This document shows, in pieces, positions 1-64,000 of a stretch of DNA of 64,000 nucleotides (position 1 is its first letter; every line of letters begins with the position of its first letter). The notes beneath the pieces were generated by a model. That model made no database searches, had not been told where the DNA came from, and worked only from the letters and a program-made list of their open reading frames with translations. This DNA is from Catenulispora sp. EB89 (GTDB lineage: Bacteria; Actinomycetota; Actinomycetes; Streptomycetales; Catenulisporaceae): NCBI RefSeq assembly GCF_041261445.1, contig NZ_JBGCCU010000018.1, forward strand, positions 62,001 to 126,000, given 5' to 3'. Both the position numbers and the translations under genes were made by a program.

Positions 1-783
1 GACCAACGCGAGGCAGTTACCAGGCGAGTGAACGACGTGGCGAGGGTGGACCGCACACTCGCCGGGCAGTTGTCCGCGATCTCTCAACGCAAGCAGCGGG
101 TCGAGGCGGATCACAGCAGACGGATCACGTCGGAACTCGAGCGGATCCGAACCGCCCACGTCCAAGACCGGCTCCGTCGCCACACCATTCACCAGGGTAT
201 CAAGGGCATCAATGGCCTGGGTCCGGCCGCGGCGGCCACACTCAGCGCACACGGTGTCCGTAGCGCGGCCGACGTCCAGATCGCGCTCGTCGCCGGAAGC
301 GCCGCGTACTCCTCACGTATGGCGTATTTCCTGCTGCCCGGCGGCAGCAGGACGCGGATCGAGGGGATAGGGGAGGTCAAGGCTAAGGCGCTGCTCGCGT
401 GGCGGGACGGCCTGACCCGTGAGGCGCTGCGCAGCGCGCCGACTTCGCTGCCGGCCGGCCAGGAGTCCGCCCTGCGGAACGCCAAGAGCGCCGACCTCGC
501 AAGCCTTGATGCCGAGTACCGCATAGCCGAAGACTCAGCGCGGCTGGAGAAGACCAACCTCAACGTCAGGGCGGCTCAGGAAGCGACCCGGCTGGCCGAT
601 CGGCACAAGGAGTTGTCGGCCGAGCTGGCGGGCGGCCGAGTGAAGTTCTCTTCGGAAGCGGCGGCGCTGCGAGACCAGGTGAACCAACGGAATCGGGTGG
701 TCGCCGCCGCCGACGTGGAGCGGCGCGGTTGCCGCCGGTTGCGGCTTCACCGGTATTTGGTGTTCGCCGTCTTCGGTTCATGA
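1..783 (+). CDS. Helix-hairpin-helix coiled-coil protein, C-terminal part (5' truncated by window edge)
   Basis: The reading frame is open from base 1, so the gene most likely begins upstream; an internal GTG at 28 is the first possible start inside the window. The visible 260 residues are a charged helical region (roughly residues 1-50 from the GTG), a helix-hairpin-helix pair (IKGINGLGPAAAATL near 58-72 and IEGIGEVKAKALL near 111-123), then another long Ala/Glu/Arg-rich coiled coil. HhH pairs usually contact DNA backbone non-specifically. Coiled-coil plus HhH tails of this kind occur at the C-terminus of COG4248-type proteins (protein kinase fused to HhH); that the missing N-terminus is a kinase is an inference. 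The next gene, 40 bp downstream, encodes a membrane-anchored Mrr-type nuclease, so a DNA-related function is plausible. The last 30 residues (Arg-rich, then FAVFGS) look unconserved. Confidence 0.6.
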   Translation, partial: DQREAVTRRVNDVARVDRTLAGQLSAISQRKQRVEADHSRRITSELERIRTAHVQDRLRRHTIHQGIKGINGLGPAAAATLSAHGVRSAADVQIALVAGSAAYSSRMAYFLLPGGSRTRIEGIGEVKAKALLAWRDGLTREALRSAPTSLPAGQESALRNAKSADLASLDAEYRIAEDSARLEKTNLNVRAAQEATRLADRHKELSAELAGGRVKFSSEAAALRDQVNQRNRVVAAADVERRGCRRLRLHRYLVFAVFGS

Positions 784-823
784 AGATGGCGTCATTCGAG
801 CACGCGACCGCGGAGGTGGTGTC

Positions 824-1522
824 GTGACACGCAGACGGACCTCGACGACGACGGACGTGACGATCCTTGCGGGCCGGCTCGTGACGGTGACTGTGGTGGC
901 TGTGGTGGCTGTGGTGAAAGCCGTGGTCAGAATGCCGTCGCTACTCTTGTTGCTCGCACCGGTGCTGTTGGTCGTGGCTGTTGACGGCGGCGCTGGAGAT
1001 CCCTTGCGCAGCGCAGTCCTGATCATCGGGACTATCGCGGGCACCGGACTCTTCGGGCGCTGGCGGTACCGGAGATGGCTGCAGAGCCAGGCCGACAGAG
1101 CGGCCGCGGAGCAGCTGCAGGCGCTTCGTGCGCGGGAGATCGCCACCTACCACGCCATGAACCCACGGCAGTTCGAGGAAGCGCTGGCTTATCTCTGCGC
1201 CAGAGACGGGTGTTCGCAGACCTCTGTCGTCGGAGGCTCCGGCGATCTGGGGGCGGACGTCGTCGCCGTCACCCCGGATGGTCGGCGACTCGTCATCCAG
1301 GCCAAACGCTACGCACAGGGAAACAATGTGTCCGGCCCGGATCTCCAGCGGTTCGGAGGGACTTGTTTCGCGATTCATGGAGCACACGTCGCCGTTGTCA
1401 TCACGACTGGTGGTTTCACCAGGCAGGCGCGCGACTACGCGGCCAGACTCGGGATCCGGCTGATCGACAATGACAGCCTCGCCGCTTGGGCATCGGGGAC
1501 AGGCCGGGCGCCGTGGCACTGA
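824..1522 (+). CDS. Membrane-anchored Mrr-type restriction endonuclease domain protein
   Basis: This is a 232-residue protein starting at GTG. Residues 20-80 hold two hydrophobic segments (about 38-54 and 62-80) followed by basic RWRYRRW, so the C-terminal domain should face the cytoplasm. Residues 110-222 form a PD-(D/E)xK fold of the Mrr type: NPRQFEEALAYL, then GGSGDLGADVV (Asp145) and LVIQAKRY (Gln159, Lys161) match the catalytic D...QxK pattern, ending with an RLIDNDSLAAW motif typical of this family. Such proteins cleave DNA, sometimes only modified DNA; the TM-fused actinobacterial form has no well-defined target that I know of. No methyltransferase or specificity gene is nearby, which argues against a classical R-M system. 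It may be co-transcribed with the preceding HhH gene. Confidence 0.8.
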   Translation: MTRRRTSTTTDVTILAGRLVTVTVVAVVAVVKAVVRMPSLLLLLAPVLLVVAVDGGAGDPLRSAVLIIGTIAGTGLFGRWRYRRWLQSQADRAAAEQLQALRAREIATYHAMNPRQFEEALAYLCARDGCSQTSVVGGSGDLGADVVAVTPDGRRLVIQAKRYAQGNNVSGPDLQRFGGTCFAIHGAHVAVVITTGGFTRQARDYAARLGIRLIDNDSLAAWASGTGRAPWH

Positions 1523-1644
1523 TCGTCACGGGTACCAACGATGTTCATACCTCATGATCGCGGTCTGCTGGCTGCCGGGCGCCGCCGTGCTACTCCCGCA
1601 CGACGGCGCCCGCTGACGCCCGACGGCGCCCGATCCACCACTAA

Positions 1645-4600
1645 CTACGGCGCATAACTCACCACCGGGTTCGTCACCAGATGCGTGTCGGTCAGCGACC
1701 CGTCCCCGCCGGTGAACGCCACCAGCACCTTCGGCGGCAGCGTGACCGCCGCGTCCAGCACCTGCGTTCCGTCCAGCGTGACCACGACGTGCGATGCCGC
1801 GGTGATCGTGACGGTCACTGCGTGCGCCCCGGTGTTCCGGATCGCCGGGATCGCCGTGTTGGACGCGACCGCGTTCAGGTTGGCGTTGCCGAAGGTCGCC
1901 GTGCCGACCGCGCACCATGACGAGTGTCCGTAGATCCCCATGTCGCCGTAGGTGTTCAGGGAGACGAACGTTGCCGGCAGGGCCGCGACGCCGAGGCCGC
2001 CGCCGGTCTGGCCGAGTGCGGTGTTCGTGGTCTGCGACGCGTCCAGCAGGGCGAACGTCATGCCGTCCGCGCCCTGCGTCGCCGATCCGGACACCGTCGC
2101 CGAGAACGAGGCCGTCAGCCCGATCGGGTTCACCGCGGTGCTGTTGACGACGGTACCGGCCGAGCCCGTGGTGCCGTCGGAGGTCAGCGTGGCCGTACCG
2201 CCCGGTGCGGCGGTGGTTCCCGCCCCGACCACGGCCGTGCCGTTCGCGCGCCAGGTGGCGTCGGTCAGTGCGGGCAGGGTCGCGGTGGCGCCGCCGGTGC
2301 CGCCGTAGCCGGACAGGGCCACGGTGACGGTCCCGGAGGTCGTGGTGACGCCGAACTGCGAGCCCTGCGACCCGGCGGCGGACGAGGTCGGCGTGAACGT
2401 CACGGGCACCGTGACCGTCCCGGCCGGGGCGACGCTCACCCCCGTCGCCGGCAGCGTCGCGGTGAACGCGCCAGTTGGCGCTGTCACCGAGGTCACGGTC
2501 TCGGTGATGCCGCCGTTGTTGGTCAGTACGACGTTCTGCGCGGCGGTGCCGCCGATCGCGACGTTGCCGAACGCGACCGAGCCCGGGTTCGCGGTCAGCG
2601 CCTGGCCGACCGGCGCCGAGTTCCCGGGCGCGATGCTCAGGCCGCTGACGGCGATGACGTTGTTCAGCCCGCCGGTGCTCCCGGTGAACCCGGCGAACGC
2701 GCTCGCCGGGACGACCCCGGCGGCCGGCGCGTAGTTCAGTAGCTGTGTGCCGTCCACCGATACCTTCACCGAGGAACCGGCGACCGTGACAGTGACCTGA
2801 TGTGCCGTCGACCCCCAGGGGGCGGGCAGTTTCGCCGCCGCGAGGCAGTTGACGTCCTGTCCGCCGTCGCCCGGGCCCTGCGCGAGGCACACGTAGTCGC
2901 CGTAGCCGAGCTTGCCGTTCCACGACGAGGCACCGACCACCGCGAGCCCGGTCAGGCCGGAGAAGCCCATCCCGCCGCCCGCCGCGCCCACCCCGGTCGC
3001 CGCGCCCTTGGCGGCGTCGACCAGCGCGAAGCTGAAGCCGTCGCCGCCGGTGCCGCCGCTCATCCGCGCGGTGAACGAAGCGGTCAGGCCGTTCGTCGGG
3101 ACCGCGGAGGTGTAGAACGCCGAGCCCCGCTGGTTGTTCGCCGCCGGGGTCAGTTGGATGGTGCCCGCCGCACCGGCCGGCAGCGTCGCCGCGCCGTTCG
3201 CCTGCCACGAGGTCGGCGGTGTCGGCAGGACCGGCACACCGGTGCCGGTGATCGGCTCGTTCATCACGCCCTGCCCGCTGTCGGGCGTCAACGTGTACTG
3301 AGTCGCCTGAGCCCCGGTCGCCGAAGGCTTGAACTGGACGGTGACCGTGATCGTCTGGTCCGCGCCCAGGACGAGGCCCTCGGGGATCGGGTTCGGGACG
3401 TTGAAGTCGCCGCCGGGTGCCTTCGCCTTGGACAGCGTGGTCGGGATGTTGCCGGTGTTGGACACCGTGAACGAGGCCGAGGCGGTGGCCCCGACCGGGA
3501 CGTTCCCGAACGCCAGGGTCGAGGGGCTGAACACCAGGTCGGCCTGGCCGGTGATGGCCGAGGCCGAGATCGGCACGGTCAGCGTCCCGGAGGTGGAGCT
3601 CACGGTGACCGAGGTGTTGTCCGTGGCCGCGACGGTCGGGGCGTAGGTGATGCTGAAGGCGAAGGTGCCGCCGGCCGGGACCACGGTGCCGGCCGCCGGC
3701 AGTCCGGTGACCGTATAAGGGTTCGTGGGTGCGGTCGTGCCGCTGATCGTCTCAGGGCCCGTACCCGTGTTGGTGACGGTCACGTTGACCGTGTCCGTTG
3801 TCCCCGTCGGCTGCTGGGCGAAGGCGACCGTGCCCGGCGAGGCGCTGAAGCCGGGCTTGACGCCGTAGCCGGTCACGCCGACGCCGACCGTGCCGGAGTC
3901 GGTGGCGAAGTCGACGATCCCGGTCACCGAGCCCGCGGCCGTCGGCGCGAACGTCACCGGCAGCGACAGCGTGCCGCCGGTGGTCAGCGTCACCGGCAGC
4001 GTGGGCGCCGTCACCGAGAACGGCGCGGCCGCGGTGATCTGCGAGATCGTCACCGGCTTGGTCGCGGTCACGGTGAGAGTGGCGGTGCCGGAGGCCCCGA
4101 CGTTCACCTTGCCCAGGTCCACCGTGGCCGCGGTTAGCGCCGCCGTGGTCGGCGAGCCGAAGCCCATGACAGTGCCCTGCGTCGAGCCGTTCTGCACGTC
4201 GCCGCGCGTTCCGACGTAGACCTTCCCGCTGTCGGTGGCCGGGGTGGCGAACTTGGACGTGAACCCGATCGGCCAGGAGCCCAGCAGGGCCAGGTTCCCG
4301 TTGCCGTCCGGCACGGCGTTGTACGCGCGCAGCTGGCCGCCGGTGCCGAAGGAGCCGCCGGAGTACTCGACCCACACCACCGCGGTCCCGGAGGTGCTGC
4401 CCGTGGAGGTGACGACCGGCGCGCCGGAGGTGTAGCCGAAGCCGCCGCCGCTGCTGGTGCCGGCCAGGCTCAGCACCGGGGTCCCGGTGCCGTCGAGGCC
4501 GTACTTCAGGGCCCGCAGCGGTGCGCCGTTGTCGACGACGTAGACGTAGCCGCCGTCGCCGCCCCAGAACGCCGGGTGGTCCCACTGCCCGCCCGTGCCC

Positions 4601-5778
4601 GGTGTCATGGTGCTGACATCGGCGTCGGTGCCGCCGGGACCCTGCGCCATGCCGCCGAGGTTGTCGCGGTCGAGCAGGAAGACCCGGCCGTCCTTGCCCT
4701 GCTGCACCAGCAGGTGCGGGTGGGCCGCGGTGCCGAAGTTGTCCGGCAGCGCCATCGGGCCGCCGGAGGCGAGGTCCTTGTCCGCGCTGTCCAGGTCGTG
4801 CGCGTTCGTCGGCGAGAAGAAGTCCGCTGTCGCCAGCGAGCCGTCGGCGTTGACCTTCAGGTGCACCACCGCCTCGGACAGATACGGCGGCGGGTTGGAT
4901 CCGGGCGCCGCGGTCGGCGAGACGCCGTTGCCGGTCGAGACGTACATCTCGCCGTCGGCGTCGGCGACGATCCCGCCGCCGGACTGCCAGATGCCCCCGC
5001 CGCCGCCGGCCCAGGTGACCTCGGAGGCCCACATCGAGGTCTGCTTGCCGGCCGTGGAGACGCCGACGACGTAGCCGCGGTAGGGGCCGTTGTCGCAGTG
5101 CGAGCCGAAGGCCGCGTAGACGACGCCGTTGAGCAGCAGCAGCCCGGGCCGCTGCATCTCGTGCTCGGCGTCGAAGGGCACGTTCTGCGGGTCGTTCGAG
5201 GGCGTGCCGCCGATCCGCACCGGGAAGCCGGCCTTCTCGGTGCCGTCCACCGGCGACACCGCGTGCACATACCAGTTGGGGCTGTTGATATCCGCGCCGT
5301 CATTCACCTTGGCCGTGAAATAGACGTATCCCGAGGCCGGATCGTAAACCGGGGTCGAGGTCACGCCGATATTCGGATAAAGGTCGGTGCACTGGCTCCA
5401 GACTTTCGTGATCGGCCAGGCCGGACCCACGTCGTCGGTCCATCGGATCGCCCCGGTGGCGGGGTCCAGACCGTATATCTTGTCATTCTCGGTCGCCGCG
5501 ACCACGGTGTTCTTGGCGACGATCGGCTGTGCGTACACCTGGCCGTCGACCGGGGTGCTGAACAATTGCCCGAACGAGGACGACGCGACGCCGGCCGGCG
5601 TCAGCGCGGGCTCGTTCCGGTCCCATCCGGTCCTGTAAGTATCCTGCGATACAGTGGTGACGTCGGCCCGGACCGTGGATGAGGGCAAGGCGAGTACCGC
5701 CGAGACGAGTGCGGCGACGACGGCCACGGCCAGCGCCGGCCGTACTCGCCTTCGCGTGATTCTGCCCGAAAGAAGCAC
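1645..5778 (-). CDS. Secreted PQQ-propeller / choice-of-anchor / L-type lectin-like multidomain protein
   Basis: A 1377-residue exported protein. GTG start at 5778 is preceded by AGGGGG at good spacing. Residues 1-38 are a signal peptide (RRRVRP, then a hydrophobic stretch ending STVRA). Residues about 40-540 form a PQQ-type beta-propeller (repeated blades such as GQVYAQPIVAKNTVVAATEN, DKIYGLDPATGAIRW). Then come ASH/choice-of-anchor-D Ig-like modules at about 545-640, 643-740, 743-850 and 1058-1155 (pattern LAFGNVPVGATASASFTVSNTG). Two L-type lectin-like jellyroll domains lie at about 854-1053 and 1169-1377 (DGFSFALVDA; DGMTFALLDA). No catalytic motif or sortase/anchor signal is evident. A role in binding surface or environmental polysaccharide is inferred. 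It is divergent from a membrane glycosyltransferase operon, which may make its ligand or its host polymer. Confidence 0.85.
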   Translation of the reverse strand: MLLSGRITRRRVRPALAVAVVAALVSAVLALPSSTVRADVTTVSQDTYRTGWDRNEPALTPAGVASSSFGQLFSTPVDGQVYAQPIVAKNTVVAATENDKIYGLDPATGAIRWTDDVGPAWPITKVWSQCTDLYPNIGVTSTPVYDPASGYVYFTAKVNDGADINSPNWYVHAVSPVDGTEKAGFPVRIGGTPSNDPQNVPFDAEHEMQRPGLLLLNGVVYAAFGSHCDNGPYRGYVVGVSTAGKQTSMWASEVTWAGGGGGIWQSGGGIVADADGEMYVSTGNGVSPTAAPGSNPPPYLSEAVVHLKVNADGSLATADFFSPTNAHDLDSADKDLASGGPMALPDNFGTAAHPHLLVQQGKDGRVFLLDRDNLGGMAQGPGGTDADVSTMTPGTGGQWDHPAFWGGDGGYVYVVDNGAPLRALKYGLDGTGTPVLSLAGTSSGGGFGYTSGAPVVTSTGSTSGTAVVWVEYSGGSFGTGGQLRAYNAVPDGNGNLALLGSWPIGFTSKFATPATDSGKVYVGTRGDVQNGSTQGTVMGFGSPTTAALTAATVDLGKVNVGASGTATLTVTATKPVTISQITAAAPFSVTAPTLPVTLTTGGTLSLPVTFAPTAAGSVTGIVDFATDSGTVGVGVTGYGVKPGFSASPGTVAFAQQPTGTTDTVNVTVTNTGTGPETISGTTAPTNPYTVTGLPAAGTVVPAGGTFAFSITYAPTVAATDNTSVTVSSTSGTLTVPISASAITGQADLVFSPSTLAFGNVPVGATASASFTVSNTGNIPTTLSKAKAPGGDFNVPNPIPEGLVLGADQTITVTVQFKPSATGAQATQYTLTPDSGQGVMNEPITGTGVPVLPTPPTSWQANGAATLPAGAAGTIQLTPAANNQRGSAFYTSAVPTNGLTASFTARMSGGTGGDGFSFALVDAAKGAATGVGAAGGGMGFSGLTGLAVVGASSWNGKLGYGDYVCLAQGPGDGGQDVNCLAAAKLPAPWGSTAHQVTVTVAGSSVKVSVDGTQLLNYAPAAGVVPASAFAGFTGSTGGLNNVIAVSGLSIAPGNSAPVGQALTANPGSVAFGNVAIGGTAAQNVVLTNNGGITETVTSVTAPTGAFTATLPATGVSVAPAGTVTVPVTFTPTSSAAGSQGSQFGVTTTSGTVTVALSGYGGTGGATATLPALTDATWRANGTAVVGAGTTAAPGGTATLTSDGTTGSAGTVVNSTAVNPIGLTASFSATVSGSATQGADGMTFALLDASQTTNTALGQTGGGLGVAALPATFVSLNTYGDMGIYGHSSWCAVGTATFGNANLNAVASNTAIPAIRNTGAHAVTVTITAASHVVVTLDGTQVLDAAVTLPPKVLVAFTGGDGSLTDTHLVTNPVVSYAP

Positions 5779-5968
5779 TTTACCCCCTGCGCGGATCCGG
5801 ATCCCGGCGATTGTGCCGGAAGCCGGAAACTACCAGCGCCCAAGCGCCCCGGCGTTCGCGGTGCGCAACAATTTACACTCCGTTCCCAGAGGGTTGGCTT
5901 TGGCCATGGGAAAGTGTTGAGTGCGGGCCACACCGGGTCGACCGGTCGCGTTCAGGGGGATCCACTCA
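5779..5968. promoter_or_regulatory. Divergent intergenic region between secreted lectin gene and GT2 operon
   Basis: This 190-bp gap must hold the promoters for both divergent genes. Each start has a strong purine-rich ribosome site (AGGGGG on both sides). I see no convincing -10/-35 pair and no recognisable riboswitch core. Confidence 0.4.
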
Positions 5969-7219
5969 ATGTTCTCAATCGCCATCGTCTTGTTCTCCGC
6001 GTTCCAATTCGGTGTCGCGGCTTTCACCTTGTGGTGGATGCTGCACGCCTGGCGCACCCCGGAGACGCTCGAATCCACGAAGTTCGCAGCCCCCGACGGC
6101 GACTGCGGCCTGTCGTTCTCGCTCCTGGTGCCGGCGCGGCACGAGCAGGAGGTCCTGGACCGCACGGTGACGCGGCTGTTGGAGTCGACGCACACCGACT
6201 ACGAGGTCCTGGTCATCGTCGGCCACGACGACCCGGAGACCGCCGAGGTGGCGCATGCTCTGGCCGCGCGGAACGCGGGCCGGGTCAGGGTGGTCACCGA
6301 CTACCACGAGAAGAAGAACAAGCCCAAGGCCCTGAACAACGCGCTGCCGCACTGTCGCGGCGACGTCGTCGGGGTCTTCGACGCCGAGGACCAGGTGCAT
6401 CCGGAGCTGCTGGCGCACGTCGACCACGCGTTCCGGGACACCGACGCCGCGGTGGTGCAGGGCGGCGTGCAGCTCATCAACTACCACTCGTCCTGGTACA
6501 GCCTGCGCAACTGCCTGGAGTACTTCTTCTGGTTCCGCAGCCGGCTGCACCTGCACGCCAGCAAGGGTTTCATCCCGCTCGGCGGCAACACCGTGTTCGT
6601 GCGGACCGACCTGCTGCGCGCGAACGGCGGCTGGGACCAGGACTGTCTGGCGGAGGACTGCGATCTCGGTGTCCGCCTGTCGTCGCAGGGGGCGAAGGTG
6701 GTCGTCGCCTACGACTCGGAGATGGTCACCCGCGAGGAGACGCCCGGTTCGGTCGTCGCGCTGATGAAGCAGCGGACTCGCTGGAACCAGGGCTTCCTGC
6801 AGGTGCTGCGGAAGAAGGACTGGAAGCGGCTCCCCACGCGCCGCCAGCGCCTGCTGGCCCGCTACACCCTGATGACGCCGTTCTTCCAGGCGTTCTCCGG
6901 CGTCCTGGTCATGCTCGGCTTCACCGTAGCGCTCATCACGAACGTGCCGATCGGGGTCGCGCTGATCTCGTTCCTGCCGGTGATCCCGATGCTGGCGACG
7001 TTCTTCTTCGAAGCCGTCGGGCTGCACGACTTCGGCAAGCAGTACCAGCTTCCGGTACGGCCGCGGCACTACGTCAAACTGCTCCTCGGCGGCCCGGTCT
7101 ACCAGCTGATCCTGGCTTGGGCGGCACTGCGCGCGGTATGGCGTGAGGCGCGCGGCCGCAAGGACTGGGAACTCACCAAGCACGTCGGCGCGCACCTCGA
7201 AGCCGAGGCCGCACTCTGA
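5969..7219 (+). CDS. Membrane glycosyltransferase family 2
   Basis: A 416-residue inverting GT2 enzyme. I chose ATG 5969 (MFSIAIVLF), which has AGGGGGA upstream, over an in-frame start at 5921. One N-terminal TM segment (about 1-22) precedes a GT-A domain with SLLVPARHE, the nucleotide-sugar/metal motif DAED (about 138), the ED of EDCDLG (about 229) and QRTRW (about 268). These are the D, DxD, ED, QxxRW signature of processive synthases such as cellulose and hyaluronan synthases. Several TM helices follow (about 300-400). It probably transfers sugar from a UDP or GDP donor to a lipid or polymer at the inner membrane face; the substrate is unknown. It is first in a three-gene operon; its stop codon overlaps the next ATG. 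Confidence 0.9.
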   Translation: MFSIAIVLFSAFQFGVAAFTLWWMLHAWRTPETLESTKFAAPDGDCGLSFSLLVPARHEQEVLDRTVTRLLESTHTDYEVLVIVGHDDPETAEVAHALAARNAGRVRVVTDYHEKKNKPKALNNALPHCRGDVVGVFDAEDQVHPELLAHVDHAFRDTDAAVVQGGVQLINYHSSWYSLRNCLEYFFWFRSRLHLHASKGFIPLGGNTVFVRTDLLRANGGWDQDCLAEDCDLGVRLSSQGAKVVVAYDSEMVTREETPGSVVALMKQRTRWNQGFLQVLRKKDWKRLPTRRQRLLARYTLMTPFFQAFSGVLVMLGFTVALITNVPIGVALISFLPVIPMLATFFFEAVGLHDFGKQYQLPVRPRHYVKLLLGGPVYQLILAWAALRAVWREARGRKDWELTKHVGAHLEAEAAL

Positions 7220-8814
7220 TGCGGGGACGGGTTCTGATGCCGGGACGGGTCCTGACGCGGGGTCCCGCTCTGACGTGGGGACGGGCTCTGGACTTCGTCC
7301 GCCGCCACCCCGACCTGTCGGTCTGCCTGCCGCTGGTGGCGCTCATCGTGCTGGTGCAGGGCAAGAACATCGCCAACTTCCCGACCGTCAGCGACGACGA
7401 GGGCACCTACCTGGCGCAGGCCTGGGCCATCCAGCACGGCCACGGCCTCGCGCACTACAGCTACTGGTACGACCACCCGCCGCTGGGCTGGATCCAGATC
7501 GCCGCGCTGTCCTGGATCCCGGCGCTGTTCGACCACGGGACCATGGTCGTGATGCACGCCCGGGTGATCATGCTGCCGGTGACGGCGGTCGCCTCGGCGC
7601 TGGTGTACGTGCTCTGCCGCCGGATCGGCATGGCGCGCTGGGCCGCCGCGCTGGGCGTCGTGGTCTTCGGGCTGTCGCCGCTGTCGGTGACCATGCAGCG
7701 CGAGATCTACCTCGACAACTTCGCCGTGGTGTGGATGGTCGCCGCCTTCGTGCTCGCGCTGTCGCCGAAGCGGCACCTGTGGCACCACGTCGGGTCCGGG
7801 GCCTGCGCGGCGGTCTCGATCCTGTCGAAGGAGACGATGCTGGTCGTCGCGCCGGCGCTGCTGTGGGCCCTGTGGCAGGGCTCTGACAAGGCGACGCGCA
7901 AGTTCTCCGTGGTCGGGTTCCTGTCCGCGGCCGGGCTGATCGTCCTGCAGTATCCGCTCTACGCGCTGCTCAAGGGCGAGCTGTTCGCCGGACCCGGGCA
8001 CAACTCGCTGTTCGGGGCCATCTCCTATCAGCTGGGTCGAACCGGTTCGGGGAACATCCTGCGCAAGGGATCGGTGTCGAACCTGACGCTGCACTGGTGG
8101 CTGGTGCGGGACCCGATCCTGATGTACGCCGGGACGGCGTGCTCGTTCCTGGCGCTGGCGGTGCGGCGGCTGCGGCCGGTCGCGCTGGCCGGCGTCATCC
8201 TGATCGTCGTGGGCGCCCGGCCGAACGGCTACCTGCCGGCGATGTACGTGATCCAGGCGATCCCGTTCTTCGCCGTCTCGATCGCCGGGCTCGCCGACGC
8301 CGTCGTCGAGGTTCTCCTGCGGGAGCGGACGCGAGCCTGGATCCGCGGCTGGTGGCGCTGGGACGTGCCGTGGCGGCGGCTCGACCTGGCCGCGTTCGGC
8401 GGCGTGGTGCTGATCGGGCTGATCGCGCCCCAGTGGCAGACCGGCGACGCGACCGCCGACACGGCGTTCTCCAACGACCAGTACGCCCAGGCCTCGTCCT
8501 GGATCAAGACGCACGTCCCGGACCACGCGCACACCCGGATCGTCGTCGACGACGCGATGTGGCCGGACCTGGCCGACCAGGGCTTCCAGCCCGGGCTCGG
8601 GGTGATCTGGTTCTACAAGGTGGACCTGGACCCGGCGGTCGCGCGGACCTTGCCGGACGGGTGGAAGGACATCGACTACGTCGTCTCGACGTCCGTGATC
8701 CGGCAGGACCCGAACGGGCTGCCGACGGTGCGGGCGGCCATGGGGCACGCCGGGGTCGTGGCGACCTTCGGGACCGGGGATCAGCGGATCGACATTCTGA
8801 AGGTGAATCGGTGA
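7219..8814 (+). CDS. GT39-like (ArnT/PMT-type) polytopic glycosyltransferase
   Basis: A 531-residue multi-spanning protein whose ATG overlaps the stop of the GT2 gene, implying translational coupling. After one TM segment (about 34-48) the first extracytoplasmic loop carries SDDEGTYLAQAW (Asp59, Asp60, Glu61), the acidic motif GT-C enzymes use to activate the acceptor. This is followed by HPPLGW and about ten more hydrophobic segments, then a soluble C-terminal domain (about 420-531). GT-C enzymes take polyprenyl-phosphate-linked sugars and glycosylate protein or lipid acceptors outside the membrane. The paired GT2 could supply the polyprenyl-phosphate sugar; this pathway link is inferred. 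Confidence 0.88.
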   Translation: MRGRVLMPGRVLTRGPALTWGRALDFVRRHPDLSVCLPLVALIVLVQGKNIANFPTVSDDEGTYLAQAWAIQHGHGLAHYSYWYDHPPLGWIQIAALSWIPALFDHGTMVVMHARVIMLPVTAVASALVYVLCRRIGMARWAAALGVVVFGLSPLSVTMQREIYLDNFAVVWMVAAFVLALSPKRHLWHHVGSGACAAVSILSKETMLVVAPALLWALWQGSDKATRKFSVVGFLSAAGLIVLQYPLYALLKGELFAGPGHNSLFGAISYQLGRTGSGNILRKGSVSNLTLHWWLVRDPILMYAGTACSFLALAVRRLRPVALAGVILIVVGARPNGYLPAMYVIQAIPFFAVSIAGLADAVVEVLLRERTRAWIRGWWRWDVPWRRLDLAAFGGVVLIGLIAPQWQTGDATADTAFSNDQYAQASSWIKTHVPDHAHTRIVVDDAMWPDLADQGFQPGLGVIWFYKVDLDPAVARTLPDGWKDIDYVVSTSVIRQDPNGLPTVRAAMGHAGVVATFGTGDQRIDILKVNR

Positions 8815-10502
8815 CGACGGTGGAATCCCGGTCCGACACGGCCGAGGACGGCCCGGGACCACAGGGCGGGGCGCTCGCGGCCGCTGAGGCGACTGGCGCG
8901 GCCGGGCCGGCGAGGCCGACGATCGAAGCCGCCGAGGCCGAGGCGGCCGGGTCGGCGGTCGAAGCCGCCGAAACGGCGGATGTGCGGCGATCGAGCTTCG
9001 GCGACCGCATCAACACCCTGCTTCGCGGCCGGCTCCCGCTGGCGCTGATCATGATCCTGCAGATCGTCCTCGCGTACCGGCTGTCCAACTCGGCCTTCGA
9101 GGACGAGTCGCTGTACCTCTACGCCGGCCACCGCGAGCTCGCGTTGGAGCTGCACGGCACGCCGACGTACGACTCCTACCCGAGCTACTTCTCCGGCGCC
9201 CCGTTCCTCTATCCGATTCTCGCCGCCGGCGCCGACCACCTCGGCGGCCTGGAGGCGGCCCGGGCGATGAGCCTGCTCTTCCTGCTCGCGACCACCGGAA
9301 TCGTCTGGACGATCACGCGGCGGCTGTACGGACAGGCGCCGGCGATCCTTGCGGCGCTGCTGTTCGCGACCTCTGCGCCGACGCTGTTCCTCAGCCGGTT
9401 CGCCACCTACGACGCGTTGGCGATCCTGCTGCTGGCGACGGCCTTCTGGATCGTGGTGCGGACGGCGCGAATGCCGGTCGTCGTGGTGCTGGCGGCAGCC
9501 CCGGTACTGGCGTTGGCAGTCGCGGTCAAATACGCGGCGCTGCTGTACGTGCCCACGGTCATCGCCGTGTCAGTGTTCATAGTCCCGGACCACTCATACC
9601 CGCGCCGTGCCCAGTGGATCAGAGGACTGGTACGCGGTCTGGCGTTGACGGCCGGAGTCGTGGCGCTGCTACTCGCCGCGTACATGTCCCTCAGCCCTGA
9701 TATGAAGCTCGGCATCAGGCAGACCACGACCAGTCGCGATCAGGGCGGCGACCCCGTGTCGGCGATCGTCCGGCTGTCGATGGTCTGGTGCGGCTGGGTG
9801 TTCGTGCTGGCCGTGATCGGCACCTGTTTCGAAGCGCTCCGCCGCAACCGCTCGCGGGCTCGAACATTGTTGGCGGCCACCCTCGCGGGCTCGGCGCTGC
9901 TGGCCACCGTCTACCAAGCGCATCTGCACAAGATGCAGTCTCTGCACAAGCACCTCGGCTTCGGTCTGATGTTCGCCGCACCGATTGCCGGCTTGGCGAT
10001 CGCCGGTCTGGCGCGTCTCCAGCACAAGGACGTCCGCAAACGCATTCCGGGCCTGGCGTTGGGAATCGCGGCCGTTCTGACTCTCTACGCCACGCACGCC
10101 GTGGTACCGCTCTACGACGGCTGGCCGAACTCGACGAAGATGGTCGCCGCCATCCGCCCGCTCGTACACGAGGGGCATGAGCGGTATCTCGCCGAGGAGA
10201 ACGAGGTGCCGCGGTACTACCTGCGGGACAAGACGCAGCCGTACGAGTGGTTCACGACGTTCTTCTTCTCGTACACGACGAAGCAAGGCCAGGCGCTGCA
10301 AGGCGTCCAGGCATACCAGAGCGCTTTGCAGGACCACTACTTCAATCTGGTGATCCTGGACCACGGCCCGACGGCGGCACTCGACGACGAGCTCGACAAG
10401 ACGCTGAGCGCGAAGGGCTCTGGATACACGCTGGTGGCGCAGGTCCCGGGAGCGACCAGCCACGGGACACAGATGTACGAGGTGTGGGCGGCGGCCGGGT
10501 AG
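8811..10502 (+). CDS. Second GT39-like polytopic glycosyltransferase
   Basis: A 563-residue protein. GTG at 8811 overlaps the previous stop by four bases (GTGA). The frame stays open far upstream, but that part is only a shadow of the previous gene. Residues 1-65 are an Ala/Glu-rich cytoplasmic tail with repeated EAAE. TM1 is about 75-92, then the loop motif AFEDESLYLYAGH (Glu97, Asp98, Glu99) gives the acidic GT-C signature. About ten further hydrophobic segments follow, and a C-terminal soluble domain (about 430-563). It is a paralogue in fold of the upstream gene but clearly diverged, so the operon probably adds two different sugars or acts on two acceptors. Confidence 0.85.
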   Translation: MTTVESRSDTAEDGPGPQGGALAAAEATGAAGPARPTIEAAEAEAAGSAVEAAETADVRRSSFGDRINTLLRGRLPLALIMILQIVLAYRLSNSAFEDESLYLYAGHRELALELHGTPTYDSYPSYFSGAPFLYPILAAGADHLGGLEAARAMSLLFLLATTGIVWTITRRLYGQAPAILAALLFATSAPTLFLSRFATYDALAILLLATAFWIVVRTARMPVVVVLAAAPVLALAVAVKYAALLYVPTVIAVSVFIVPDHSYPRRAQWIRGLVRGLALTAGVVALLLAAYMSLSPDMKLGIRQTTTSRDQGGDPVSAIVRLSMVWCGWVFVLAVIGTCFEALRRNRSRARTLLAATLAGSALLATVYQAHLHKMQSLHKHLGFGLMFAAPIAGLAIAGLARLQHKDVRKRIPGLALGIAAVLTLYATHAVVPLYDGWPNSTKMVAAIRPLVHEGHERYLAEENEVPRYYLRDKTQPYEWFTTFFFSYTTKQGQALQGVQAYQSALQDHYFNLVILDHGPTAALDDELDKTLSAKGSGYTLVAQVPGATSHGTQMYEVWAAAG

Positions 10503-10522
10503 TCACCCGGACGCCGCCCGGC

Positions 10523-10564
10523 GGGGCGAGTGTGGTGGGGCGAGTGCGGTGGGGCGAGTGCGGC
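10523..10564. repeat. Three tandem 14-bp units
   Basis: Three head-to-tail copies of GGGGCGAGTGYGGY run at 10523-10536, 10537-10550 and 10551-10564. They sit between the convergent ends of the GT operon and the minus-strand gene at 10581. No function is evident; slipped-strand expansion is a possible origin. Confidence 0.85.
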
Positions 10565-10580
10565 GGGGTCGCCGGATCGC

Positions 10581-10925
10581 TCACTCGCTCCGCGCGGCCG
10601 GGGCCGCGAACGCCGGTTCGACCGCCTGCCGCAGGGCGATGGCGGCGTGCAGCAGGCTCGCGGTGGTCAGGACGTCCTGCTCGTTCGGGCCGACGATCCG
10701 CCATCGGCCGTCGGTGCCCCGTGCTCGGGCGACCCCGAGCCGGACCGGACGGGTGATGTCGGTGACGTCGCTGATGGTGACCTCGCCGTCGGCCGCCACG
10801 GCCGAGAACGTGCGGCCCATGCATTTGACGACGGTCCGGTACCCGGACACCTCGTCGATGTCGAACACGCTGTTCACCTGCCGGTCAGAGGCCTCCGCCG
10901 GGCCTCTTCCTTCGCTTGCGGGCAC
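10581..10925 (-). CDS. Small unknown protein (about 114 aa)
   Basis: I do not recognise this protein. GTG at 10925 is chosen because GAGGAGG lies about 10 nt upstream; the frame is open back to 10979. The product has two halves: a beta-rich segment (VNSVFDIDEVSGYRTVVKC, FSAVAADGEVTISDV) and an amphipathic segment (GPNEQDVLTTASLLHAAIALRQAV). There is no signal peptide or TM. Codon use fits the neighbourhood and the sequence has normal protein-like composition, unlike shadow frames. It is convergent with the glycosyltransferase operon. Confidence 0.5.
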   Translation of the reverse strand: MPASEGRGPAEASDRQVNSVFDIDEVSGYRTVVKCMGRTFSAVAADGEVTISDVTDITRPVRLGVARARGTDGRWRIVGPNEQDVLTTASLLHAAIALRQAVEPAFAAPAARSE

Positions 10926-11036
10926 GATGGGCGCCCCTCCTCGCGTCGCCGGGCTCGGCAGAACCCTGATTCTTGGCAACTCAGTGTAGTCGCCGCCGCG
11001 AGCCCCTGGCCGACCGGGTGGCCGTCGGACCCATTA

Positions 11037-11048
11037 GGGGGTACCCCC
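11037..11048. repeat. 12-bp perfect palindrome GGGGGTACCCCC
   Basis: An uninterrupted palindrome in the gap between the unknown gene at 10581-10925 and DoxX. Its function is unknown; it could be a hairpin or a protein-binding site. Confidence 0.6.
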
Positions 11049-11101
11049 ACTGGCATCGGCCGGCATGATGCGCGAATGGCCGACGCCGCCGGCTCCGTGG
11101 C

Positions 11102-11200
11102 GCGACGATCGCCAGGCTCGAAGGAGGGAAGATCGCGTACCTTCGCGAGTATGCGACCTCGGCGCCGCTCTACGACTGGACGGGCATCTGGCGGGACTGA
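11102..11200 (+). pseudogene. C-terminal relic of a SnoaL/NTF2-like gene
   Basis: The frame ending at the TGA at 11198 reads LEGGKIAYLREY followed by ATSAPLYDWTGIW. This is characteristic of the last strand and tail of small actinobacterial NTF2/SnoaL-fold proteins. Upstream the frame becomes Arg-rich and meets a stop just before 11079, and the conserved N-terminal two thirds are absent. I read it as the remaining tail of a deleted gene. It could alternatively be a frameshifted, degraded copy; no intact start is visible. Confidence 0.5.
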
Positions 11201-11367
11201 ACGGCCCGGTGACAGGAACTTTCATCCGATTCCGAAGTTCGCGGCCGCATCTGAACCAGGCCCCTTATTTCAACGTTCTGTGACAGTCGGCCACACCTGG
11301 CCGTACCGGGGGACCACCACGGTCCGACGGCGCAGGCCGGCGGACGGACACGGAAGCGGAGAACCAG

Positions 11368-11799
11368 ATGTCCACCCTGAAGCCTGTGCCCGAATACGGC
11401 TCATCACTGTTCCGGATAGTGGTCAGCTTTCTCATCGCCTGCCACGGCGCCTCCACATTGACCGGCTTCCCCGTCTCGGGCAAGACGGTCTCGCCCCTGA
11501 TGTGGCCCGGCGGGGTCGCAGCGTCCCTGGAGCTCGGGTTCGGCGTGCTCGTGCTGATCGGACTCGGCACCCGGACGTCGGCGGTGATGCTCTCGGGGAC
11601 CATGGCGTACGCGTACTTCTCCGTGCACCAGGAGAAGGCCCTGCTCCCGATGCAGAACGGCGGCGAGCCAGCCGCGCTGTACTCGTGGGCGTTCCTCATG
11701 ATCGCGATCGTCGGGCCGGGGCCGCTGGCCGTCGACGCGCTGCGGGCGAGGGCGAAGGTACGCGTGACCGGCGGCGGTGAAGCCGCGGCGGCGGTTTAG
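11368..11799 (+). CDS. DoxX family membrane protein
   Basis: A 143-residue protein with four hydrophobic helices (about 13-32, 48-67, 72-90, 100-122) and the DoxX-type pattern LFRIVVSFLIACHG, then GGVAASLELGFGVLVLIGLGTR and a His/Glu-bearing loop SVHQEKALLPMQNGGEPAALYSWAFL. DoxX proteins are small quinone-related or redox-stress membrane proteins; the precise activity here is unknown. ATG at 11368 follows GGAGAACC. The gene appears monocistronic. Confidence 0.85.
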   Translation: MSTLKPVPEYGSSLFRIVVSFLIACHGASTLTGFPVSGKTVSPLMWPGGVAASLELGFGVLVLIGLGTRTSAVMLSGTMAYAYFSVHQEKALLPMQNGGEPAALYSWAFLMIAIVGPGPLAVDALRARAKVRVTGGGEAAAAV

Positions 11800-11919
11800 A
11801 CAGGTGTAAGCAGCCTGAGTGCCGGCCGGCTCCGAAGTACCGCTCCTTCGGGCCCGGCCGGGCTTCGGCACTGTCGGTTTCTCGCACCTGTCGCCACCGA
11901 GTCGCGTACTCTGCCGATC

Positions 11920-13098
11920 GTGCGCAGTGTCGTAGTCGTCGGGGGCGGGATCGTCGGTCTGGCCGTGGCCCGGGAGCTGGCCGGGCGGGGGCTGGGCGTC
12001 ACCGTGCTGGAGAAGGAGCCCGCCTGGGCCTCGCACCAGACCGGCCACAACTCGAACGTCGTCCACGCCGGGCTGTACTACAAGCCGGGCTCGTTCAAGG
12101 CCCGCATGTCCGTCGCCGGCAACCGGTCCATCGTCGACTTCGCCCGGGAGCACGGCGTACCCGTCGAGGTCTGCGGGAAGCTCGTCGTCGCGACCCGCGA
12201 GGAGGAGATCCCGGCGCTCGACGTACTGGCCGAGCGCGCCGTCGCCAACGGAGTGCCCGCGAAGCGGATCACCCCGGCCGAGGCGCGCGAGTACGAGCCC
12301 GAAGTTTCGTGCGTCGCCGCGCTGCGCGTCGAGTCCACCGGGATCATCGACTACCCCGGCGTCTGCGCCGCACTGGTCCGCCTCCTCGGCGAGGCCGGCG
12401 CCGACCTGCGGCTGAACAGCGCCGCGCTGGGAATCCGGCCCGGCCGCAACGGCGGCGTCGAGGTCGCCACCGCGGCCGGCATCATCCGCGCCGACACCCT
12501 GGTCAACTGCGCCGGCCTGCACTCCGACCGGGTGGCGCGCCTGGCGGGACTGACGCCGTCGGCCCAGATCGTGCCCTTCCGCGGCGAGTACTACGAACTC
12601 CGGCCCGAAAGCCGTCACCTGGTCAAGGGCCTGATCTACCCGGTCCCGGACCCGACGCTGCCGTTCCTGGGCGTGCACCTGACCCGGATGCTCGACGGCA
12701 GCGTCCACGCCGGCCCGAACGCCGTCCTGGCGCTGCGCCGCGAGGGCTACCGCTGGACTGACGTCTCCGCGAAGGACATCGCCGAAGTGGCGACCTTCCC
12801 CGGCACCTGGCGCCTCGCCCGCCGCTACGCCCTCCCGACCGGCCTGGACGAGGTCCGCCGCTCCTTCTCGAAGCGCCGCTTCGCCGCCAGCCTGGCCCGC
12901 CTCGTCCCGGCCGTCACCGAGGACGACATCGTCCGCCACGGCTCAGGCGTCCGCGCCCAGGCCATGCGCCGCGACGGCTCCCTGGTCGACGACTTCCTGA
13001 TCGAAACCACCCGCGACCAGGTCCACGTCCTGAACGCACCGTCCCCCGCCGCGACGAGCGCCCTCGAGATCGCCCGGCACATCGCGGACATCGTTTGA
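11920..13098 (+). CDS. lhgO: L-2-hydroxyglutarate oxidase/dehydrogenase
   Basis: A 392-residue FAD-dependent oxidoreductase of the DAO superfamily, which oxidises L-2-hydroxyglutarate to 2-oxoglutarate. The N-terminal dinucleotide-binding motif is VVVVGGGIVGLAVARELAGRG (residues 4-24). The family signature around GHNSNVVHAGLYYKPGSFKA (about 46-65) is present and is diagnostic for LhgO, as is the C-terminal GSGVRAQAMRRDG substrate/FAD region. Length matches the family. The GTG start at 11920 fits the N-terminus exactly, although no strong ribosome site is visible. It may be metabolite repair or feed the respiratory chain; no glutarate pathway genes adjoin. Confidence 0.92.
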   Translation: MRSVVVVGGGIVGLAVARELAGRGLGVTVLEKEPAWASHQTGHNSNVVHAGLYYKPGSFKARMSVAGNRSIVDFAREHGVPVEVCGKLVVATREEEIPALDVLAERAVANGVPAKRITPAEAREYEPEVSCVAALRVESTGIIDYPGVCAALVRLLGEAGADLRLNSAALGIRPGRNGGVEVATAAGIIRADTLVNCAGLHSDRVARLAGLTPSAQIVPFRGEYYELRPESRHLVKGLIYPVPDPTLPFLGVHLTRMLDGSVHAGPNAVLALRREGYRWTDVSAKDIAEVATFPGTWRLARRYALPTGLDEVRRSFSKRRFAASLARLVPAVTEDDIVRHGSGVRAQAMRRDGSLVDDFLIETTRDQVHVLNAPSPAATSALEIARHIADIV

Positions 13099-13153
13099 AC
13101 CAGCAGATCAAGGCTACAAGGGATGTCTGACCCCTACGAAGGGAGACGTCACC

Positions 13154-13360
13154 ATGTATGCCGGTGGTCTTCTCGCCACACTGCTCATCCTCGGGCTGAT
13201 CCTCCTCGTGACCACCCTGGCGGTGGTCATCTCAGAACCACGCAACGTCGGGGCGCCGAACACCCGCGAAGACCCCGCCGACGTCACCCGCCGCCTACGC
13301 GGCCAGGGGACGCGCGGCGGCCGACGCGCGGGGCGCGGGAGTGATGGGGCCGGGGGCTGA
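13154..13360 (+). CDS. Small single-TM membrane protein (68 aa)
   Basis: ATG at 13154 is preceded by AAGGGAG at ideal distance. Residues 3-26 form one strong TM helix (LLATLLILGLILLVTTLAVV), followed by a short basic, Gly-rich cytoplasmic tail. An alternative overlapping frame starting at 13123 lacks a ribosome site and is rejected. The function is unknown. The gene is followed by a strong terminator. Confidence 0.65.
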   Translation: MYAGGLLATLLILGLILLVTTLAVVISEPRNVGAPNTREDPADVTRRLRGQGTRGGRRAGRGSDGAGG

Positions 13361-13404
13361 TCTCACTGGACGCCGGGCGCTCGGCGGACAACTGCGTGCG
13401 ATTG

Positions 13405-13441
13405 AAGGGCGCTACCCGGCTGGGTAGCGCCCTTCGGTTGT
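13405..13441 (+). terminator. Rho-independent-type terminator hairpin
   Basis: A perfect 13-bp inverted repeat (AAGGGCGCTACCC / GGGTAGCGCCCTT) with a 4-nt loop lies at 13405-13434 and is followed by a short T-rich run (cggttgttt). It ends the lhgO/small membrane gene direction and lies just before the end of the convergent giant gene at 13491. Confidence 0.85.
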
Positions 13442-13490
13442 TTAGGTCGCGTGCTACGAGAGCTTGGTCAGCCCCTCGGTCGGTTCTCGG

Positions 13491-16400
13491 TCAGTTCTTG
13501 GTCAGTGTGATGTCGTCGCAGGCGGAGGTGCCTGCTGTGGATCGGTAGCAGTAGATGTCGACGCTGGTGTTGGTAGGCCCGGTGGTGAATTGGGTGGTGA
13601 GTTGGGTCCAGGTGGTGGCGGTGGTGGTGGTGCCGGTGTCGTCAGCCCCGGTGGGGTCGCTGTATTTCTTGGTGCCCAGGTTGGTGACGCCGCCGTCGGT
13701 GAGGATCCATCCGGTGAGGGTGTAGGTGGTGTTGGGTGTGAGGCCGTTTACCACCTGTTCGATGGATCCGGTGCCGCCGGCTGGTGCGTTGATCTGTCCG
13801 GCGTACGTTCCCGAGTGGGGGTTGGTGGTGGTGACTGCGGCGTTGTAGGCGGCGGTCCAGCCGGCCAGGGATCCCGCTTCGAAGTCGGGGTTGGCGATGG
13901 TTGCCGCGGTCTGCGTGAGGGTGATGTCGTCGCAGGCGGAGGAGCCTGCTGTGGATCGGTAGCAGTAGATGTCGGCGCTGGTGTTGTTTGCGCCGGTGGT
14001 GAACTGGTCGCTGAGCTGGGTCCAGCCGGTCGCCGTCGTGGTGGCGTCCTGGTTGTCGCCGGCGGGGTCGTACTGCTTGGCGCCGAGGATGGTGCTGCCG
14101 CCGTCAGTGCGGACCCAGCCGGTCAGCGTGTAGGAGGTGTTGGGTATCAGTCCGCTGACGACCTGCTCGATGGACCCGTTGCCGCCGGTGGGAGCGTTGA
14201 TCTGTCCGGCGTACGTTCCCGAGTGGGGGTTGGTGGTGGTGACTCCGGCGTTGTAAGCGGCGTTCCAGCCCGCCAGGTTCCCGGTTTCGAAGTCGGGGTT
14301 GGCCACGCCTCCCGCCGGCGGAGTGGCCAGCAGCGTGATGTCGTCGCAGGCGGAGGTGCCTGCTGTGGATCGGTAGCAGTAGATGTCGACGCTGGTGTTG
14401 CTCGCGCCGGTGGTGAACTGGTCGCTGAGCTGGGTCCAGCCGGTCGCCGTCGTGGTGGCGTCCTCGTTGTCGCCGGCGGGGTCGTACTGCTTGACGCCCA
14501 GGATGGTGCTGCCGCCGTCAGTGCGGACCCAGCCGGTGAGGGTGTACGAGGTGTTCGGCGCCAGGCCGGTGAGGACCTGCTCGATGGACCCGGTGCCGCC
14601 GGTGGGCGCGGTGATCTGGCCGGCGTAGGTGCCGGTGTGAGGACTGCTGGTGGTCGTTGCCGCGTTGTACGAGGCGGTCCACCCGGACAGGGTCCCCGAT
14701 TCGAAGTCGCCGTTCGGGATGGCCGGGCTGCTCAGGACGGTGACCCGGTTGGTGGTGGTGGCGCTGCCTCCGTTGAAGTCGGTGACCGTGGTGGTCGTGG
14801 TGTACGTGCCGGGCGTGGTGTACGTGTGCGACGCGGTGGCCGCCGTTCCGCTGACCGGAGCGGTGCCGTCGCCGAACGCGAACGTGTACCCGGTGATCGC
14901 GTACGCGCCGCCGATGGACGTGGACGCGTCCACCGTCATCGGGCTGCCGACCGCGGCGCTGCTCGGGATCTGCGCGCGCGCCGTCGGCCCGGCGTTCGAG
15001 GCCGGCCGCAGCACCAGCGTGTCGACGCCGGCGTTGTACCGGTTGCCGGTCGACGCGGCGTTGGTCGACTTCACCGTGAAGGTGAAGGTGTGTACTCCGG
15101 GCGTGGCGAACGTGACGGTGCCGAACGTGAACGGGCTGACGATCACACCGTTGTGGTAGCCGTCGAAGGTTTGCGGCAGTACGGCCTGGTTCGCCGTACC
15201 CGCGTCGACGGTCAGTGTCACGGTGCCGTAGTCGACGGCGCTGGTCATCGCCGGCTTCACCGAGTAGGTGCCGGCGTAGGGGACGTACCACGACAGGGTC
15301 ATCGTGGCGTTGGGGGCGGTGGCGCTGAGCATCTCCTGGGCGTTGTTGGACCAGGTGACGCCGCAGCAGTTGGTCTGGGTCGACAGGCTGCCGCCGGTGG
15401 CAGTGCTCTGCCACAGCGTCTCGGCCTCTGTCTGCAGCGCCGAGCCCGAGCCGACCGGCACGAGCCAGGCCTGCTGGGTGTTGCCCGAGCCGGCGCAGTC
15501 CCACAGCCACGGCGCGACGCCGGACTGGGTGCTGGCCTCGTTGTCCAGGCAGCGGCCCGATGCCGGGTTGTACAGCTGGGAATAGCCGTTGATGGAACCG
15601 TTCTGGCGTACGACGAAGCGCTGTCCGCCGCTGATGGCGCCGAACTGCGGGTCGTTCGGGTCGGTGACGCTCACGCAGTCCGAGATGGTCAGCGGTGAGG
15701 TGTCGGCGGTGCCGTAGTTGTCCGCCCAGGTCGAGCGGATGGTCAGGCACTTGTTGGTGTTGCCGGCCCAGCGGATCGAGCCGTCCGGTCCGAAGGTCCA
15801 GGCCTGGTTGATGTTGTTCAGGCAGGAGTACTGCTGCAGAGCCGTGTCGTTGTTGGTGTTCGCTCCGGGCAGGTCCAGGCACTGCTGGGAGTAGCCGACG
15901 CGGATCGGTCCGCTCGCCGACGTGGGGACCTGGCCGTTGAGGCTCCTGACCTGCTTCACCTGGGTCCAGGCGTTGCGGGACATGTCGTCGGCGGAGGCCG
16001 ACCACGACGCCCCGGACGCCGCGTTGGCGGTGGTGACCGGACCGTTGGCGGAGCCGGGCAGGAGCTTGAGCTGGCCATCGGGCTGGGTGCCCCACAGCGC
16101 CGGGTAGCCGGTCTGGCTGATGGTCCCGCTGCTGTCCACGGCCGGGCTGCCGGCGTTGACGAGCACCGGGTAGTCGGCGACCGACAGCGGTCCCTGGGCC
16201 ACGGTGTTGCCGGTGGGGCCGACCGAGTGCGCGGCGTTGAGGTTGCCCAGGCTGTACGGGTCCTCGACGTTGTTGGTGGCGGTGTTGTCGAACTGCCAGA
16301 GGTTGCCGGTGGTGCGGTCGCGTGCCCACAGGTCGGGGTAGGCCCCGTTGGAGGCGTCGCCCTTGATCTTGCCGGCCGCGATGAGGTCCATGTTCAGCCA

Positions 16401-19400
16401 GTTCCAGCCCGGCAGGGCCGCGTAGGCGCCGGTCAGGTTGGAGGAGCCGATCATGACCGGTGCGGTGACCTGGCCGACGCCGACTGGCTTGAACAGCCAC
16501 AGGTTGGCGCCGCCGTTGCCGTCGTCCTCAACGGTGATGAGGTTCGTCTTGCCCGCGAAGGTGCCGGGGTCCTGTCCGCCGACGGCGCCGAAGGCCAGGA
16601 TCTGCTTCACCCCGGACCAGTCGGAGCGGTAGCCGGCGCACTGGTTGCGCACGTCGATGGCCGCGTTGCAGCTCGGACGGGTCACCACCACCTGGTGCTG
16701 GACGGCGAACTGGTCGGCCGGCACCGTTCCGCCGAACGTGGCGGCGTTCAGGTAGTAGTAGAGCGCGCCGTTCTTGGCGGCGAACAGGTCGTCGACCGGG
16801 ACGCCGCGCTCGGCGCCGCGGTGCGTGATCAGGGTGTTGTCCCAGGTCTTGCCGTCCGGTGCGGCCGAGGCCGGGGCGGCCTCGTTCGCCGCGGCGGCGA
16901 TGTTCGCCGGCAGGTTGGCCGCCGGCAGCGCCGGGTCGGTGTTGCCGGGCAGTACCACCAGGTGGCTGGCGCCATGGCCGTCCGGCACCGCCATGACGAT
17001 GTCCGGCACGCCCTGGCCGGTGACGTCGCCCAGGGTGGTCACGTGGTTGGGGTTGCCCGGGGTGTAGAAGTCGTACTCGGCCACGGGGGAGAAGTTGCCG
17101 GCCCGGTCCACCGCACGGATCCACAGCGTGTTCTCACCGGCGGTGGTCAGACCGGTCGGCAGCGCCAGGGTGGTGGTGGGGCCGCCGCTCGCGGACAGCG
17201 TGGCGCCGCCCACGGACGTCACGCCGACCTGCGAGGAGTCGCGGTTGAGGACCCAGTCGTAGTGGTCGATCGGCACGCCGGTGGTGGTGCCGCCGATCGT
17301 CAGGTTGCCGCCCTGGGTCGCGGTCTTGACCGACACCGAGCCGATTGCCGGGAAGTCGGTCGAGGAGACCGTCGGCTTGTTGGGGGAGTTGAACGCGGCG
17401 GTGAAGAAGCAGTTGCCGTTGGGGTAGCCCAGCTGCGTGCCGAGAACGCTCTGCCCGTAGGTGTTGTCGGTGATGCCGCCGTCGCCGACGCCGTAGGCGT
17501 GGCCGTCGGTGATCGACAGGTTCGGATCGTTGTGCTGCGCCGCGATGTCCTGGCCGAAGCTCGCCGAGGCCAGGTAGTGGTACCAGCCGTCGGAGGCCGG
17601 CTGCCCGTTGAGCGTGCCGGAGGTGGCGGCCAGGTTGTTCTGGTATCCGGTCTTGCCGGTGACCGTCAGGTCGTTGAACCCGAGGTTGACCGCCAGGCTG
17701 GCCGGGTCGATGTCCTCGACTTCCTCGGTCGCGGTGATCGTGCCGGTGATGGTCTTGGCGATGTAGCCGCCGGGCTGGGCGGTGTCGCAGCTGCTTCCGC
17801 CGGTGGTGCTCGGCGTGATCTTCATGGCCACCGGCCGCGGCCACAGCCGGTAGGTGATCAACAGCTGCATGTTGCCGTCGTGCAGCGGATCCCACATGTT
17901 GCCGCCGTTGTCGCCGTCGTGGCGGTAGAACACGGCGTACCCGGCGGTGGCCGGGGTGGACTCGTTGTTGGCCTTCAAGCCGAAGGTGACGTCCGTGTGG
18001 TAGTTGTCGTGCAGCGGCTGCACGACGCTCTTGACGTTGACCGAGAACGTGTTCCCGTGCCCGCCGCAACCCGGGGTGGTGCTCTGGCCGTTCGGGGCGT
18101 TCATCAGCTTGGCGTCGGTGGAGTACCACGCCGAGGCGCCGGTGTTGCTCATGGAGTTCGCCCCGCCCGTGCCCAGCTGGTTCCGCCAGGTCGCGGGATT
18201 GTTGAAGGGGTCGAGCGTGTACAGGTCGATCGGCGCGCACGGTGAGGAGGCGCCGCCCTGGGTGGTGGCCTTGAAGACCGCGTCGGCGATCGAGCTGTTC
18301 TCGGGGAACACGCTGTTGTCGATCTTGAAGTTCACCATCGACCGGATGATGCCGCTGCCGGAGGAGTTGCCGACGCGGACGACCTCGTTGGTGCAGCAGG
18401 ACTCGGTGTCGTAGCCGTTGCGGTCGAGGCTGCTGTTGTAGATCTCCGCCCAGTGCTGGATCGGAGCACCGACCTGCGGGTCGACGTAGACCGGGTAGAC
18501 GGTGGTGGCGCCGCGCAGCAGCTTGGCGTCCGGGGTCACGTCCACCGTCGAGCCGTGCAGCGCCACGGGCATGACAGCGGTCTTCGACGCCGGGCCGGGG
18601 CCGTCGGCCGGGTCGGCGGGCGCCGTCGCGTCAGCGCTGTTCCCGCTGTTCGCGGTGTTCGCGCCGGCCGGCGGAGTCGCGGACTTCGCCACCGGATCGG
18701 GCGCGGCGGACCGCGTGGCCGGCTGGGTGGAGTCCCACATCAGGGGCGTGTGGCTGGTGAAGACGGGGTTGTTGCCGGCGTCCGTACCCACGATCGCGCC
18801 GGTGCTGTCCGTGCCGATCTTCACCCCGGCGCCGTCGATCCCGAGGTGGATCGCGGCCAGTGCCGGGTTGGCGGCGGCGGTCGCGGACTTCACGACCAGG
18901 ACCTCGCGCACGCCCAGCGAGTCGGCCGAGACCTCCAGGTCCACGCCGGGATAGATCTCCGGGTACGTCGCGGAGTTCTTGCTCAACGTCGGCTTGGGGA
19001 GCGTGCCGGGCCAGCTGATCGACACCTTCTTGCCGTCGGTGTCGACGGCGGCCAGCACGCCGGTCCCGCCGTCGGAGACGGTGATGGCGACCGGTGTGGC
19101 CTTGGTGTGCAGCTTGCCGTCGGTCCCCACCGCCAGGCTGGTGTCGATCGCCGACCAGGTGGCGCCGACCTTGGCGCGGACCGGCTCGACCGTCTGCTGG
19201 TAGCTGAACGTGCCGTCGGGATTCGCCACGGTCATCGCGTACGGCGTGGTGGCGGCGTCGACGATGACCGGCTTGCCGGTCTTCACGGCCTTGGCGTGCG
19301 CGTCGGCCTGGGACTTGCGCAGCGCCGCCTGCGGATCCGGCTTGGCCGGCGCGGGTGTGGAAGCTCCGGACTGCGCGGTCGTCGTGGTGGTGCCGCCCAC

Positions 19401-19520
19401 CGCGGACGACACCGTGGCGGCCTGGACGGCCGGTATCGGGATCGCCACGAGCGCGGCCGTCGTCAGGCCGGCCGCGACGCGGCCCAGCCGCCTGGTGGAT
19501 ATCAGTGGTTTGGGTCTCAC
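13491..19520 (-). CDS. Giant exported multidomain protein (DNRLRE-like, ricin lectin, CBM, PKD, triple C-terminal module)
   Basis: A 2009-residue exported protein. GTG at 19520 has GAAGG 6-7 nt upstream. The signal peptide covers about 1-34 (ending AVQA). Residues 60-330 resemble the N-terminal regions that accompany RHS/DNRLRE proteins in actinobacteria. About 340-557 is a DNRLRE-like jellyroll. About 823-1200 has FG-GAP/VCBS-like pieces (LGDVTGQGVPDIVMAVPDG). About 1205-1353 is a ricin-type beta-trefoil with QxW motifs (NQAWTF, QQAWLV). About 1357-1505 is CBM6-like (EAETLWQ). About 1510-1595 is a PKD domain. Three repeated modules of about 135 residues follow (each starting NPDFE or NGDFE and ending ACDDITL). 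There is no hydrolase motif; a carbohydrate-binding or adhesive role is inferred. It is divergent from an RHS gene. Confidence 0.88.
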   Translation of the reverse strand: MRPKPLISTRRLGRVAAGLTTAALVAIPIPAVQAATVSSAVGGTTTTTAQSGASTPAPAKPDPQAALRKSQADAHAKAVKTGKPVIVDAATTPYAMTVANPDGTFSYQQTVEPVRAKVGATWSAIDTSLAVGTDGKLHTKATPVAITVSDGGTGVLAAVDTDGKKVSISWPGTLPKPTLSKNSATYPEIYPGVDLEVSADSLGVREVLVVKSATAAANPALAAIHLGIDGAGVKIGTDSTGAIVGTDAGNNPVFTSHTPLMWDSTQPATRSAAPDPVAKSATPPAGANTANSGNSADATAPADPADGPGPASKTAVMPVALHGSTVDVTPDAKLLRGATTVYPVYVDPQVGAPIQHWAEIYNSSLDRNGYDTESCCTNEVVRVGNSSGSGIIRSMVNFKIDNSVFPENSSIADAVFKATTQGGASSPCAPIDLYTLDPFNNPATWRNQLGTGGANSMSNTGASAWYSTDAKLMNAPNGQSTTPGCGGHGNTFSVNVKSVVQPLHDNYHTDVTFGLKANNESTPATAGYAVFYRHDGDNGGNMWDPLHDGNMQLLITYRLWPRPVAMKITPSTTGGSSCDTAQPGGYIAKTITGTITATEEVEDIDPASLAVNLGFNDLTVTGKTGYQNNLAATSGTLNGQPASDGWYHYLASASFGQDIAAQHNDPNLSITDGHAYGVGDGGITDNTYGQSVLGTQLGYPNGNCFFTAAFNSPNKPTVSSTDFPAIGSVSVKTATQGGNLTIGGTTTGVPIDHYDWVLNRDSSQVGVTSVGGATLSASGGPTTTLALPTGLTTAGENTLWIRAVDRAGNFSPVAEYDFYTPGNPNHVTTLGDVTGQGVPDIVMAVPDGHGASHLVVLPGNTDPALPAANLPANIAAAANEAAPASAAPDGKTWDNTLITHRGAERGVPVDDLFAAKNGALYYYLNAATFGGTVPADQFAVQHQVVVTRPSCNAAIDVRNQCAGYRSDWSGVKQILAFGAVGGQDPGTFAGKTNLITVEDDGNGGANLWLFKPVGVGQVTAPVMIGSSNLTGAYAALPGWNWLNMDLIAAGKIKGDASNGAYPDLWARDRTTGNLWQFDNTATNNVEDPYSLGNLNAAHSVGPTGNTVAQGPLSVADYPVLVNAGSPAVDSSGTISQTGYPALWGTQPDGQLKLLPGSANGPVTTANAASGASWSASADDMSRNAWTQVKQVRSLNGQVPTSASGPIRVGYSQQCLDLPGANTNNDTALQQYSCLNNINQAWTFGPDGSIRWAGNTNKCLTIRSTWADNYGTADTSPLTISDCVSVTDPNDPQFGAISGGQRFVVRQNGSINGYSQLYNPASGRCLDNEASTQSGVAPWLWDCAGSGNTQQAWLVPVGSGSALQTEAETLWQSTATGGSLSTQTNCCGVTWSNNAQEMLSATAPNATMTLSWYVPYAGTYSVKPAMTSAVDYGTVTLTVDAGTANQAVLPQTFDGYHNGVIVSPFTFGTVTFATPGVHTFTFTVKSTNAASTGNRYNAGVDTLVLRPASNAGPTARAQIPSSAAVGSPMTVDASTSIGGAYAITGYTFAFGDGTAPVSGTAATASHTYTTPGTYTTTTTVTDFNGGSATTTNRVTVLSSPAIPNGDFESGTLSGWTASYNAATTTSSPHTGTYAGQITAPTGGTGSIEQVLTGLAPNTSYTLTGWVRTDGGSTILGVKQYDPAGDNEDATTTATGWTQLSDQFTTGASNTSVDIYCYRSTAGTSACDDITLLATPPAGGVANPDFETGNLAGWNAAYNAGVTTTNPHSGTYAGQINAPTGGNGSIEQVVSGLIPNTSYTLTGWVRTDGGSTILGAKQYDPAGDNQDATTTATGWTQLSDQFTTGANNTSADIYCYRSTAGSSACDDITLTQTAATIANPDFEAGSLAGWTAAYNAAVTTTNPHSGTYAGQINAPAGGTGSIEQVVNGLTPNTTYTLTGWILTDGGVTNLGTKKYSDPTGADDTGTTTTATTWTQLTTQFTTGPTNTSVDIYCYRSTAGTSACDDITLTKN
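13500..14730 (-). repeat. Three tandem 414-bp repeats encoding the C-terminal modules
   Basis: Near-identical blocks start at about 13507, 13921 and 14335, giving an exact 414-bp period; the segments covering the ACDDITL end and the YCYRSTAG motif are almost unchanged. The high identity between copies suggests recent duplication or gene conversion inside the coding region. Confidence 0.85.
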
Positions 19521-19606
19521 GGGTGCCTTCGTTGGTCGCAGGTGGGCCGGTACGCCTTCTGGTTCCGCCCGGCCGGAAGCGGCGCTCCCGGCCGATTACC
19601 GCGCAA

Positions 19607-19636
19607 CTTATATCCGGTGCGCGGGCCCTAGGGCAA
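19607..19636 (-). promoter_or_regulatory. Candidate promoter of the 2009-aa gene
   Basis: Reading the minus strand, TTGCCC (19636-19631) and TATAAG (19612-19607) are separated by 18 bp and lie about 87 nt before the GTG at 19520. This resembles a housekeeping-sigma promoter. It has not been shown to be active. Confidence 0.4.
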
Positions 19637-19690
19637 CCATTTTCTGTGTCCAGCTCAAATGACACGTCGAAGAAGTCGGATAGGCCTTGC

Positions 19691-19757
19691 TGAATACTGA
19701 TTCAAACCGGACAAGGAAGCGGCAAGCGCGCCTAACGCAGCGAATTTGATTTGAATC
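19691..19757. promoter_or_regulatory. Nested AT-rich dyads in the giant-pair divergent region
   Basis: TGAAT-N4-ATTCA (19691-19704) overlaps the first arm of a perfect 8-bp inverted repeat, GATTCAAA (19699-19706) and TTTGAATC (19750-19757). These AT-rich words stand out from GC-rich surroundings and sit between the two divergent giant genes, so a shared regulator binding site is plausible. The 370-bp intergenic span (19521-19890) holds no gene. Confidence 0.4.
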
Positions 19758-19835
19758 CTGTCTCAGGTCCCTGGTGCAGCGGACCACCGGTCGGTTAAGG
19801 TGCGTTCGTTTCTCTTCTCTCGTCGCTTGTCTCGT

Positions 19836-19856
19836 GTCTTGTCTCGTCGTTGGTCT
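19836..19856 (+). repeat. Pyrimidine-rich leader with CTTGTCTCGT direct repeat
   Basis: The RHS leader contains two copies of CTTGTCTCGT in a C/T-rich run about 40 nt before the start codon. It may be an unstructured leader that aids loading of a very long mRNA; this is a guess. Confidence 0.35.
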
Positions 19857-19890
19857 TGGCCCGAGCCAAGGAACCTTGGGGGTTTTGGCG

Positions 19891-22800
19891 ATGCTCGTGC
19901 ATCCGCTGTCTTCGCGTTTGCGAAGGCGGCCTTTGGCGTTTCTGTCAGCGATTTCCGTGGTACTGCCATTGGTCGCCGGGCCATTGCCGGCCGAGGCCTC
20001 CGGACGCCCGGCGCATCAGAAATGGAATGGCAAGGCCCTGAGTTTGGACGCCGACGTGCCGGGCGCGCCCTGGCAGCCGACGGCGATCAAGGCTCCGCCG
20101 GTGCCGAAGGGCGCGCCGATCACCGCGGCCGCGTTCCCGGCGGCGGCGACCGACGAGCTGACGCTCGCGGCTTCCGCCCCGACGGCGCGCACGATGCTGG
20201 GCTCGCAGGCCATACCGCAGAACTCTGCGATGGTGCGCTCCGCGTACGTCCCGGTGTCCGTGGGCCAGGGCTCGGCGGACGCCGCTTCGCCGAGTGCCAT
20301 GGCCGCTGCCAAGCCCGGCTCGACCGCCCCCGCCGCCACCTCTCCGGCGACCAAGGTCAAGGTCTCGGTCGCGGACCAGTCCGTCGCCAAGCGCGTCGGT
20401 GTCTCCGGTGTGGTCGTCTCGGTCAGCCGATCCGACGGCAAGACCCAGAAGGCGACGGTCGACGTCGCCGTGGACTACTCGGCCTTCAGCCAGGTCTACG
20501 GCGGTGACTACGCGTCCCGGCTGCGGCTGGTGGCGCTGCCGGCCTGTGCGTTGACCACGCCGGCCGTACCCGCCTGCCAGACCGAGGCGCCGGTCGCGTT
20601 CCGCAACGATCTGGCCTCGCACCAGCTGATCGGAACCGTCACGCTGGACTCGTCGCCAGCCGCCGGGACGAAGAGCGCGACCACCGACGCCACGTCGGAC
20701 GCTGCGTCCGCCAAGAGCGCGGCGGCCGCCCCCGCGGTGGTGCTGGCCGCCACCTCGACGCCGTCCGGCGCGCAGGGTTCGTACACGGCGACCAGCCTGT
20801 CGGCGTCCAACAACTGGTCGGAGTCGGGGAACACCGGCGACTTCTCGTATCAGTACCCGATCTCGGTCCCGGCGGCTCTGGGCGGCGCCGCGCCGTCGGT
20901 GGCCCTGAGCTACGACTCGGGCTCGGTGGACGGCCACTCCTCGGTCGAGAACGGTCAGGCCTCCTCGATCGGCGACGGCTGGGACTACTCGCCGGGCTAT
21001 ATCGAGCGCACGTACGTGCCCTGTACGTCGGCCAAGCCCACCGCCTACGCGACGTCCACGGACAACTGCTTCGCCCGCGACGCCTCCGGCAAGCTGATCC
21101 CCGCGCTGACGCTGTCCTTCGGCGCGCACGGCGGCCAGCTGGTGCACGACGACTCGGACACCACGAACACGCACTACAAGCTGCCCACCGATGACGGTAC
21201 GCAGGTCGACGTGCTCAACGGCACCACGAACGGCACGGTCGGGCCGGACGGCAACGCGGGCGAGTACATGCGCGTCCGCCTCGCCGACGGGACCGTGGCG
21301 TACTTCGGGGCCGACAAGCTGCCCGCCGAGGTCAACGGCGGCACGATCGGCACCGACACCCCGACCCAGTCCGCGTGGTACGAGCCGGCGTTCAACAACC
21401 CCGGCAAGCCGACGACGTGTCAGGACCCGACCACGGCGAGCCCGACCGCCTGTCGCGTGGCCTGGCGCTGGAACCTCGACTACACCGTCGACCCGCACGG
21501 CATGGTCACCAAGTACCTGTACAACCGTGAGTTCGGCAAGTACGGCCGCACCACGGCGAACACCGCGACCGACTACGTCCGCGGTGGCGAGCTGTCCGAG
21601 ATCGACTACGGCTGGACCACGGCCGACGTCGCGGCGGGCCGGCAGCCGGCGGCCAAGGTGCTGTTCACCTCCGTGAACCGCTGCGTCGACCCGGCGTGGG
21701 ACGGCGGCTACGGCGGCACCTCCGGTGGTTCGGCGGGCTGCGAGAACCCGACCAGCCCGATCAGCCTGCAGTTCCAGGACACGCCGACGGACATGGTCTG
21801 CGCGGCCACGCCGTGCGAGCAGTGGCAGAACCAGCCGACGTTCTTCAGCTCCCTGATGCTCGGCTCCATCACCACCAAGGTTGCCGTCAACGGCGCGTAC
21901 CAGAACGTCGACCACTACGACCTGTTCCACCAGTTCCACCAGCTGACCGACTCCGACGCCGAGATCAACCGGCCGCCGCTGTGGCTGGCGGCGATCCGGC
22001 ACTGCACCGGCGTCGACTCGGCACCGGGCCAGGTCTGCGCCGACGCCGAGCAGGGCGCCTCCGGCTCCCGCACGGGGATCGAGGACGCCTCGGGCATGCC
22101 GGACATTCAGTTCCTGCCCTACGCCACCGGCATGGCGAACCGCGTCGACGGGGTCAAGGACTCCAAGGGCACCGTGGTGAGCGGCCTGCTCAAGTTCTAC
22201 CGAGAGCGCCTGGGCTACATCAACGACGAGCTGAACGCTCAGATCGCCGTCACCTACGACGACCCGACGACCTACGCGCTCGGCTGCACCGCGCCGCCGG
22301 CGTCGCCGGACTGGCACAACACGAAGCTGTGCTATCCGGAGTACTGGACCCCGCCGGGCTACAGCACGCCGATCACGGACTGGTTCCACAAGTACGTGGT
22401 CACCCAGGTCACCGTCGCCGACAGCACCTTCGCGACCCGGACCGACACCCAGACCACCGCGTACACGTACGACACCACGACCGGTGCGGCGTGGCACTCC
22501 AACGACTCCGACCTGATCACCGACGCGAACACCCGCACCTACGACCAGTACCGCGGGTTCCAGACCGTCACCACGACCACCGGAGCGGCTTCGGACCCGG
22601 CGGGCACGCCGCAGTCCAAGACCGTCACCACCTACCTGCGCGGTATGAACTGGGACCCGGACCAGGCCGGCGCCAAGGCCGGCTCGGTGTCGTGCGGATC
22701 CGACCCGCGCTGCCCGACCGTCAACGTCGCCGACACCCTCGGCGGCTCGACGCAGGACGACAACGCGCTGTCCGGTATGACGCTGGAGACGCAGACCTTC

Positions 22801-25800
22801 ACCTCGGCCTCGGGCGGGGTGTGGTCGGAGGATGTGACCCGGCCGTGGATGTCGGCGCCGATGGCGCAGCACAACCGCGTCGCGCCGCTGCCCGCGCAGC
22901 GTTCCCGCGAACTGGCCACCGCCACTGAGCTGACCCGCACCGTCACCGCCGACAACGGCTCGGGCCCCGGCACCCGCACCACCCAGACCGACTACACGTA
23001 CGACCAGGGCACCCCGGCGGCCACCAGCGCGACCGGTTCGCACGGCGGCCGGCTGACGGCGACCTGGGTGCACTCGCCGGTCTACAGCAAGGCCCCGGCG
23101 GTCGCCGACACGTCCCCGGACGTGTGCACGTCCACGGCGTACGCGTCGAACCCGGCCAAGAGCTGGATGCTTGACTTCGCCGACGACACCACGAGCTGGA
23201 CCACCACGCCGGCCGCCGGCTGCTGGGACGGCAACGGCGCCCCGCTGGCGCACGCCAACAACCAGGTGGTCTCGGAGTCCCGGACGTTCTACGACGACCC
23301 GAACGCGACTTCCCCCGGCACGCTGACCCTGGGTGAGACGCGCAAGACCGATGTCCTGGACCACTTCGACACCAACCCGGTCTACGTGACCAAGTCGAAG
23401 ACCGACTACGACGGCTACGGCCGCGTCACCGCCGTCACCGACCCGCTGGGCAAAGTGACGTCGACCTCGTACACGCCGGCCTACGCCGCCGGTGTCGCCG
23501 GCGAGCTGCCGCGCCAGAGCAAGGTGGTCGGACCCACCGGCCAGGCCACCACCACGACCCTGGATCCGAAGCGCGGGCTGGCCACCGACGTCCTGGACCC
23601 GAACAACAACACCACCCACATCGAATACGACGCCCTCGGGCGCCGCAGCAAGGTGTGGCTGGCCGGGCATCCCAAGGCGTCCTACACCAACGCGCCGAGC
23701 CTGGCGTTCCACTACACCGTCACCGGCAGCCAGGCCGCGCCGGGCGCGACCGGTACGCTGACCAACACCTCGGCGCCCTCGCTGGTCGAGACCGACACGC
23801 TGCGTGAGGACCTGTCGTACTCCGCGGCGTACTCCTACATCGACTCCATGGGGCGGACCCGCCAGACGCAGGGGGCTCCGGTCTCCGGTGACTCGGGCCG
23901 GATCATCACCGACACCCAGTACGACTCGCACGGCAACGCCTACCTGTCGACGGGCCCCTACCTGGACACCGCGGCGCCTGGTGCGAACCTGTGGGTGAAC
24001 AGCGCTCCGGTGCCGCGTGCCACCCAGACCGTCTTCGACGGCATGAGTCGCGCGACCCAGACGCGGAACCTCTCGGTGCTGTCGGGCAGCCAGATCGTCC
24101 TGACCCACTCCGACACCGCCTACCCCGGTGCGGACCGCACGGACAGCAGCCCCGCGGTCAAGCAGGGGGACCCGGCGCCGGACGCGGGCCGAACCTCCAC
24201 CTACACCGACGCCCGCGGGCTGAAGAACGCCCTGTACACCTACCGGTCCGGCAACCCGGCCTTCGGCAACGCCGCCGGGGCCGACGTGACCACCTACGGC
24301 TATGACGCCGCGGGCCGACAGAACCAGGTCAAGGACGCGGCCGGCAACACCTGGACCGACACCTTCAACCTGGCCGGGCTCAAGCTCGCCTCCACCGACC
24401 CCGACACCGGCAACAGCAGCTACGGCTACGACGCGGCCGGCAACCTCACGGACGTCAAGAACGGCCGGAACCAGCAGCTGCACTACAAGTACGACGACCT
24501 CGGCCGGAAGATCGGCGAGTGGTCCGGGTGGGGCACCGCGGCGGAGACCGCGGCCAACCAGCTGGCCTCGTGGTCGTTCGACAACTCCCGCACCGGCGCT
24601 GCCGTGCCGAACGGTCAGGGCCAGAACACCGGCTGGGCGCGTTACACAGCGGGTGCGAACGGACCGGCGTACACCTCGGACATCACCGGATTCACCGCCA
24701 GCGGCCAGCCGCTGAGCACGACCCTGACCATCCCGGCCGACGGCACCGCCAACACCGGCCTGGTCGGGACCTACACCACGAACAACACCTACACGCCCAA
24801 CACGGGGCTGCTCGACCACATCGATCTGCCCTCCTCGCCGTCGACCGCCGGGGCGTCCGCGCTCCAGCCCGACACCGTCTACAACTCCTACAACGCCAAC
24901 GGTCTGCTGGTCGCCGCCGGCGACAGCTACGCCAACCTGCTGTCGGACTCGTCGTACACCCCGTTCGGCGAGGTCATGGCCCGGCAACTGGGCGACTACC
25001 CGAACCAGGTCGTCCAGAAGACCAACTACGACTCGGCGACCCGCCGGGTGCTGAACGTCGACGTCTCGGCCACCAGCATCTGGAACGCCTCGGTCGACCA
25101 CTGGGACTACTCCTACCGTGCCGACGGCCAGATCACCGGCATCCGCGACCTGCAGGGCACGGCCGGCACGGTCGGCAGCAACAACGTCGCGAACGTCTCC
25201 ACGCAGACCGACCTGCAGTGCTTCACCTACGACTACGCCGACCGCCTGACCGCGGCCTGGACCGACTCCGGCGGCTTCAGCACCGGCGACGGCGGCATCG
25301 GCGGCTGCGCGAACGGCGCGCCGAACGCGGCCAACCGGACGGCGGCCACGTCGCAGGTGAACTCGGGCCCGGCGCCGTACTGGGAGACGTTCGGCTACGA
25401 CAACGCCACCGGCAACCGCACCTCCGAGACCGACTACAACCCGGCCGGCACGGCGGCCAACGACGTCACCACCACCTACGGCTACGGCAACGCGGGCGCC
25501 CAGCCGCACACGGTGACCTCCGCCAAGCCGTCCAATCAGGTCACTGCGAACACCTACGTGTACGACACGGCCGGCAACACCACCTCGCGCCCCGGAAGCG
25601 CGCAGGCGCAGACTCTGACCTGGGACAGCGAGGACCGTCTCGGACACGTCGCCAACAACGGCACCACCGTCGACTACGTCTACGCACCCGACGGCACCCA
25701 GCTGCTGCGCCGCGACAGCGGCAAGACCACGCTGTACCTGAACGGCGCTGAGATCTACGTCTCCGGCGGCCAGGTCACCGGCAACCGGTACTTCACCTAC

Positions 25801-26994
25801 GACGGCGCACCGACGATCGTGGAATCCGGCGGCGGTACCCCGGTCGTCAGCTACGAGGTCACCAACCAGCAGGGCACATCCTCGACGACCCTGAACGCCT
25901 CGGTCCCGACCGGCGGCGCGGCCTCCCTGGTCGCCGGCCGCGTCAACTACACGCCGTTCAACACGGTGCGCGGCACCAAGACCGGGACGTTCGTCGACGA
26001 CCACACCTTCCTGGGCAAGACGACCGACTCCACCACCGGCCTGGTGGACATAGGAGCCCGCAAATACGACCCGATCCTCGGCCGTTTCCTCACCGCGGAC
26101 CCCGTGTTCCAACCGGACAACCCCCAGGCGCTCGGCGGCTACGCCTACGCCTCGGACGACCCGATCTCCCAGATGGACCCGACCGGCCTGTGGGGCTTCC
26201 ACCTCAAGTCACTGTTCAAGGCCGCGGTCAAGGTCGTGAACACCGTCGCGGCAGCAGCCCCAGTCCTGAACTACGTGGCAGCCGCCACGGTCGAGATCCC
26301 AGGCCTGGACGTGGTGACGGCCGGCATGGCCGCCGTCGGCGACGCCGCGGTGGTCACCTCCACCGCGATCGGCGTGGTGCAGGGCGGGGACAACGTCTAC
26401 AACGACGTCAAGGACGGCAAGGGCTTCCTGCAGACGGGGATGGACGTCGTCGACACCATCGCCTCGGCCCGGGGGCTGAAGGGCGCCGGGAGGGGCCTGA
26501 GGGGTGCCGAGGACGGCGCGTTGCCGAGCGCCTTCGGCGGCAAGATGAGTGCTGCTGAAGAGGCTGAGGGTCCGTGCTCCGTGTGTGGGGAGGAGTTCAC
26601 ACAGCGAGAGCAGGACACTCTCCAGGTCGGCCCCTACGCCACGAACTCCGTTCAACCAAGAATGGCTGACGGGACTGTGCTGCCAGATGAGCGAGCTGCG
26701 ATCCAGGACGACCCGTGCCATACCTGTGGCGATTCGTATCCCGGAAGTATGCGAGGAGACCACCAGCCGTCAACCAGCCGGATGCCGGATGGGAAAAAGG
26801 TCTACGACGGCATTTGGGCCCACTGCCCCGAATGCAGCGACGATATTCAGCCGGCGGCTCTTCGCAAGTTGGGTCGAATGATGGAGGCACATGAAATCGG
26901 CCCGGTCTACAAGAACTGGGACGGCTACCTTGACGCGACCGTCGATATAGTGGTGACGCATGGCCCGCAAGGTGGCCGTATGCTGGCCGATTAG
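19891..26994 (+). CDS. RHS/YD-repeat polymorphic toxin-like protein with Cys-rich C-terminal tip
   Basis: A 2367-residue exported protein. I prefer ATG 19891 because it places a clean signal peptide (SSRLRRRPLAFLSAISVVLPLV, about 7-28, cut near AEA) at the N-terminus; the frame is open to 19774. A SpvB-like beta region (about 280-330, SYQYPISVPAALGGAAPSVALSYDSG) and long YD-repeat spans follow (GYDAAGN, YDDLGR, TYDYADR). The RHS core at about 2055-2102 is KYDPILGRFLTADP...DPTGLWG. After the core an Ala-rich helical pre-toxin segment (about 2105-2215) leads to a tip with three Cys pairs, CSVC, CHTC and CPEC (about 2228-2315), and GDHQP between the second and third. This looks like a zinc-bound treble-clef/HNH-like nuclease; the assignment is inferred. 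The last 430 bp have visibly lower GC than the body, as expected of exchanged toxin tips. Confidence 0.88.
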   Translation: MLVHPLSSRLRRRPLAFLSAISVVLPLVAGPLPAEASGRPAHQKWNGKALSLDADVPGAPWQPTAIKAPPVPKGAPITAAAFPAAATDELTLAASAPTARTMLGSQAIPQNSAMVRSAYVPVSVGQGSADAASPSAMAAAKPGSTAPAATSPATKVKVSVADQSVAKRVGVSGVVVSVSRSDGKTQKATVDVAVDYSAFSQVYGGDYASRLRLVALPACALTTPAVPACQTEAPVAFRNDLASHQLIGTVTLDSSPAAGTKSATTDATSDAASAKSAAAAPAVVLAATSTPSGAQGSYTATSLSASNNWSESGNTGDFSYQYPISVPAALGGAAPSVALSYDSGSVDGHSSVENGQASSIGDGWDYSPGYIERTYVPCTSAKPTAYATSTDNCFARDASGKLIPALTLSFGAHGGQLVHDDSDTTNTHYKLPTDDGTQVDVLNGTTNGTVGPDGNAGEYMRVRLADGTVAYFGADKLPAEVNGGTIGTDTPTQSAWYEPAFNNPGKPTTCQDPTTASPTACRVAWRWNLDYTVDPHGMVTKYLYNREFGKYGRTTANTATDYVRGGELSEIDYGWTTADVAAGRQPAAKVLFTSVNRCVDPAWDGGYGGTSGGSAGCENPTSPISLQFQDTPTDMVCAATPCEQWQNQPTFFSSLMLGSITTKVAVNGAYQNVDHYDLFHQFHQLTDSDAEINRPPLWLAAIRHCTGVDSAPGQVCADAEQGASGSRTGIEDASGMPDIQFLPYATGMANRVDGVKDSKGTVVSGLLKFYRERLGYINDELNAQIAVTYDDPTTYALGCTAPPASPDWHNTKLCYPEYWTPPGYSTPITDWFHKYVVTQVTVADSTFATRTDTQTTAYTYDTTTGAAWHSNDSDLITDANTRTYDQYRGFQTVTTTTGAASDPAGTPQSKTVTTYLRGMNWDPDQAGAKAGSVSCGSDPRCPTVNVADTLGGSTQDDNALSGMTLETQTFTSASGGVWSEDVTRPWMSAPMAQHNRVAPLPAQRSRELATATELTRTVTADNGSGPGTRTTQTDYTYDQGTPAATSATGSHGGRLTATWVHSPVYSKAPAVADTSPDVCTSTAYASNPAKSWMLDFADDTTSWTTTPAAGCWDGNGAPLAHANNQVVSESRTFYDDPNATSPGTLTLGETRKTDVLDHFDTNPVYVTKSKTDYDGYGRVTAVTDPLGKVTSTSYTPAYAAGVAGELPRQSKVVGPTGQATTTTLDPKRGLATDVLDPNNNTTHIEYDALGRRSKVWLAGHPKASYTNAPSLAFHYTVTGSQAAPGATGTLTNTSAPSLVETDTLREDLSYSAAYSYIDSMGRTRQTQGAPVSGDSGRIITDTQYDSHGNAYLSTGPYLDTAAPGANLWVNSAPVPRATQTVFDGMSRATQTRNLSVLSGSQIVLTHSDTAYPGADRTDSSPAVKQGDPAPDAGRTSTYTDARGLKNALYTYRSGNPAFGNAAGADVTTYGYDAAGRQNQVKDAAGNTWTDTFNLAGLKLASTDPDTGNSSYGYDAAGNLTDVKNGRNQQLHYKYDDLGRKIGEWSGWGTAAETAANQLASWSFDNSRTGAAVPNGQGQNTGWARYTAGANGPAYTSDITGFTASGQPLSTTLTIPADGTANTGLVGTYTTNNTYTPNTGLLDHIDLPSSPSTAGASALQPDTVYNSYNANGLLVAAGDSYANLLSDSSYTPFGEVMARQLGDYPNQVVQKTNYDSATRRVLNVDVSATSIWNASVDHWDYSYRADGQITGIRDLQGTAGTVGSNNVANVSTQTDLQCFTYDYADRLTAAWTDSGGFSTGDGGIGGCANGAPNAANRTAATSQVNSGPAPYWETFGYDNATGNRTSETDYNPAGTAANDVTTTYGYGNAGAQPHTVTSAKPSNQVTANTYVYDTAGNTTSRPGSAQAQTLTWDSEDRLGHVANNGTTVDYVYAPDGTQLLRRDSGKTTLYLNGAEIYVSGGQVTGNRYFTYDGAPTIVESGGGTPVVSYEVTNQQGTSSTTLNASVPTGGAASLVAGRVNYTPFNTVRGTKTGTFVDDHTFLGKTTDSTTGLVDIGARKYDPILGRFLTADPVFQPDNPQALGGYAYASDDPISQMDPTGLWGFHLKSLFKAAVKVVNTVAAAAPVLNYVAAATVEIPGLDVVTAGMAAVGDAAVVTSTAIGVVQGGDNVYNDVKDGKGFLQTGMDVVDTIASARGLKGAGRGLRGAEDGALPSAFGGKMSAAEEAEGPCSVCGEEFTQREQDTLQVGPYATNSVQPRMADGTVLPDERAAIQDDPCHTCGDSYPGSMRGDHQPSTSRMPDGKKVYDGIWAHCPECSDDIQPAALRKLGRMMEAHEIGPVYKNWDGYLDATVDIVVTHGPQGGRMLAD

Positions 26995-27013
26995 TAGAAG
27001 GCGGTAACTCCGG

Positions 27014-27730
27014 ATGAAGCTCGCCAGCCATGACCTCAATCTGAATAGAGGACTTCTGTTCATCGGCTCCGGTTCGGCGCCGGAGAACGAGTTGGTGGCG
27101 AGCTTCTCCGGTAAACCCGCTGTGGCGTCGCTTCGGCAGCTTCTGGTCCGGGTCAGAGCGCAGAACGGCATGACCCGGGTGGCGCTGTGGCTCGAAAACG
27201 GACCACAGCGTGCCGACTCGGTCTTCCGCGGACAGCTCGATCTGGGCGGAGAGCTGCGCTTCTTCGACTTCGACGGGATGTTCATGATGACTCATCGTGT
27301 TGGCAGCCCCGGCTTGACCGATGTGGTTGTCGGGGTCGACGGCGCGGGCGCGGTCAGCAGGATCGACGTTGTTCTCGCGCCTGGCTCGCAAACGCATGCC
27401 TTGACGACTGTCGGACCAGGTCTCCTCCCGGTGTTCGCAGACGGGCCCTTGAGCCCGCCGTCAGAGCTGGCGATGCTGCTTTCCGACCATGACGCGACGG
27501 CTCTGCGACTGGCCTCCGCCATCAAGGTGTTGGTCGTCAATCAGATGCCTGACTACACGGACCGTCTTGTTGTCGAGTGGCTGCGCTGGCTTAGGCCCGG
27601 TCTACAGCCCTCCGATATCGGGCATCTCGAGGCTTTGATTGCGTCTCGCAGTACGGTGATGACCGCAGCCGATGTCGACGACAAGGCCGCCGAGCTGGCC
27701 AGGGAGCTGCTTTCCAGTCTCAACGTCTAA
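27014..27730 (+). CDS. Candidate immunity protein for the RHS toxin tip
   Basis: I do not recognise this 238-residue soluble protein. It starts 19 nt after the RHS stop, with GAAGG upstream of the ATG. It has no signal peptide or TM, so it would be cytosolic, as an immunity protein needs to be. The N-terminal half is beta-rich (RVALWLENGPQRADSVFRG, ELRFFDFDGMF); the C-terminal half is helical (ATALRLASAIKVLVVNQM, DDKAAELARELLSSL). Its moderate GC content matches the toxin tip rather than the RHS body. Position and size fit polymorphic-toxin immunity genes; the function is inferred from context only. Confidence 0.65.
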   Translation: MKLASHDLNLNRGLLFIGSGSAPENELVASFSGKPAVASLRQLLVRVRAQNGMTRVALWLENGPQRADSVFRGQLDLGGELRFFDFDGMFMMTHRVGSPGLTDVVVGVDGAGAVSRIDVVLAPGSQTHALTTVGPGLLPVFADGPLSPPSELAMLLSDHDATALRLASAIKVLVVNQMPDYTDRLVVEWLRWLRPGLQPSDIGHLEALIASRSTVMTAADVDDKAAELARELLSSLNV

Positions 27731-28043
27731 GCGGGTGGATCCACCGCGACAGTGCGTGCTCTTAGCCGGAGTGCTGGGCGGGGCGTAGCGGGCAGGCGGT
27801 GCTTGTCGGCACGAAGTCGGGGTACTCGTGGCTGTGGAGCCTGAGGCAAGTCGGGTCCGCGCGGGTGCGGAGGCCGAATTCGGAGCGAGTTCGTCCGTGA
27901 GCTGTGCTCCTTTGTGGCGAGAACGTCTTGAGGACTCGTGGATCCATTGGCATTCGGTGAATGGGGCAAGACCGGCGATATTGCATGATTCCGGGCTATG
28001 GCGGAGGGCATCTTCGCGAGCTGCTGGATTGAGAGAGGAAGCC
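27731..28043. other. 313-bp stretch with no supported gene, lower GC
   Basis: Frames are open on both strands but none has a ribosome site plus protein-like composition. Composition resembles the preceding toxin-tip/immunity DNA. It could be the decayed remains of an older toxin or immunity cassette; I could not identify any residual motif. Confidence 0.4.
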
Positions 28044-28433
28044 TTGACCACGCTGACGTCCGTCGTCATCGAGATCCTGGGCCGCCCGAACATGCTGGGC
28101 GAATGCCGTGCGCTCGCCGCGCGGATGATCGCGGCCGACGAGGAGATCAACCATATCCTCGCTCGTACCAAGCGCAACGGGACGCTGGCCCAGTCGGTCT
28201 GGTCCGCCTGCGCCGCTGAGTCCGAACGGAGTATCAACCTGTACGTCGCCGAATGGCGGCGGTTCAAAGCCCGCGTGGCCGATGACCACGAATGCCGCAG
28301 ACGTCCCAACCCGAGCGAGGTGAAGGTCTTCGAGGGCGCGGTCGCCGGTATTGAAGGGGCGCTTGGAACATTGCGGCAGGAGTTCGCCCTGCTCGGGAAG
28401 ACGAGTTGGGTCTATGGCGACGACGAGCCCTGA
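28044..28433 (+). CDS. Small unknown helical protein (129 aa) downstream of the RHS cassette
   Basis: I do not recognise it. TTG at 28044 is preceded by GAGAGGAAG at ideal spacing; the frame is open back to 27828 but that part is compositionally unlike a protein. The product is mostly helical and charged (CRALAARMIAADEEINHIL, ERSINLYVAEWRRFKARVADD, FEGAVAGIEGALGTLRQEFALL). There is no signal or TM. It could be a second, orphan immunity-type or regulatory gene of the RHS island; that is speculation. Confidence 0.5.
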   Translation: MTTLTSVVIEILGRPNMLGECRALAARMIAADEEINHILARTKRNGTLAQSVWSACAAESERSINLYVAEWRRFKARVADDHECRRRPNPSEVKVFEGAVAGIEGALGTLRQEFALLGKTSWVYGDDEP

Positions 28434-28480
28434 CACAGCCTGTGGGCGGCCCCGATAGTTCGTGGCCGACTTCTTCTTTG

Positions 28481-28771
28481 CTAACCGCCGATCGAGTAGC
28501 AGGTCGAGGAGCAGATTATGTGCGGTGCCGATACGACGGCGGGGCTGTCGGAAGTGGTCGGCGTCGGTACGGCAGCGGAGGAAGAAGTCGGCTCTGCGCT
28601 GGGGGTCGAGCTCGTGCTGTTGCTGGGTGTCTGCGAAGGCGTGCTCAGCGGCTTGGTGTCAGGCGCCTGACCGGAGTGCCCGCCGCACCCCGTAACCAGG
28701 CCTGCGACTACCGTGAACGCGGCGAGGCCAACCGCGACGCGCCCGAGCAAGGCAGTGTTAGCGACATGCAC
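28481..28771 (-). CDS. Small lipoprotein, Ser/Thr/Pro-rich
   Basis: A 96-residue product with GTG at 28771 and GGGGG upstream. The signal sequence (VAVGLAAFTVVAGLVTGCGG) ends in a lipobox with Cys at about 29. A low-complexity Ser/Thr/Pro linker (about 38-78) follows, ending with a short tail with two Cys (IICSSTCYSIGG) that may form a disulfide. The function is unknown; it probably sits on the outer face of the membrane. Confidence 0.65.
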   Translation of the reverse strand: MHVANTALLGRVAVGLAAFTVVAGLVTGCGGHSGQAPDTKPLSTPSQTPSNSTSSTPSAEPTSSSAAVPTPTTSDSPAVVSAPHIICSSTCYSIGG

Positions 28772-28875
28772 AAAGCGCCCCCGATGGCTGGTTCCGGCGA
28801 CAGGGTGGCCACCGTATAAGTGTTCTGTATTGCCGGCAACCGCTTGCTTGAGGTTGAGCGCCTACGAGCACCGCT

Positions 28876-29547
28876 TCACCGCGCCAGCGTCGCGCGAATC
28901 GTGTCCCCGATCATGCTTTCGAAGTCGTCCGCGGCCCGTTCGTCGGCGGTGAGATCGCGGACGCGCGCCAGTGCGGGGAAGCGCTGGGCGTCGAAGTCGC
29001 GGATTACGCGTTGCCGCTGCGTTTCTTCGCTCGGCTTGAGTTGGTGCCTGTCCAGGAGTTCGCCGACGGTGAGGTACCAGCATGCTCGGAACGCTGTCAG
29101 GGCTTCGCCCGGCGACAGGCCCGCCTGCAGGAAGTCGTCCAGGCAGGCGTTGTTGAACGGGAGTGCGGCTTCGGCGTTGAGTTCGCCGCGGATGAGGATG
29201 TGTAGGACCCAGACGCAGTCGGCCAGGTAGTCGTGGGCGCCTATGAAGCGGTGGCGGAGTCTGTCGTGCGGTGTGGCGCCCGGGACGGTTACCGGCAGGC
29301 CTGATGCGATCTGTTCCAGGATCGCCACCAGGAGGGCGTCGCGGTCTGCTACGTGGCGGTAGAGGGAGGCTGCTGCGGTGTTCAGTTCCGCGGCGACGGT
29401 GCGCATCGTCAGGGCGTCGAGGCCGTCGCGTTCGATGACCCGGCGGCCGGCGGCGACGACGATGTCGGGGGTCAGGCCTGGGCGCGGTCGGCGGGGGCCG
29501 TAGCGACCCCGGGTTGCCGGGTCGGCTCGTTCGATCACGACGTCCAT
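28876..29547 (-). CDS. TetR/AcrR family repressor of the adjacent MFS gene
   Basis: A 223-residue regulator. The N-terminal HTH (about 24-70: LTPDIVVAAGRRVIERDGLD, MRTVAAELNTAAASLYRHVADRDALL) is typical TetR. The C-terminal ligand domain is of the TetR_C_1 type seen in repressors of efflux pumps. It is divergent from the DHA2 transporter 83 bp away, the classic repressor/pump arrangement, so it most likely senses a pump substrate. The start at 29547 could be slightly further in, but the HTH is complete either way. Confidence 0.85.
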   Translation of the reverse strand: MDVVIERADPATRGRYGPRRPRPGLTPDIVVAAGRRVIERDGLDALTMRTVAAELNTAAASLYRHVADRDALLVAILEQIASGLPVTVPGATPHDRLRHRFIGAHDYLADCVWVLHILIRGELNAEAALPFNNACLDDFLQAGLSPGEALTAFRACWYLTVGELLDRHQLKPSEETQRQRVIRDFDAQRFPALARVRDLTADERAADDFESMIGDTIRATLAR

Positions 29548-29586
29548 CCTGGCAGGTCTCGCGGCGGGTCTTGCCGGGTTTCGAAG

Positions 29587-29606
29587 TTAGGATTACCTTA
29601 CGCGTA
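29587..29606. promoter_or_regulatory. Possible TetR operator between TetR and MFS genes
   Basis: An imperfect dyad TTAGG-ATTA-CCTTA (29587-29600) abuts an 8-bp palindrome TACGCGTA (29599-29606). This is the only AT-rich part of the divergent gap, and lies 25-44 nt upstream of the MFS ATG. Confidence 0.4.
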
Positions 29607-29630
29607 CAACGTTCGCATCGGAGGGGTCCC

Positions 29631-31067
29631 ATGAGTGTCGTCGACAAGCAGCCGGCCGGTGTCCAGGCCGCGTCCGATCCGCCGGCGCGGGCCGGGCTCG
29701 TGCTCGGTGTCGCGTGTCTGTGCCAGTTGATGGTCGTGCTCGACATCAGCGTGGTGAACGTGGCGCTGCCACGGATCGGCTCCGATCTCGGGTTCGCGCC
29801 GGGGTCGCTGTCCTGGGTGGTCAACGCCTACACGCTCGTCTTCGGCGGGCTGCTGTTGCTCGGCGGGCGGATCGCGGATCTGGTCGGGCACCGGCGCACG
29901 CTGGTCGTGGCGCTGGCCGCGTTCGGGCTGGCCTCGGTGCTCGGCGGGCTGGCGACCAGTCCGGGCGAGCTGATCGCCGCGCGGGGCGGGCAGGGCTTGG
30001 CCGCCGCGGTTCTGGCGCCGGTGACGCTCACGGTCATCCTGGTCACGTTCCCGGAGGGCCCGGCCCGGCGGCGCGCGATCGCCGTCTGGTCGATGGTCGC
30101 CGCGGCCGGCAGCGCGTTCGGCGTGCTGCTCAGCGGTGTGCTGACCGAGTACCTGGACTGGCGCTGGGTGCTGTTCGTCAACGTGCCGATCGTCGCCGTC
30201 GCGCTCCCGCTGGCCCTGGCCGGCGTGCGCGACCTGCGGCGGCCCGGCACCGGGCGGCTCGACGTGGTCGGGGCGGTGCTGGTCACGGCGTCGATGACGC
30301 TTCTGGTCCTGGCGACCGTCTACGCCGGCGAGCACGGCTGGAGCGGCGCCACGACCCTGGTCGGCCTGATCGGGTCCGTCGTCACGGCCGCCGGATTCGC
30401 GTTCTGGGAACTGCGGGTCGCCTCGCAGCCATTGGTGCGGTTCGGCATCTTCCGCGTCCGCACGGTCTGGGTCGCCGACCTGATCGTCGTCTTCATCGGC
30501 GCCGCGACCCTCGGTGGCTTCTACTTCGCCTCCCTCTTCCTGCAGGAGGTGCTGCACTACAGCCCGGTCAAGGCCGGCGCGGCCTTCCTGCCCTTCTGCG
30601 CCGGGATCGTCGTCGGCAGCTTCACCAGTGCGAAGCTGGCGGCGCGTTTCGGCAACCGCGTCCTGCTCTCGGCCGGGTCGCTGCTGGGTGCCGCGGGCAT
30701 GCTCGGATTCTCTTTGCTCGACACGGGTTCCACCTTCTGGTCGTTCCTCGTGCCCTCGCTGGTGGCCTCGGTCGGGATCGGCACGTGCATGGTCGCCAAC
30801 ACCGCGATGGGGACCTCCGGCGTCGCCCCGCAGGAAGCCGGGCTCGTCAGCGGGCTGCTCAACACCAGCCGCCAGGTCGGCGCCAGCGTCGCGCTCGCGG
30901 TACTGACGACGGTCGCGGTGAGCACGACCCGCCACGACAGCAGCCTGACGGCCCTGAGCCGCGGCTACAGCCACGCCTTCGCGGTCGCCGGCAGCTTCGT
31001 GCTGGTCGCCGCGCTCGTGGCGGTGCTGTTCGTCCCGGGGCGGCCGAAGGCCGTCGCCGCCGACTGA
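29631..31067 (+). CDS. MFS drug:proton antiporter, DHA2 family (EmrB/QacA-like)
   Basis: A 478-residue, 14-TM exporter. ATG 29631 has GGAGGGG just upstream; an upstream in-frame start at 29514 is less likely because it runs into the divergent TetR gene. Motifs present: LDISVVNVALPRIGSDLGF in TM1 (DHA2 signature with membrane Asp), GGRIADLVGHRRTLV (MFS motif A loop) and the antiporter motif region around AGSAFGVLLSG. It expels hydrophobic or cationic compounds in exchange for protons. It is likely derepressed by the divergent TetR when a substrate is present. Confidence 0.92.
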   Translation: MSVVDKQPAGVQAASDPPARAGLVLGVACLCQLMVVLDISVVNVALPRIGSDLGFAPGSLSWVVNAYTLVFGGLLLLGGRIADLVGHRRTLVVALAAFGLASVLGGLATSPGELIAARGGQGLAAAVLAPVTLTVILVTFPEGPARRRAIAVWSMVAAAGSAFGVLLSGVLTEYLDWRWVLFVNVPIVAVALPLALAGVRDLRRPGTGRLDVVGAVLVTASMTLLVLATVYAGEHGWSGATTLVGLIGSVVTAAGFAFWELRVASQPLVRFGIFRVRTVWVADLIVVFIGAATLGGFYFASLFLQEVLHYSPVKAGAAFLPFCAGIVVGSFTSAKLAARFGNRVLLSAGSLLGAAGMLGFSLLDTGSTFWSFLVPSLVASVGIGTCMVANTAMGTSGVAPQEAGLVSGLLNTSRQVGASVALAVLTTVAVSTTRHDSSLTALSRGYSHAFAVAGSFVLVAALVAVLFVPGRPKAVAAD

Positions 31068-31084
31068 CCCCGGGTAAGCATGCC

Positions 31085-31121
31085 GGCCCGGGTCGCTGGC
31101 CCGGGTCGCCAGCCCGGGTCG
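31085..31121. repeat. Three GCCCGGGTCG repeats with a hairpin, between convergent genes
   Basis: GCCCGGGTCG occurs three times in about 36 bp, and GCTGG (31095-31099) pairs with CCAGC (31109-31113) around a CCCGGG loop. It lies between the convergent ends of the MFS gene and the phosphatase gene, and may act as a bidirectional weak terminator. Confidence 0.45.
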
Positions 31122-31136
31122 GCGACACGTGCCGTC

Positions 31137-32747
31137 TCAGCGCTCGATCGTGATCTTGTCGACCTCGACGCCGTACTCGTTCACAGCGCGCAGCACCAGC
31201 TGCGAGACACGCCCGTAACGGCCGGGCTTGACGTCCACCGCGAGCAGCGCGTAGCCGGTGTAGCGCACGCGCGACCAGTCGACGGTCTCCGGTGTCTTGA
31301 CGCCGCCGGGGCTCCGCACCCACGACGCAAACGGCGCGACGTCGTCCACGGCGTTCTCGTAGCTGTCGGCGACCGGGAACTGGTAGAGGCTGTTGCCCGA
31401 GCTGCCGGCCACGACATACGTGGTCCCGTTGGCCTTCGACCGGACGGTCGAGCCGGTCGGGGCGGCGGTGGTCACCGAGCCGCCGCGCATCGGGTCGGTG
31501 CGCTCGTAGACGTGGTTGTGGCCGTTGATCACCAGATCGACGTCGAACTGGTCGAACAGCGGGGTCCACGCGGCGCGCACGCCGCCGTCCGAGGCGTGAG
31601 CGTCGGCGGTGCAGTACGCGCACTCGTGGAAGTACACGACGATGAAGTCGATGCCGCGGTTCGCGCGGTAGGCCGCGAGCTGCCGGTTCAGCCACGCGGT
31701 CTGCTTGCCCTGGCTGTAGCCGTGGTTCGCCGTGTACTCGTACGTCACGTCGTTGGCGTCCAGCGCGATGAACGCGACGTTGCCGTAGGTGAAGGAGTAG
31801 TACGCCTGCTGCTCGGTCGGCTGGGCGAACCGGTCGAAGTAGCCGCCGTAGCCGTCGGGGGAGTACCACGGCTCCATCTCGTGGTTGCCCACCACCGGCT
31901 GCCAGGGGATCGAGGCGGCGAACAGCTCGTTCTGGACCAGGAAGGAGTCCCAGACCCGCGGGTCGTAGCTGTTGGTGATCAGGCCGCTGCCGCCGCCGTT
32001 GGCGTAGGACAGGTCGCCGGCGTGCAGGTGGAAGGCCGGGTTCTGGGAGCGGACCGTGGTGGCCAGGGCGACGGCGTCGTAGCTGATGCCCTGGTCGCCG
32101 AAGGCGGTGAAGGTGTAGTCGGGCCGGCCGCAGGGCGCGGTGGTGAAGGGACGCGCCGGCTCGGCGTGGTTCTGGGCCGGGTCGTACCCGTCGTGCCCGA
32201 CGGCGTAGTAGTAGGTCTGGCCGGGCAGCAGATGCTTGATCCGGGCCTGGACGTAGTACTGCTCGACGGCGGCCGGGTGGACCAGCGGAACCGAGTCCAC
32301 CGCGCTGATGTCCGTGAACGGGGTGCTGAGCACCGAGAGCTGGGCCTTGACCTTGTCGCCGAAGTCCAGCGGCGAGAAGCCGATCCGGACGTACGGGTTG
32401 GTCACCGGCGCCGGAACCTGCCAGACCACCGAGATCTCGGTGGTCGGGTCGGCGCCGTAGGAGATGTGGCGGCCGAAGGGGATGACGGAGCGGCCCGCCG
32501 GACGGGCCGCCGTGGCGAGCAGGGGCGCGGCGGTCGGGGACGCGGCGGTCGCGGGGGACGCCGTCCCCGGGGCGGTGTCGGCCTGGGCCCGACCCGCGAG
32601 CAGGCCCGGGCCGGCGGCCAGCACACCGGCTCCGACCAGGCCGCCGCGCAGCAGCGACCGGCGACCCGCGGTGAGCTTCCGGAACCATTCGTGTTGTTCG
32701 GCCATTGACAGGCCAGCGGCCTGTTCCGGCGTCATCTCGGCAGTCAT
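31137..32747 (-). CDS. Tat-exported purple acid phosphatase (metallophosphoesterase)
   Basis: A 536-residue secreted enzyme hydrolysing phosphomonoesters. A Tat signal lies at about 28-57 (GRRSLLRGGLVGAGVLAAGPG, cut near RAQA). About 90-200 is the fibronectin-like N-terminal domain of purple acid phosphatases. The dinuclear-metal motifs are complete: GDQG (Asp218), GDLSYAN (Asp245, Tyr248), GNHE (Asn288), FHE (His374) and NGHNH (His410, His412). The Tyr ligand gives the family its Fe(III) charge-transfer colour. Likely role is phosphate scavenging; I see no obvious PHO box. Monocistronic. Confidence 0.92.
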   Translation of the reverse strand: MTAEMTPEQAAGLSMAEQHEWFRKLTAGRRSLLRGGLVGAGVLAAGPGLLAGRAQADTAPGTASPATAASPTAAPLLATAARPAGRSVIPFGRHISYGADPTTEISVVWQVPAPVTNPYVRIGFSPLDFGDKVKAQLSVLSTPFTDISAVDSVPLVHPAAVEQYYVQARIKHLLPGQTYYYAVGHDGYDPAQNHAEPARPFTTAPCGRPDYTFTAFGDQGISYDAVALATTVRSQNPAFHLHAGDLSYANGGGSGLITNSYDPRVWDSFLVQNELFAASIPWQPVVGNHEMEPWYSPDGYGGYFDRFAQPTEQQAYYSFTYGNVAFIALDANDVTYEYTANHGYSQGKQTAWLNRQLAAYRANRGIDFIVVYFHECAYCTADAHASDGGVRAAWTPLFDQFDVDLVINGHNHVYERTDPMRGGSVTTAAPTGSTVRSKANGTTYVVAGSSGNSLYQFPVADSYENAVDDVAPFASWVRSPGGVKTPETVDWSRVRYTGYALLAVDVKPGRYGRVSQLVLRAVNEYGVEVDKITIER

Positions 32748-32857
32748 GGCCGGATGCTAGCCACGGCCCGGGGTCTGGAAATGATCACCGGGTGAACGCC
32801 GAACGGCCGGAGTCGGCAGCTTGGGCGACCCGGGCCCTCGGGCCGGGCGATGGTGCT

Positions 32858-32907
32858 CTATCTAGTTACGCTATCGAGTTGCATCTAGATAGTTCTAGAT
32901 ATATCTT
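32858..32907 (+). promoter_or_regulatory. PadR promoter with operator repeats in the spacer
   Basis: TTGCAT (32879-32884) and TATCTT (32902-32907) form a -35/-10 pair with an exact 17-bp spacer. The spacer is filled by CTAGATAG (32885-32892) and CTAGATA (32895-32901), and an inverted copy, CTATCTAG, lies at 32858-32865. The AT-rich dyads are strikingly unlike the flanking DNA. Autoregulation by the PadR protein is inferred. Confidence 0.6.
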
Positions 32908-32978
32908 TAGCGGCATCGGGGCGGAGTGCCGCTCCGAACAAGGAACCAGCGAACGAAATCAACGACAGGAGCTCGACC

Positions 32979-33602
32979 ATGTATGGCAACGAGTACCGCG
33001 GGCGCGGCGGCCGAGGCCGCGGCGAGGGCCGCGAGCGCTTCGAACGTCCGGACCGCGGGTTCGGGGGACCGGGCGGACCCGGCGGATGGGGCCGGCGAGG
33101 AGAGTCGCGGAGCCGCTGGGACGACCTCGGCGAGCTTCGCGGGGGCGGGGGCCGGGGCGGCCGGGCCAGGCGCGGCGACGTGCGCGCGGCGGTCCTGGCA
33201 CTGCTGGCCGAGCGCCCGATGCACGGCTACGAGATGATCCAGGAACTGGAGACCCGGACCGGCGGCCTGTGGCGTCCGAGCCCCGGCGCCCTCTACCCGG
33301 CCCTGCAGCTGTTGGAGGACGAAGGCAAGGTCACCGCGGACGCGTCCAGCGGCAAGCGGCTGCTGGAGCTGACCGAGGCCGGCCGTGCCGCCGTGGCCGA
33401 GGCCCCGGACAACCGGCCGTGGGAGAACTTCGGCACGGGTGTGCCGGAGGTCCACATGGCGCTGCGGGACGGCGTCCACCAGCTCGGCACCGCCGCCCGC
33501 CAGGTCGCCCAGGTCGGGACCGAGGAGCAGAAGACCAAGGCCCTCGCGATCCTCGGTGAGGCTCGCAAGGCCCTGTACAAGCTGCTCGCCGAAGACGTGT
33601 GA
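32979..33602 (+). CDS. PadR family transcriptional regulator with Gly/Arg-rich N-terminus
   Basis: A 207-residue protein; the ATG follows CAGGAG. Residues 1-65 are a Gly/Arg-rich disordered tail (RGRGGRGRGEGRERF). Residues 66-145 are the PadR winged helix (GDVRAAVLALLAERPMHGYEMIQEL, SPGALYPALQLLEDEGKV, GKRLLELTEAGRAAV). A C-terminal helical dimerisation region follows (LGTAARQVAQVGTEEQKTKAL). PadR proteins repress efflux or stress genes on binding small aromatic or drug-like ligands. No partner transporter is adjacent; it may control itself and distant targets. The basic tail may add non-specific DNA affinity. Confidence 0.88.
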   Translation: MYGNEYRGRGGRGRGEGRERFERPDRGFGGPGGPGGWGRRGESRSRWDDLGELRGGGGRGGRARRGDVRAAVLALLAERPMHGYEMIQELETRTGGLWRPSPGALYPALQLLEDEGKVTADASSGKRLLELTEAGRAAVAEAPDNRPWENFGTGVPEVHMALRDGVHQLGTAARQVAQVGTEEQKTKALAILGEARKALYKLLAEDV

Positions 33603-33643
33603 GCACGCTGACTGATGCGGACCTGGTCTCCTGACTCAGGAGA

Positions 33644-35584
33644 CTAGACGGCCCGCAGCCCGACCGCCCACGGCATGCCGCTGCCGAGGTCATGCTCCGC
33701 CCGCTCGGCAGCGAACGCTGCCAGCAACTCGTGCAGTTCGTAACAGCCGGGTCGGTACGAGCGCAGAAGATACGCGTCAACAAGGGCTTCCAGCACGCGT
33801 TCGGCCTCGGGGACGGGAAGCCCCGCCAACGCGGCCGCCGCCGGCAGGCCGATCGTCGGACCGGTCCACAGCCCCAGCAGGCAGAACATCCGCTGGGACG
33901 CGCTCAGAGAGCCGTCGGGCTCGGCCAGCGCCGCATATCCGGACTCGAACGCGGCGCGGACGCTGTGATCCCCGTGACTGAGCTGGTCGAGACCGCCGTC
34001 CGCGGTGTGCAGTCGGCTCGCCAGGTCCCGGATCCGCCAGCCCGGCCTGGCGGCCAGGCGCCCGCCGGCCACGCACAGTGCCAGCGGTAGGCCCGCGCAC
34101 GCTGTCAGGACACTGTCGACCGCCTCGGGTTCGGCCCGTACCCGGTCCGGGCCGATGATCCGGGCCACCAGCTCACGTGCCGGCTGCTCAGGCAGTACGT
34201 CGAGGTCGACGTGGACCCATCCCGGCACCGTCGGCCGGCGGCCGGTGGTCGCCAGCAGCCCGCAGTGCGCCCCGCCCGGGACCAGCGGCCTGATCTGCAC
34301 GGCGTCCCGGGCGTCGTCGAGAAGGACCAGCACCCGGCGGTCGGCCAGCAGCGTGCGGAACAGGGCACTGCGTTCCTCCTCGTGCTCCGGCACCGCGTCC
34401 GGACGCACCCCGAGCTGGCGCAGGAACATCGCCAGGACCGCCGCCGGCCGGGCCGGTGCCGCCGTCCGCCCGCGCAGGTCCGCGAACAGCTGACCGTCCG
34501 GGAACCGGCCGCGGACCAGATGCGCGACGTGAACGGCCAACGCCGTCTTGCCGACTCCGCTCATGCCGCCGATCGTCGCCACCGCGGTCGACGGGGGAGC
34601 CGGCGGCGGCACGCTCGCGGCCGGGCGGCACGCCGTCCCCTCGAGAACGGCCACGAGCTGCTCGATCCGCGCGTCGCGGCCGATGAGGATCGCGCCGTCG
34701 GCCGGCAGCATCCCGGGCTTGGGCGCCGGAGTCGACGCCGACGCCGATCCCGACGCCGACGCTGGTCCCGATGCCGCTTCCAGAGCCGGTCCCGGAATCT
34801 GCCGCGGCACCGGCTCCGCACTCCAGTCCAGTGCGCCGTCCCGGGCGAGGATCCGGGCGTGGAGCCCCACGAGTTCCGGTCCCGGGCGGACGCCGAGCTC
34901 GTCGCGCAGCAGGACCCGGACACGCTGGTACTCGGCGAGGGCGTCGGCGTGCCGGCCGCTGCGGTGCAGGGCGAGCATCAGCTGTGCCGGGAACGTCTCG
35001 TTGTGCGGGTGCTCGCGGGTCAGCACGCGGAGTTCGGCGATCAGCGCGGCGTGCCTGCCGAGGTGCAACTCGGCATCCACCCGCCAGCCCAGCGCCTGCA
35101 GGCGCATCTCCGACAGCCGCTCGCGCTCGGCCGCGCACAGGATGGCGCTGTCGACGTCGGCGACCGGTTCCCCGCGCCACAGGGCCAGCATGCGGCGCAG
35201 CTCGGCCGCCGCGACGGCCCAGTCCCCCCGCATCACCGCCTGCTGGCCGCGCGCGTGGAGCTCCACGAAGTCGTTCAGGTCGAGCTCGCCGTCCTGGATC
35301 CGGATGGCGTAGCCGGCTTCGGTGACGCGGATCCGGTCCCGCTTCGCGTCGGCCAGGTGCCGCCGCAGCCGCAGCACGTGGTTGTTCAACGACGCCGCTG
35401 CCGATCGGGGCGGGCTGTCCCCCCACAGACCCGCCTTGAGGCGCGTGGCCGGGACCGGCTTGTTGGCCTGCATCAGCAAGGCCGCGAGGATGGCGCGCGG
35501 CATCGCCGCCGTGATGGGGACCGCCATGCCGTCCCGGGTGACGGTGACCGCACCCAGGACGTCGAAGCGCAGGGTCTGGCCCAA
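33644..35584 (-). CDS. SARP-type regulator: winged helix, BTAD and NB-ARC ATPase (AfsR-like, no TPR tail)
   Basis: A 646-residue activator. TTG 35584 is chosen because AAAGGGG lies 7 nt upstream and the protein then begins LGQTLRFDVLGAV, as SARPs do; the frame is open to 35764. An OmpR-like winged helix is at about 5-95, BTAD at about 100-245, then an Ala/Ser/Pro linker. The NB-ARC ATPase has P-loop GGMSGVGKTALA (about 337-348) and Walker B VLVLLDDA (about 413-420), followed by a winged-helix region. It stops there, without the TPR sensor domain of AfsR. SARPs activate secondary-metabolite clusters by binding direct heptamer repeats; such an array lies upstream. No biosynthetic cluster is in the window. 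Confidence 0.87.
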   Translation of the reverse strand: MGQTLRFDVLGAVTVTRDGMAVPITAAMPRAILAALLMQANKPVPATRLKAGLWGDSPPRSAAASLNNHVLRLRRHLADAKRDRIRVTEAGYAIRIQDGELDLNDFVELHARGQQAVMRGDWAVAAAELRRMLALWRGEPVADVDSAILCAAERERLSEMRLQALGWRVDAELHLGRHAALIAELRVLTREHPHNETFPAQLMLALHRSGRHADALAEYQRVRVLLRDELGVRPGPELVGLHARILARDGALDWSAEPVPRQIPGPALEAASGPASASGSASASTPAPKPGMLPADGAILIGRDARIEQLVAVLEGTACRPAASVPPPAPPSTAVATIGGMSGVGKTALAVHVAHLVRGRFPDGQLFADLRGRTAAPARPAAVLAMFLRQLGVRPDAVPEHEEERSALFRTLLADRRVLVLLDDARDAVQIRPLVPGGAHCGLLATTGRRPTVPGWVHVDLDVLPEQPARELVARIIGPDRVRAEPEAVDSVLTACAGLPLALCVAGGRLAARPGWRIRDLASRLHTADGGLDQLSHGDHSVRAAFESGYAALAEPDGSLSASQRMFCLLGLWTGPTIGLPAAAALAGLPVPEAERVLEALVDAYLLRSYRPGCYELHELLAAFAAERAEHDLGSGMPWAVGLRAV

Positions 35585-35812
35585 CGGAGGGCCCCTTTCT
35601 GTGCAGAGGGCGCGGCGCTGCCGACACCGCCTCGCGCTCATCCTCGGGCCCTGGCCCCTCCCGGGTCGATGCCGCGCGCCAAGATGCCGAGACCGCGGGA
35701 CGCCGCGGCTCTCACCTGGGGGGACGCTGGAACAGCGGAAGGTCCTGCGGGACGGCGGACTCACCGTCCCGGCGTCCCGGCTCGCTGGTGCGCTGCGAAC
35801 GCGGCGAAGGAA

Positions 35813-35852
35813 GCATCATCCGGACGTCAGCTGAACGTCATCCTGACGTCAG
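35813..35852 (-). promoter_or_regulatory. SARP-box-like array: four heptamers at 11-bp period
   Basis: On the minus strand CTGACGT (35852-35846), ATGACGT (35841-35835), CTGACGT (35830-35824) and the weaker ATGATGC (35819-35813) are each separated by 4 bp. This 7+4 layout is the known recognition pattern of SARP activators. The array overlaps the stop codon of the upstream ABC ATPase gene and lies about 230 nt before the SARP start, suggesting autoregulation. Confidence 0.6.
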
Positions 35853-36733
35853 TCGGTCCCGAGCCGCCCCGGCGCACCCGGCCGCCACCCCGCCACGGGC
35901 ACCGATGCCCGCAATACCCGCGTGTATTCGTCCGCGGGCGAATCCAGTACCGCGCCGCACTCCCCGGACTCCACCACCCGGCCGCGCCGCAGGACCACCA
36001 CCGAGTCGCACAGGTGCCGCACCACCGCCAGATCGTGCGAGATCAGCAGGTAGGCGATGCCCGTCGCCTCGCGGATGTCCACCAGCAGGTTCAGGATCTG
36101 CGCCTGGATCGACACGTCCAGCGCCGACACCGCCTCGTCCAGGATCAGCACCCGCGGATCGACGGCGAGCGCCCGGGCGATCGCCACGCGCTGCCGCTGC
36201 CCGCCGGACAGCTCCCGCGGCCGGGCCGACGCCTGGCGCTCGTCGAAGCCGACCTGGTCCAGGAGCTCGGCCAGCCGGGCGGCGCGCGCCGGCCCCTCCA
36301 GGCCGCTGTGTGCCCGCAGCACCTCGTCGACGGCCGCGCGCACCGTCTGGCTCGGGTCCAGCGACGTGTACGGGTCCTGGAACACGATCTGCAGCTCCCG
36401 GGCCCGGCGGCGGCGCTCGGCGGCGCCCCGGGCCGGGCGGGAGCGGTCGTGGCCCAGCGCCTCGATCCGGCCGGCGGTCGGTGCCTCGAGCCCGACCAGC
36501 ATCCGGGCGGTCGTGGTCTTGCCGGACCCGGACTCGCCGACCAGGCCCAGCGCGCCGCCGGCTGGGACCGTGAACGAGACGTCGGACACCGCGGTGAAGA
36601 CCGAGCGCCGGCCGTGTCGGTCAGCGACCCGGAAGTCCTTCGTCAGGCCGCTGACCGAGACCGCGGGGCGATCGTCGGCCGGGATCGGCGGGGTCTGCGG
36701 TTCAGACGACGGTTCAGACGACAGAGTGCTCAT
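35849..36733 (-). CDS. Oligopeptide/dipeptide ABC importer ATPase (OppF/DppF-type)
   Basis: A 294-residue ATPase. ATG 36733 has GGAGGAG upstream and overlaps the end of the previous ATPase gene by 20 bp. Walker A GESGSGKTTTARML, signature LSGGQRQRVAIARALA and Walker B VLILDEAVSALD are intact, with the D-loop Ala-Leu-Asp form usual in this subfamily. The C-terminus is short and lacks the oligopeptide_HPY Fe-S-like Cys motif seen in its partner. It forms a heterodimer with the OppD-type ATPase below the two permeases. Last gene of the operon. Confidence 0.92.
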   Translation of the reverse strand: MSTLSSEPSSEPQTPPIPADDRPAVSVSGLTKDFRVADRHGRRSVFTAVSDVSFTVPAGGALGLVGESGSGKTTTARMLVGLEAPTAGRIEALGHDRSRPARGAAERRRRARELQIVFQDPYTSLDPSQTVRAAVDEVLRAHSGLEGPARAARLAELLDQVGFDERQASARPRELSGGQRQRVAIARALAVDPRVLILDEAVSALDVSIQAQILNLLVDIREATGIAYLLISHDLAVVRHLCDSVVVLRRGRVVESGECGAVLDSPADEYTRVLRASVPVAGWRPGAPGRLGTD

Positions 36734-37685
36734 GGATCTCCTCCACCCGGTGGCAGCGGACCAGTCCGCCCTGGAACGCCTCCAACCGCGGCCGGCTCGC
36801 CCGGCACGCGTCCTGCGCGAAAGCGCACCGGCTGACGAACGCGCAGCCGGGCCCGGCCTCGAACGCCGACACCGGACGCCCCGGGATCGCGGTGAGCCGT
36901 TCGGCCCGCCGCTCGATCGCCGGCCGCGAGCCCAGCAGCCCGATCGTGTACGGGTGCCGCGCGGTGTCGTGCAGCTCCCGCGCGGAACGCACCTCCACCA
37001 CGGAGCCGGCGTACATCACCGCCACTCGGTCGCACACCGCCAGCGCCAGGTCCAGGTCGTGGGTGATGAACACCATGCTGAGCGCGCGCTCGCGGCGCAG
37101 CCGGTCCAGGATGCCCACCACCTCGGCCTGGATCGTCACGTCCAGCGCGGTGGTCGGTTCGTCGGCCAGGATCAGCCGGGGCTCGGCGGCCAGCACCGAG
37201 GCGATCATGGCGCGCTGCAGCATGCCGCCGCTGAGCTCGTGCGGGTACTGCCGCAGCCGCCGTTCGGCGTCGTCGATCCCGACCGAGGCCAGCAGCTCGG
37301 CCGAGCGCCGCGCCGCCTCGCTCTTGGACACGCCGCGGTTCACCCGCAGCGCCTCGCCGAGGAAGTCCCCGATCCGGTGCGTCGGGTTGATCGCGGCCCG
37401 CGGGTCCTGGAAGATCACGCCGACGTCCGCGCCGCGGAACGCCCGCAGCTCGGCCGGCTTCATCGCCAGCACGTCCCGGCCCTCGAACTCGACCGTGCCG
37501 CTCACCCGCGCCCCCGGCGGCAGCAGCCGGGTGACGGTGCGCACGGTCATCGACTTGCCGGAGCCGGACTCGCCGACCAGTCCCAGCGCCTCGCCCTCGG
37601 CCAAGTCCAGGTTCAGGCCGGTCAGCACCGGCCGCATCCGGCCCTCGACGTTCAGCGCCACGTCCACATCACGAAGCCGGAGCAT
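36714..37685 (-). CDS. Oligopeptide/dipeptide ABC importer ATPase (OppD/DppD-type)
   Basis: A 323-residue ATPase. ATG 37685 (MLRLRDVDV) is chosen because GGAAGGGAGGG lies just upstream; the open frame above it is permease-shadow. Walker A GESGSGKSMTV, signature LSGGMLQRAMIASVLA and Walker B LILADEPTTALD are intact. The C-terminal oligopeptide-transport motif with Cys residues (GCAFVSRCAFAQDAC) is typical of OppD/DppD. Its start overlaps the end of the permease gene by 17 bp, so all operon genes are translationally linked. Confidence 0.92.
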   Translation of the reverse strand: MLRLRDVDVALNVEGRMRPVLTGLNLDLAEGEALGLVGESGSGKSMTVRTVTRLLPPGARVSGTVEFEGRDVLAMKPAELRAFRGADVGVIFQDPRAAINPTHRIGDFLGEALRVNRGVSKSEAARRSAELLASVGIDDAERRLRQYPHELSGGMLQRAMIASVLAAEPRLILADEPTTALDVTIQAEVVGILDRLRRERALSMVFITHDLDLALAVCDRVAVMYAGSVVEVRSARELHDTARHPYTIGLLGSRPAIERRAERLTAIPGRPVSAFEAGPGCAFVSRCAFAQDACRASRPRLEAFQGGLVRCHRVEEIHEHSVV

Positions 37686-38586
37686 CGGCGGCCCTCCCTT
37701 CCGATCCGGATCCGGAAATCCGCCCGAACAGCCGCCCGAACAGCGGATGCGGCTCCGGGCGCTCGCCGGAGATCCGTGCACCCAGCACCGTCAGCGACAG
37801 CACCGAAGCCACGATCAGCAACCCCGGCAGCAGCACCGGCATCGAATAGCCCTTCAACAACGCGTCGGTGTCGCTGACCATCACGCCCCAGTCCGACGTC
37901 GGGGCCTGCACCGCGAGTCCCAGGTAGGACAGCGACGCCAGGTCCAGCAGCGCGTACCCGAACGCGATCGCGGCCTGTCCCAGCACCACCGGCGCGATGT
38001 TGCGCAGGATGTGCCGGACGCTGATCCGGACCACCCCGAAGCCCTGCACCGTCAGCGCGTCCACGTACGGGCTGACCCGCTGTTGCCGCGCCGCCGCCCG
38101 CACGATCCGCGCCAGGAACGGCACATAGGCGATCGACAACGCCACCACCGCGGGTGTCAGCCCCGGGCCGAACAGCGCCACGGTCAGCACCGCCAGCAAC
38201 AGCCCCGGCAGCGCGTACACCAGGTCCAGCACCCGGGCGACCGCCGAGTCGACGATGCCGCCGTACCAGGCGCCGAGCAGCGCCAGCGGGATCCCGATCG
38301 CCATCGACACGCCGACGACCAGCGCCGGGCCCAGCAGCGAGGTGCGTGTCCCGTACAGCAATCGGGACAGGATGTCGCGGCCGATGCCGTCGGTGCCCAG
38401 CAGATGGCTCGCGGAAGAGCCCTGATAGTTGTTCAGCAGGTCGCCGGTGTTCGGGTCGGCCGGAGCCAGCACCGAGGCGAACACGGCCGCCAGGACCATC
38501 ATCACCAGGAACAGCGCGGCCGCTGTGCCGGACGGACCGAGCCACTTGTAGACGGCCCGGATCCGGCCCTGCTTCTTGTTCCTCAC
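37669..38586 (-). CDS. Oligopeptide/dipeptide ABC importer permease (OppC/DppC-type)
   Basis: A 305-residue permease; GTG 38586 has CAGGAGG upstream and overlaps the previous stop (GTGA). It has six TM segments and the periplasmic stretch HLLGTDGIGRDILSRLLYGTRTSL characteristic of the OppC family. The EAA-like coupling loop follows (VDALTVQGFGVVRISVRHILRNIAPVVL). It pairs with the OppB-type permease to form the channel. The C-terminal tail is Gly/Ser/Pro-rich and slightly longer than usual. Confidence 0.9.
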   Translation of the reverse strand: MRNKKQGRIRAVYKWLGPSGTAAALFLVMMVLAAVFASVLAPADPNTGDLLNNYQGSSASHLLGTDGIGRDILSRLLYGTRTSLLGPALVVGVSMAIGIPLALLGAWYGGIVDSAVARVLDLVYALPGLLLAVLTVALFGPGLTPAVVALSIAYVPFLARIVRAAARQQRVSPYVDALTVQGFGVVRISVRHILRNIAPVVLGQAAIAFGYALLDLASLSYLGLAVQAPTSDWGVMVSDTDALLKGYSMPVLLPGLLIVASVLSLTVLGARISGERPEPHPLFGRLFGRISGSGSEGRAADAPAS

Positions 38587-39533
38587 GCCGCACCTCCTGC
38601 CGTCTTCAACCGCGGATCGACCAGGCCTTGGACCAGATCCGTCACCGCGTTGGCCACCACGAACGCCGCCACCAGCAGCAGCGCCACCGCCTGCACCACC
38701 GGGAAGTCCTTCTGCGCCACCGACTGGATCGTCAGCCGCCCGATCCCCGGCACGCCGAACGCCGACTCGACGATCAGCGTCGAGGCGAACAGCCCGGCCA
38801 CCTGCAGCCCGATCACCGTGACGATCGGCGGCAGCGCGTTGCGCAGCACGTGCCGCCGGATCACGTGGCGCCGCGGCAGGCCGCGCGCCATCGCGGTCTG
38901 CACGTGCTCCTTGGCCAACTGCTCCCGCATCGCGTTGCGTGTCACCCGCGCCAGGAACCCGCACGAGATCAGCGCCATCGCCGCCGCCGGCAGGATCAGG
39001 CTGTCGATCCGTCCCCAGAACCCGTTCTCGACCCCCGAGGCCGGGAACCAGCCGAGCTTCACCGCGAACGTCGAGATCAGCAGGGCGGAGGCGACGAACG
39101 GCGGAACCGTCACCGACACCGACGTGTAGACGTTCACCGCCGAGTCCACGAACCCCGGCTTCAACGCCGCCGCGACACCCAGCGCCAGTCCCAGCACCGC
39201 GATCATCAGGGCGGCCAGGACCACCAGGGTCACGGTCGTCGCCAGCCCGGCACCGACCCGGTCGGACACCTGCTGGTTCGTCACCATCGACCGCCCGAAG
39301 TCGCCGTGCAGCGCCCCGGTCAGCCAGTCCCAGTACCGCACCGGCAGCGGATCGTCCAGGTGCAGCTGGTGCCGCACCGCCGCGCGCGCCGCCGGCGAGG
39401 GCGTCCGGTTCCCGAACACGATGTTCTCCGGACTCCCCGGCGCGAGGTACAGCGAGGAGAAGATCAGCATGCTGGCCAGCAGCAGCGTCACCACCAGCCC
39501 GCCGAGCCTGCGGAGCAGGAATCGGACCGTCAC
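38583..39533 (-). CDS. Oligopeptide/dipeptide ABC importer permease (OppB/DppB-type)
   Basis: A 316-residue permease. GTG 39533 gives MTVRFLLRRLGGLVVTLLLASML as expected for the family's first TM and overlaps the binding-protein stop (GTGA). The family motifs SSLYLAPGSPENIVFG, GDFGRSMVTNQQV and the coupling loop EHVQTAMARGLPRRHVIRRHVLRNAL are present, with six TM segments. It should accept peptides or similar nitrogenous oligomers. Confidence 0.9.
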   Translation of the reverse strand: MTVRFLLRRLGGLVVTLLLASMLIFSSLYLAPGSPENIVFGNRTPSPAARAAVRHQLHLDDPLPVRYWDWLTGALHGDFGRSMVTNQQVSDRVGAGLATTVTLVVLAALMIAVLGLALGVAAALKPGFVDSAVNVYTSVSVTVPPFVASALLISTFAVKLGWFPASGVENGFWGRIDSLILPAAAMALISCGFLARVTRNAMREQLAKEHVQTAMARGLPRRHVIRRHVLRNALPPIVTVIGLQVAGLFASTLIVESAFGVPGIGRLTIQSVAQKDFPVVQAVALLLVAAFVVANAVTDLVQGLVDPRLKTAGGAA

Positions 39534-41197
39534 GGCGCGCCCACCGCCGCGCCCCAGGCGTAGGACATGTACGAGAACGTCAGCGGCGCCCCGGTCACCT
39601 TCGTGTTCTGCCACACCAGCGCCCGCGGCGCCACGATCGGGATCCACGGCAGGTCCTGCATCACCTGGGCCTGGGCCTGCACCGCGAAGTTCGCCCGCTG
39701 GATCAGGTCGTCAGTGCCCTGCGCCTTCAGCACCGCGCTCTCCACGACGGCGTTCTCGTACCCGTTGAAGTTCTGCACGCCGCTCTTGGTCGCGTAGCTG
39801 GCGTACATCGTCGAGACGTCGGGGAACTCCAGGTAGTTCAGCGTCAGGAAGCCGTCGTAGTCGGCGCGCGCCTTCGGGTCGGTGAACAGGTTGCCGTACT
39901 GCTGCGGCGGCAGGGCCACGATCTTCATGTTCAGGCCGATGGCGTTGCCGGTCTGCTGGAGCACCTGCGCCAGCTGCGCGAACGTGGAGCCGTCGGCGGA
40001 GTAGGCGATGGTGACGGCCTTGCCCTTGGCGCCGGCCTGGTTCACCAGGTCCGCCGCCTTCTTCAGGTCCGGGGTGACCTTCAACTTGTCGTAGGCGGCC
40101 TGGTAGACGGCCTTCACCGGGTCCGGCTGGCTGTCGAAGAAGCCGGGGCCGGCCACCGCGTACAGCGGATCCGCGGCACCGGCGAAGATCGACGTCGCGA
40201 TGCCGGAGCGGTCGATGGCCAGCGACAGCGCCTGCCGGACCGCCGGGTCCTTCAGACCGCCGTCGAGCTTGGAGACGATCAGGTCCACGTTCTGCGTCGT
40301 CGAGCCCTCGCCGCCGACGTACAGCTTGCCGTTTGTCGCCTTCTGCAGCGTCGGCACCACGTTGACCGGCAGGTCGAACGCGCCCTCGATGGTGCCCTGG
40401 GTCAGGCCGTTGGAGAAGCTCTGCGGGTCCTGGGGGAAGGTGAACGTCAGCTTGCCGACCTTGGCGGCGTGCGTCGGGTCCCAGTAGTTCGGGTCCTTCT
40501 TCAGCACCAGCGAGTTGGTGCCGTCGAACGACTCGACGGTGAACGGCCCGGAGCACACCAGCTTGCCGGTCGCGCTGCCGAAGTTCTGCCCGGCGGCCAC
40601 CGTGTTCGCCTTCTCCACGATCGCGCCGGCCAGGATGCCCATGTTGCGGATGAACACGTAGTTCGGCTGCGACAGCGTGATCGTCACCTGACCCGGCCCG
40701 CTCGCGGCGATGGCGGTGACCTGGTTGTAGGAGTCGGCGTAGTTCGAGGCGACGGCCGGGTCCAGGTTGCGCTTGAGGCTGAACACCACGTCGTCGGTCG
40801 TGACCGGCTTGCCGTCGCTGAAGTGCGCCGAGGGATCGAGGTCGAACACGATGTGGGTGCCGTCGACCTGCTGCCAGGACTTGGCCAGCCCCGGGGCCAG
40901 CGAGTAGTCGGGGTTGGTGCGCAGCAGCGGCTCGCAGACGTTGCCCAGGATCGTCTCCTCCGGATAGTCCGCGGTCTTCAACGGATCCAGCGAGTACGGC
41001 GCCCGGTAGTCGCCGGACCAGGTCACGGCATCGAGCGGGCCGGTGGCGGTGCCGGTGGTCAGCTCGTTGGTGGAGATGTTCGCGCTCGGAGCGGCCTGCT
41101 TGGTGCCGCTGCTCTTGCCGGAGCAGCCGGACAGGGCCAGCGACGCGGCGGCGGTGACGGCCAGGGGCGCGGCCAGACGGGCCGGTATGCGGTTCAT
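39530..41197 (-). CDS. Extracellular solute-binding lipoprotein, family 5
   Basis: A 555-residue SBP_bac_5 protein that delivers ligand to the permeases. Signal peptide and lipobox LALSGCSG (Cys about 25) anchor it to the outer membrane leaflet. The family fold is clear: ETILGNVCEPLLRTNPDYSLAPGLAKSWQ, HIVFDLDPSAHFSDGKPVTTDDVVFSLKR. ATG 41197 has AAAGGA upstream. It lies 42 bp after the amidohydrolase gene. The ligand cannot be read from sequence; the amidohydrolase partner hints at N-acyl or amide compounds. Confidence 0.92.
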   Translation of the reverse strand: MNRIPARLAAPLAVTAAASLALSGCSGKSSGTKQAAPSANISTNELTTGTATGPLDAVTWSGDYRAPYSLDPLKTADYPEETILGNVCEPLLRTNPDYSLAPGLAKSWQQVDGTHIVFDLDPSAHFSDGKPVTTDDVVFSLKRNLDPAVASNYADSYNQVTAIAASGPGQVTITLSQPNYVFIRNMGILAGAIVEKANTVAAGQNFGSATGKLVCSGPFTVESFDGTNSLVLKKDPNYWDPTHAAKVGKLTFTFPQDPQSFSNGLTQGTIEGAFDLPVNVVPTLQKATNGKLYVGGEGSTTQNVDLIVSKLDGGLKDPAVRQALSLAIDRSGIATSIFAGAADPLYAVAGPGFFDSQPDPVKAVYQAAYDKLKVTPDLKKAADLVNQAGAKGKAVTIAYSADGSTFAQLAQVLQQTGNAIGLNMKIVALPPQQYGNLFTDPKARADYDGFLTLNYLEFPDVSTMYASYATKSGVQNFNGYENAVVESAVLKAQGTDDLIQRANFAVQAQAQVMQDLPWIPIVAPRALVWQNTKVTGAPLTFSYMSYAWGAAVGAP

Positions 41198-41239
41198 GGC
41201 GGTGCTGTCCTTTCTCGAGGGAAGAAGTGGACCTGCTGA

Positions 41240-42904
41240 CTACTCGGCGCCGTAGACCTGGACGCCCTCGACGAACGTCCGCAGTACCGTGGCGTCGCCG
41301 ATCTCGTGCGCCGGGCCGTCGAACGGGTCCCGGTCCAGCAGCGCCAGGTCCGCGTACTTGCCGACCTGGATCGAACCGGTCACGTCGTCGATCTGGTTCA
41401 CGTGGGCCGCGCCGGCGGTGTACGCCGCGACGGCCTGGCCGAGATCCAGCCGCTCGGCCGGGTAGAACACCTTGCGCGCCGCGAACTCCTCAGCCGACAA
41501 GCCCGGCTCCACGCGGTTCACGGCCGTGTGGATGCCCCACATCGGGTTCGGCGAGGACACCGACCAGTCCGAGCCGGCCGCGATCGTCGCCCCGGCACGG
41601 CTGAGCGAGCCGAACGGGTACTGCCAGGCCGCGCGTTCCTCGCCGAGGAAGGGGATGGTCAGTTCGTCCATCGCCGGTTCGTGTGCGGCCCACAGCGGCT
41701 GGATGTTCGCTGTGGCGCCGAGCCGGCGGAAGCGCTGGATGTCGTCGGGGTGCACGACCTGGAGGTGCGCCAGGTGATGGCGTCCGCCGGGGCCGTTCGC
41801 GGCGCGCGCCGCCTCGACGGCGTCCAGGGCGCTGCGGACGGCGCGGTCGCCGAGGGCGTGGAAGTGGACTTGGAAACCGGCGGCGTCCAGTTCGGTGACG
41901 TAGGACTTGAGCTTGTCCGGGTCGATGAAAGTCAGGCCGGTGTTGTCGGTGGTGCAGCCGCAGCCGTCGAGGTAGGGGTCGAGCAGCGCGGCGGTGTGGT
42001 TCTCGGCGACTCCGTCGAGCATCATCTTCACGGTGCGGGCCCGGAAGCGGCCGTTCCCGGCCTCCTCGCGCCGGGCGCGGAACAGTTCCAGCTGTTCCAG
42101 GCCGCTCTCGCGGTCCCACCACAGTGCCCCGGCCACGCGGGCGGTCAGGGCGCCGGAGCGGGAGGCGTTCAGGTACGGCGCGTAGACGTCGGCGGGACCC
42201 AGGCCGGCGCCGACTCCGGCGTCCTGCCAGGCGGTGATGCCGAACGAGTGCAGGTACGCCTGGCCGGCCAGGAGGCCGTCGGCCAGTTCCTGTGCGGTCG
42301 GCGGCGGGACGTGCGCGGCCACCAGTGCCATCGCGCCTTCTTGCAGGCAGCCGTTGGGCTCGCCGTCGGCATCGCGTTCGATCCGGCCGTCGAAGGGGTC
42401 CGGGGTGTCGCGGGTGATGCCGCAGACCTCCAGGGCCTTGCTGTTGACCCACATACCGTGGCCGTCGCGGTTCGGCAGTGCGACCGGCCGGTCCGGGACC
42501 ACGGCGTCCAGCAGGTCTTTCGTCGGCATGCCGCCGGGGAAGGCGTCCATGCTCCAGCCGCCGCCGCGGATCCAGGCGGCTTGTGGGTTGCGCTGCGCGT
42601 AGTCGGCGACGGCGGCCGCGAACTCTTCGGCGGTGTGCAGCTCGTGCAGGTCGCACTGGCGCAGGGTGGTGCCGCCGAGGACGGGGTGGACGTGTGAGTC
42701 CTGGAAGCCCGGGAGCAGGAGCTTGCCGGCCAGGTCCACGACCTCGGTGTCCGGGCCGATCAGATCCCTGACGTCGCGCTCCCGGCCGACCGCGGTGATC
42801 CGGCCGCCGGCCACCGCCACCGCCGTGGCCCAGGAGCGCGCCGGGTCGACGGTGAAGACCGGGCCGCCGGTGAAGACGAGGTCTGCGAACGAGGAAGGGG
42901 ACAC
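41240..42904 (-). CDS. Metal-dependent amidohydrolase (YtcJ-like, amidohydrolase 3)
   Basis: A 554-residue cytosolic hydrolase, first gene of the peptide-importer operon. GTG 42904 has GGAGG upstream. The metal-binding DSHVHP (His71, His73) follows the small beta-sandwich. Later HFHALGDRAV and GSDWSVSSPNP (Asp) supply the remaining ligands. YtcJ-like enzymes cleave amide or related bonds of small organics. Being co-transcribed with an oligopeptide importer suggests it processes the imported substrate. It is regulated by the divergent TetR gene through the palindromes in the gap. Confidence 0.87.
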   Translation of the reverse strand: MSPSSFADLVFTGGPVFTVDPARSWATAVAVAGGRITAVGRERDVRDLIGPDTEVVDLAGKLLLPGFQDSHVHPVLGGTTLRQCDLHELHTAEEFAAAVADYAQRNPQAAWIRGGGWSMDAFPGGMPTKDLLDAVVPDRPVALPNRDGHGMWVNSKALEVCGITRDTPDPFDGRIERDADGEPNGCLQEGAMALVAAHVPPPTAQELADGLLAGQAYLHSFGITAWQDAGVGAGLGPADVYAPYLNASRSGALTARVAGALWWDRESGLEQLELFRARREEAGNGRFRARTVKMMLDGVAENHTAALLDPYLDGCGCTTDNTGLTFIDPDKLKSYVTELDAAGFQVHFHALGDRAVRSALDAVEAARAANGPGGRHHLAHLQVVHPDDIQRFRRLGATANIQPLWAAHEPAMDELTIPFLGEERAAWQYPFGSLSRAGATIAAGSDWSVSSPNPMWGIHTAVNRVEPGLSAEEFAARKVFYPAERLDLGQAVAAYTAGAAHVNQIDDVTGSIQVGKYADLALLDRDPFDGPAHEIGDATVLRTFVEGVQVYGAE

Positions 42905-42980
42905 CGGTCCTCCAAGGAAGTGCGAAAGGAATTCCCGTGAGCTGGGTCACGGCGTGCGTCGTGGGGAGTAGCAAAACCCA

Positions 42981-43009
42981 TGACAGTGCCGCTGTCAATG
43001 CCATTGACA
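42981..43009. promoter_or_regulatory. Overlapping palindromes with back-to-back TTGACA boxes
   Basis: TGACAG-N5-CTGTCA (42981-42997) overlaps TGTCAAT-GCC-ATTGACA (42993-43009), giving three TGACA half-sites in alternating orientation. The second palindrome contains TTGACA on the plus strand (43004-43009) and on the minus strand (42998-42993), i.e. consensus -35 boxes for both divergent genes. A TetR dimer here would block both promoters. Confidence 0.6.
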
Positions 43010-43094
43010 ACGCGGACGCCACTACGATGTGATCGCTGCACACCGCTGACTGCTGACCGCTGACCGCCGATACGTGCTGAACGGAGACACCGCG

Positions 43095-43880
43095 ATGCCG
43101 CGCGCCGCGACCGAGTCCGAGCCCGAGTCCGAATCCCCCGGCTCCTCGGGCTCCACGGGCTCCGTCAGCCCGACCGGATCCAGAAAGGGCGGCGGCCGCC
43201 GCCGCGCGGCGCTGTCCCGCGAGGTGATCATCGAGGCCGCGCTGAACATCGGCTCCCGGGAGGGCGGCTCGGCGCTGACGTTCAGCCGCCTGGGCAAGGA
43301 GCTCGGCGCCGACCCGACCAGCGTCTACCGGCACTTCCGGGACAAGGACGAGCTGGTGGTGGCGCTCACCGACCGGATGGTCACGGAGTCCGTGGAGCGG
43401 ATGGCCGGCCTCGCGCCGCAGGAGGTGGGCTGGCGCGAGTGGCTGCGGCGGATCGCGCACGCGGTCCGCTCGGTGTACCTGGACCGGCCGGCGATCGCGG
43501 TGCTGGCGGCGAGCCGCACGGCCGCCAGCAAGTCCGAGACCGAGAGCGTGGAGCAGATCATCGGAGTGCTGCACAGCGCCGGTCTGCCGGTGGTCGAGGC
43601 AGCCGAGGTCTACCGCGCGCTGCTGGACCTGACGCTGGCCTTCACCCAGTACAGCGCCGCCTGGTCACTGCTGGACCCCGAGTACCAGAACCGCGACGAG
43701 CAGGCCTGGGCGGTCGGCTACGCCACCCTGCCGGCCGAGCGCTTCCCGCTGGTGCACGCCAGCAGTGCCCGGCTGCTGGAGCTGACACGGGACGACGCCG
43801 CCGTGTTCGACTACACGCTGGGGCTGTTCCTGGACGGCGTGCAGGTGCGGCTGACCGCACGGGGAGCGTCCGGCAGCTGA
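43095..43880 (+). CDS. TetR family regulator of the amidohydrolase/peptide-importer operon
   Basis: A 261-residue regulator. ATG 43095 is chosen for the CGGAG upstream, rather than GTG 43074. Residues 1-32 are a disordered Ser/Glu/Gly-rich tail, then the HTH (LSREVIIEAALNIGSREGGS, FSRLGKELGADPTSVYRHFRDKDELV). The ligand domain is of the TetR_C type. It is divergent from the operon and the palindromes in between are probable operators. A 12-bp hairpin spans its stop codon. Confidence 0.87.
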   Translation: MPRAATESEPESESPGSSGSTGSVSPTGSRKGGGRRRAALSREVIIEAALNIGSREGGSALTFSRLGKELGADPTSVYRHFRDKDELVVALTDRMVTESVERMAGLAPQEVGWREWLRRIAHAVRSVYLDRPAIAVLAASRTAASKSETESVEQIIGVLHSAGLPVVEAAEVYRALLDLTLAFTQYSAAWSLLDPEYQNRDEQAWAVGYATLPAERFPLVHASSARLLELTRDDAAVFDYTLGLFLDGVQVRLTARGASGS

Positions 43881-43898
43881 CGGCGGGCTGCCGGACGC
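43866..43898 (+). terminator. Perfect 12-bp hairpin spanning the TetR stop codon
   Basis: GCGTCCGGCAGC (43866-43877) pairs perfectly with GCTGCCGGACGC (43887-43898) around a 9-nt loop whose first three bases are the TGA stop. Only a weak T-run follows, so this is a U-poor actinobacterial-type terminator. A second weaker hairpin lies near 43920-43938. Confidence 0.65.
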
Positions 43899-44056
43899 GT
43901 CGGGCGTTTCTTGAGTCGGGCGTTTCCCGAATCGGGAACGTGCCGAAGACGGCGCGCGGCAAGCGTTAGCGCCGACGGCCGGACCGGCCACCGGGCACGA
44001 ACAGCCTGCCGTCGCCGCTGCGAACCTGCTCGGCGTCCTCGGCGTAGGCAGATCGA

Positions 44057-44515
44057 TCAGGGAGCCTGCGGGTCTGCGAGGTCCTGGGTCGGTTCGGTGT
44101 CCGGATCCGGCTTGGCGGGCTCTTCCTGCCAGGCGTCGAGGCCCGGGTCCGAACGCTTCCACCACAGGGCCCAGACCACGACCCCGCCGGCTGCGGCGAG
44201 CAGCAGGGCGATCCTGCCGCGGCGCGGCCTGCGTCCCGAGAGCCGGTCGATCTGGGCCGGGGAAACCTCGCCCAGCAGCCCGGACAGCGCGGCCGAACCG
44301 CGCGACGCCGCCTCCGTCCGGATCGGACGGCTGCGCTCCATCGCGGCGTGCGCGGCCGTGTGCACCGCCTGCGACGCGGCCGCGGCGACCTTGGGCGCCA
44401 CGTCGTCGAACTCGTCGCGGATCTTGTGCCCGGCCTCGGCGGTGTGCTCGGACACGGTGTGCCCGATCGCGCCGAGTCGGCTGTGATCCGGCGCCTTGTG
44501 CATCAGGTTTTTCAT
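44057..44515 (-). CDS. DUF5324-like helical protein with one TM segment
   Basis: A 152-residue protein; ATG 44515 has GGGAGG upstream. The N-terminal two thirds are amphipathic helices rich in Ala/Glu/His (SEHTAEAGHKIRDEFDDVAPKVA). The motif EAASRGSAALSGLLGEVSPAQI leads to a basic RRPRRGR and one TM helix (IALLLAAAGGVVVWALWW), then an acidic tail. This order matches the actinobacterial DUF5324 family as I remember it. Its function is unknown. It lies upstream of no obvious partner; the DUF4132 gene on the same strand ends 146 bp before it. Confidence 0.65.
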   Translation of the reverse strand: MKNLMHKAPDHSRLGAIGHTVSEHTAEAGHKIRDEFDDVAPKVAAAASQAVHTAAHAAMERSRPIRTEAASRGSAALSGLLGEVSPAQIDRLSGRRPRRGRIALLLAAAGGVVVWALWWKRSDPGLDAWQEEPAKPDPDTEPTQDLADPQAP

Positions 44516-44661
44516 GATGATGCCTCCCTGGGTCGGGCTCCGGGTTTCCAGACCGAGGCGCTTCAAACAAGTCGCTACGACAAGCGCGGCTACGTCTTCC
44601 TCGGCACCGGCACAACCGCAGCCCTTGTTATCTGGCTCCGCACGTGATCGACCGGAAAGCT

Positions 44662-47600
44662 CTAGGCGCCCGACCCGGTGAGCTCGGTCAGGTCGCGCAG
44701 CACCTCGGATGCGGTGATCGGGTCTAGTTCGCCGAAGGTCAGGGGTCCGCCGTCCGATGAGGACCACTGGCCGTACGGCTTGTCGTTGAGCCAGATGGCG
44801 GTGAGCTCCTGGTCCCCGGACTCGTGGACGTTGCCGATCGGTATGCCGGGGTACAGGTCGGCCACGACGGCGCGCCCGCCGGGGACGACCCGCTCCATCC
44901 AGTTCTGGCCGCCGCCGTCCTGGGGCGCGCCGCGCCGCCAGCCGTGCTTCTCCATGCCCAGCAGCGTCGTGACCGGAAGCTTGCGCCTGGCGAAGCGGTC
45001 GAGCGAGGTGGCCGCGCGCTCGGCGTCGGTCAGGGCGAAGACGGCCCGGCCCAACTGCTGGAACGGCTGAAGGACCTCGTAGTCGGCGAACACGTCCGAC
45101 CAGGCGGCGAGGTCGTCGGCGAGATGCAGCGGGTGCGCGATGCCGACCTCGGCTCCGTCGGGCACGGAGAAAGGCTCGTCGGCGAGGTCCGCGTAGCTCC
45201 CGTCCTCCGCGACCCTGAACGCGGTGGGTGCCGCGCCGGGGCCGGAGAGGCAGGTCCAGACCAGGCGCCGGGCCAGATGGCGCAGCAGCGGGTGCGCGAT
45301 GAACAGCTCGGCGAACTCGGCGGCGGTCCAGCGCCGCTGGGTGACCATCGCGTGTTCCAACCGGACCAACTGGTCGGCGGCGACCGTGCGCACGTCCTTC
45401 TTGAGGGCACTGAACTGCCGGTGGGCGGCAGCGGCCGATTCGGCGTCATCGCGGGCCCCGGGCTTCGGCAGCGCCTTGAGCCGCCCGCCGTTCTCGTCGG
45501 TGACGTACGGCTGGAGCCGTTCGTCGAAGCCGACCGTGAAACGGCGTGGCCCGTAGTCCAGGACCAGGCTGCCCGCCGGGTCGAGGTCGAAGTCGGGCAC
45601 GAGCCGGTCCGCCAACTGCTCAGGGCTCAGGCCCAGATCGGCGGCCACCTCGGCGATCTGCTCGTTCGCCTTCTCTCTCAGTGCCCTGAATCTGACCTTC
45701 TGCGCGATGCTGTTCAGGTGCATCAGCGCCACGTCGGTGCCGATGTCGGTGAGCACCGCCAGGCCGGTGGCCGCGCGCTGGTGCCCGCCCTCGCCGGGCC
45801 AGACGCGGATCACCGGCGACAGGCGGCGGACCGTCTCGTCGTCGCCGAGCCAGCGCAGGGCTTCGAGGATCCAGCCCTCCTGGGGCGGGTAGTCCACATC
45901 GCGCCAGAACTGGAACAGCTGCCAGGCGAACTCCGCCAGGGACGCCGGATCGCACGCCTCTTTGACGATGGCGACGCCGGCGTACACGTCGCCCGGCTTC
46001 GAGATCGCCAGCATCGTGCACAGGTGCCGGACCGCCGCCGGGGGAAGCGCCGCGGACCGGTCGCGCAGCAGTACCTGCGGCAGCAGCCACGGCTCCAGCC
46101 AGCTCGGCTGGCCCGGCACCTTGTTCGGCAGGCTGAGGACGAGTTCGTGCTCCAGCAGGAACTCCACGGCCTCGACGGTCTCCCGGCCGTAGTCCTCGGC
46201 CGCGGCCATGACCTCGTCCCCGCGCCCGGCGGCCACGAGCGCCCGCAGCGCGGCCTCGGCCCCACGGCGCGCCGGCCCCGCCTTGCCCACCGCCGCCGGG
46301 ATCAGCGCCGTGGCGGCGAAAGCCGGGTGCCGGCCCAGCCAGGCGAGCACCGCCGGACGGGTCGACTTGCTGCCCCGCGCCAGCCATTCGGCCATCTGGT
46401 CGGCGACTTCGTAGGCCGCGAACGGCACCAGGATTCCCGCGTCGATCGGCTGGATCGTGTGCGCGATGTGCAAAGCGGCCGGCAGCGCGTCGAGCCCGTA
46501 GCGTGGAATCAGTGCACGGACACACTCGGGATCCTGCCACCGTGAGGCGGGCCTCCACTGCCGGATCAGGGCTCTGGTGATCTCCTCCGGCCCGTCCGCG
46601 AAGAACACGTACGCCAAGGCCAGATCCTGTTGACGTTCGATGAACACGTCGGCCCGTTCCGGCCAGGACTGGTTCTCCCACTGCGGATACGACTCATTGT
46701 CGGCCACGGCGTCGAACATCGTCGCCCACTGCTCTGCCTCGCCGGTCCGCCACACCATGCCGCCGACGCCTGACGGCCGTCGCAGCCCTTTGACGGCGGT
46801 CGGTCGCGCGGGCTGATCCGCGGCCAGCCACGGCGGAGTGACCAGCACCGACGGCAGACGCTCGGCATTGGCCGACGGGGCGATCGGGGCCGAGCCGATG
46901 GCGTCGACGATCTCCCGGGACTGTTCGGACAGCTGCGGCAGCGCCGCCTCGACGGCCCGCGGGTTGCCGAGCACGTGCGCGCGGAGCAGAGCGGCCGAGA
47001 TCGTGCCGATGGCAGTGTCCTGAGACGCGCTCGCCGCGAGCAGCCGTACAGCGCGGACCGGGAAGTGCCGGCAGGCCTCGATCACCGCCGTCCGCACGTG
47101 CTTGTTGTTGGTCACGCTCCATCCCGGCCCGGCGTCGGGTTTCCGGTCGAGCCGGTCGATCAGGGCCTGGAAGGCCTCGTCGGTGGGCACACCCGCCACC
47201 ACGGACAGGAGGAACTGCTGGTTCTCGGCGTGCCACGTCACGTCGTACCACCGCGCCAGCCACGCTCCGGCGTGCCGCGGCGCGCCGTCGGCGACCGTCG
47301 CCGCCAGATCGAACCCGACGCCGTACCAGTCGTCCTGAGGCGGCTGCGCGTCGAACTGTTCTGGAGTGCTGAGCGCGCAGATCAACAGGCCCTTCTCCTG
47401 AGCCAGGCCGCTGTAGGCGGCGTGGTCGCGCCAGTCCTCGTCCACCCACTCGGTCCGTGCGGGGAACAGGAACGACGTGAACACCCGCTGTTCGTGGCCT
47501 AGCGCGCGGTATTCGGCGGCGGCGGCACACGCCTCGGCGTGGTCGGCGTCCGACGCCACCGCCAGATGCCCGCGCACCTGCGCGGCGATCGTTCGGAGCT

Positions 47601-48102
47601 GGTGGAAGTGCGGCCAGTAGCTGTCGGCGTGGCGCGGTTCGGGAAGCGGCGGCAGCCGGGTCAGCGGCTTCTCGCCGTAGCTGATTCCGCAGATCTCGAG
47701 CACCGCCCGCGTCGCGAACACCACACCGCGCTGCTCGACCCATTCGTCCGCCAACGGGGCCAAGCTCGGCTCCTGGGCGGACCGGTCCCAGGAGAACATC
47801 GCCACGGCGACCACCGCGGCACCCAGCGGCGAGGCCGAGGACGACGTCGGATCGTCCAGAAACGCGCCGCCGGCCTCGGCCGATTCCGCATCGGGATCGG
47901 CACTCGCCAGCCGGCGGCGCACGGCCTGCCGGAAGGGACCGAGCGCCTTCGCCGCCTTGGCCGCCTCGGCCTTGCCGACGGCCAGATCCGGACGTATCGC
48001 GCCGCCGCGGCGCGCCATGACCATCCGCTGCCGGCCCGCCGGGACCACGAGAGCATCCTCGTCCGGCAGCGGAGCCGTCGGGTCGACGTCGAACTGTGTC
48101 AC
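44662..48102 (-). CDS. Large DUF4132-domain protein
   Basis: A 1146-residue cytosolic protein. GTG 48102 with GAGG upstream gives MTQFDVDPTAPLPDEDALVVPAG, better than the upstream in-frame start at 48174. Long stretches of helical repeat (ARM/HEAT-like, about 350-830) precede the conserved C-terminal DUF4132 region (about 900-1100), with GSLVLDYGPRRFTVGFDERL, TQRRWTAAEFAELFIAHPLLRHLARRLVW and HPLHLADD...WSDVFADYEVLQPFQQLGR. DUF4132 occurs with WGR domains and MoxR/VWA partners in some bacteria; none adjoins here. Biochemical function is unknown. Confidence 0.85.
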   Translation of the reverse strand: MTQFDVDPTAPLPDEDALVVPAGRQRMVMARRGGAIRPDLAVGKAEAAKAAKALGPFRQAVRRRLASADPDAESAEAGGAFLDDPTSSSASPLGAAVVAVAMFSWDRSAQEPSLAPLADEWVEQRGVVFATRAVLEICGISYGEKPLTRLPPLPEPRHADSYWPHFHQLRTIAAQVRGHLAVASDADHAEACAAAAEYRALGHEQRVFTSFLFPARTEWVDEDWRDHAAYSGLAQEKGLLICALSTPEQFDAQPPQDDWYGVGFDLAATVADGAPRHAGAWLARWYDVTWHAENQQFLLSVVAGVPTDEAFQALIDRLDRKPDAGPGWSVTNNKHVRTAVIEACRHFPVRAVRLLAASASQDTAIGTISAALLRAHVLGNPRAVEAALPQLSEQSREIVDAIGSAPIAPSANAERLPSVLVTPPWLAADQPARPTAVKGLRRPSGVGGMVWRTGEAEQWATMFDAVADNESYPQWENQSWPERADVFIERQQDLALAYVFFADGPEEITRALIRQWRPASRWQDPECVRALIPRYGLDALPAALHIAHTIQPIDAGILVPFAAYEVADQMAEWLARGSKSTRPAVLAWLGRHPAFAATALIPAAVGKAGPARRGAEAALRALVAAGRGDEVMAAAEDYGRETVEAVEFLLEHELVLSLPNKVPGQPSWLEPWLLPQVLLRDRSAALPPAAVRHLCTMLAISKPGDVYAGVAIVKEACDPASLAEFAWQLFQFWRDVDYPPQEGWILEALRWLGDDETVRRLSPVIRVWPGEGGHQRAATGLAVLTDIGTDVALMHLNSIAQKVRFRALREKANEQIAEVAADLGLSPEQLADRLVPDFDLDPAGSLVLDYGPRRFTVGFDERLQPYVTDENGGRLKALPKPGARDDAESAAAAHRQFSALKKDVRTVAADQLVRLEHAMVTQRRWTAAEFAELFIAHPLLRHLARRLVWTCLSGPGAAPTAFRVAEDGSYADLADEPFSVPDGAEVGIAHPLHLADDLAAWSDVFADYEVLQPFQQLGRAVFALTDAERAATSLDRFARRKLPVTTLLGMEKHGWRRGAPQDGGGQNWMERVVPGGRAVVADLYPGIPIGNVHESGDQELTAIWLNDKPYGQWSSSDGGPLTFGELDPITASEVLRDLTELTGSGA

Positions 48103-48179
48103 TACCGCCTCGTTCCCTCGCGTGGGCCACTGCGGCGGCAACAGTAGCGACTGCTGCTGACGATGTTCGCGCAACGGCG

Positions 48180-48206
48180 CGGGCGAGCCTTACCGGGCGA
48201 GCCTTA
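48180..48206. repeat. Two direct copies of CGGGCGAGCCTTA
   Basis: Copies at 48180-48192 and 48194-48206; the second overlaps the stop codon of the lipoprotein gene. It lies between the end of the lipoprotein gene and the start of the DUF4132 gene on the minus strand, so it could affect the latter's promoter. Confidence 0.6.
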
Positions 48207-48860
48207 TGACGGTGACGTGGCGCCGTGGCTGTGGCCGCCGGCCAGTCTCGGCGCTATGGCGTTCGCCGCCTCCAGGGCTTCCTCGCAAACGTGCTCTGCC
48301 GGTGGGGCGCGTGTCAGAAGGAGCTGGGGCGGTATCTGCAGGTGGATGGCCAGACTCGACCCGGACGTGGCCTGGATCGCCATGTAGCACTCACCCTGGT
48401 AGGTGAGCAGATCCTGCTTGCCGGGACGGCCGTCGCTGGTTGACACGTTGGAGGACTGACCGTCTGCGGGGAATTCCGCGCCCACATCGGCAAAGGGGAT
48501 CGCGGCCAGTTCGACGGACAACATTCGGTTGCGACCGAACCAGGTGCAGTCGCTGTCCTCGTATTCAATCGGAGCCGGAGACGGGGATTTCGCCAGCGCA
48601 GCAAGCTTGAGCCGGCTGAGGGTGTCGGCCGGGAGCAGCGTGCACGCGTCAACGGTCTGCCACCAGTCATCGGGATTGCCCGGGTTCGGAACAGGGGTGT
48701 ACGGGGGCGGCGTCGTGTACACGGGTTCGCACACGCACGCGACAGGGTCGCAGTGGGTCTTCGAGCCTCCGCAGTTCCCTGCACATCCGGACACGCCGGC
48801 GATCAGTAAAGCGCCGAAGAGGGCAGCGGTCATGATCGGGGCGAAAGTTCGGCCGTTCAT
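48204..48860 (-). CDS. Lipoprotein with DUF3558-like domain
   Basis: A 218-residue protein; ATG 48860 has GGGGAGG upstream. The signal ends in lipobox LIAGVSGCAG (Cys about 26), then a Cys-rich, Pro-rich linker (CGGSKTHCDPVACVC). The folded domain begins with VDACTLLPADTLSRLKL and has DSDCTWFG, a pattern typical of actinobacterial DUF3558 lipoproteins in which the two Cys pair. Function is unknown; it is outside the membrane. Confidence 0.78.
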   Translation of the reverse strand: MNGRTFAPIMTAALFGALLIAGVSGCAGNCGGSKTHCDPVACVCEPVYTTPPPYTPVPNPGNPDDWWQTVDACTLLPADTLSRLKLAALAKSPSPAPIEYEDSDCTWFGRNRMLSVELAAIPFADVGAEFPADGQSSNVSTSDGRPGKQDLLTYQGECYMAIQATSGSSLAIHLQIPPQLLLTRAPPAEHVCEEALEAANAIAPRLAGGHSHGATSPS

Positions 48861-48958
48861 CGCGGACCTCCCCGTGTGGCCGAGGGCCTTCACGCCCTAT
48901 TTTAAATCAGGGCACAGCGATACGGAACGGTGCGGGCACGCCGGCGGCCTGAGCACCA

Positions 48959-49417
48959 TCAGATCAGGCTGAGGTAGCAGATCGCCTTGTGAAAGCCGTG
49001 GTCCCAGTCCTCCTGCAGGCTCGGATAGATGATTTTGTAGTTCAGATCGGTGGACCCGGGAAGCATGTACTGCTGGGCCTCACTGTCCGGCACCTTGTCC
49101 ACGGCCGCCTTGCACAGGCTGTCCGCCTGGTCCTTCGCCTGCGCGTACGGGCCGGCCAAGTCGCCCACCGCGAACACCTTGACGCTGGAGCTGTTGCCGC
49201 ACGGCACGATCTGCGGCGGCTTGGGAGCCTCATCCGCTTTCAGGAACTGGCCGAATGGCGCGTTGTCGATGATGCAGTCGTCCGCCTGGATCGAGTTGAG
49301 CGTGTTGACGTACGTCTTGTACCCGTCGTCATACGCCTGGCTGCCGCTGCCGCACCCCGCGGTGGCCAGCGCTGAGGCCGCGAGGATCGTGAAGGTGGCT
49401 ATGCGTATTGTTTTCAC
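48959..49417 (-). CDS. Small lipoprotein of unknown function
   Basis: A 152-residue protein with GTG at 49417; no strong ribosome site is visible. The lipobox ATAGCGSG has Cys about 22. The mature part has four further Cys (DDCIID, VPCGN, SLCKA, AICYL), suggesting two disulfides. I do not recognise the family; the layout is like septum-formation-type extracellular domains but the match is weak. The upstream gap carries three palindromes. Confidence 0.65.
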   Translation of the reverse strand: MKTIRIATFTILAASALATAGCGSGSQAYDDGYKTYVNTLNSIQADDCIIDNAPFGQFLKADEAPKPPQIVPCGNSSSVKVFAVGDLAGPYAQAKDQADSLCKAAVDKVPDSEAQQYMLPGSTDLNYKIIYPSLQEDWDHGFHKAICYLSLI

Positions 49418-49463
49418 GATGGTTTGTATATCAGTTGTCGGTGATTACCGAGGAACTGAATGC

Positions 49464-49503
49464 GAGGACCGGTCCTCAAAGAGATATTCTAGAATCAACG
49501 TTG
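49464..49503. promoter_or_regulatory. Three palindromes upstream of the lipoprotein gene
   Basis: GAGGACCGGTCCTC (14 bp, 49464-49477), ATTCTAGAAT (10 bp, 49486-49495) and CAACGTTG (8 bp, 49496-49503) are all perfect and lie within 40 bp. They are placed about 50-85 nt before the GTG at 49417 on the minus strand. At least one is probably an operator. Confidence 0.5.
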
Positions 49504-49526
49504 TTTATGTAAGCGGTGGCACAGGT

Positions 49527-49937
49527 CTATTGGCTAGAAGCAGTGGCCGGGCTCATCGGGTCGATGACGGCCCAGTGCTCGACCAACAGCCCGTCCTGGA
49601 AGCGGATGACGTCCATGACTCGGAACTCCATGCGCTCGCCCGACGGCGGTGCGCCGAACCACGGCCCGGTGTGCCGGCCGCGGAACATCTTGTGGGTGGC
49701 TACCAAATCGCCGTCGCCGACGCAGTGCAGAATCTCGATCCGCAGGTCGGAGAAAGCCTCGTGCAAAGCCGCCATGAAGTCGTGGACCCCGTCCAGGCCA
49801 TCGCGCTGGCCCGGACCGATGGTGCGGTTCCGGAAGTCGGGATGTACGAGCTCGTCGATCAGCTCCAACCGGCCCCCTTCTTGCACCTGCTCGATGAAGA
49901 ACCGCATGCGCTCCACGTTGGACTCTTGGCTGCCCAC
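49527..49937 (-). CDS. SnoaL-like (NTF2-fold) protein
   Basis: A 136-residue protein. GTG 49937 is chosen because AAGGCGG lies upstream and the fold begins at SNVERMRFFIEQVQEGGRLELIDELVHPDF. The cone-shaped NTF2 fold with RDGLDGVHDFMAALHEAFSDLRIEI, GDGDLVATHKMFRGRHTG and DVIRFQDGLLVEHWAVID matches SnoaL/ester-cyclase relatives. These act on small hydrophobic molecules, but many have no known substrate. No partner gene is evident. Confidence 0.85.
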   Translation of the reverse strand: MGSQESNVERMRFFIEQVQEGGRLELIDELVHPDFRNRTIGPGQRDGLDGVHDFMAALHEAFSDLRIEILHCVGDGDLVATHKMFRGRHTGPWFGAPPSGERMEFRVMDVIRFQDGLLVEHWAVIDPMSPATASSQ

Positions 49938-50144
49938 GCAGCACCGCCTTTCCGCCTGGATCCGCCACCCGGTAGAAACGGGCTGATGACCGGCCCCGCT
50001 GCCCCTCCAGCAGCAGGACGCAGTCATGTATATCGCAGCAGCCGTGCTCGGTCCCGGCTTCGCCTCACTGGAGCCCGTTCCGGCTCCTATTCCGGCTCCG
50101 AACCCCGCACCGAATCCCGCTCCGCATCTGGCTCCAGCGCGAAA

Positions 50145-50966
50145 TCAGCACCCGTGGAAGTCAGGGCTGGCCGACCACCCCGCATTCGCCCACGCCTGCG
50201 CGGGCGCGGGTGTGAAGCCGGCGTACATCCCGTGCAACTGGCCGAGGAGCCAGGTGGTGAAGCGGGCGGCGCTCTGCGGGCAGGTGTGGACGCCGTCGCT
50301 GCTGCGGTCGTGTTTTCCGTCCTTGTCCTGCTGGTAAGTAGGACCCCAGACGGCGGTGGCGTCGAAGACGGCCGCCTGGCCCGAGGATCCTGCGGCGACT
50401 GCCTGTGCGGCGGCTCCGGCGTGGGCGAGGTCGGCCATGTGGGGCTGGTAGAAATCGTCGGGCTTGATCGGCGGCATGGTGACGAAGACCAGCTTGGCGC
50501 CGTATCCGACGGTGGTCGCGAGCAGCTTCTGATAGGCGGCCTGCTGCTGTTGCTGAGTGCCCCAGTCGTACGTGGTCAGCTGGTAGACGACAACGGTGGG
50601 CTTGGCCGAGGCGATCTGCGCGGGCAGTTGCCGCCAGTTGGCGTCGGCAGCGGGGCCGACCACGTTGCCGCCTCCGGCCGCCGCGATCGACTGGAACTGG
50701 ACGTTGCCGGCCTTGAACGCGGCGGCCAGCGGCAGCGCCTCCTGCTCGGCTATGGAGTCGCCGAGGAAGAGGACCTTGGAGAGTCGGGCGTCGGTTCTGC
50801 CAGCTGCACCAGCCGCACCGGACGTGCCAGCCGCACCGGCCGCGCTGCTCGCACCGCCACCGCTCAAGCCGGCCGAACCTCCCGACCGCGCGGAGCAGGC
50901 GACGGTCCCGGCGGCTCCGAAGGCGAGACACGCGACAGCGAGCATGAGATTTCGAATGCTTGTCAT
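50145..50966 (-). CDS. Exported SGNH/GDSL-type hydrolase
   Basis: A 273-residue protein. ATG 50966 is supported because the upstream control element lies at the same distance here as in the acyltransferase gene. The signal ends at TVACSARSGG (Cys about 24, probable lipoprotein), then a Gly/Ala/Ser linker. The SGNH core has VLFLGDSIAEQEAL (nucleophile Ser), a block II-like Gly in AAAGGGNVVG and the C-terminal SSDGVHTCPQSAARF (catalytic Asp-x-x-His). The block III Asn (GxND) is not obvious; VVVYQLTTYDW occupies its place. Such enzymes remove or transfer acyl groups on surface sugars and are natural partners of acyltransferase-3 proteins, one of which lies 3 kb away. Confidence 0.82.
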   Translation of the reverse strand: MTSIRNLMLAVACLAFGAAGTVACSARSGGSAGLSGGGASSAAGAAGTSGAAGAAGRTDARLSKVLFLGDSIAEQEALPLAAAFKAGNVQFQSIAAAGGGNVVGPAADANWRQLPAQIASAKPTVVVYQLTTYDWGTQQQQQAAYQKLLATTVGYGAKLVFVTMPPIKPDDFYQPHMADLAHAGAAAQAVAAGSSGQAAVFDATAVWGPTYQQDKDGKHDRSSDGVHTCPQSAARFTTWLLGQLHGMYAGFTPAPAQAWANAGWSASPDFHGC

Positions 50967-51005
50967 GCCCTCGACGGTGACCCGGCCGCGTCCGAGCACC
51001 AACGC

Positions 51006-51030
51006 GGTTGTGTCGCGGTTGTGTCGTAGG
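51006..51030. promoter_or_regulatory. Direct-repeat element upstream of the SGNH and response-regulator genes
   Basis: GTGTCGC (51010) and GTGTCGTAG (51021) repeat with an 11-bp period; the wider GGTTGTGTC is duplicated at 51006 and 51017. It begins 44 nt upstream of the SGNH start codon, in the gap shared with the divergent response-regulator gene. An almost identical element precedes the acyltransferase gene. The 11-bp direct repeat suits an OmpR-type dimer. Confidence 0.65.
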
Positions 51031-51088
51031 AGTCCGCAGCCGGCCGATCTCCGGCTGATCTCCGGCCAACGACACCCATACTGGACGC

Positions 51089-51763
51089 GTGGAAGCGATT
51101 CTGATCATCGAGGACGATTCCCGGCTGCGCCGCGGCCTGGAGCTGGCGCTCAGCCGGCTCGGGTATGCCGTGCAGACCGCCGCCACCGGCGAGGAGGGCC
51201 TGGCGCGGCTGCCGGAGACCAGGCCGGACCTGGTCGTCCTCGACGTGGTCCTGCCGGGTCTCGACGGCTTCCAGGTGTGCCGCCGGATCCGCGCCGCCGG
51301 CACGACCCCGATCATCATGCTCACGGCGCGCGGCGACGACTTCGACGTCGTGGCCGGCCTGGAGGCCGGGGCCGACGACTACATCGTCAAGCCGGCCCGG
51401 CCCAGCGTGCTCGATGCCCGGATCCGCGCGGTCCTGCGCCGGATGCCCGGTACCGCCGAGGAGGTGCGCGTGTTCGGCGAGCTGCGGATCGACACCTCCG
51501 CGCTCACCGTGACGCTGCGGGCCGAGCCGGTGCCGCTCACACCGACCGAGATGCGGCTGCTGCTCACGATCTCGCGCGCGGAGGGACGCGTGTTCAGTCG
51601 GCAACAGCTGCTCGAGCAGGTCTGGGAGCACGACTACCTCGGAGACTCCCGGCTGGTCGACAACTGCGTGCAACGGCTGCGCGCGAAGATAGAGACCGAC
51701 GCGGCCAGCCCGGTCTACGTCCAGACGGTGCGAGGGTTCGGCTACCGCTTCGGGCCGGTATGA
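51089..51763 (+). CDS. OmpR/PhoB-type response regulator
   Basis: A 224-residue two-domain regulator with GTG start. The receiver domain (about 3-115) has the acidic pair Asp9/Asp10, phospho-acceptor Asp52 (LVVLDVVLPG), Thr79 and Lys101 (YIVKPA). The winged helix (about 125-222) ends YVQTVRGFGYRFGPV. Its stop overlaps the ATG of the kinase gene. It probably binds the 11-bp direct repeats found upstream of its own gene and of the acyltransferase gene; this is inferred. Confidence 0.93.
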   Translation: MEAILIIEDDSRLRRGLELALSRLGYAVQTAATGEEGLARLPETRPDLVVLDVVLPGLDGFQVCRRIRAAGTTPIIMLTARGDDFDVVAGLEAGADDYIVKPARPSVLDARIRAVLRRMPGTAEEVRVFGELRIDTSALTVTLRAEPVPLTPTEMRLLLTISRAEGRVFSRQQLLEQVWEHDYLGDSRLVDNCVQRLRAKIETDAASPVYVQTVRGFGYRFGPV

Positions 51764-53436
51764 CCGCCCGCCGTGGGTGGTCGCGCAGGTGGCCCCGCGG
51801 GCTGCGCGCACGGCTGGTGGTCGCGTTCGTCCTGGTGGCCGTGCTCGGTGCCGCGGCGGCGGCGTGGGCGAGCGCCCGGTCGGCGAGCGACGCGCTGGCG
51901 GCCGGCGCCGAGCGGCAGTCCGTGGAGACCGTCCGGAGCCAGATCACGAGCGTCACGGCCGGACTGACCTATCCGCCGAACCAGTCCGCACTGGACCAGC
52001 TGGCCGCGACCGTCGGCGCGGACACCCTCGTCACGTATCAGAACCTGCGTGCCACGACCGGCCCCGACACCGGACTGGTCACTACCGCGGTTCAAGCCGC
52101 GGCGCGCGGTGGCGACTCCCTGGTCGTGCAACGGATTGTCGCCGCGGGCAAGCCGTGGCTGGTCGTCGGGACGCCCATCATGATCACGTCGGTCAACGGG
52201 GCGCGGAGCCCGTCGGGGATCGAGGTCTACACCGTCCGCGACCTGACCGGGGTCCAGCAGCAGATCGACGGGCTCACCAGGTCCGCGGCGCTCACGACCG
52301 GGCTGGCGCTGCCGGTGGCGGTGGTGCTGGCGCTGGTGGCTGCCGGCAGCGTGCTGCGTCCGGTGCGCAGGCTGCGCGACACGGCGCGCCGGCTGTCCGC
52401 GGGCGACCTCGACGCGCGTGCGGTCCCGCGGGGTGCGGACGAACTGGCCGATCTGACCGCCACGCTCAACGCGATGGCCGGATCCGTGCAGGACTCGATG
52501 GCGGCGATGCGCCGGATGCAGGACGACGCCCGCCGGTTCGCCGCCGACGCCGCGCACGAACTGCGGACGCCGCTGAGCACGCTGACCGCGGTGATGGACG
52601 TGCTCGCCGACGCCAGCGACGCGATGGAGGGCGACGCGCGGGAGTCGGCACAGCTGGCGATCGCCGAGACCCAGCGGCTGGTCCAACTCGTCGAAGACCT
52701 CATGGAGGTCTCCCGGTTCGACGCCGGCACGGCCCGGCTGCGCACCGAGGACGTCGAGGTCGTGGGCGCCGTGCGCGACTGCCTGCGGAGCCGGGGATGG
52801 ACGGCGCGAGTGGAGCTCCGGGCCGAGGGGGAGATCTGGTTGCGGTGCGACCGGCGGCGGCTGGACGTCATCGTCGCGAACCTGGTCGGCAACGCGCTGC
52901 GGCATGGTGCGCCGCCGGTGGCGGTGCGGGTGTCCGCCTCGGACGGACAGGTGTGGGTGGAGGTCACCGACAGCGGGCCGGGCTTGCCCGAGCACGTGCT
53001 GCCGCACGTCTTCGACCGCTTCTACAAGGCCGACGAGGCCCGCACGCGCGCTCCGGGCAACGGGTTGGGGCTGGCCATCGCGCTGGAGAACACGATGTTG
53101 CACGGTGGGGAGCTCACTGCGGGCAATGCCGACGGCAATACCGACCGCGACCGCGACCGCGACCGCGACCGCGACGGCGGCGACGGCGGGGGCGGGGGCT
53201 ACGGCGACGGCGACGGCGGCGGTGGCGACGGCGGCGGCGGCGACGGCGGTGGCGGTGGCGGCGACGGCGGTGGCGGCGGCGGTAGCGGCGGTGGCGGTGG
53301 CGGCGACGGCGGTGGCGGCGGCGGTGGCGGCGACGGCGGCCGGGGCGGTGGTGGCGGCGGCGGCCGGGGCGGCAACGGCGGAGGCGGCGGCGCGCGCTTC
53401 GTCGTGCGTCTGCCTCGGCGAGGGGAGGACGGATGA
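51760..53436 (+). CDS. Sensor histidine kinase with a large Gly/Asp low-complexity insert
   Basis: A 558-residue kinase overlapping the regulator gene (ATGA). TM1 about 19-42, extracytoplasmic sensor about 43-180, TM2 about 182-206, HAMP about 207-258. The H-box AADAAHELRTPLS contains His266. The ATPase domain has N-box VANLVGNALRHG (about 370-381), DSGPGLP (about 404) and GNGLGLAIA (about 433). Residues about 457-546 are then low-complexity: an Asp-Arg repeat followed by Gly/Asp runs. The normal final strand (ARFVVRLPRR) follows. The insert lies at a surface turn of the ATPase domain, so activity may be kept. Family members are usually 90 residues shorter. Confidence 0.9.
   Translation: MTARRGWSRRWPRGLRARLVVAFVLVAVLGAAAAAWASARSASDALAAGAERQSVETVRSQITSVTAGLTYPPNQSALDQLAATVGADTLVTYQNLRATTGPDTGLVTTAVQAAARGGDSLVVQRIVAAGKPWLVVGTPIMITSVNGARSPSGIEVYTVRDLTGVQQQIDGLTRSAALTTGLALPVAVVLALVAAGSVLRPVRRLRDTARRLSAGDLDARAVPRGADELADLTATLNAMAGSVQDSMAAMRRMQDDARRFAADAAHELRTPLSTLTAVMDVLADASDAMEGDARESAQLAIAETQRLVQLVEDLMEVSRFDAGTARLRTEDVEVVGAVRDCLRSRGWTARVELRAEGEIWLRCDRRRLDVIVANLVGNALRHGAPPVAVRVSASDGQVWVEVTDSGPGLPEHVLPHVFDRFYKADEARTRAPGNGLGLAIALENTMLHGGELTAGNADGNTDRDRDRDRDRDGGDGGGGGYGDGDGGGGDGGGGDGGGGGGDGGGGGGSGGGGGGDGGGGGGGGDGGRGGGGGGGRGGNGGGGGARFVVRLPRRGEDG
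53140..53396. repeat. Simple-sequence expansion inside the kinase gene
   Basis: Tandem GACCGC hexamers (about 53146-53175) run into more than 200 bp of GGC/GGT/GAC triplets. All units are multiples of three, so the reading frame is kept. Length is likely to vary between strains by slippage. Confidence 0.85.
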
Positions 53437-53933
53437 AACGGGTGTCGTGGCCGGCGGCGGTGCTTCTGCTGCTCGCGCTGCTCGCCGGGTGCAGCGTCAC
53501 TCCGACCGGGGTGCGGGCCGCCGGACAGGCGCCGGGCGGGGTGGCGCCGGGGCCGACGTTGTACTACGTCGACGCCGGCGAGCACCTTCACCCGCAGGTA
53601 CGTCTGACCGGTCAACTGGGGACCGTGGCCGAGGCGCTGTCGGCGCTGCTGTCCGGGCCGCCCGGGGTGCCCGGCGAGACCGGGCTGCACACGGAGATCG
53701 CCAATGCGGGGGTCACGCAGGTCGTGGTGACCGTCAAACCGGGGGTGTTGGAGCTGATCGTGCCGTTGTCCGTCAACGACGTGAGCGCGTTGGGGATCGA
53801 GCAGATCGTGTGCACGGCGTTGGGCGTTCACGTCCAAGGCGGCGGATCCACCTCCGCCAAGGTGCAGTTGGAGTTCACCCAGCCGACTGCGCAGTCGGAC
53901 CAGCTGCGGACGTGTCCGTTGATCGCGGGCTGA
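53433..53933 (+). CDS. GerMN-like lipoprotein
   Basis: A 166-residue protein whose ATG overlaps the kinase stop (ATGA), so it belongs to the two-component operon. Lipobox LLAGCSVTP has Cys about 20. The mature domain has LYYVDAGEHLHPQVR, then TVAEALSALLSGPPGVPGETGLHTEI and LIVPLSVNDVSALGIEQIVCTAL, which resembles the GerMN/sporulation-type lipoprotein fold. In actinobacteria such lipoproteins often accompany kinases and may modulate sensing at the membrane (compare LpqB with MtrAB). That role is inferred. Confidence 0.8.
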   Translation: MKRVSWPAAVLLLLALLAGCSVTPTGVRAAGQAPGGVAPGPTLYYVDAGEHLHPQVRLTGQLGTVAEALSALLSGPPGVPGETGLHTEIANAGVTQVVVTVKPGVLELIVPLSVNDVSALGIEQIVCTALGVHVQGGGSTSAKVQLEFTQPTAQSDQLRTCPLIAG

Positions 53934-53971
53934 CCGGCAGACCGGCTGACGCGGCCGGCGTGCGGTTCAGC

Positions 53972-55237
53972 TCAGCTCAGCTTCGTGATGTCGATGGTCG
54001 GCGCGCCCGGGACCGGCAGCAGCCACCACAGCGCGGCGAGGCCGGCCATGACCGCGAGGAACACCGCAAGCCCCGCACGGCCGCGTGCCCAGCCGGCGCG
54101 GAACCGGATCGGGTCCTCGACCAGGTACTTCGACGCCGCCGCCACGGCGATCGAGACGGCGCAGACCGCCGCGGCCCACGGCCAGCCGGTGAGATGGAGG
54201 CGTTGCGGCGTCAGGAGGACGAAAACCGGCCAGTGCCACAGGTAGAGGCTGTAGGAGATCTGACCCACCCAGCGCAGTGGAAGCCGGGCCAGCGTCGTCG
54301 CGACGACGGAGTGCGGGGCCTGCACACGCAGGCCGATCAGCAGCGCGGCGGCGGCGGAGTGCGCGAACAACCCGCCGGTGTAGAGCCAGCGCGAGTCCGT
54401 ACCGCTGACGAGGAGCCAGGCCACTGCGATGGCCGACGCCAGGACGGCTGCCAGCGCACCGCCGTACGGGTACCGGCCGACCGCGCGAGCCAGCGCGTCG
54501 CGGACCGGCCCGGTAGCGATGACCGCGCCCAGCAGAAGCGAGAACGCCCGGGTGTCGGTGCCGGTGTAGACGCGGGTCGGATCGTGCGGGTCAACGAGCG
54601 CGATCATCAGGACCAGGGAGACCGCCGAGATCAGCAGCGCACCGGCCGCGGCCCAGCGCTCCACCCGCCGACCGCCCCGGCGCGCCCACCAGGCGAGCCC
54701 CAGCAACAGCGCCGGCCAGACCAGGTAGAACTGCTCCTCGACCGCGATGCTCCACAGGTGCTCGAACACCCGGGGCGCGTCGTGCTGGTCCCAGTAGCTG
54801 GCCGACTCGGCGAGCAGATGCCAGTTGACGAGGTCGGCCTGCGTCCACGGACCGTCCGAGAGCGTGCTGCGCAACAGATCCGGCGTCCCGAACCGCCACA
54901 CCGCCCCGGCGACGAGCGCCAGCATGACGACCAGAGCCGGCACGAGGCGGCGGACGCGCCGTCCCCAGAACGCGACCAGGGAGACAGAACCGGTCGCGTC
55001 GATCTCGCGCAACAGCAGATCGGTGATGAGGTACCCGGACAGAGCGAAGAACAGATCAACCCCGAGGAACCCGCCGCTCAGGTGGCCGGTGTGGAACAGC
55101 AGCACCCCGAGGATCGCGACGCCGCGCAAGCCGTCCAACGCGGGAAGGTGACGCTTGGCGCGCGGCGGAGGCGGGGTCGGGGTCGGGGGCGAGGCGGGGT
55201 GCTCGCGGGCTGCGTGCTTCGGCAGGGTCGTCGTCAT
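53972..55237 (-). CDS. Acyltransferase-3 family membrane protein (OafA/YrhL-like)
   Basis: A 421-residue polytopic protein with ten or more TM helices. Residues 1-28 are a Pro/Thr-rich tail, then the family motifs: LPALDGLRGVAILGVLLFHTG (with catalytic-type His), FLGVDLFFALSGYLITDLLL, FWGRRVRRLVPALVV and HLWSIAVEEQFYLVWP. It moves an acyl group across the membrane onto surface sugars. It lacks the fused SGNH domain of OafA-type enzymes, but a separate SGNH gene with the same upstream element lies 4 kb away. It converges on the GerMN-like gene with only 38 bp between. Confidence 0.9.
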   Translation of the reverse strand: MTTTLPKHAAREHPASPPTPTPPPPRAKRHLPALDGLRGVAILGVLLFHTGHLSGGFLGVDLFFALSGYLITDLLLREIDATGSVSLVAFWGRRVRRLVPALVVMLALVAGAVWRFGTPDLLRSTLSDGPWTQADLVNWHLLAESASYWDQHDAPRVFEHLWSIAVEEQFYLVWPALLLGLAWWARRGGRRVERWAAAGALLISAVSLVLMIALVDPHDPTRVYTGTDTRAFSLLLGAVIATGPVRDALARAVGRYPYGGALAAVLASAIAVAWLLVSGTDSRWLYTGGLFAHSAAAALLIGLRVQAPHSVVATTLARLPLRWVGQISYSLYLWHWPVFVLLTPQRLHLTGWPWAAAVCAVSIAVAAASKYLVEDPIRFRAGWARGRAGLAVFLAVMAGLAALWWLLPVPGAPTIDITKLS

Positions 55238-55280
55238 GGCGGCGACTCTTCAGCGGCGCTGTCGGTACGTGGTCGCCGTC

Positions 55281-55301
55281 GTGTCGCAGATGTGTCGTAG
55301 C
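55281..55301 (-). promoter_or_regulatory. Direct-repeat element upstream of the acyltransferase gene
   Basis: GTGTCGC (55281) and GTGTCGTAG (55292) with an 11-bp period, beginning 44 nt upstream of the ATG. It matches the element upstream of the SGNH gene in nearly every position across about 27 bp and in distance to the start codon. Confidence 0.65.
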
Positions 55302-55487
55302 GCTCGACGGCGACCACGGGCCCGGATCACGGTCCGGCACGGCGGCGGGGCTGAGCGGCTGTCGGTGTGTCGGCGTCGGCCGAGATCGTGGTGGTGGCGG
55401 CGGTTAAACTGGCCGGACCATGCTGTGCCAACCACCGAGGGCTGGGTTTCCCGGTCGTACTCTGTGCCCGGGAAGTATGTGTGGCCT

Positions 55488-57698
55488 GTGAGTGAGTCCG
55501 AGCCCGCCGGCGAGGTCCGGCTTGAGGCGGCGGTGGAGCGCCTGATCTTCGTGCGCGCCGACGAGTACACCGTTGTCCGCTTGAACTCTGAGGAGCAGGG
55601 GGAGTTCACCGCTGCCGGTGCGGCGCTGGCGGGGGTGCAGCCCGGTTCGGTCGTTCTGCTGAGCGGGCGGTGGGTGCAGCACTCCCGGTTCGGGACGCAG
55701 TTGTCGGTGTCCTCGTGCGAGTGCGTGTTGCCATCGCACATCCGCGGTATCCGCATGTACCTGGGCTCGGGCTTGATCCGCGGCATCGGGCCGAGTCTGG
55801 CGACGGCGATCGTCGAGCACTTCGGCGAGGACACGCTGAAGGTCATCGACGCCGATCCGGGGCGGCTCACCGAGGTGAACGGGATCGGCGCGGTCCGCAA
55901 GGACCGGATCGTGTCGTCCTGGGTCGGGCAGAAGGTGATCCGGGACCTGATGGTGGTGCTCCAGGGGTTCGGGATCTCGCCGCTGATGGCCGCGAAGATC
56001 TACGCGGAGTTCGGGGCGGACTCGCTGGTCGTGGTCCGCAAAGATCCGTACCAGCTCATCGAGAAGGTCCGCGGCATCGGCTTCGCGATCGCCGACAAGA
56101 TCGCCCTGGCCTCCGGTGTCGCCGAGCAGGATCCGACGCGTCTGCGGGCGGCGTTGGCCGACCGGCTGGATGCCGCTCGGCGGGACGGCCATTGCTACGT
56201 GAACCACACGCGGCTGCTTCTGGACGCTGCCCGCCTGGTCGGGCAGGACCGCGAACTGGTGCGCATCGAGCTGGAGCAGTTGGCCGCGCAGCGGTCGGTG
56301 ATCGTCGAGCCCGATCCGAACCCCGATCCGGACGAGCCCGGCCCGTCGGCGGCGGTCGTCTTCGCCAAGGCGCTGCACAACACCGAGCGGTCCCTGGCCG
56401 CGGCGATCACCAAGCTGCTGCACGCAGACTCGGACGTCCCCGCCGCAGCCCGACGACGTGCTGACACGCTCGACGTCGACCACCCCGACCTGCACGACGG
56501 CCAGCGGGCGGCGGTGCGGATGGCGCTGACGCACACCGTGTCGGTGCTCACGGGAGGCCCGGGGTGTGGCAAGAGCCATACCGTCAAGACGATCGCGCAG
56601 ATCGTGAAGGCCGGCGGCGGGAGGGTGACGCTGGCGGCTCCCACCGGCAAGGCCGCCAAGCGACTCTCGGAGCTGGCCGGGATGCCGGCGATGACCGTGC
56701 ACCGGCTGGTGGCCGACCTGCCTGACGCCGACCCCGACGCGTTGTTCGACGACAGCCCGCTGATGGCCGACCTGATCGTCGTCGACGAGGCGTCCATGCT
56801 GGACGTGTTCCTGGGCCTCAAGCTCGCGCGCCAGGTCCCGCCGGGCACGCACCTGCTGCTGGTCGGCGACGTCGACCAGTTGCCGTCCATCGGACCGGGC
56901 AGCGTCCTGCAGGACCTGCTGCGGGTGCCGGAGATCCCGCGTACGGAACTGACGCACGTGTTCCGGCAGGGCGAAGGCTCCTCCATCACCGCCAACGCCC
57001 ACCTGATCCGCGCCGGACGGATGCCCAACCCGCGCACGAGCGAGTTCTGGTTCGACGAGGTCGAGGACTTGGCGCTGGTCACCGAGCGGGTCCTGGAGAT
57101 CGCCACGGTCCGGATCCCGACCTCGCACGGCGTTCCGCCGTCCGACGTCCAGGTCCTAGCCCCGACCCGCCGCGGCGTGACCGGAACGGTGGAGCTGGGC
57201 CGTCGGCTGCAGGAACGCCTCAACCCCGCCGATCCGGACAAGAACGAGTACTGGGCCGGCACCTCGGTGTTCCGGATCGGGGACAAGGTGATGCCGATCC
57301 GCAACGACCCGAACAAGGGCAGCTCCGGGATCTTCAACGGCACCACAGCCGTCGTTTCCGGCCTCGACCCGCAGTCGAGGACCGTGCAGCTGCGCACCGA
57401 CGACGGCGACATCGCGGTCTACGACTTCGACGAGCTCGACGACCTTCTGCACGCCTACGCCATCAGCATCCACCGCTCCCAAGGCAGCGAGTACCCCTAC
57501 GTCGTCGCCCCGCTGACCACGGAAACCGGGCCGCTGATGCTGTACCGGAACTTGCTCTACACCCTGGTCACCCGAGCCCGGAAGCTCGTCGTCCTCGTCG
57601 GGCAGCGCCGCGCGCTCGAAATCGCCGTCCACAGCGCCGGCCGCGATCGCAACACCGCCCTGGCCCAGCGGCTCCAGGCCGTGCTGGACAGTGCATAG
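55488..57698 (+). CDS. recD2: RecD2-type ATP-dependent DNA helicase (SF1B)
   Basis: A 736-residue 5'-3' helicase for DNA repair. GTG 55488 (MSESEPAGEVRLEAAVER) is chosen; GTG 55464 and 55479 in the same frame are also possible. An N-terminal OB-like region (about 8-75) leads to HhH motifs (about 85-215: GLIRGIGPSLATAIVEHFG, GIGAVRKDRIVSSW, VRGIGFAIADKIAL). The helicase core has Walker A LTGGPGCGKSHTV (about 352), LAAPTGKAAKRL, Walker B LIVVDEASMLD (about 426), GDVDQLPSIGPG, FRQGEGSSI and the C-terminal AISIHRSQGSEYP and YTLVTRARKLVVLVG. It has no RecBC partner nearby, as usual for RecD2. Monocistronic. Confidence 0.92.
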   Translation: MSESEPAGEVRLEAAVERLIFVRADEYTVVRLNSEEQGEFTAAGAALAGVQPGSVVLLSGRWVQHSRFGTQLSVSSCECVLPSHIRGIRMYLGSGLIRGIGPSLATAIVEHFGEDTLKVIDADPGRLTEVNGIGAVRKDRIVSSWVGQKVIRDLMVVLQGFGISPLMAAKIYAEFGADSLVVVRKDPYQLIEKVRGIGFAIADKIALASGVAEQDPTRLRAALADRLDAARRDGHCYVNHTRLLLDAARLVGQDRELVRIELEQLAAQRSVIVEPDPNPDPDEPGPSAAVVFAKALHNTERSLAAAITKLLHADSDVPAAARRRADTLDVDHPDLHDGQRAAVRMALTHTVSVLTGGPGCGKSHTVKTIAQIVKAGGGRVTLAAPTGKAAKRLSELAGMPAMTVHRLVADLPDADPDALFDDSPLMADLIVVDEASMLDVFLGLKLARQVPPGTHLLLVGDVDQLPSIGPGSVLQDLLRVPEIPRTELTHVFRQGEGSSITANAHLIRAGRMPNPRTSEFWFDEVEDLALVTERVLEIATVRIPTSHGVPPSDVQVLAPTRRGVTGTVELGRRLQERLNPADPDKNEYWAGTSVFRIGDKVMPIRNDPNKGSSGIFNGTTAVVSGLDPQSRTVQLRTDDGDIAVYDFDELDDLLHAYAISIHRSQGSEYPYVVAPLTTETGPLMLYRNLLYTLVTRARKLVVLVGQRRALEIAVHSAGRDRNTALAQRLQAVLDSA

Positions 57699-57774
57699 AT
57701 CCCCGCGATCAGTGAGAACGCGGTTGCCACAGGCTTCGCTGAGGTGCGGCCCGACCTGAGGCCCTGCGCCTCGC

Positions 57775-58692
57775 TCAGTTCCGCCGCGTCGCCACGGCCG
57801 CCGCGGCGACATCCAGCGCCGCGTGGCCGGTGGACTTGAAAGCGGTGATCTCCGTCTGGTCGCGTCGTCCGGGGTGCCGGCCGGCGAGTACGGCACCCAG
57901 CAGCGTGATTCGCTCGGTGGGGACGCCTTGGAGTTCGTGGGCTCCCGCAGGCGGTGGGGACGTGGCCGCGCCGTGCCACTCGGCGAACAGTGATGCGGCG
58001 CCGACCGTCGCGGCGTCGATTTCCGGGCCGTCGGAGCCGCCGATGGAGTTGACGTGTGTTCCCGGTGCCAGCCACGCGTGGCGGATGACGGGTCGGTTCG
58101 TGCCGGTGCAGCACAGGACTGCGTCGGCGTCCCGTACTGCGGCTTCGATGGACGCGGCGGGGCGGATGTCGAAGCGTTCGGCCAGGGCTTCGACCTGTGC
58201 CGGATCGCGGCCCGCGACCGTGATCGTGAGGTGCGGGTCGTCGGCGAGCAGTGCCAGGTGCGCGGTCGCCAGTGTGCCGGTGCCGATCACCGTGATGTGA
58301 CGGGAGTCGGGTCGGGCGAGGGTGCGGAAAGCGAGTATCGACGTCGCCGCGGTGCGTGCGGTGGTCAGCGGCTCGGCGTCGAGGATCGCCAGGAGGCGGC
58401 CGTCCTCCGCGTCGAAGGCTGCCACGACGCCGCGGTGCGCGCTGCGGCCCGGTCGCTGTGGATCGGGGAACACGGTGATCACTTTGGCGGCCAGACCGAG
58501 GCCGGGGACGTGGCCCGGCATGGCTCCGAGCAGGCCGTGCGGCGACCGGGCCGCGATGCGTGGCGGGACGGAGACGGTGTCGTCGGCGATGGCGATCAGT
58601 GCGGTGGTGAGGGTTTCGGCGAGCGCCGTCGGGTCGGCGACGGCGGCCTCGGTTCCGGCGCGGTCCAGGATCAGGGGCGGGTTCGGGGTCAT
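57775..58692 (-). CDS. Ornithine cyclodeaminase / mu-crystallin family protein
   Basis: A 305-residue NAD(P)-binding enzyme. The signatures are GLAAKVITVFPDPQRPG with Lys, the dimer strand HRGVVAAFDAEDGRLLAILDAEPLTTARTAA and the Rossmann loop VIGTGTLATAHLALL. C-terminal PGTHVNSIGGSDGPEIDA matches the family. The exact reaction (ornithine cyclodeamination, imine reduction or amino-acid dehydrogenation) cannot be settled from sequence. Its ATG overlaps the stop of the IclR gene (ATGA), so both are one operon, probably concerned with the same amino-acid-derived substrate as the divergent hydrolases. Confidence 0.88.
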   Translation of the reverse strand: MTPNPPLILDRAGTEAAVADPTALAETLTTALIAIADDTVSVPPRIAARSPHGLLGAMPGHVPGLGLAAKVITVFPDPQRPGRSAHRGVVAAFDAEDGRLLAILDAEPLTTARTAATSILAFRTLARPDSRHITVIGTGTLATAHLALLADDPHLTITVAGRDPAQVEALAERFDIRPAASIEAAVRDADAVLCCTGTNRPVIRHAWLAPGTHVNSIGGSDGPEIDAATVGAASLFAEWHGAATSPPPAGAHELQGVPTERITLLGAVLAGRHPGRRDQTEITAFKSTGHAALDVAAAAVATRRN

Positions 58693-59462
58693 CGTTCGTC
58701 CTGTCGGGCTGTGAGGGCGAGCAACTCGCGGCCGAGGCGGTCGGTCGCGGCCGTCAACTGGAGACGGAGTGTCGGCAGGGCGGCGTCGTCGAGCTCTGCG
58801 ATCGGGCCGACGAGGGTCAGAGCGCAGACCGGGCCGCTGTCGGCCGTCGTGGTGACGACGCGGCTGAGCGAGCCGACCAGCGGCTGGCTGCTGCCGCGCT
58901 GGAGCGCGAAGCCGTCGCGCGCCGCCTGGTCGATCGCGGCGAGCAGGCCGTCCGGGCCCCGCAGATGACAGCCGTCGTCTTCGGCGGCGCGGAGGTAGGG
59001 GGTGCGGGCCTCCGCGTCCATGGCGGCGACCAGGGCCAGCGGTCCGGCGAAGCGGTGCGCGGCGAGGAGTTCGTCGCGCAGGTCGCTGATCATGGCCAGC
59101 CGGGCGGGGCGGACGACGTCGACGACTCGGGACCCGCCGGCCGCCGCGACCTGGAGGTTGGCCATCATGCCGGTCACGGCGGCGAGGTCTTCCAGGACCG
59201 GTCGCGCGATCCCCGTGAGCGAGGTCGTGGCAGCGGCCGTCGCGCGCGACAGGCGCAGCAGGGCCGGGCCGGGCAGGTAGTGGTCCTCAAGACGCAGGAT
59301 CCAGCCGCGGCCGACCAGGTCGGCGAGTACCCGGTGCGCCGTCGCGCGGTGCAGCCCGACGCGCTCGGCGGCCTCGCTCAGCCGGAGTGGCCGATCGGTC
59401 GTGGCGACGGCCTCGATGAGAGCGAGCGCCTTGTCGACGGCTGAGGTGGGGGAGGCGGGCAT
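58689..59462 (-). CDS. IclR family transcriptional regulator
   Basis: A 257-residue regulator. The winged helix (about 5-65) has SAVDKALALIEAVATTDRPLRLSEAAERVGLHRATAHRVLADLV. The C-terminal effector domain has GMMANLQVAAAGGSRVVDVV and SSQPLVGSLSRVV. It lies upstream of the cyclodeaminase-like gene and divergent to the amidohydrolase/dipeptidase operon, so it very likely controls both. The inverted repeat at 59526 is a possible target. Confidence 0.9.
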   Translation of the reverse strand: MPASPTSAVDKALALIEAVATTDRPLRLSEAAERVGLHRATAHRVLADLVGRGWILRLEDHYLPGPALLRLSRATAAATTSLTGIARPVLEDLAAVTGMMANLQVAAAGGSRVVDVVRPARLAMISDLRDELLAAHRFAGPLALVAAMDAEARTPYLRAAEDDGCHLRGPDGLLAAIDQAARDGFALQRGSSQPLVGSLSRVVTTTADSGPVCALTLVGPIAELDDAALPTLRLQLTAATDRLGRELLALTARQDER

Positions 59463-59525
59463 GGGGTCCTCGGTCCGATCCGATGAGCTAGGGTGGCCGG
59501 ACTAGTGTTGCATAGTCTGCATCAT

Positions 59526-59546
59526 TTGTTATGTCAGATGTAACAA
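59526..59546. promoter_or_regulatory. Inverted repeat TTGTTA-N9-TAACAA in the IclR/amidohydrolase gap
   Basis: The two 6-bp arms are perfectly complementary (59526-59531, 59541-59546) and end next to the AAGGAGG ribosome site of the amidohydrolase, so a bound regulator would block initiation. A TGCA-TAGTC-TGCA element lies just upstream (59509-59521). Confidence 0.5.
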
Positions 59547-59557
59547 GGAGGTCGCCG

Positions 59558-60937
59558 ATGGTCGTCGCCTATCGCGGTGCGACAGTGCTCGAAGGGACCG
59601 GCGCCCCGGCCCGGACCGGGACGACGGTCGTCGTGGACGGGGAGCGGATCCGGTTCGTCGGGGCCGACGGCGACGTCCCGACCGACCTGCTCGCGGACGC
59701 CGAGGTCGTCGACCTCGCCGGCCGGCACCTCATCCCCGGGCTGATCGACTCGCACCAGCACCTGGCCACGCCTCCGGACCGCGCGCTCGCCGAGGCCGTG
59801 CTGCGCCGGGACCTGCTCGGCGGGGTGACGGCGGTGCGGGACATGGCCGACGACCTGCGCCAGGTGGCTGATCTGGCACGCGCCGCGCTGGTCGGCGAGA
59901 TCGTGGCGCCGGACATCTGCTACGCGGCTCTCATGGCAGGTCCAGGCTTCTTCGACGACCCGCGGACGTGGCAGGTGTCGCAGGGCGCCACGCCCGGCGA
60001 AGTGCCGTGGATGCAGGCGATCACACCGGCGACGGACTTGCCGCTCGCGGTGGCGATGGCCCGCGGCACGTTCGCATCGGCGATCAAGGTCTACGCGGAT
60101 CTGCCGGGACAAACGGTCGCGGCGATCGTCGCCGAGGCGAAGCGCCAGGGGATCGCGGTCTGGGCGCACGCCGCGGTGTTCCCCGCGTCACCCGGCGAAG
60201 TGATCGCCGCGGGGGTGGACACGGTGTCCCACGTGCAGCTGATGGTGCACGAGGCTGCGGGACGGCCCCTGACGACGTATCGCGACAAGCCGCCGATCGA
60301 CCACGCCCGCTTCGAAGGCGGGGACGATCCGGTGATGGGGGCGCTGTTCGCGCAGATGCGGGAACGCGGGATCGTGCTGGACGCGACGGCCAGTCTTTGG
60401 GGGCGAATCGCCGAAGAACTACGGACGGGCGAAGAACTACGGACGGACGAAGAACTACGGACTGCCGATGACAAGCTCGGAGACGAGGAGGCCGGGGTTG
60501 CCGGCGCTGCTCAGGCTGCCGAGGCTGCCGACGCTCGGGAGCGGGCGGCGGCGAACGACCGGGTGTCGGCAGCTCTGACCGGCCAGGCCTGGCGGACCGG
60601 CGTGACGGTCTCGGCCGGGACGGATCGGGATCCGGACCCGGAGGAGCCGTGGCCGCCGTTGTTCGACGAGCTCGACTTCCTGGTGGATCGATGCGGACTG
60701 ACACCGGCGGAAGCCTTGCGCTGCGCCAGTTGGGGCGGAGCCGTGAGCATGGCCGCGGCGGACCGACTGGGTACGGTCGAGGTGGGCAAGCAGGCTGACT
60801 TCGTCATCCTGGCGGACGATCCGGTGGCGCACCTGAGCGCTTTGCGGAGCGTGGTCGCGGTGGTCAAACGCGGACGCAGGTTCGATCGAGCCGGCGGCGC
60901 GACGGCCGCCGCCCGAAGCGCGGGAGCGGGCGAATGA
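59558..60937 (+). CDS. Metal-dependent amidohydrolase (imidazolonepropionase/prolidase-like subtype)
   Basis: A 459-residue enzyme. ATG 59558 has a perfect AAGGAGG upstream; an in-frame ATG at 59531 lacks one. The first ligands are in DSHQHLA (His66, His68). AIKVYADLP offers the bridging Lys, VWAHAAVF and GVDTVSHVQ the later His ligands, and SAGTDRDPD the catalytic Asp. Residues about 282-330 are a charged low-complexity insert with EELRT repeated three times. Its stop overlaps the dipeptidase-like start (ATGA). The natural substrate is unknown; amide, urea or dipeptide derivatives are likely. Confidence 0.87.
   Translation: MVVAYRGATVLEGTGAPARTGTTVVVDGERIRFVGADGDVPTDLLADAEVVDLAGRHLIPGLIDSHQHLATPPDRALAEAVLRRDLLGGVTAVRDMADDLRQVADLARAALVGEIVAPDICYAALMAGPGFFDDPRTWQVSQGATPGEVPWMQAITPATDLPLAVAMARGTFASAIKVYADLPGQTVAAIVAEAKRQGIAVWAHAAVFPASPGEVIAAGVDTVSHVQLMVHEAAGRPLTTYRDKPPIDHARFEGGDDPVMGALFAQMRERGIVLDATASLWGRIAEELRTGEELRTDEELRTADDKLGDEEAGVAGAAQAAEAADARERAAANDRVSAALTGQAWRTGVTVSAGTDRDPDPEEPWPPLFDELDFLVDRCGLTPAEALRCASWGGAVSMAAADRLGTVEVGKQADFVILADDPVAHLSALRSVVAVVKRGRRFDRAGGATAAARSAGAGE
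60414..60465 (+). repeat. Three 18-bp tandem units in the amidohydrolase gene
   Basis: GAAGAACTACGGAC recurs three times at 18-bp spacing, encoding EELRT(G/D/A). It lies in a surface insert not needed for the active-site motifs and is probably variable. Confidence 0.75.
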
Positions 60938-62025
60938 GCGCAACGGCATCGCACGGAGTGGGTTTCCCGATCGTCAACGCTCTGGGCGGCTTGGACAACC
61001 CGAACGTGGACGTCGAGACGGGCTCGCAGCTTCAGCAGACGAGCGAGGAGATGGTGGTCGACGCGCGGGCGTTGGCCGACAGCCGAGCGTCAGGGCTCAC
61101 GGCGGTCACCATCACGCTCGGATACACGCTGGGCGACCTGCCGCCGTACGAGCACACCCTGCGGGAGCTCGACGTCTGGGACGGGATCATCGCAGAGCAC
61201 GCCGATGCGCTGACCCCGGTCCACAAAGCCGAGGACATCCGGAAGGCGTACACGGACGAGCGGATCGGCGTCATCTACGGCTTCCAGAACGCCGTCGCGG
61301 TCGGAGAGGATCCCGCCCTGATCGACGACAGGGTCGGCCTGTTCGCCGAGCGCGGAGTACGCGTCATCCAGCTGACGTACAACCAGTCGAACCACCTGGG
61401 TGACGGCGCCATGGCCCCGGAGAACCGCGGACTGACGCCCTTCGGCCGCGAAGTCGTGGCGAGCCTGAACGACCACCGGGTGATGGTCGACCTCTCGCAC
61501 AGCGGCGAGCAGACCTGCCTGGAGGCGGTGCGCGCCTCCCGTCAGCCGGTGTCGATCAACCACACCGGATGCCGGGCCCTCACCGACCTCCCACGGAACA
61601 AAACCGACGAGGAACTCCGCCTGGTCGCCGACGGCGGCGGTTTCGTCGGCATCTACTTCATGCCATTCCTGGCGGCGTCCGGCCACGCACGAGCCGACGA
61701 CGTCGTCGAACACCTCCTGCACGCCCTGAACATCTGCGGCGAGGACGCAGTCGGAATCGGCACGGACGGCTCGGTGACACCGATCGACGACCTGGACGCC
61801 TACCGCGAAACCCTGGCCGGCCACGTGGCCGAGCGAACCCGCGCCGGCGTCGCCGCAGCGGGCGAACGCGCGGACACACTGCCATTCGTGGAGGACCTGC
61901 GAGGCATCGACCAGTTCCGAAAGCTGATTCACCGCTTGGAGCAACGCGGCGTGCGGGAGGACGTGGTGAGGAAGGTGCTCGGTGGCAACTTCATCGAGTT
62001 CGCCACACGTGTCTGGGGCGGGTGA
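60934..62025 (+). CDS. M19 (renal dipeptidase-like) protein with altered metal site
   Basis: A 363-residue TIM-barrel protein coupled to the amidohydrolase (ATGA). M19 hallmarks are present: RVIQLTYNQSNHLGDG, VMVDLSHSG (His), PVSINHTGC (His) and GIGTDGSV (Asp). However, the N-terminal His-x-Asp of DGHND is replaced by VNALGGLDN and the bridging Glu of IEGG is replaced by Gln in IYGFQNA. It therefore keeps only one metal site's ligands and may be mononuclear, have a different activity, or be non-catalytic. Related actinobacterial proteins appear to share this ALGGLDNPN form, as I recall. Confidence 0.82.
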   Translation: MSATASHGVGFPIVNALGGLDNPNVDVETGSQLQQTSEEMVVDARALADSRASGLTAVTITLGYTLGDLPPYEHTLRELDVWDGIIAEHADALTPVHKAEDIRKAYTDERIGVIYGFQNAVAVGEDPALIDDRVGLFAERGVRVIQLTYNQSNHLGDGAMAPENRGLTPFGREVVASLNDHRVMVDLSHSGEQTCLEAVRASRQPVSINHTGCRALTDLPRNKTDEELRLVADGGGFVGIYFMPFLAASGHARADDVVEHLLHALNICGEDAVGIGTDGSVTPIDDLDAYRETLAGHVAERTRAGVAAAGERADTLPFVEDLRGIDQFRKLIHRLEQRGVREDVVRKVLGGNFIEFATRVWGG

Positions 62026-62291
62026 GAGCACGGGTTCCGGCGCTGCCATGTCGGAAGGCTGGTGCCGTCGGCGCCAGCCAAGTGACGGGCTGCGCGCGTG
62101 AGGAAAGTTCTGCCACGGTCAGGCTTTGATGGTGGTCGATCTCGGCCGACTTCGCCACCCGGGGGCGATGCCCCGCGTTGACAGGCCAACTCTCGCACGC
62201 GATCTCCTCCTACGCGGCTCCGCAGGAGGTTCCGCCGAGAGCGTGATGCGACCGCGTCGGCCGCGGCCGCTGCTGCCCGTGATGCTCCAGA

Positions 62292-62900
62292 TCAGGCGTT
62301 CTCAAAGCCTCGTTCGAGGGCGTCGAGTGCTTGCCCGACGGCGGCTTTGAGTTGCCGTTCGACGTCAGTCGGCGTTGCCCCTCCGAGGAGTCCTTGCTGA
62401 AGGAGATCGTGGCGCAGCATCAGAGCCCCGACCATCAGGGCCGCCCACGGTGCCGACCCGCTGGCCGTAGCCAGCGGGCCCGACCACGACTGGAGGATCG
62501 CCGCGCGACGAGTTCTCAGCGTCGGTGAGTCGTGCTCGCACTGGGTCCAGGCGCGCATCGCGTTCCACGAATGGGTGTCGACTCCGGCCCACGGACTCGG
62601 GGCGGTGAGCAGTGGGCCATCGAGGATCAGTGGTCGAAGAACGGCGGTCGGCGACTTCGCAGCGCGGTGCCGCAGCACGTCGACTAAGGCCTCGAGGATT
62701 GCCGGCTCGGCATCGAAGAACAGGTCCTCCTTCGCGCCGAAATAGTTGGTCACCGTCTTCACCGAGACATCCGCTGCCTGCGCGACCTGCGCCAGCGTGA
62801 CGTTTTCGAAGCCGTCACGCTCGAATAGCCGTGTTGCACAGTCTGAGATGCGCTGCCGGGTCTGTGCGCGCTTGCGCTCTCGGAGCCCACTGTTTACCAT
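62292..62900 (-). CDS. TetR family regulator of the divergent esterase
   Basis: A 202-residue regulator; ATG 62900 gives MVNSGLRERKRAQTRQRISD, the normal beginning of the fold. The HTH (about 10-57) has TRLFERDGFENVTLAQVAQAADVSVKTVTNYFGAKEDLF. The ligand domain is unremarkable. It is divergent from the esterase 67 bp away; the duplicated operator overlaps its own start codon. Confidence 0.88.
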   Translation of the reverse strand: MVNSGLRERKRAQTRQRISDCATRLFERDGFENVTLAQVAQAADVSVKTVTNYFGAKEDLFFDAEPAILEALVDVLRHRAAKSPTAVLRPLILDGPLLTAPSPWAGVDTHSWNAMRAWTQCEHDSPTLRTRRAAILQSWSGPLATASGSAPWAALMVGALMLRHDLLQQGLLGGATPTDVERQLKAAVGQALDALERGFENA

Positions 62901-62924
62901 GATGGAAATTTTACCACGATGGAA
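62893..62924. promoter_or_regulatory. Duplicated operator TTTACCAYGATGGAA in the TetR/esterase gap
   Basis: Copies at 62893-62907 and 62910-62924 (period 17) share TTTACCA(T/C)GATGGAA. Each has a CCAT-G-ATGG dyad (one mismatch in the second). The first copy overlaps the TetR start codon. Two TetR dimers could bind side by side and shut both genes. Confidence 0.6.
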
Positions 62925-62967
62925 GTTACTGTACGCGGCACACCTCCGCATCCGGCGAGAAGGACTG

Positions 62968-63843
62968 ATGAACGACACACCCATGCACATCGCCAGGAGC
63001 CACTTCGCGTCGAAGACGGCTGGTGGCGAGGTCGACTATCAGGTTCTTCATCCATCCGACTGGGAGCAGGGCGAGCGGCTTCCGCTCGTCCTCCACCTGC
63101 ACGGCGCGATGTCGTCAGCTGCGTCGCTGGAGAACGCGAGGCCCTTCTACCAGGACCTCTTCCAGCAGGGCCAGTTTCCCCGCGCCGTCGTCGCATGCCC
63201 GAGCACTCCCACGGCAGGAGGCTTCTACATGGACTGGCCGGATGGGAACTCGTGGGAGTCGTTGATCGCCGATGAGTTCCCAGAGCATCTGGGGGAGACA
63301 TACGGGCCGTTCACCGCGACAGCTCTCATCGGTGCTTCGATGGGCGGCTACGGTGCCCTCAAAGTGGCCTTCGGTGATCCAGACCGCTTCGCGGTAGTCG
63401 CGGCGATCTCACCGGCCGTGTTCCCCGGTGAGACGTCACAGGCCGTTCCCGAGCCGAACGTCCCCTCTGTCTTGGGAGACCTCCACCGGGCCATGGCGAA
63501 CGGAACCGGCAATGCTGAGGCCTATGTGAAGAACTCCGTCTACGGCAGAGCCCGTCTCAATACCAGCCGGATCCGCGGTGCTGCTCTTCCGATCCTGATC
63601 GATTGCGGTGCCGCCGACGAGTTTCTGTTGCATGAGGGTGCGGAGTTCCTGCATCGGGTCCTGACGGAGCTCGGCATCGTCCACGAGTTCCGCCTCGTCG
63701 ACGGTGCGGGGCACGTCGGGCCGGCAGCTGACGCCCGAACCTGGGATGCGATTCGGTTCGTCGGGACCGCACTCATCACACACCCGGATCCCGGTGCCGA
63801 GAACGCACCCCGACACCGGGCCCTGCGAAGCGTCAACTGTTGA
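62968..63843 (+). CDS. Alpha/beta-hydrolase esterase (esterase D/PHB depolymerase-like)
   Basis: A 291-residue serine hydrolase; ATG 62968 has GAGAAGG upstream. The oxyanion region HLHGAMSS, nucleophile elbow GASMGGYGAL (Ser), acid ADEF (Asp) and GAGHVG (His) give a complete triad. No signal peptide, so cytosolic. Similar enzymes hydrolyse small esters, S-formylglutathione or feruloyl esters; the substrate here is unknown. The divergent TetR suggests induction by a hydrophobic ester or its product. The 3' end overlaps the convergent edge gene by 11 bp. Confidence 0.87.
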   Translation: MNDTPMHIARSHFASKTAGGEVDYQVLHPSDWEQGERLPLVLHLHGAMSSAASLENARPFYQDLFQQGQFPRAVVACPSTPTAGGFYMDWPDGNSWESLIADEFPEHLGETYGPFTATALIGASMGGYGALKVAFGDPDRFAVVAAISPAVFPGETSQAVPEPNVPSVLGDLHRAMANGTGNAEAYVKNSVYGRARLNTSRIRGAALPILIDCGAADEFLLHEGAEFLHRVLTELGIVHEFRLVDGAGHVGPAADARTWDAIRFVGTALITHPDPGAENAPRHRALRSVNC

Positions 63844-64000
63844 CGGTGCTGCTCCCGTAGAACGTGTTGAACCCCTTCTTGATCCCGTCGAGTGACCCGT
63901 AGTCGTCGAAGATGGGCAGCAGGTTCCCGAGGATGGGCACGGCCTTGAGCAGCATGAGTACCTGCTGCGCGTAGCTGAACCCGGCGACGTCCGCGCCGAC
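63833..64000 (-). CDS. C-terminal 55 residues of an unidentified protein (cut by window edge)
   Basis: The minus-strand frame is open from the right edge to a TGA at 63833-63835 and has good protein-like composition: FSYAQQVLMLLKAVPILG, then IFDDYGSLDGIKKGFNTFYG. This Leu/Pro-rich ending is reminiscent of MCE-family C-termini, but the fragment is too short to assign. It converges on the esterase with an 11-bp overlap of coding regions. Confidence 0.6.
   Translation of the reverse strand, partial: VGADVAGFSYAQQVLMLLKAVPILGNLLPIFDDYGSLDGIKKGFNTFYGSSTVNS

Follow-up and report, generated by a model that had tools for sequence, protein, structure and literature searches.

The window, a 64,000-nucleotide stretch of a Catenulispora genome, contains a cassette of a lipoprotein SGNH hydrolase-type gene, an OmpR-type regulator, its kinase, a GerMN-fold lipoprotein and an acyltransferase-3 (AT3) gene, an arrangement conserved widely in related actinobacteria. 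The features are as follows:

50145..50966, minus strand: SGNH hydrolase-type lipoprotein, 273 aa, ATG at 50966 (Pfam and alignment)
50974..50979, minus strand: putative -10 CACCGT of a leaderless SGNH promoter, -13 to -8 from the ATG
50988..50994, minus strand: putative operator unit 4 of the SGNH promoter, CGGACGC (consensus GGGACAC, 33 bp from unit 1)
51010..51029, minus strand: putative operator units 1 and 2 of the SGNH promoter, CTACGACAC-N4-GCGACAC, -63 to -44 from the ATG
51077..51082, plus strand: putative -10 CATACT of a leaderless regulator promoter
51089..51763, plus strand: OmpR/PhoB-family response regulator, 224 aa, GTG start (Pfam)
51760..53436, plus strand: histidine kinase, 558 aa, with a PAS/Cache-like extracytoplasmic domain, HAMP, HisKA and HATPase_c
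53433..53933, plus strand: lipoprotein, 166 aa, GerMN fold (predicted structure and PDB matches)
53972..55237, minus strand: AT3 membrane protein without an SGNH domain, 421 aa, ATG at 55237 (Pfam)
55245..55250, minus strand: putative -10 AAGAGT of a leaderless AT3 promoter
55259..55265, minus strand: putative operator unit 4 of the AT3 promoter, CCGACAG
55281..55300, minus strand: putative operator units 1 and 2 of the AT3 promoter, CTACGACAC-N4-GCGACAC, -63 to -44 from the ATG

Proteins and promoters of the cassette

The initial annotation placed a regulator, its kinase and a lipoprotein between the SGNH and AT3 genes, and these gene calls are right. The regulator carries a receiver domain (PF00072, 106.8 bits) and a Trans_reg_C winged helix (PF00486, 90 bits); its top-scoring NCBIfam model, CseB, reaches 266 bits, below the cut-off of 350, and the MtrA model for the regulator (240 bits, cut-off 300) and the MtrB model for the kinase (250 bits, cut-off 450) likewise fall short, so that the system is not assigned to the CseB or MtrAB-LpqB equivalogs. 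The lipoprotein has no Pfam match at E 0.001 and a weak one to Germane/GerMN (PF10646, 16.3 bits, cut-off 23), a domain that 20 of the 46 members of its family match at E 0.1 or better. Its structure model (pLDDT 87) has the GerMN fold, and its five best PDB matches are GerM, the best with an E-value of 1.5e-3 and none below 0.001.

The AT3 protein has the AT3 membrane domain (PF01757, 113.4 bits). The SGNH protein matches PF19040 with 28.2 bits (cut-off 27), and G69-D70-S71, D224 and H227 are invariant in an alignment of 80 rows, providing the catalytic Ser and Asp-His expected of the SGNH domain of AT3-SGNH acyltransferases. C24, by eye its putative lipid site, is invariant in five distinct relatives. 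PDB sequence searches with the SGNH and AT3 proteins gave no match at E 0.01.

An element shared by the SGNH and AT3 upstream regions, at an equal distance from both start codons, had also been proposed. Both copies indeed read GTGTCGC-N4-GTGTCGTAG with zero mismatches, exactly 43 nt separate each from its ATG (50966 and 55237), and the 27-bp stretches around them are identical at 23 of 27 positions. The SGNH-side copy also lies 59 bp upstream of the divergent regulator start. Taken by itself as a -35/-10 pair, the element offers by eye nothing usable, and an invariant A (-12) and T (-8) are found about 30 nt downstream of it. The -10 hexamers there do not begin with the usual T, and the core promoter is weak, with no TANNNT and no recognisable -35. 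Beyond what the initial annotation described, we observed two weaker putative operator units reaching down to about -20, the leaderless -10 hexamers, a helically phased regulator promoter, and extra targets in relatives.

Rarity and conservation of the element

The exact element occurs twice in the 11.9-Mb genome, both times at this locus, and is thus not scattered. Allowing two mismatches yields 10 sites, and the reversed control yields 9; since this is control level, only the exact pair stands out, and the two-mismatch sites were dropped. In the window, matches to a relaxed version of the element are about as frequent as chance predicts (5 found, 5.4 expected), and the only exact copies are these two. 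Ten Catenulispora genomes contain 8 sites with at most one mismatch. Six of these come in pairs at the locus itself, which three genomes possess (G000, G002 and G008); the other two, in G001 and G007, are not followed by a start codon at 42 or 43 nt and were rejected as strays. The SGNH, regulator (88% or more) and AT3 orthologues occur together with the element in three of the ten genomes and are all missing from seven, and the 43-nt gap holds with identical geometry at 6 of 6 sites in this genome and those of two sister species.

We found 152 relatives of the cassette and fetched the best 80 loci, which are related by descent; one SGNH gene (L113) and one AT3 gene (L112) without a start candidate were left out of the counts. 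Among these best 80 of 152, a core pair scoring 9-11 of 11 lies 42-44 nt before the start of 60 of 79 SGNH genes and 42-43 nt before that of 53 of 76 AT3 genes, and 46 loci have both. Such scores are reached at 723 of 2,835,998 control positions; the score is perfect at 3 of these, versus 43 of the 79 SGNH genes. The element is therefore kept upstream of orthologous genes, and the fixed spacing supports ATG 50966 as the SGNH start. At sites with the 43-nt gap, an A occupies position -12 in 53 of 53 SGNH and 49 of 49 AT3 promoters, and a T occupies position -8 in 100% and 95%, respectively.

The main-type element is absent from the expected place in 19 of the 79 SGNH genes, namely seven fused genes, 11 of Streptomyces/Embleya type, and L135 (score 8). 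Ten of the 11 Streptomyces/Embleya-type genes carry the other type of element with up to two mismatches, and L148 a more degenerate one only. Among the 23 of 76 AT3 genes that score below 9, 10-11 have degenerate copies at 42-44 nt.

A whole-genome scan for the full architecture with at most one mismatch gave 85 matches in 53 genomes (49 with a match) and 1 in the reversed control; 77 lie in cassette loci, and the other eight at the starts of genes whose products are exported or reside in the membrane. For the exact core, 7 of 36 sites lie outside the cassette (coordinates alone placed three of these seven); we provisionally take them as chance, although the reversed control has a single site. 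In G058 (10 versus 7) and G084 (7 versus 7), one-mismatch matches to the main element stay at the level of the control.

The cognate factor and its mode of action

Tandem direct repeats with a period of about 11 bp are present and conserved in the loci of relatives, and regulators with another recognition helix come with another element of the same 11-bp geometry, the element changing along with the helix residues. The link of element and regulator also survives where the genes are unlinked: in two such genomes, G038 and G080, the Streptomyces-type element with at most one mismatch occurs at two sites each (reversed control 0), one at the SGNH gene (SGNH-AT3) and the other at the distant cognate regulator. 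We infer that the regulator of the cassette binds the element and activates the two genes. Another factor acting on the same genes, for instance an alternative sigma factor, could own the operator instead, and stray or missing sites in some genomes would fit this: the 11 matches of a Streptomyces-type scan over six genomes comprise four at SGNH genes, two at a distant regulator and five strays, three of them in G082, with a stray as the sole match in G081, and G030 has no match though it has the SGNH gene. We regard it as very improbable, since the element follows the regulator even where the genes are separated, differs in step with the regulator's recognition helix, is helically phased with the regulator promoter, and is built of repeats with the 11-nt geometry described for actinobacterial PhoP sites (PMC7866108). 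In a regulator tree that took in 5 of 13 named paralogues, the cassette and Streptomyces-type regulators did not form one clade apart from the paralogues.

The distance from the element to the regulator gene is 38-39, 47-51 or 59-61 bp in 5, 47 and 8 of 60 loci, with none between (49 bp in G058 and 50 bp in G084). The element thus faces, and is helically phased with, the putative leaderless promoter of the regulator, so that autoregulation is probable. The sign of regulation is not readable from sequence, position being no proof of activation, and unit 4 with a partial fifth unit extends into the core promoter, as it might if the regulator repressed both promoters until a signal relieved them. 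Repression nevertheless seems unlikely, because the strongest units lie upstream (-63 to -44) of a core promoter that lacks TANNNT and a recognisable -35, and weak core promoters are usual for activator-dependent promoters.

A candidate surface-acylation regulon

AT3 and SGNH are encoded by separate genes in the window; in seven loci among the best 80 of 152 relatives they are fused into one polypeptide, with the same kind of regulator alongside. The suggestion of a split OafA-type enzyme is therefore well supported. An SGNH protein that removes acyl groups, so that the regulon would comprise one enzyme for adding them and one for removing them instead of a single split transferase, would agree with its weak domain match, common to Lipase_GDSL_2 and DUF459, and with the existence of SGNH esterases acting on the same polymer, such as Ape1 (PMC9487903). 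The fusions beside the same kind of regulator argue against such an esterase, as does the poorer economy of co-inducing opposing enzymes, and we consider it improbable.

With the split transferase as the preferred reading, the pair probably acylates a surface glycan. Further targets of the element in some relatives are secreted peptidases and a polysaccharide deacetylase (main type in G084, L128 and L136; Streptomyces/Embleya type in L141-L143); they hint at peptidoglycan, the first candidate, although few genomes have such targets and none turned up in this one. A regulon as described with another substrate (a wall polymer, exopolysaccharide, surface lipid or secreted antibiotic) has nearly an even chance: AT3 proteins act on many substrates, antibiotics in Actinobacteria included (PMC9558356), the sole named AT3 model matched is SucT, at 111 bits against a cut-off of 1275, and the cassette lacks a substrate gene. 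Against this stand the deacetylase sites in three main-type and three Streptomyces/Embleya-type loci and the GerMN lipoprotein, which points to envelope sensing.

Since the element is conserved upstream of orthologues and not scattered genome-wide, the initial reading of a candidate co-regulated surface-acylation regulon gains support. The best explanation as a whole, in which we have good confidence on sequence grounds, is that the cassette forms a self-contained two-component regulon which serves to acylate the cell surface and probably moves by horizontal transfer. In it, the kinase, whose PAS/Cache-like outer sensor the GerMN lipoprotein may modulate, would receive a presumed signal and phosphorylate the regulator, which would bind the 11-bp repeats (consensus CTGCGACACNN) head-to-tail at -63 to -44 and at more units to about -20, bring RNA polymerase to the weak SGNH and AT3 promoters (NANNGT at -13 to -8, with predicted leaderless transcript starts), and act on its own leaderless promoter through the same operator. 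Acyl groups from the cytoplasm would be moved across the membrane by the AT3 protein and then transferred to a surface glycan by the SGNH lipoprotein, the two together acting as an OafA/OatA-type enzyme in split rather than fused form.

More tentatively, the cassette may represent an actinobacterial wall-defence stimulon, mobile between families, in which the two-component system and GerMN lipoprotein sense peptidoglycan attack or damage and then switch on peptidoglycan O-acylation by split or fused AT3-SGNH enzymes, with N-deacetylation and secreted peptidases in some lineages, through one uniform operator and leaderless promoters. In soil bacteria, the system provides one enzyme in naturally split and naturally fused form, with promoters of the same kind in front of both. 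It also supplies a ready-made operator, reporter and set of targets with which to study a signalling system shared by many actinobacterial families, and it may connect envelope sensing with controlled modification of the wall.

Our literature search found no published description of this system. The terms 'acyltransferase' and 'SGNH' did not appear in a main-text search of a review of S. coelicolor two-component systems (PMC9739842), and MSMEG_0244/0246 with MSMEG_0243 was rejected as an instance, MSMEG_0243 being a heme-binding protein (PMC7516205). OatA, OafA and OafB share the two domains, which are fused in seven cassette relatives, and the SGNH catalytic residues are kept; they differ in being AT3-SGNH fusions, whereas here there are two genes, an SGNH lipoprotein and dedicated two-component control. 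MtrAB-LpqB has consecutive regulator, kinase and lipoprotein genes, and LpqB carries a GerMN domain, but the regulon here is local, with two promoters and its own. CseBC, which is accompanied by the lipoprotein CseA, resembles the system in that CseB is the top-scoring model for the regulator, but a sigma-E gene is not seen in the cassette. PatA/PatB and AlgI/AlgX also pair a membrane acyl carrier with a separate extracytoplasmic SGNH protein, but use MBOAT instead of AT3 and belong to Gram-negative bacteria (PMC9487903, PMC9558356). Finally, the PHO boxes of Streptomyces PhoP are likewise built of 11-nt direct repeat units, and pitH2 of S. avermitilis has two good units beside two weaker ones, like the element here (PMC7866108), while their sequence and targets differ from those of the CTGCGACACNN element.

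The element pair in the Catenulispora genus

The exact element GTGTCGC-N4-GTGTCGTAG occurs at only two sites in the 11.9-Mb genome of Catenulispora sp. EB89 and is thus not scattered, as revealed by a pattern scan of this genome. Both sites lie in the window, where the initial annotation had noted them, upstream of the SGNH and acyltransferase-3 (AT3, PF01757) genes of one cassette:

50145-50966, minus strand: SGNH lipoprotein gene
51010-51029: exact element before the SGNH gene
51089-51763, plus strand: OmpR-type regulator gene
51760-53436, plus strand: kinase gene
53433-53933, plus strand: GerMN-fold lipoprotein gene
53972-55237, minus strand: AT3 gene
55281-55300: exact element before the AT3 gene

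The gap from element to ATG is 43 nt at both sites. When two mismatches were allowed, we found 10 sites versus 9 with the reversed pattern in the same genome, so only the exact pair stands out. Scanning ten Catenulispora genomes with at most one mismatch returned eight sites, namely, the pairs of three locus-bearing genomes (six sites) and two strays. The sisters C. pinisilvae NH11 and C. pinistramenti NL8 share the gene order and both elements, and the 43-nt gap to ATG is kept in all six sites of the three genomes, although the flanks diverge. The SGNH gene, the regulator, the AT3 orthologue and the element pair are jointly present in these three genomes and jointly absent from the other seven, among which two assemblies are incomplete (77 and 81%). 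The sister regulators are 88-89% identical and the sister AT3 orthologues 68-70%; more distant AT3 proteins (35-46%) are found in the seven locus-free genomes. A regulator paralogue in the EB89 genome (G000:C25:74397-75065; 60% identical) has its own kinase and no element beside it, and its relatives at 60-61% occur in all ten genomes, including the seven without the locus. The same-strand neighbours of the SGNH gene (48204-49940) comprise small genes at 48204-48893 and 48959-49417 (lipoprotein-like by eye) and a SnoaL-like gene at 49527-49940; none of the three had a homologue in the sister loci searched.

Conservation and promoter anatomy across actinobacterial loci

Scanning GTDB genomes with an SGNH alignment yielded 152 relatives, of which the best 80 were analysed; these loci were chosen by SGNH and overlap by descent, the whole study being comparative. 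Within the stretch analysed at each locus, SGNH is accompanied by a regulator or by AT3 in 77 loci each, by a kinase in 76 and by the lipoprotein in 67. We scored sites by matches to a core of 11 fixed letters, counting those with a score of at least 9 located 42-44 nt before the start, and left out L113 (SGNH) and L112 (AT3), which have no start candidate. The predicted conservation held upstream of both genes, with sites in 60 of 79 loci for SGNH (53 at exactly 43 nt, all with ATG) and in 53 of 76 for AT3 (49 at exactly 43 nt; 51 ATG and 2 GTG starts among the 53), and with both sites in 46 loci. A perfect score of 11 was reached at 43 SGNH sites; among 2,835,998 control positions taken from these loci, 723 score at least 9 and three score 11. 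The 19 SGNH misses are seven fused genes, 11 loci of the Streptomyces/Embleya type (see next section) and L135 (Catenuloplanes japonicus), in which the repeat pair is doubled upstream of SGNH. In L127 (Myceligenerans pegani), AT3 (about 6860-7054) seemingly lacks its middle, its first and last residues lying in one short frame; the putative operator there is intact despite this apparent shortening.

The upstream consensus is CTGCGACACAA CCGCGACACGG CGGCGGAGGCG CCGGGACACGG CGnCGGCACCGTCGAnGCC for the SGNH ATG (53 distinct sites) and CTGCGACACGA CTGCGACATGn CGGGGACGGnn CCCnGACACGG GnnCGGCACnGTCGGCGCC for AT3 (49 sites). Both bear out the proposed 11-bp period, units 1, 2 and 4 being clearer and unit 3 weak. 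All 102 sites carry A at -12, and T stands at -8 in 100% of the SGNH and 95% of the AT3 sites, matching the two least variable positions of a -10 hexamer; this spacing fits a transcript start at the ATG, i.e., a putative leaderless promoter. CATACT, GATACT or a near variant also lies just 5' of the start codon in most regulator genes of the main type. The element and the regulator start are separated by 38-39 bp in 5, 47-51 bp in 47 and 59-61 bp in 8 of 60 loci, and no locus has an intermediate distance; in the window, outside this count, the distance is 59 bp. Since these classes lie about one helical turn apart, the spacing argues for a predicted autoregulation.

Proposed pairing of the element with the regulator

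The element appears to belong to the regulator as its putative operator. In the regulator tree the Streptomyces/Embleya type forms a separate branch, with the recognition helix GD[VA]RLVDACV (9 rows) versus GDSRLVDN in the main type (17 rows), S and N being replaced by V/A and A. Its element also differs, being TGANNAAACGATGACA, preceded at 22 bp by ATGAC or GTGAC and located 40-41 nt from an SGNH ATG downstream. Two genomes, G038 and G080, harbor SGNH-AT3 without an adjoining regulator; at no more than one mismatch each has just two sites, one before SGNH and one before the cognate regulator, which lies far away and shares 85 and 77% identity with the regulator of locus L140, versus none for the reversed control. 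Other genomes give a less tidy picture at this cutoff: the 11 matches in six genomes are at four SGNH genes, at these two regulators and at five strays; G030 had no site and G081 only a stray. Similarly, G058 (locus L097) has SGNH-lipoprotein-AT3 without regulator and kinase alongside, and a 74% regulator elsewhere with the element (one mismatch) 49 bp upstream; as its one-mismatch sites are near the control (10 vs 7), only the location of the regulator site counts. Since the regulator tree of L073-L152 is discordant with species families (e.g., Nocardiopsis falls in several places), the cassette has probably passed between lineages. No published description of it was among the matches listed in a literature search without most subscription papers. 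All statements on binding and activation by the regulator, on transcript starts, and on acyl transfer and its substrate are predictions from sequence.

Enzyme, putative sensing parts and further candidate targets

The view of SGNH and AT3 as a split OafA-type enzyme gained support from seven loci (L120, L121, L123, L126, L128, L136 and L151) where they form a single open frame of 600-669 aa; Pfam detected the AT3 domain and, under curated cut-offs, a GDSL/SGNH-type domain in all seven. The element lies 42-43 nt before the fused start in five; in L128 and L136 the fused gene immediately follows a deacetylase gene, and the element is 43 nt from the start of the latter, on its upstream side. In the window, a conserved cysteine closes the SGNH signal sequence, so we read this protein as a lipoprotein, membrane-held beside AT3. 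A sequence search found no solved structures related to SGNH or AT3.

The model of the other lipoprotein (pLDDT 87) has GerM GerMN domains as all five best PDB matches (E 1.5e-3 to 2.6e-2). The kinase outer domain (pLDDT 85.5) looks PAS/Cache-like in its model, whose one match under E 0.001 is an integrative WalK-YycH model. The ATPase domain at the kinase C-terminus contains a long Gly/Asp/Arg-rich low-complexity insert (53127-53395; repeated GGCGGC DNA), missing in two sister species and six other relatives compared.

A whole-architecture scan of 53 genomes at no more than one mismatch gave 85 matches in 49 genomes versus one for the reversed control, 77 inside analysed cassette loci and eight outside. 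The element precedes an M1-type peptidase with HExxH in five genomes (G041, G045, G051, G084 and G085; the Pfam scan covered one of the five), a TAP-like secreted hydrolase in G047, with a 74% homologue within the L077 cassette, and an AT3/DUF418 membrane protein in G048. In G084 the element also precedes a polysaccharide deacetylase (lipoprotein by eye) adjoining a second regulator. A deacetylase also lies within the L128 and L136 cassettes, and within those of L141-L143, where it is 38-39% identical and its start lies 80-81 nt downstream of the Streptomyces/Embleya-type element (1-2 mismatches). In the window's genome, the exact and architecture scans found the two sites only, with no element at any of these extra target types. 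A deacetylase and an O-acyltransferase are the classical peptidoglycan modification pair that blunts lysozyme.
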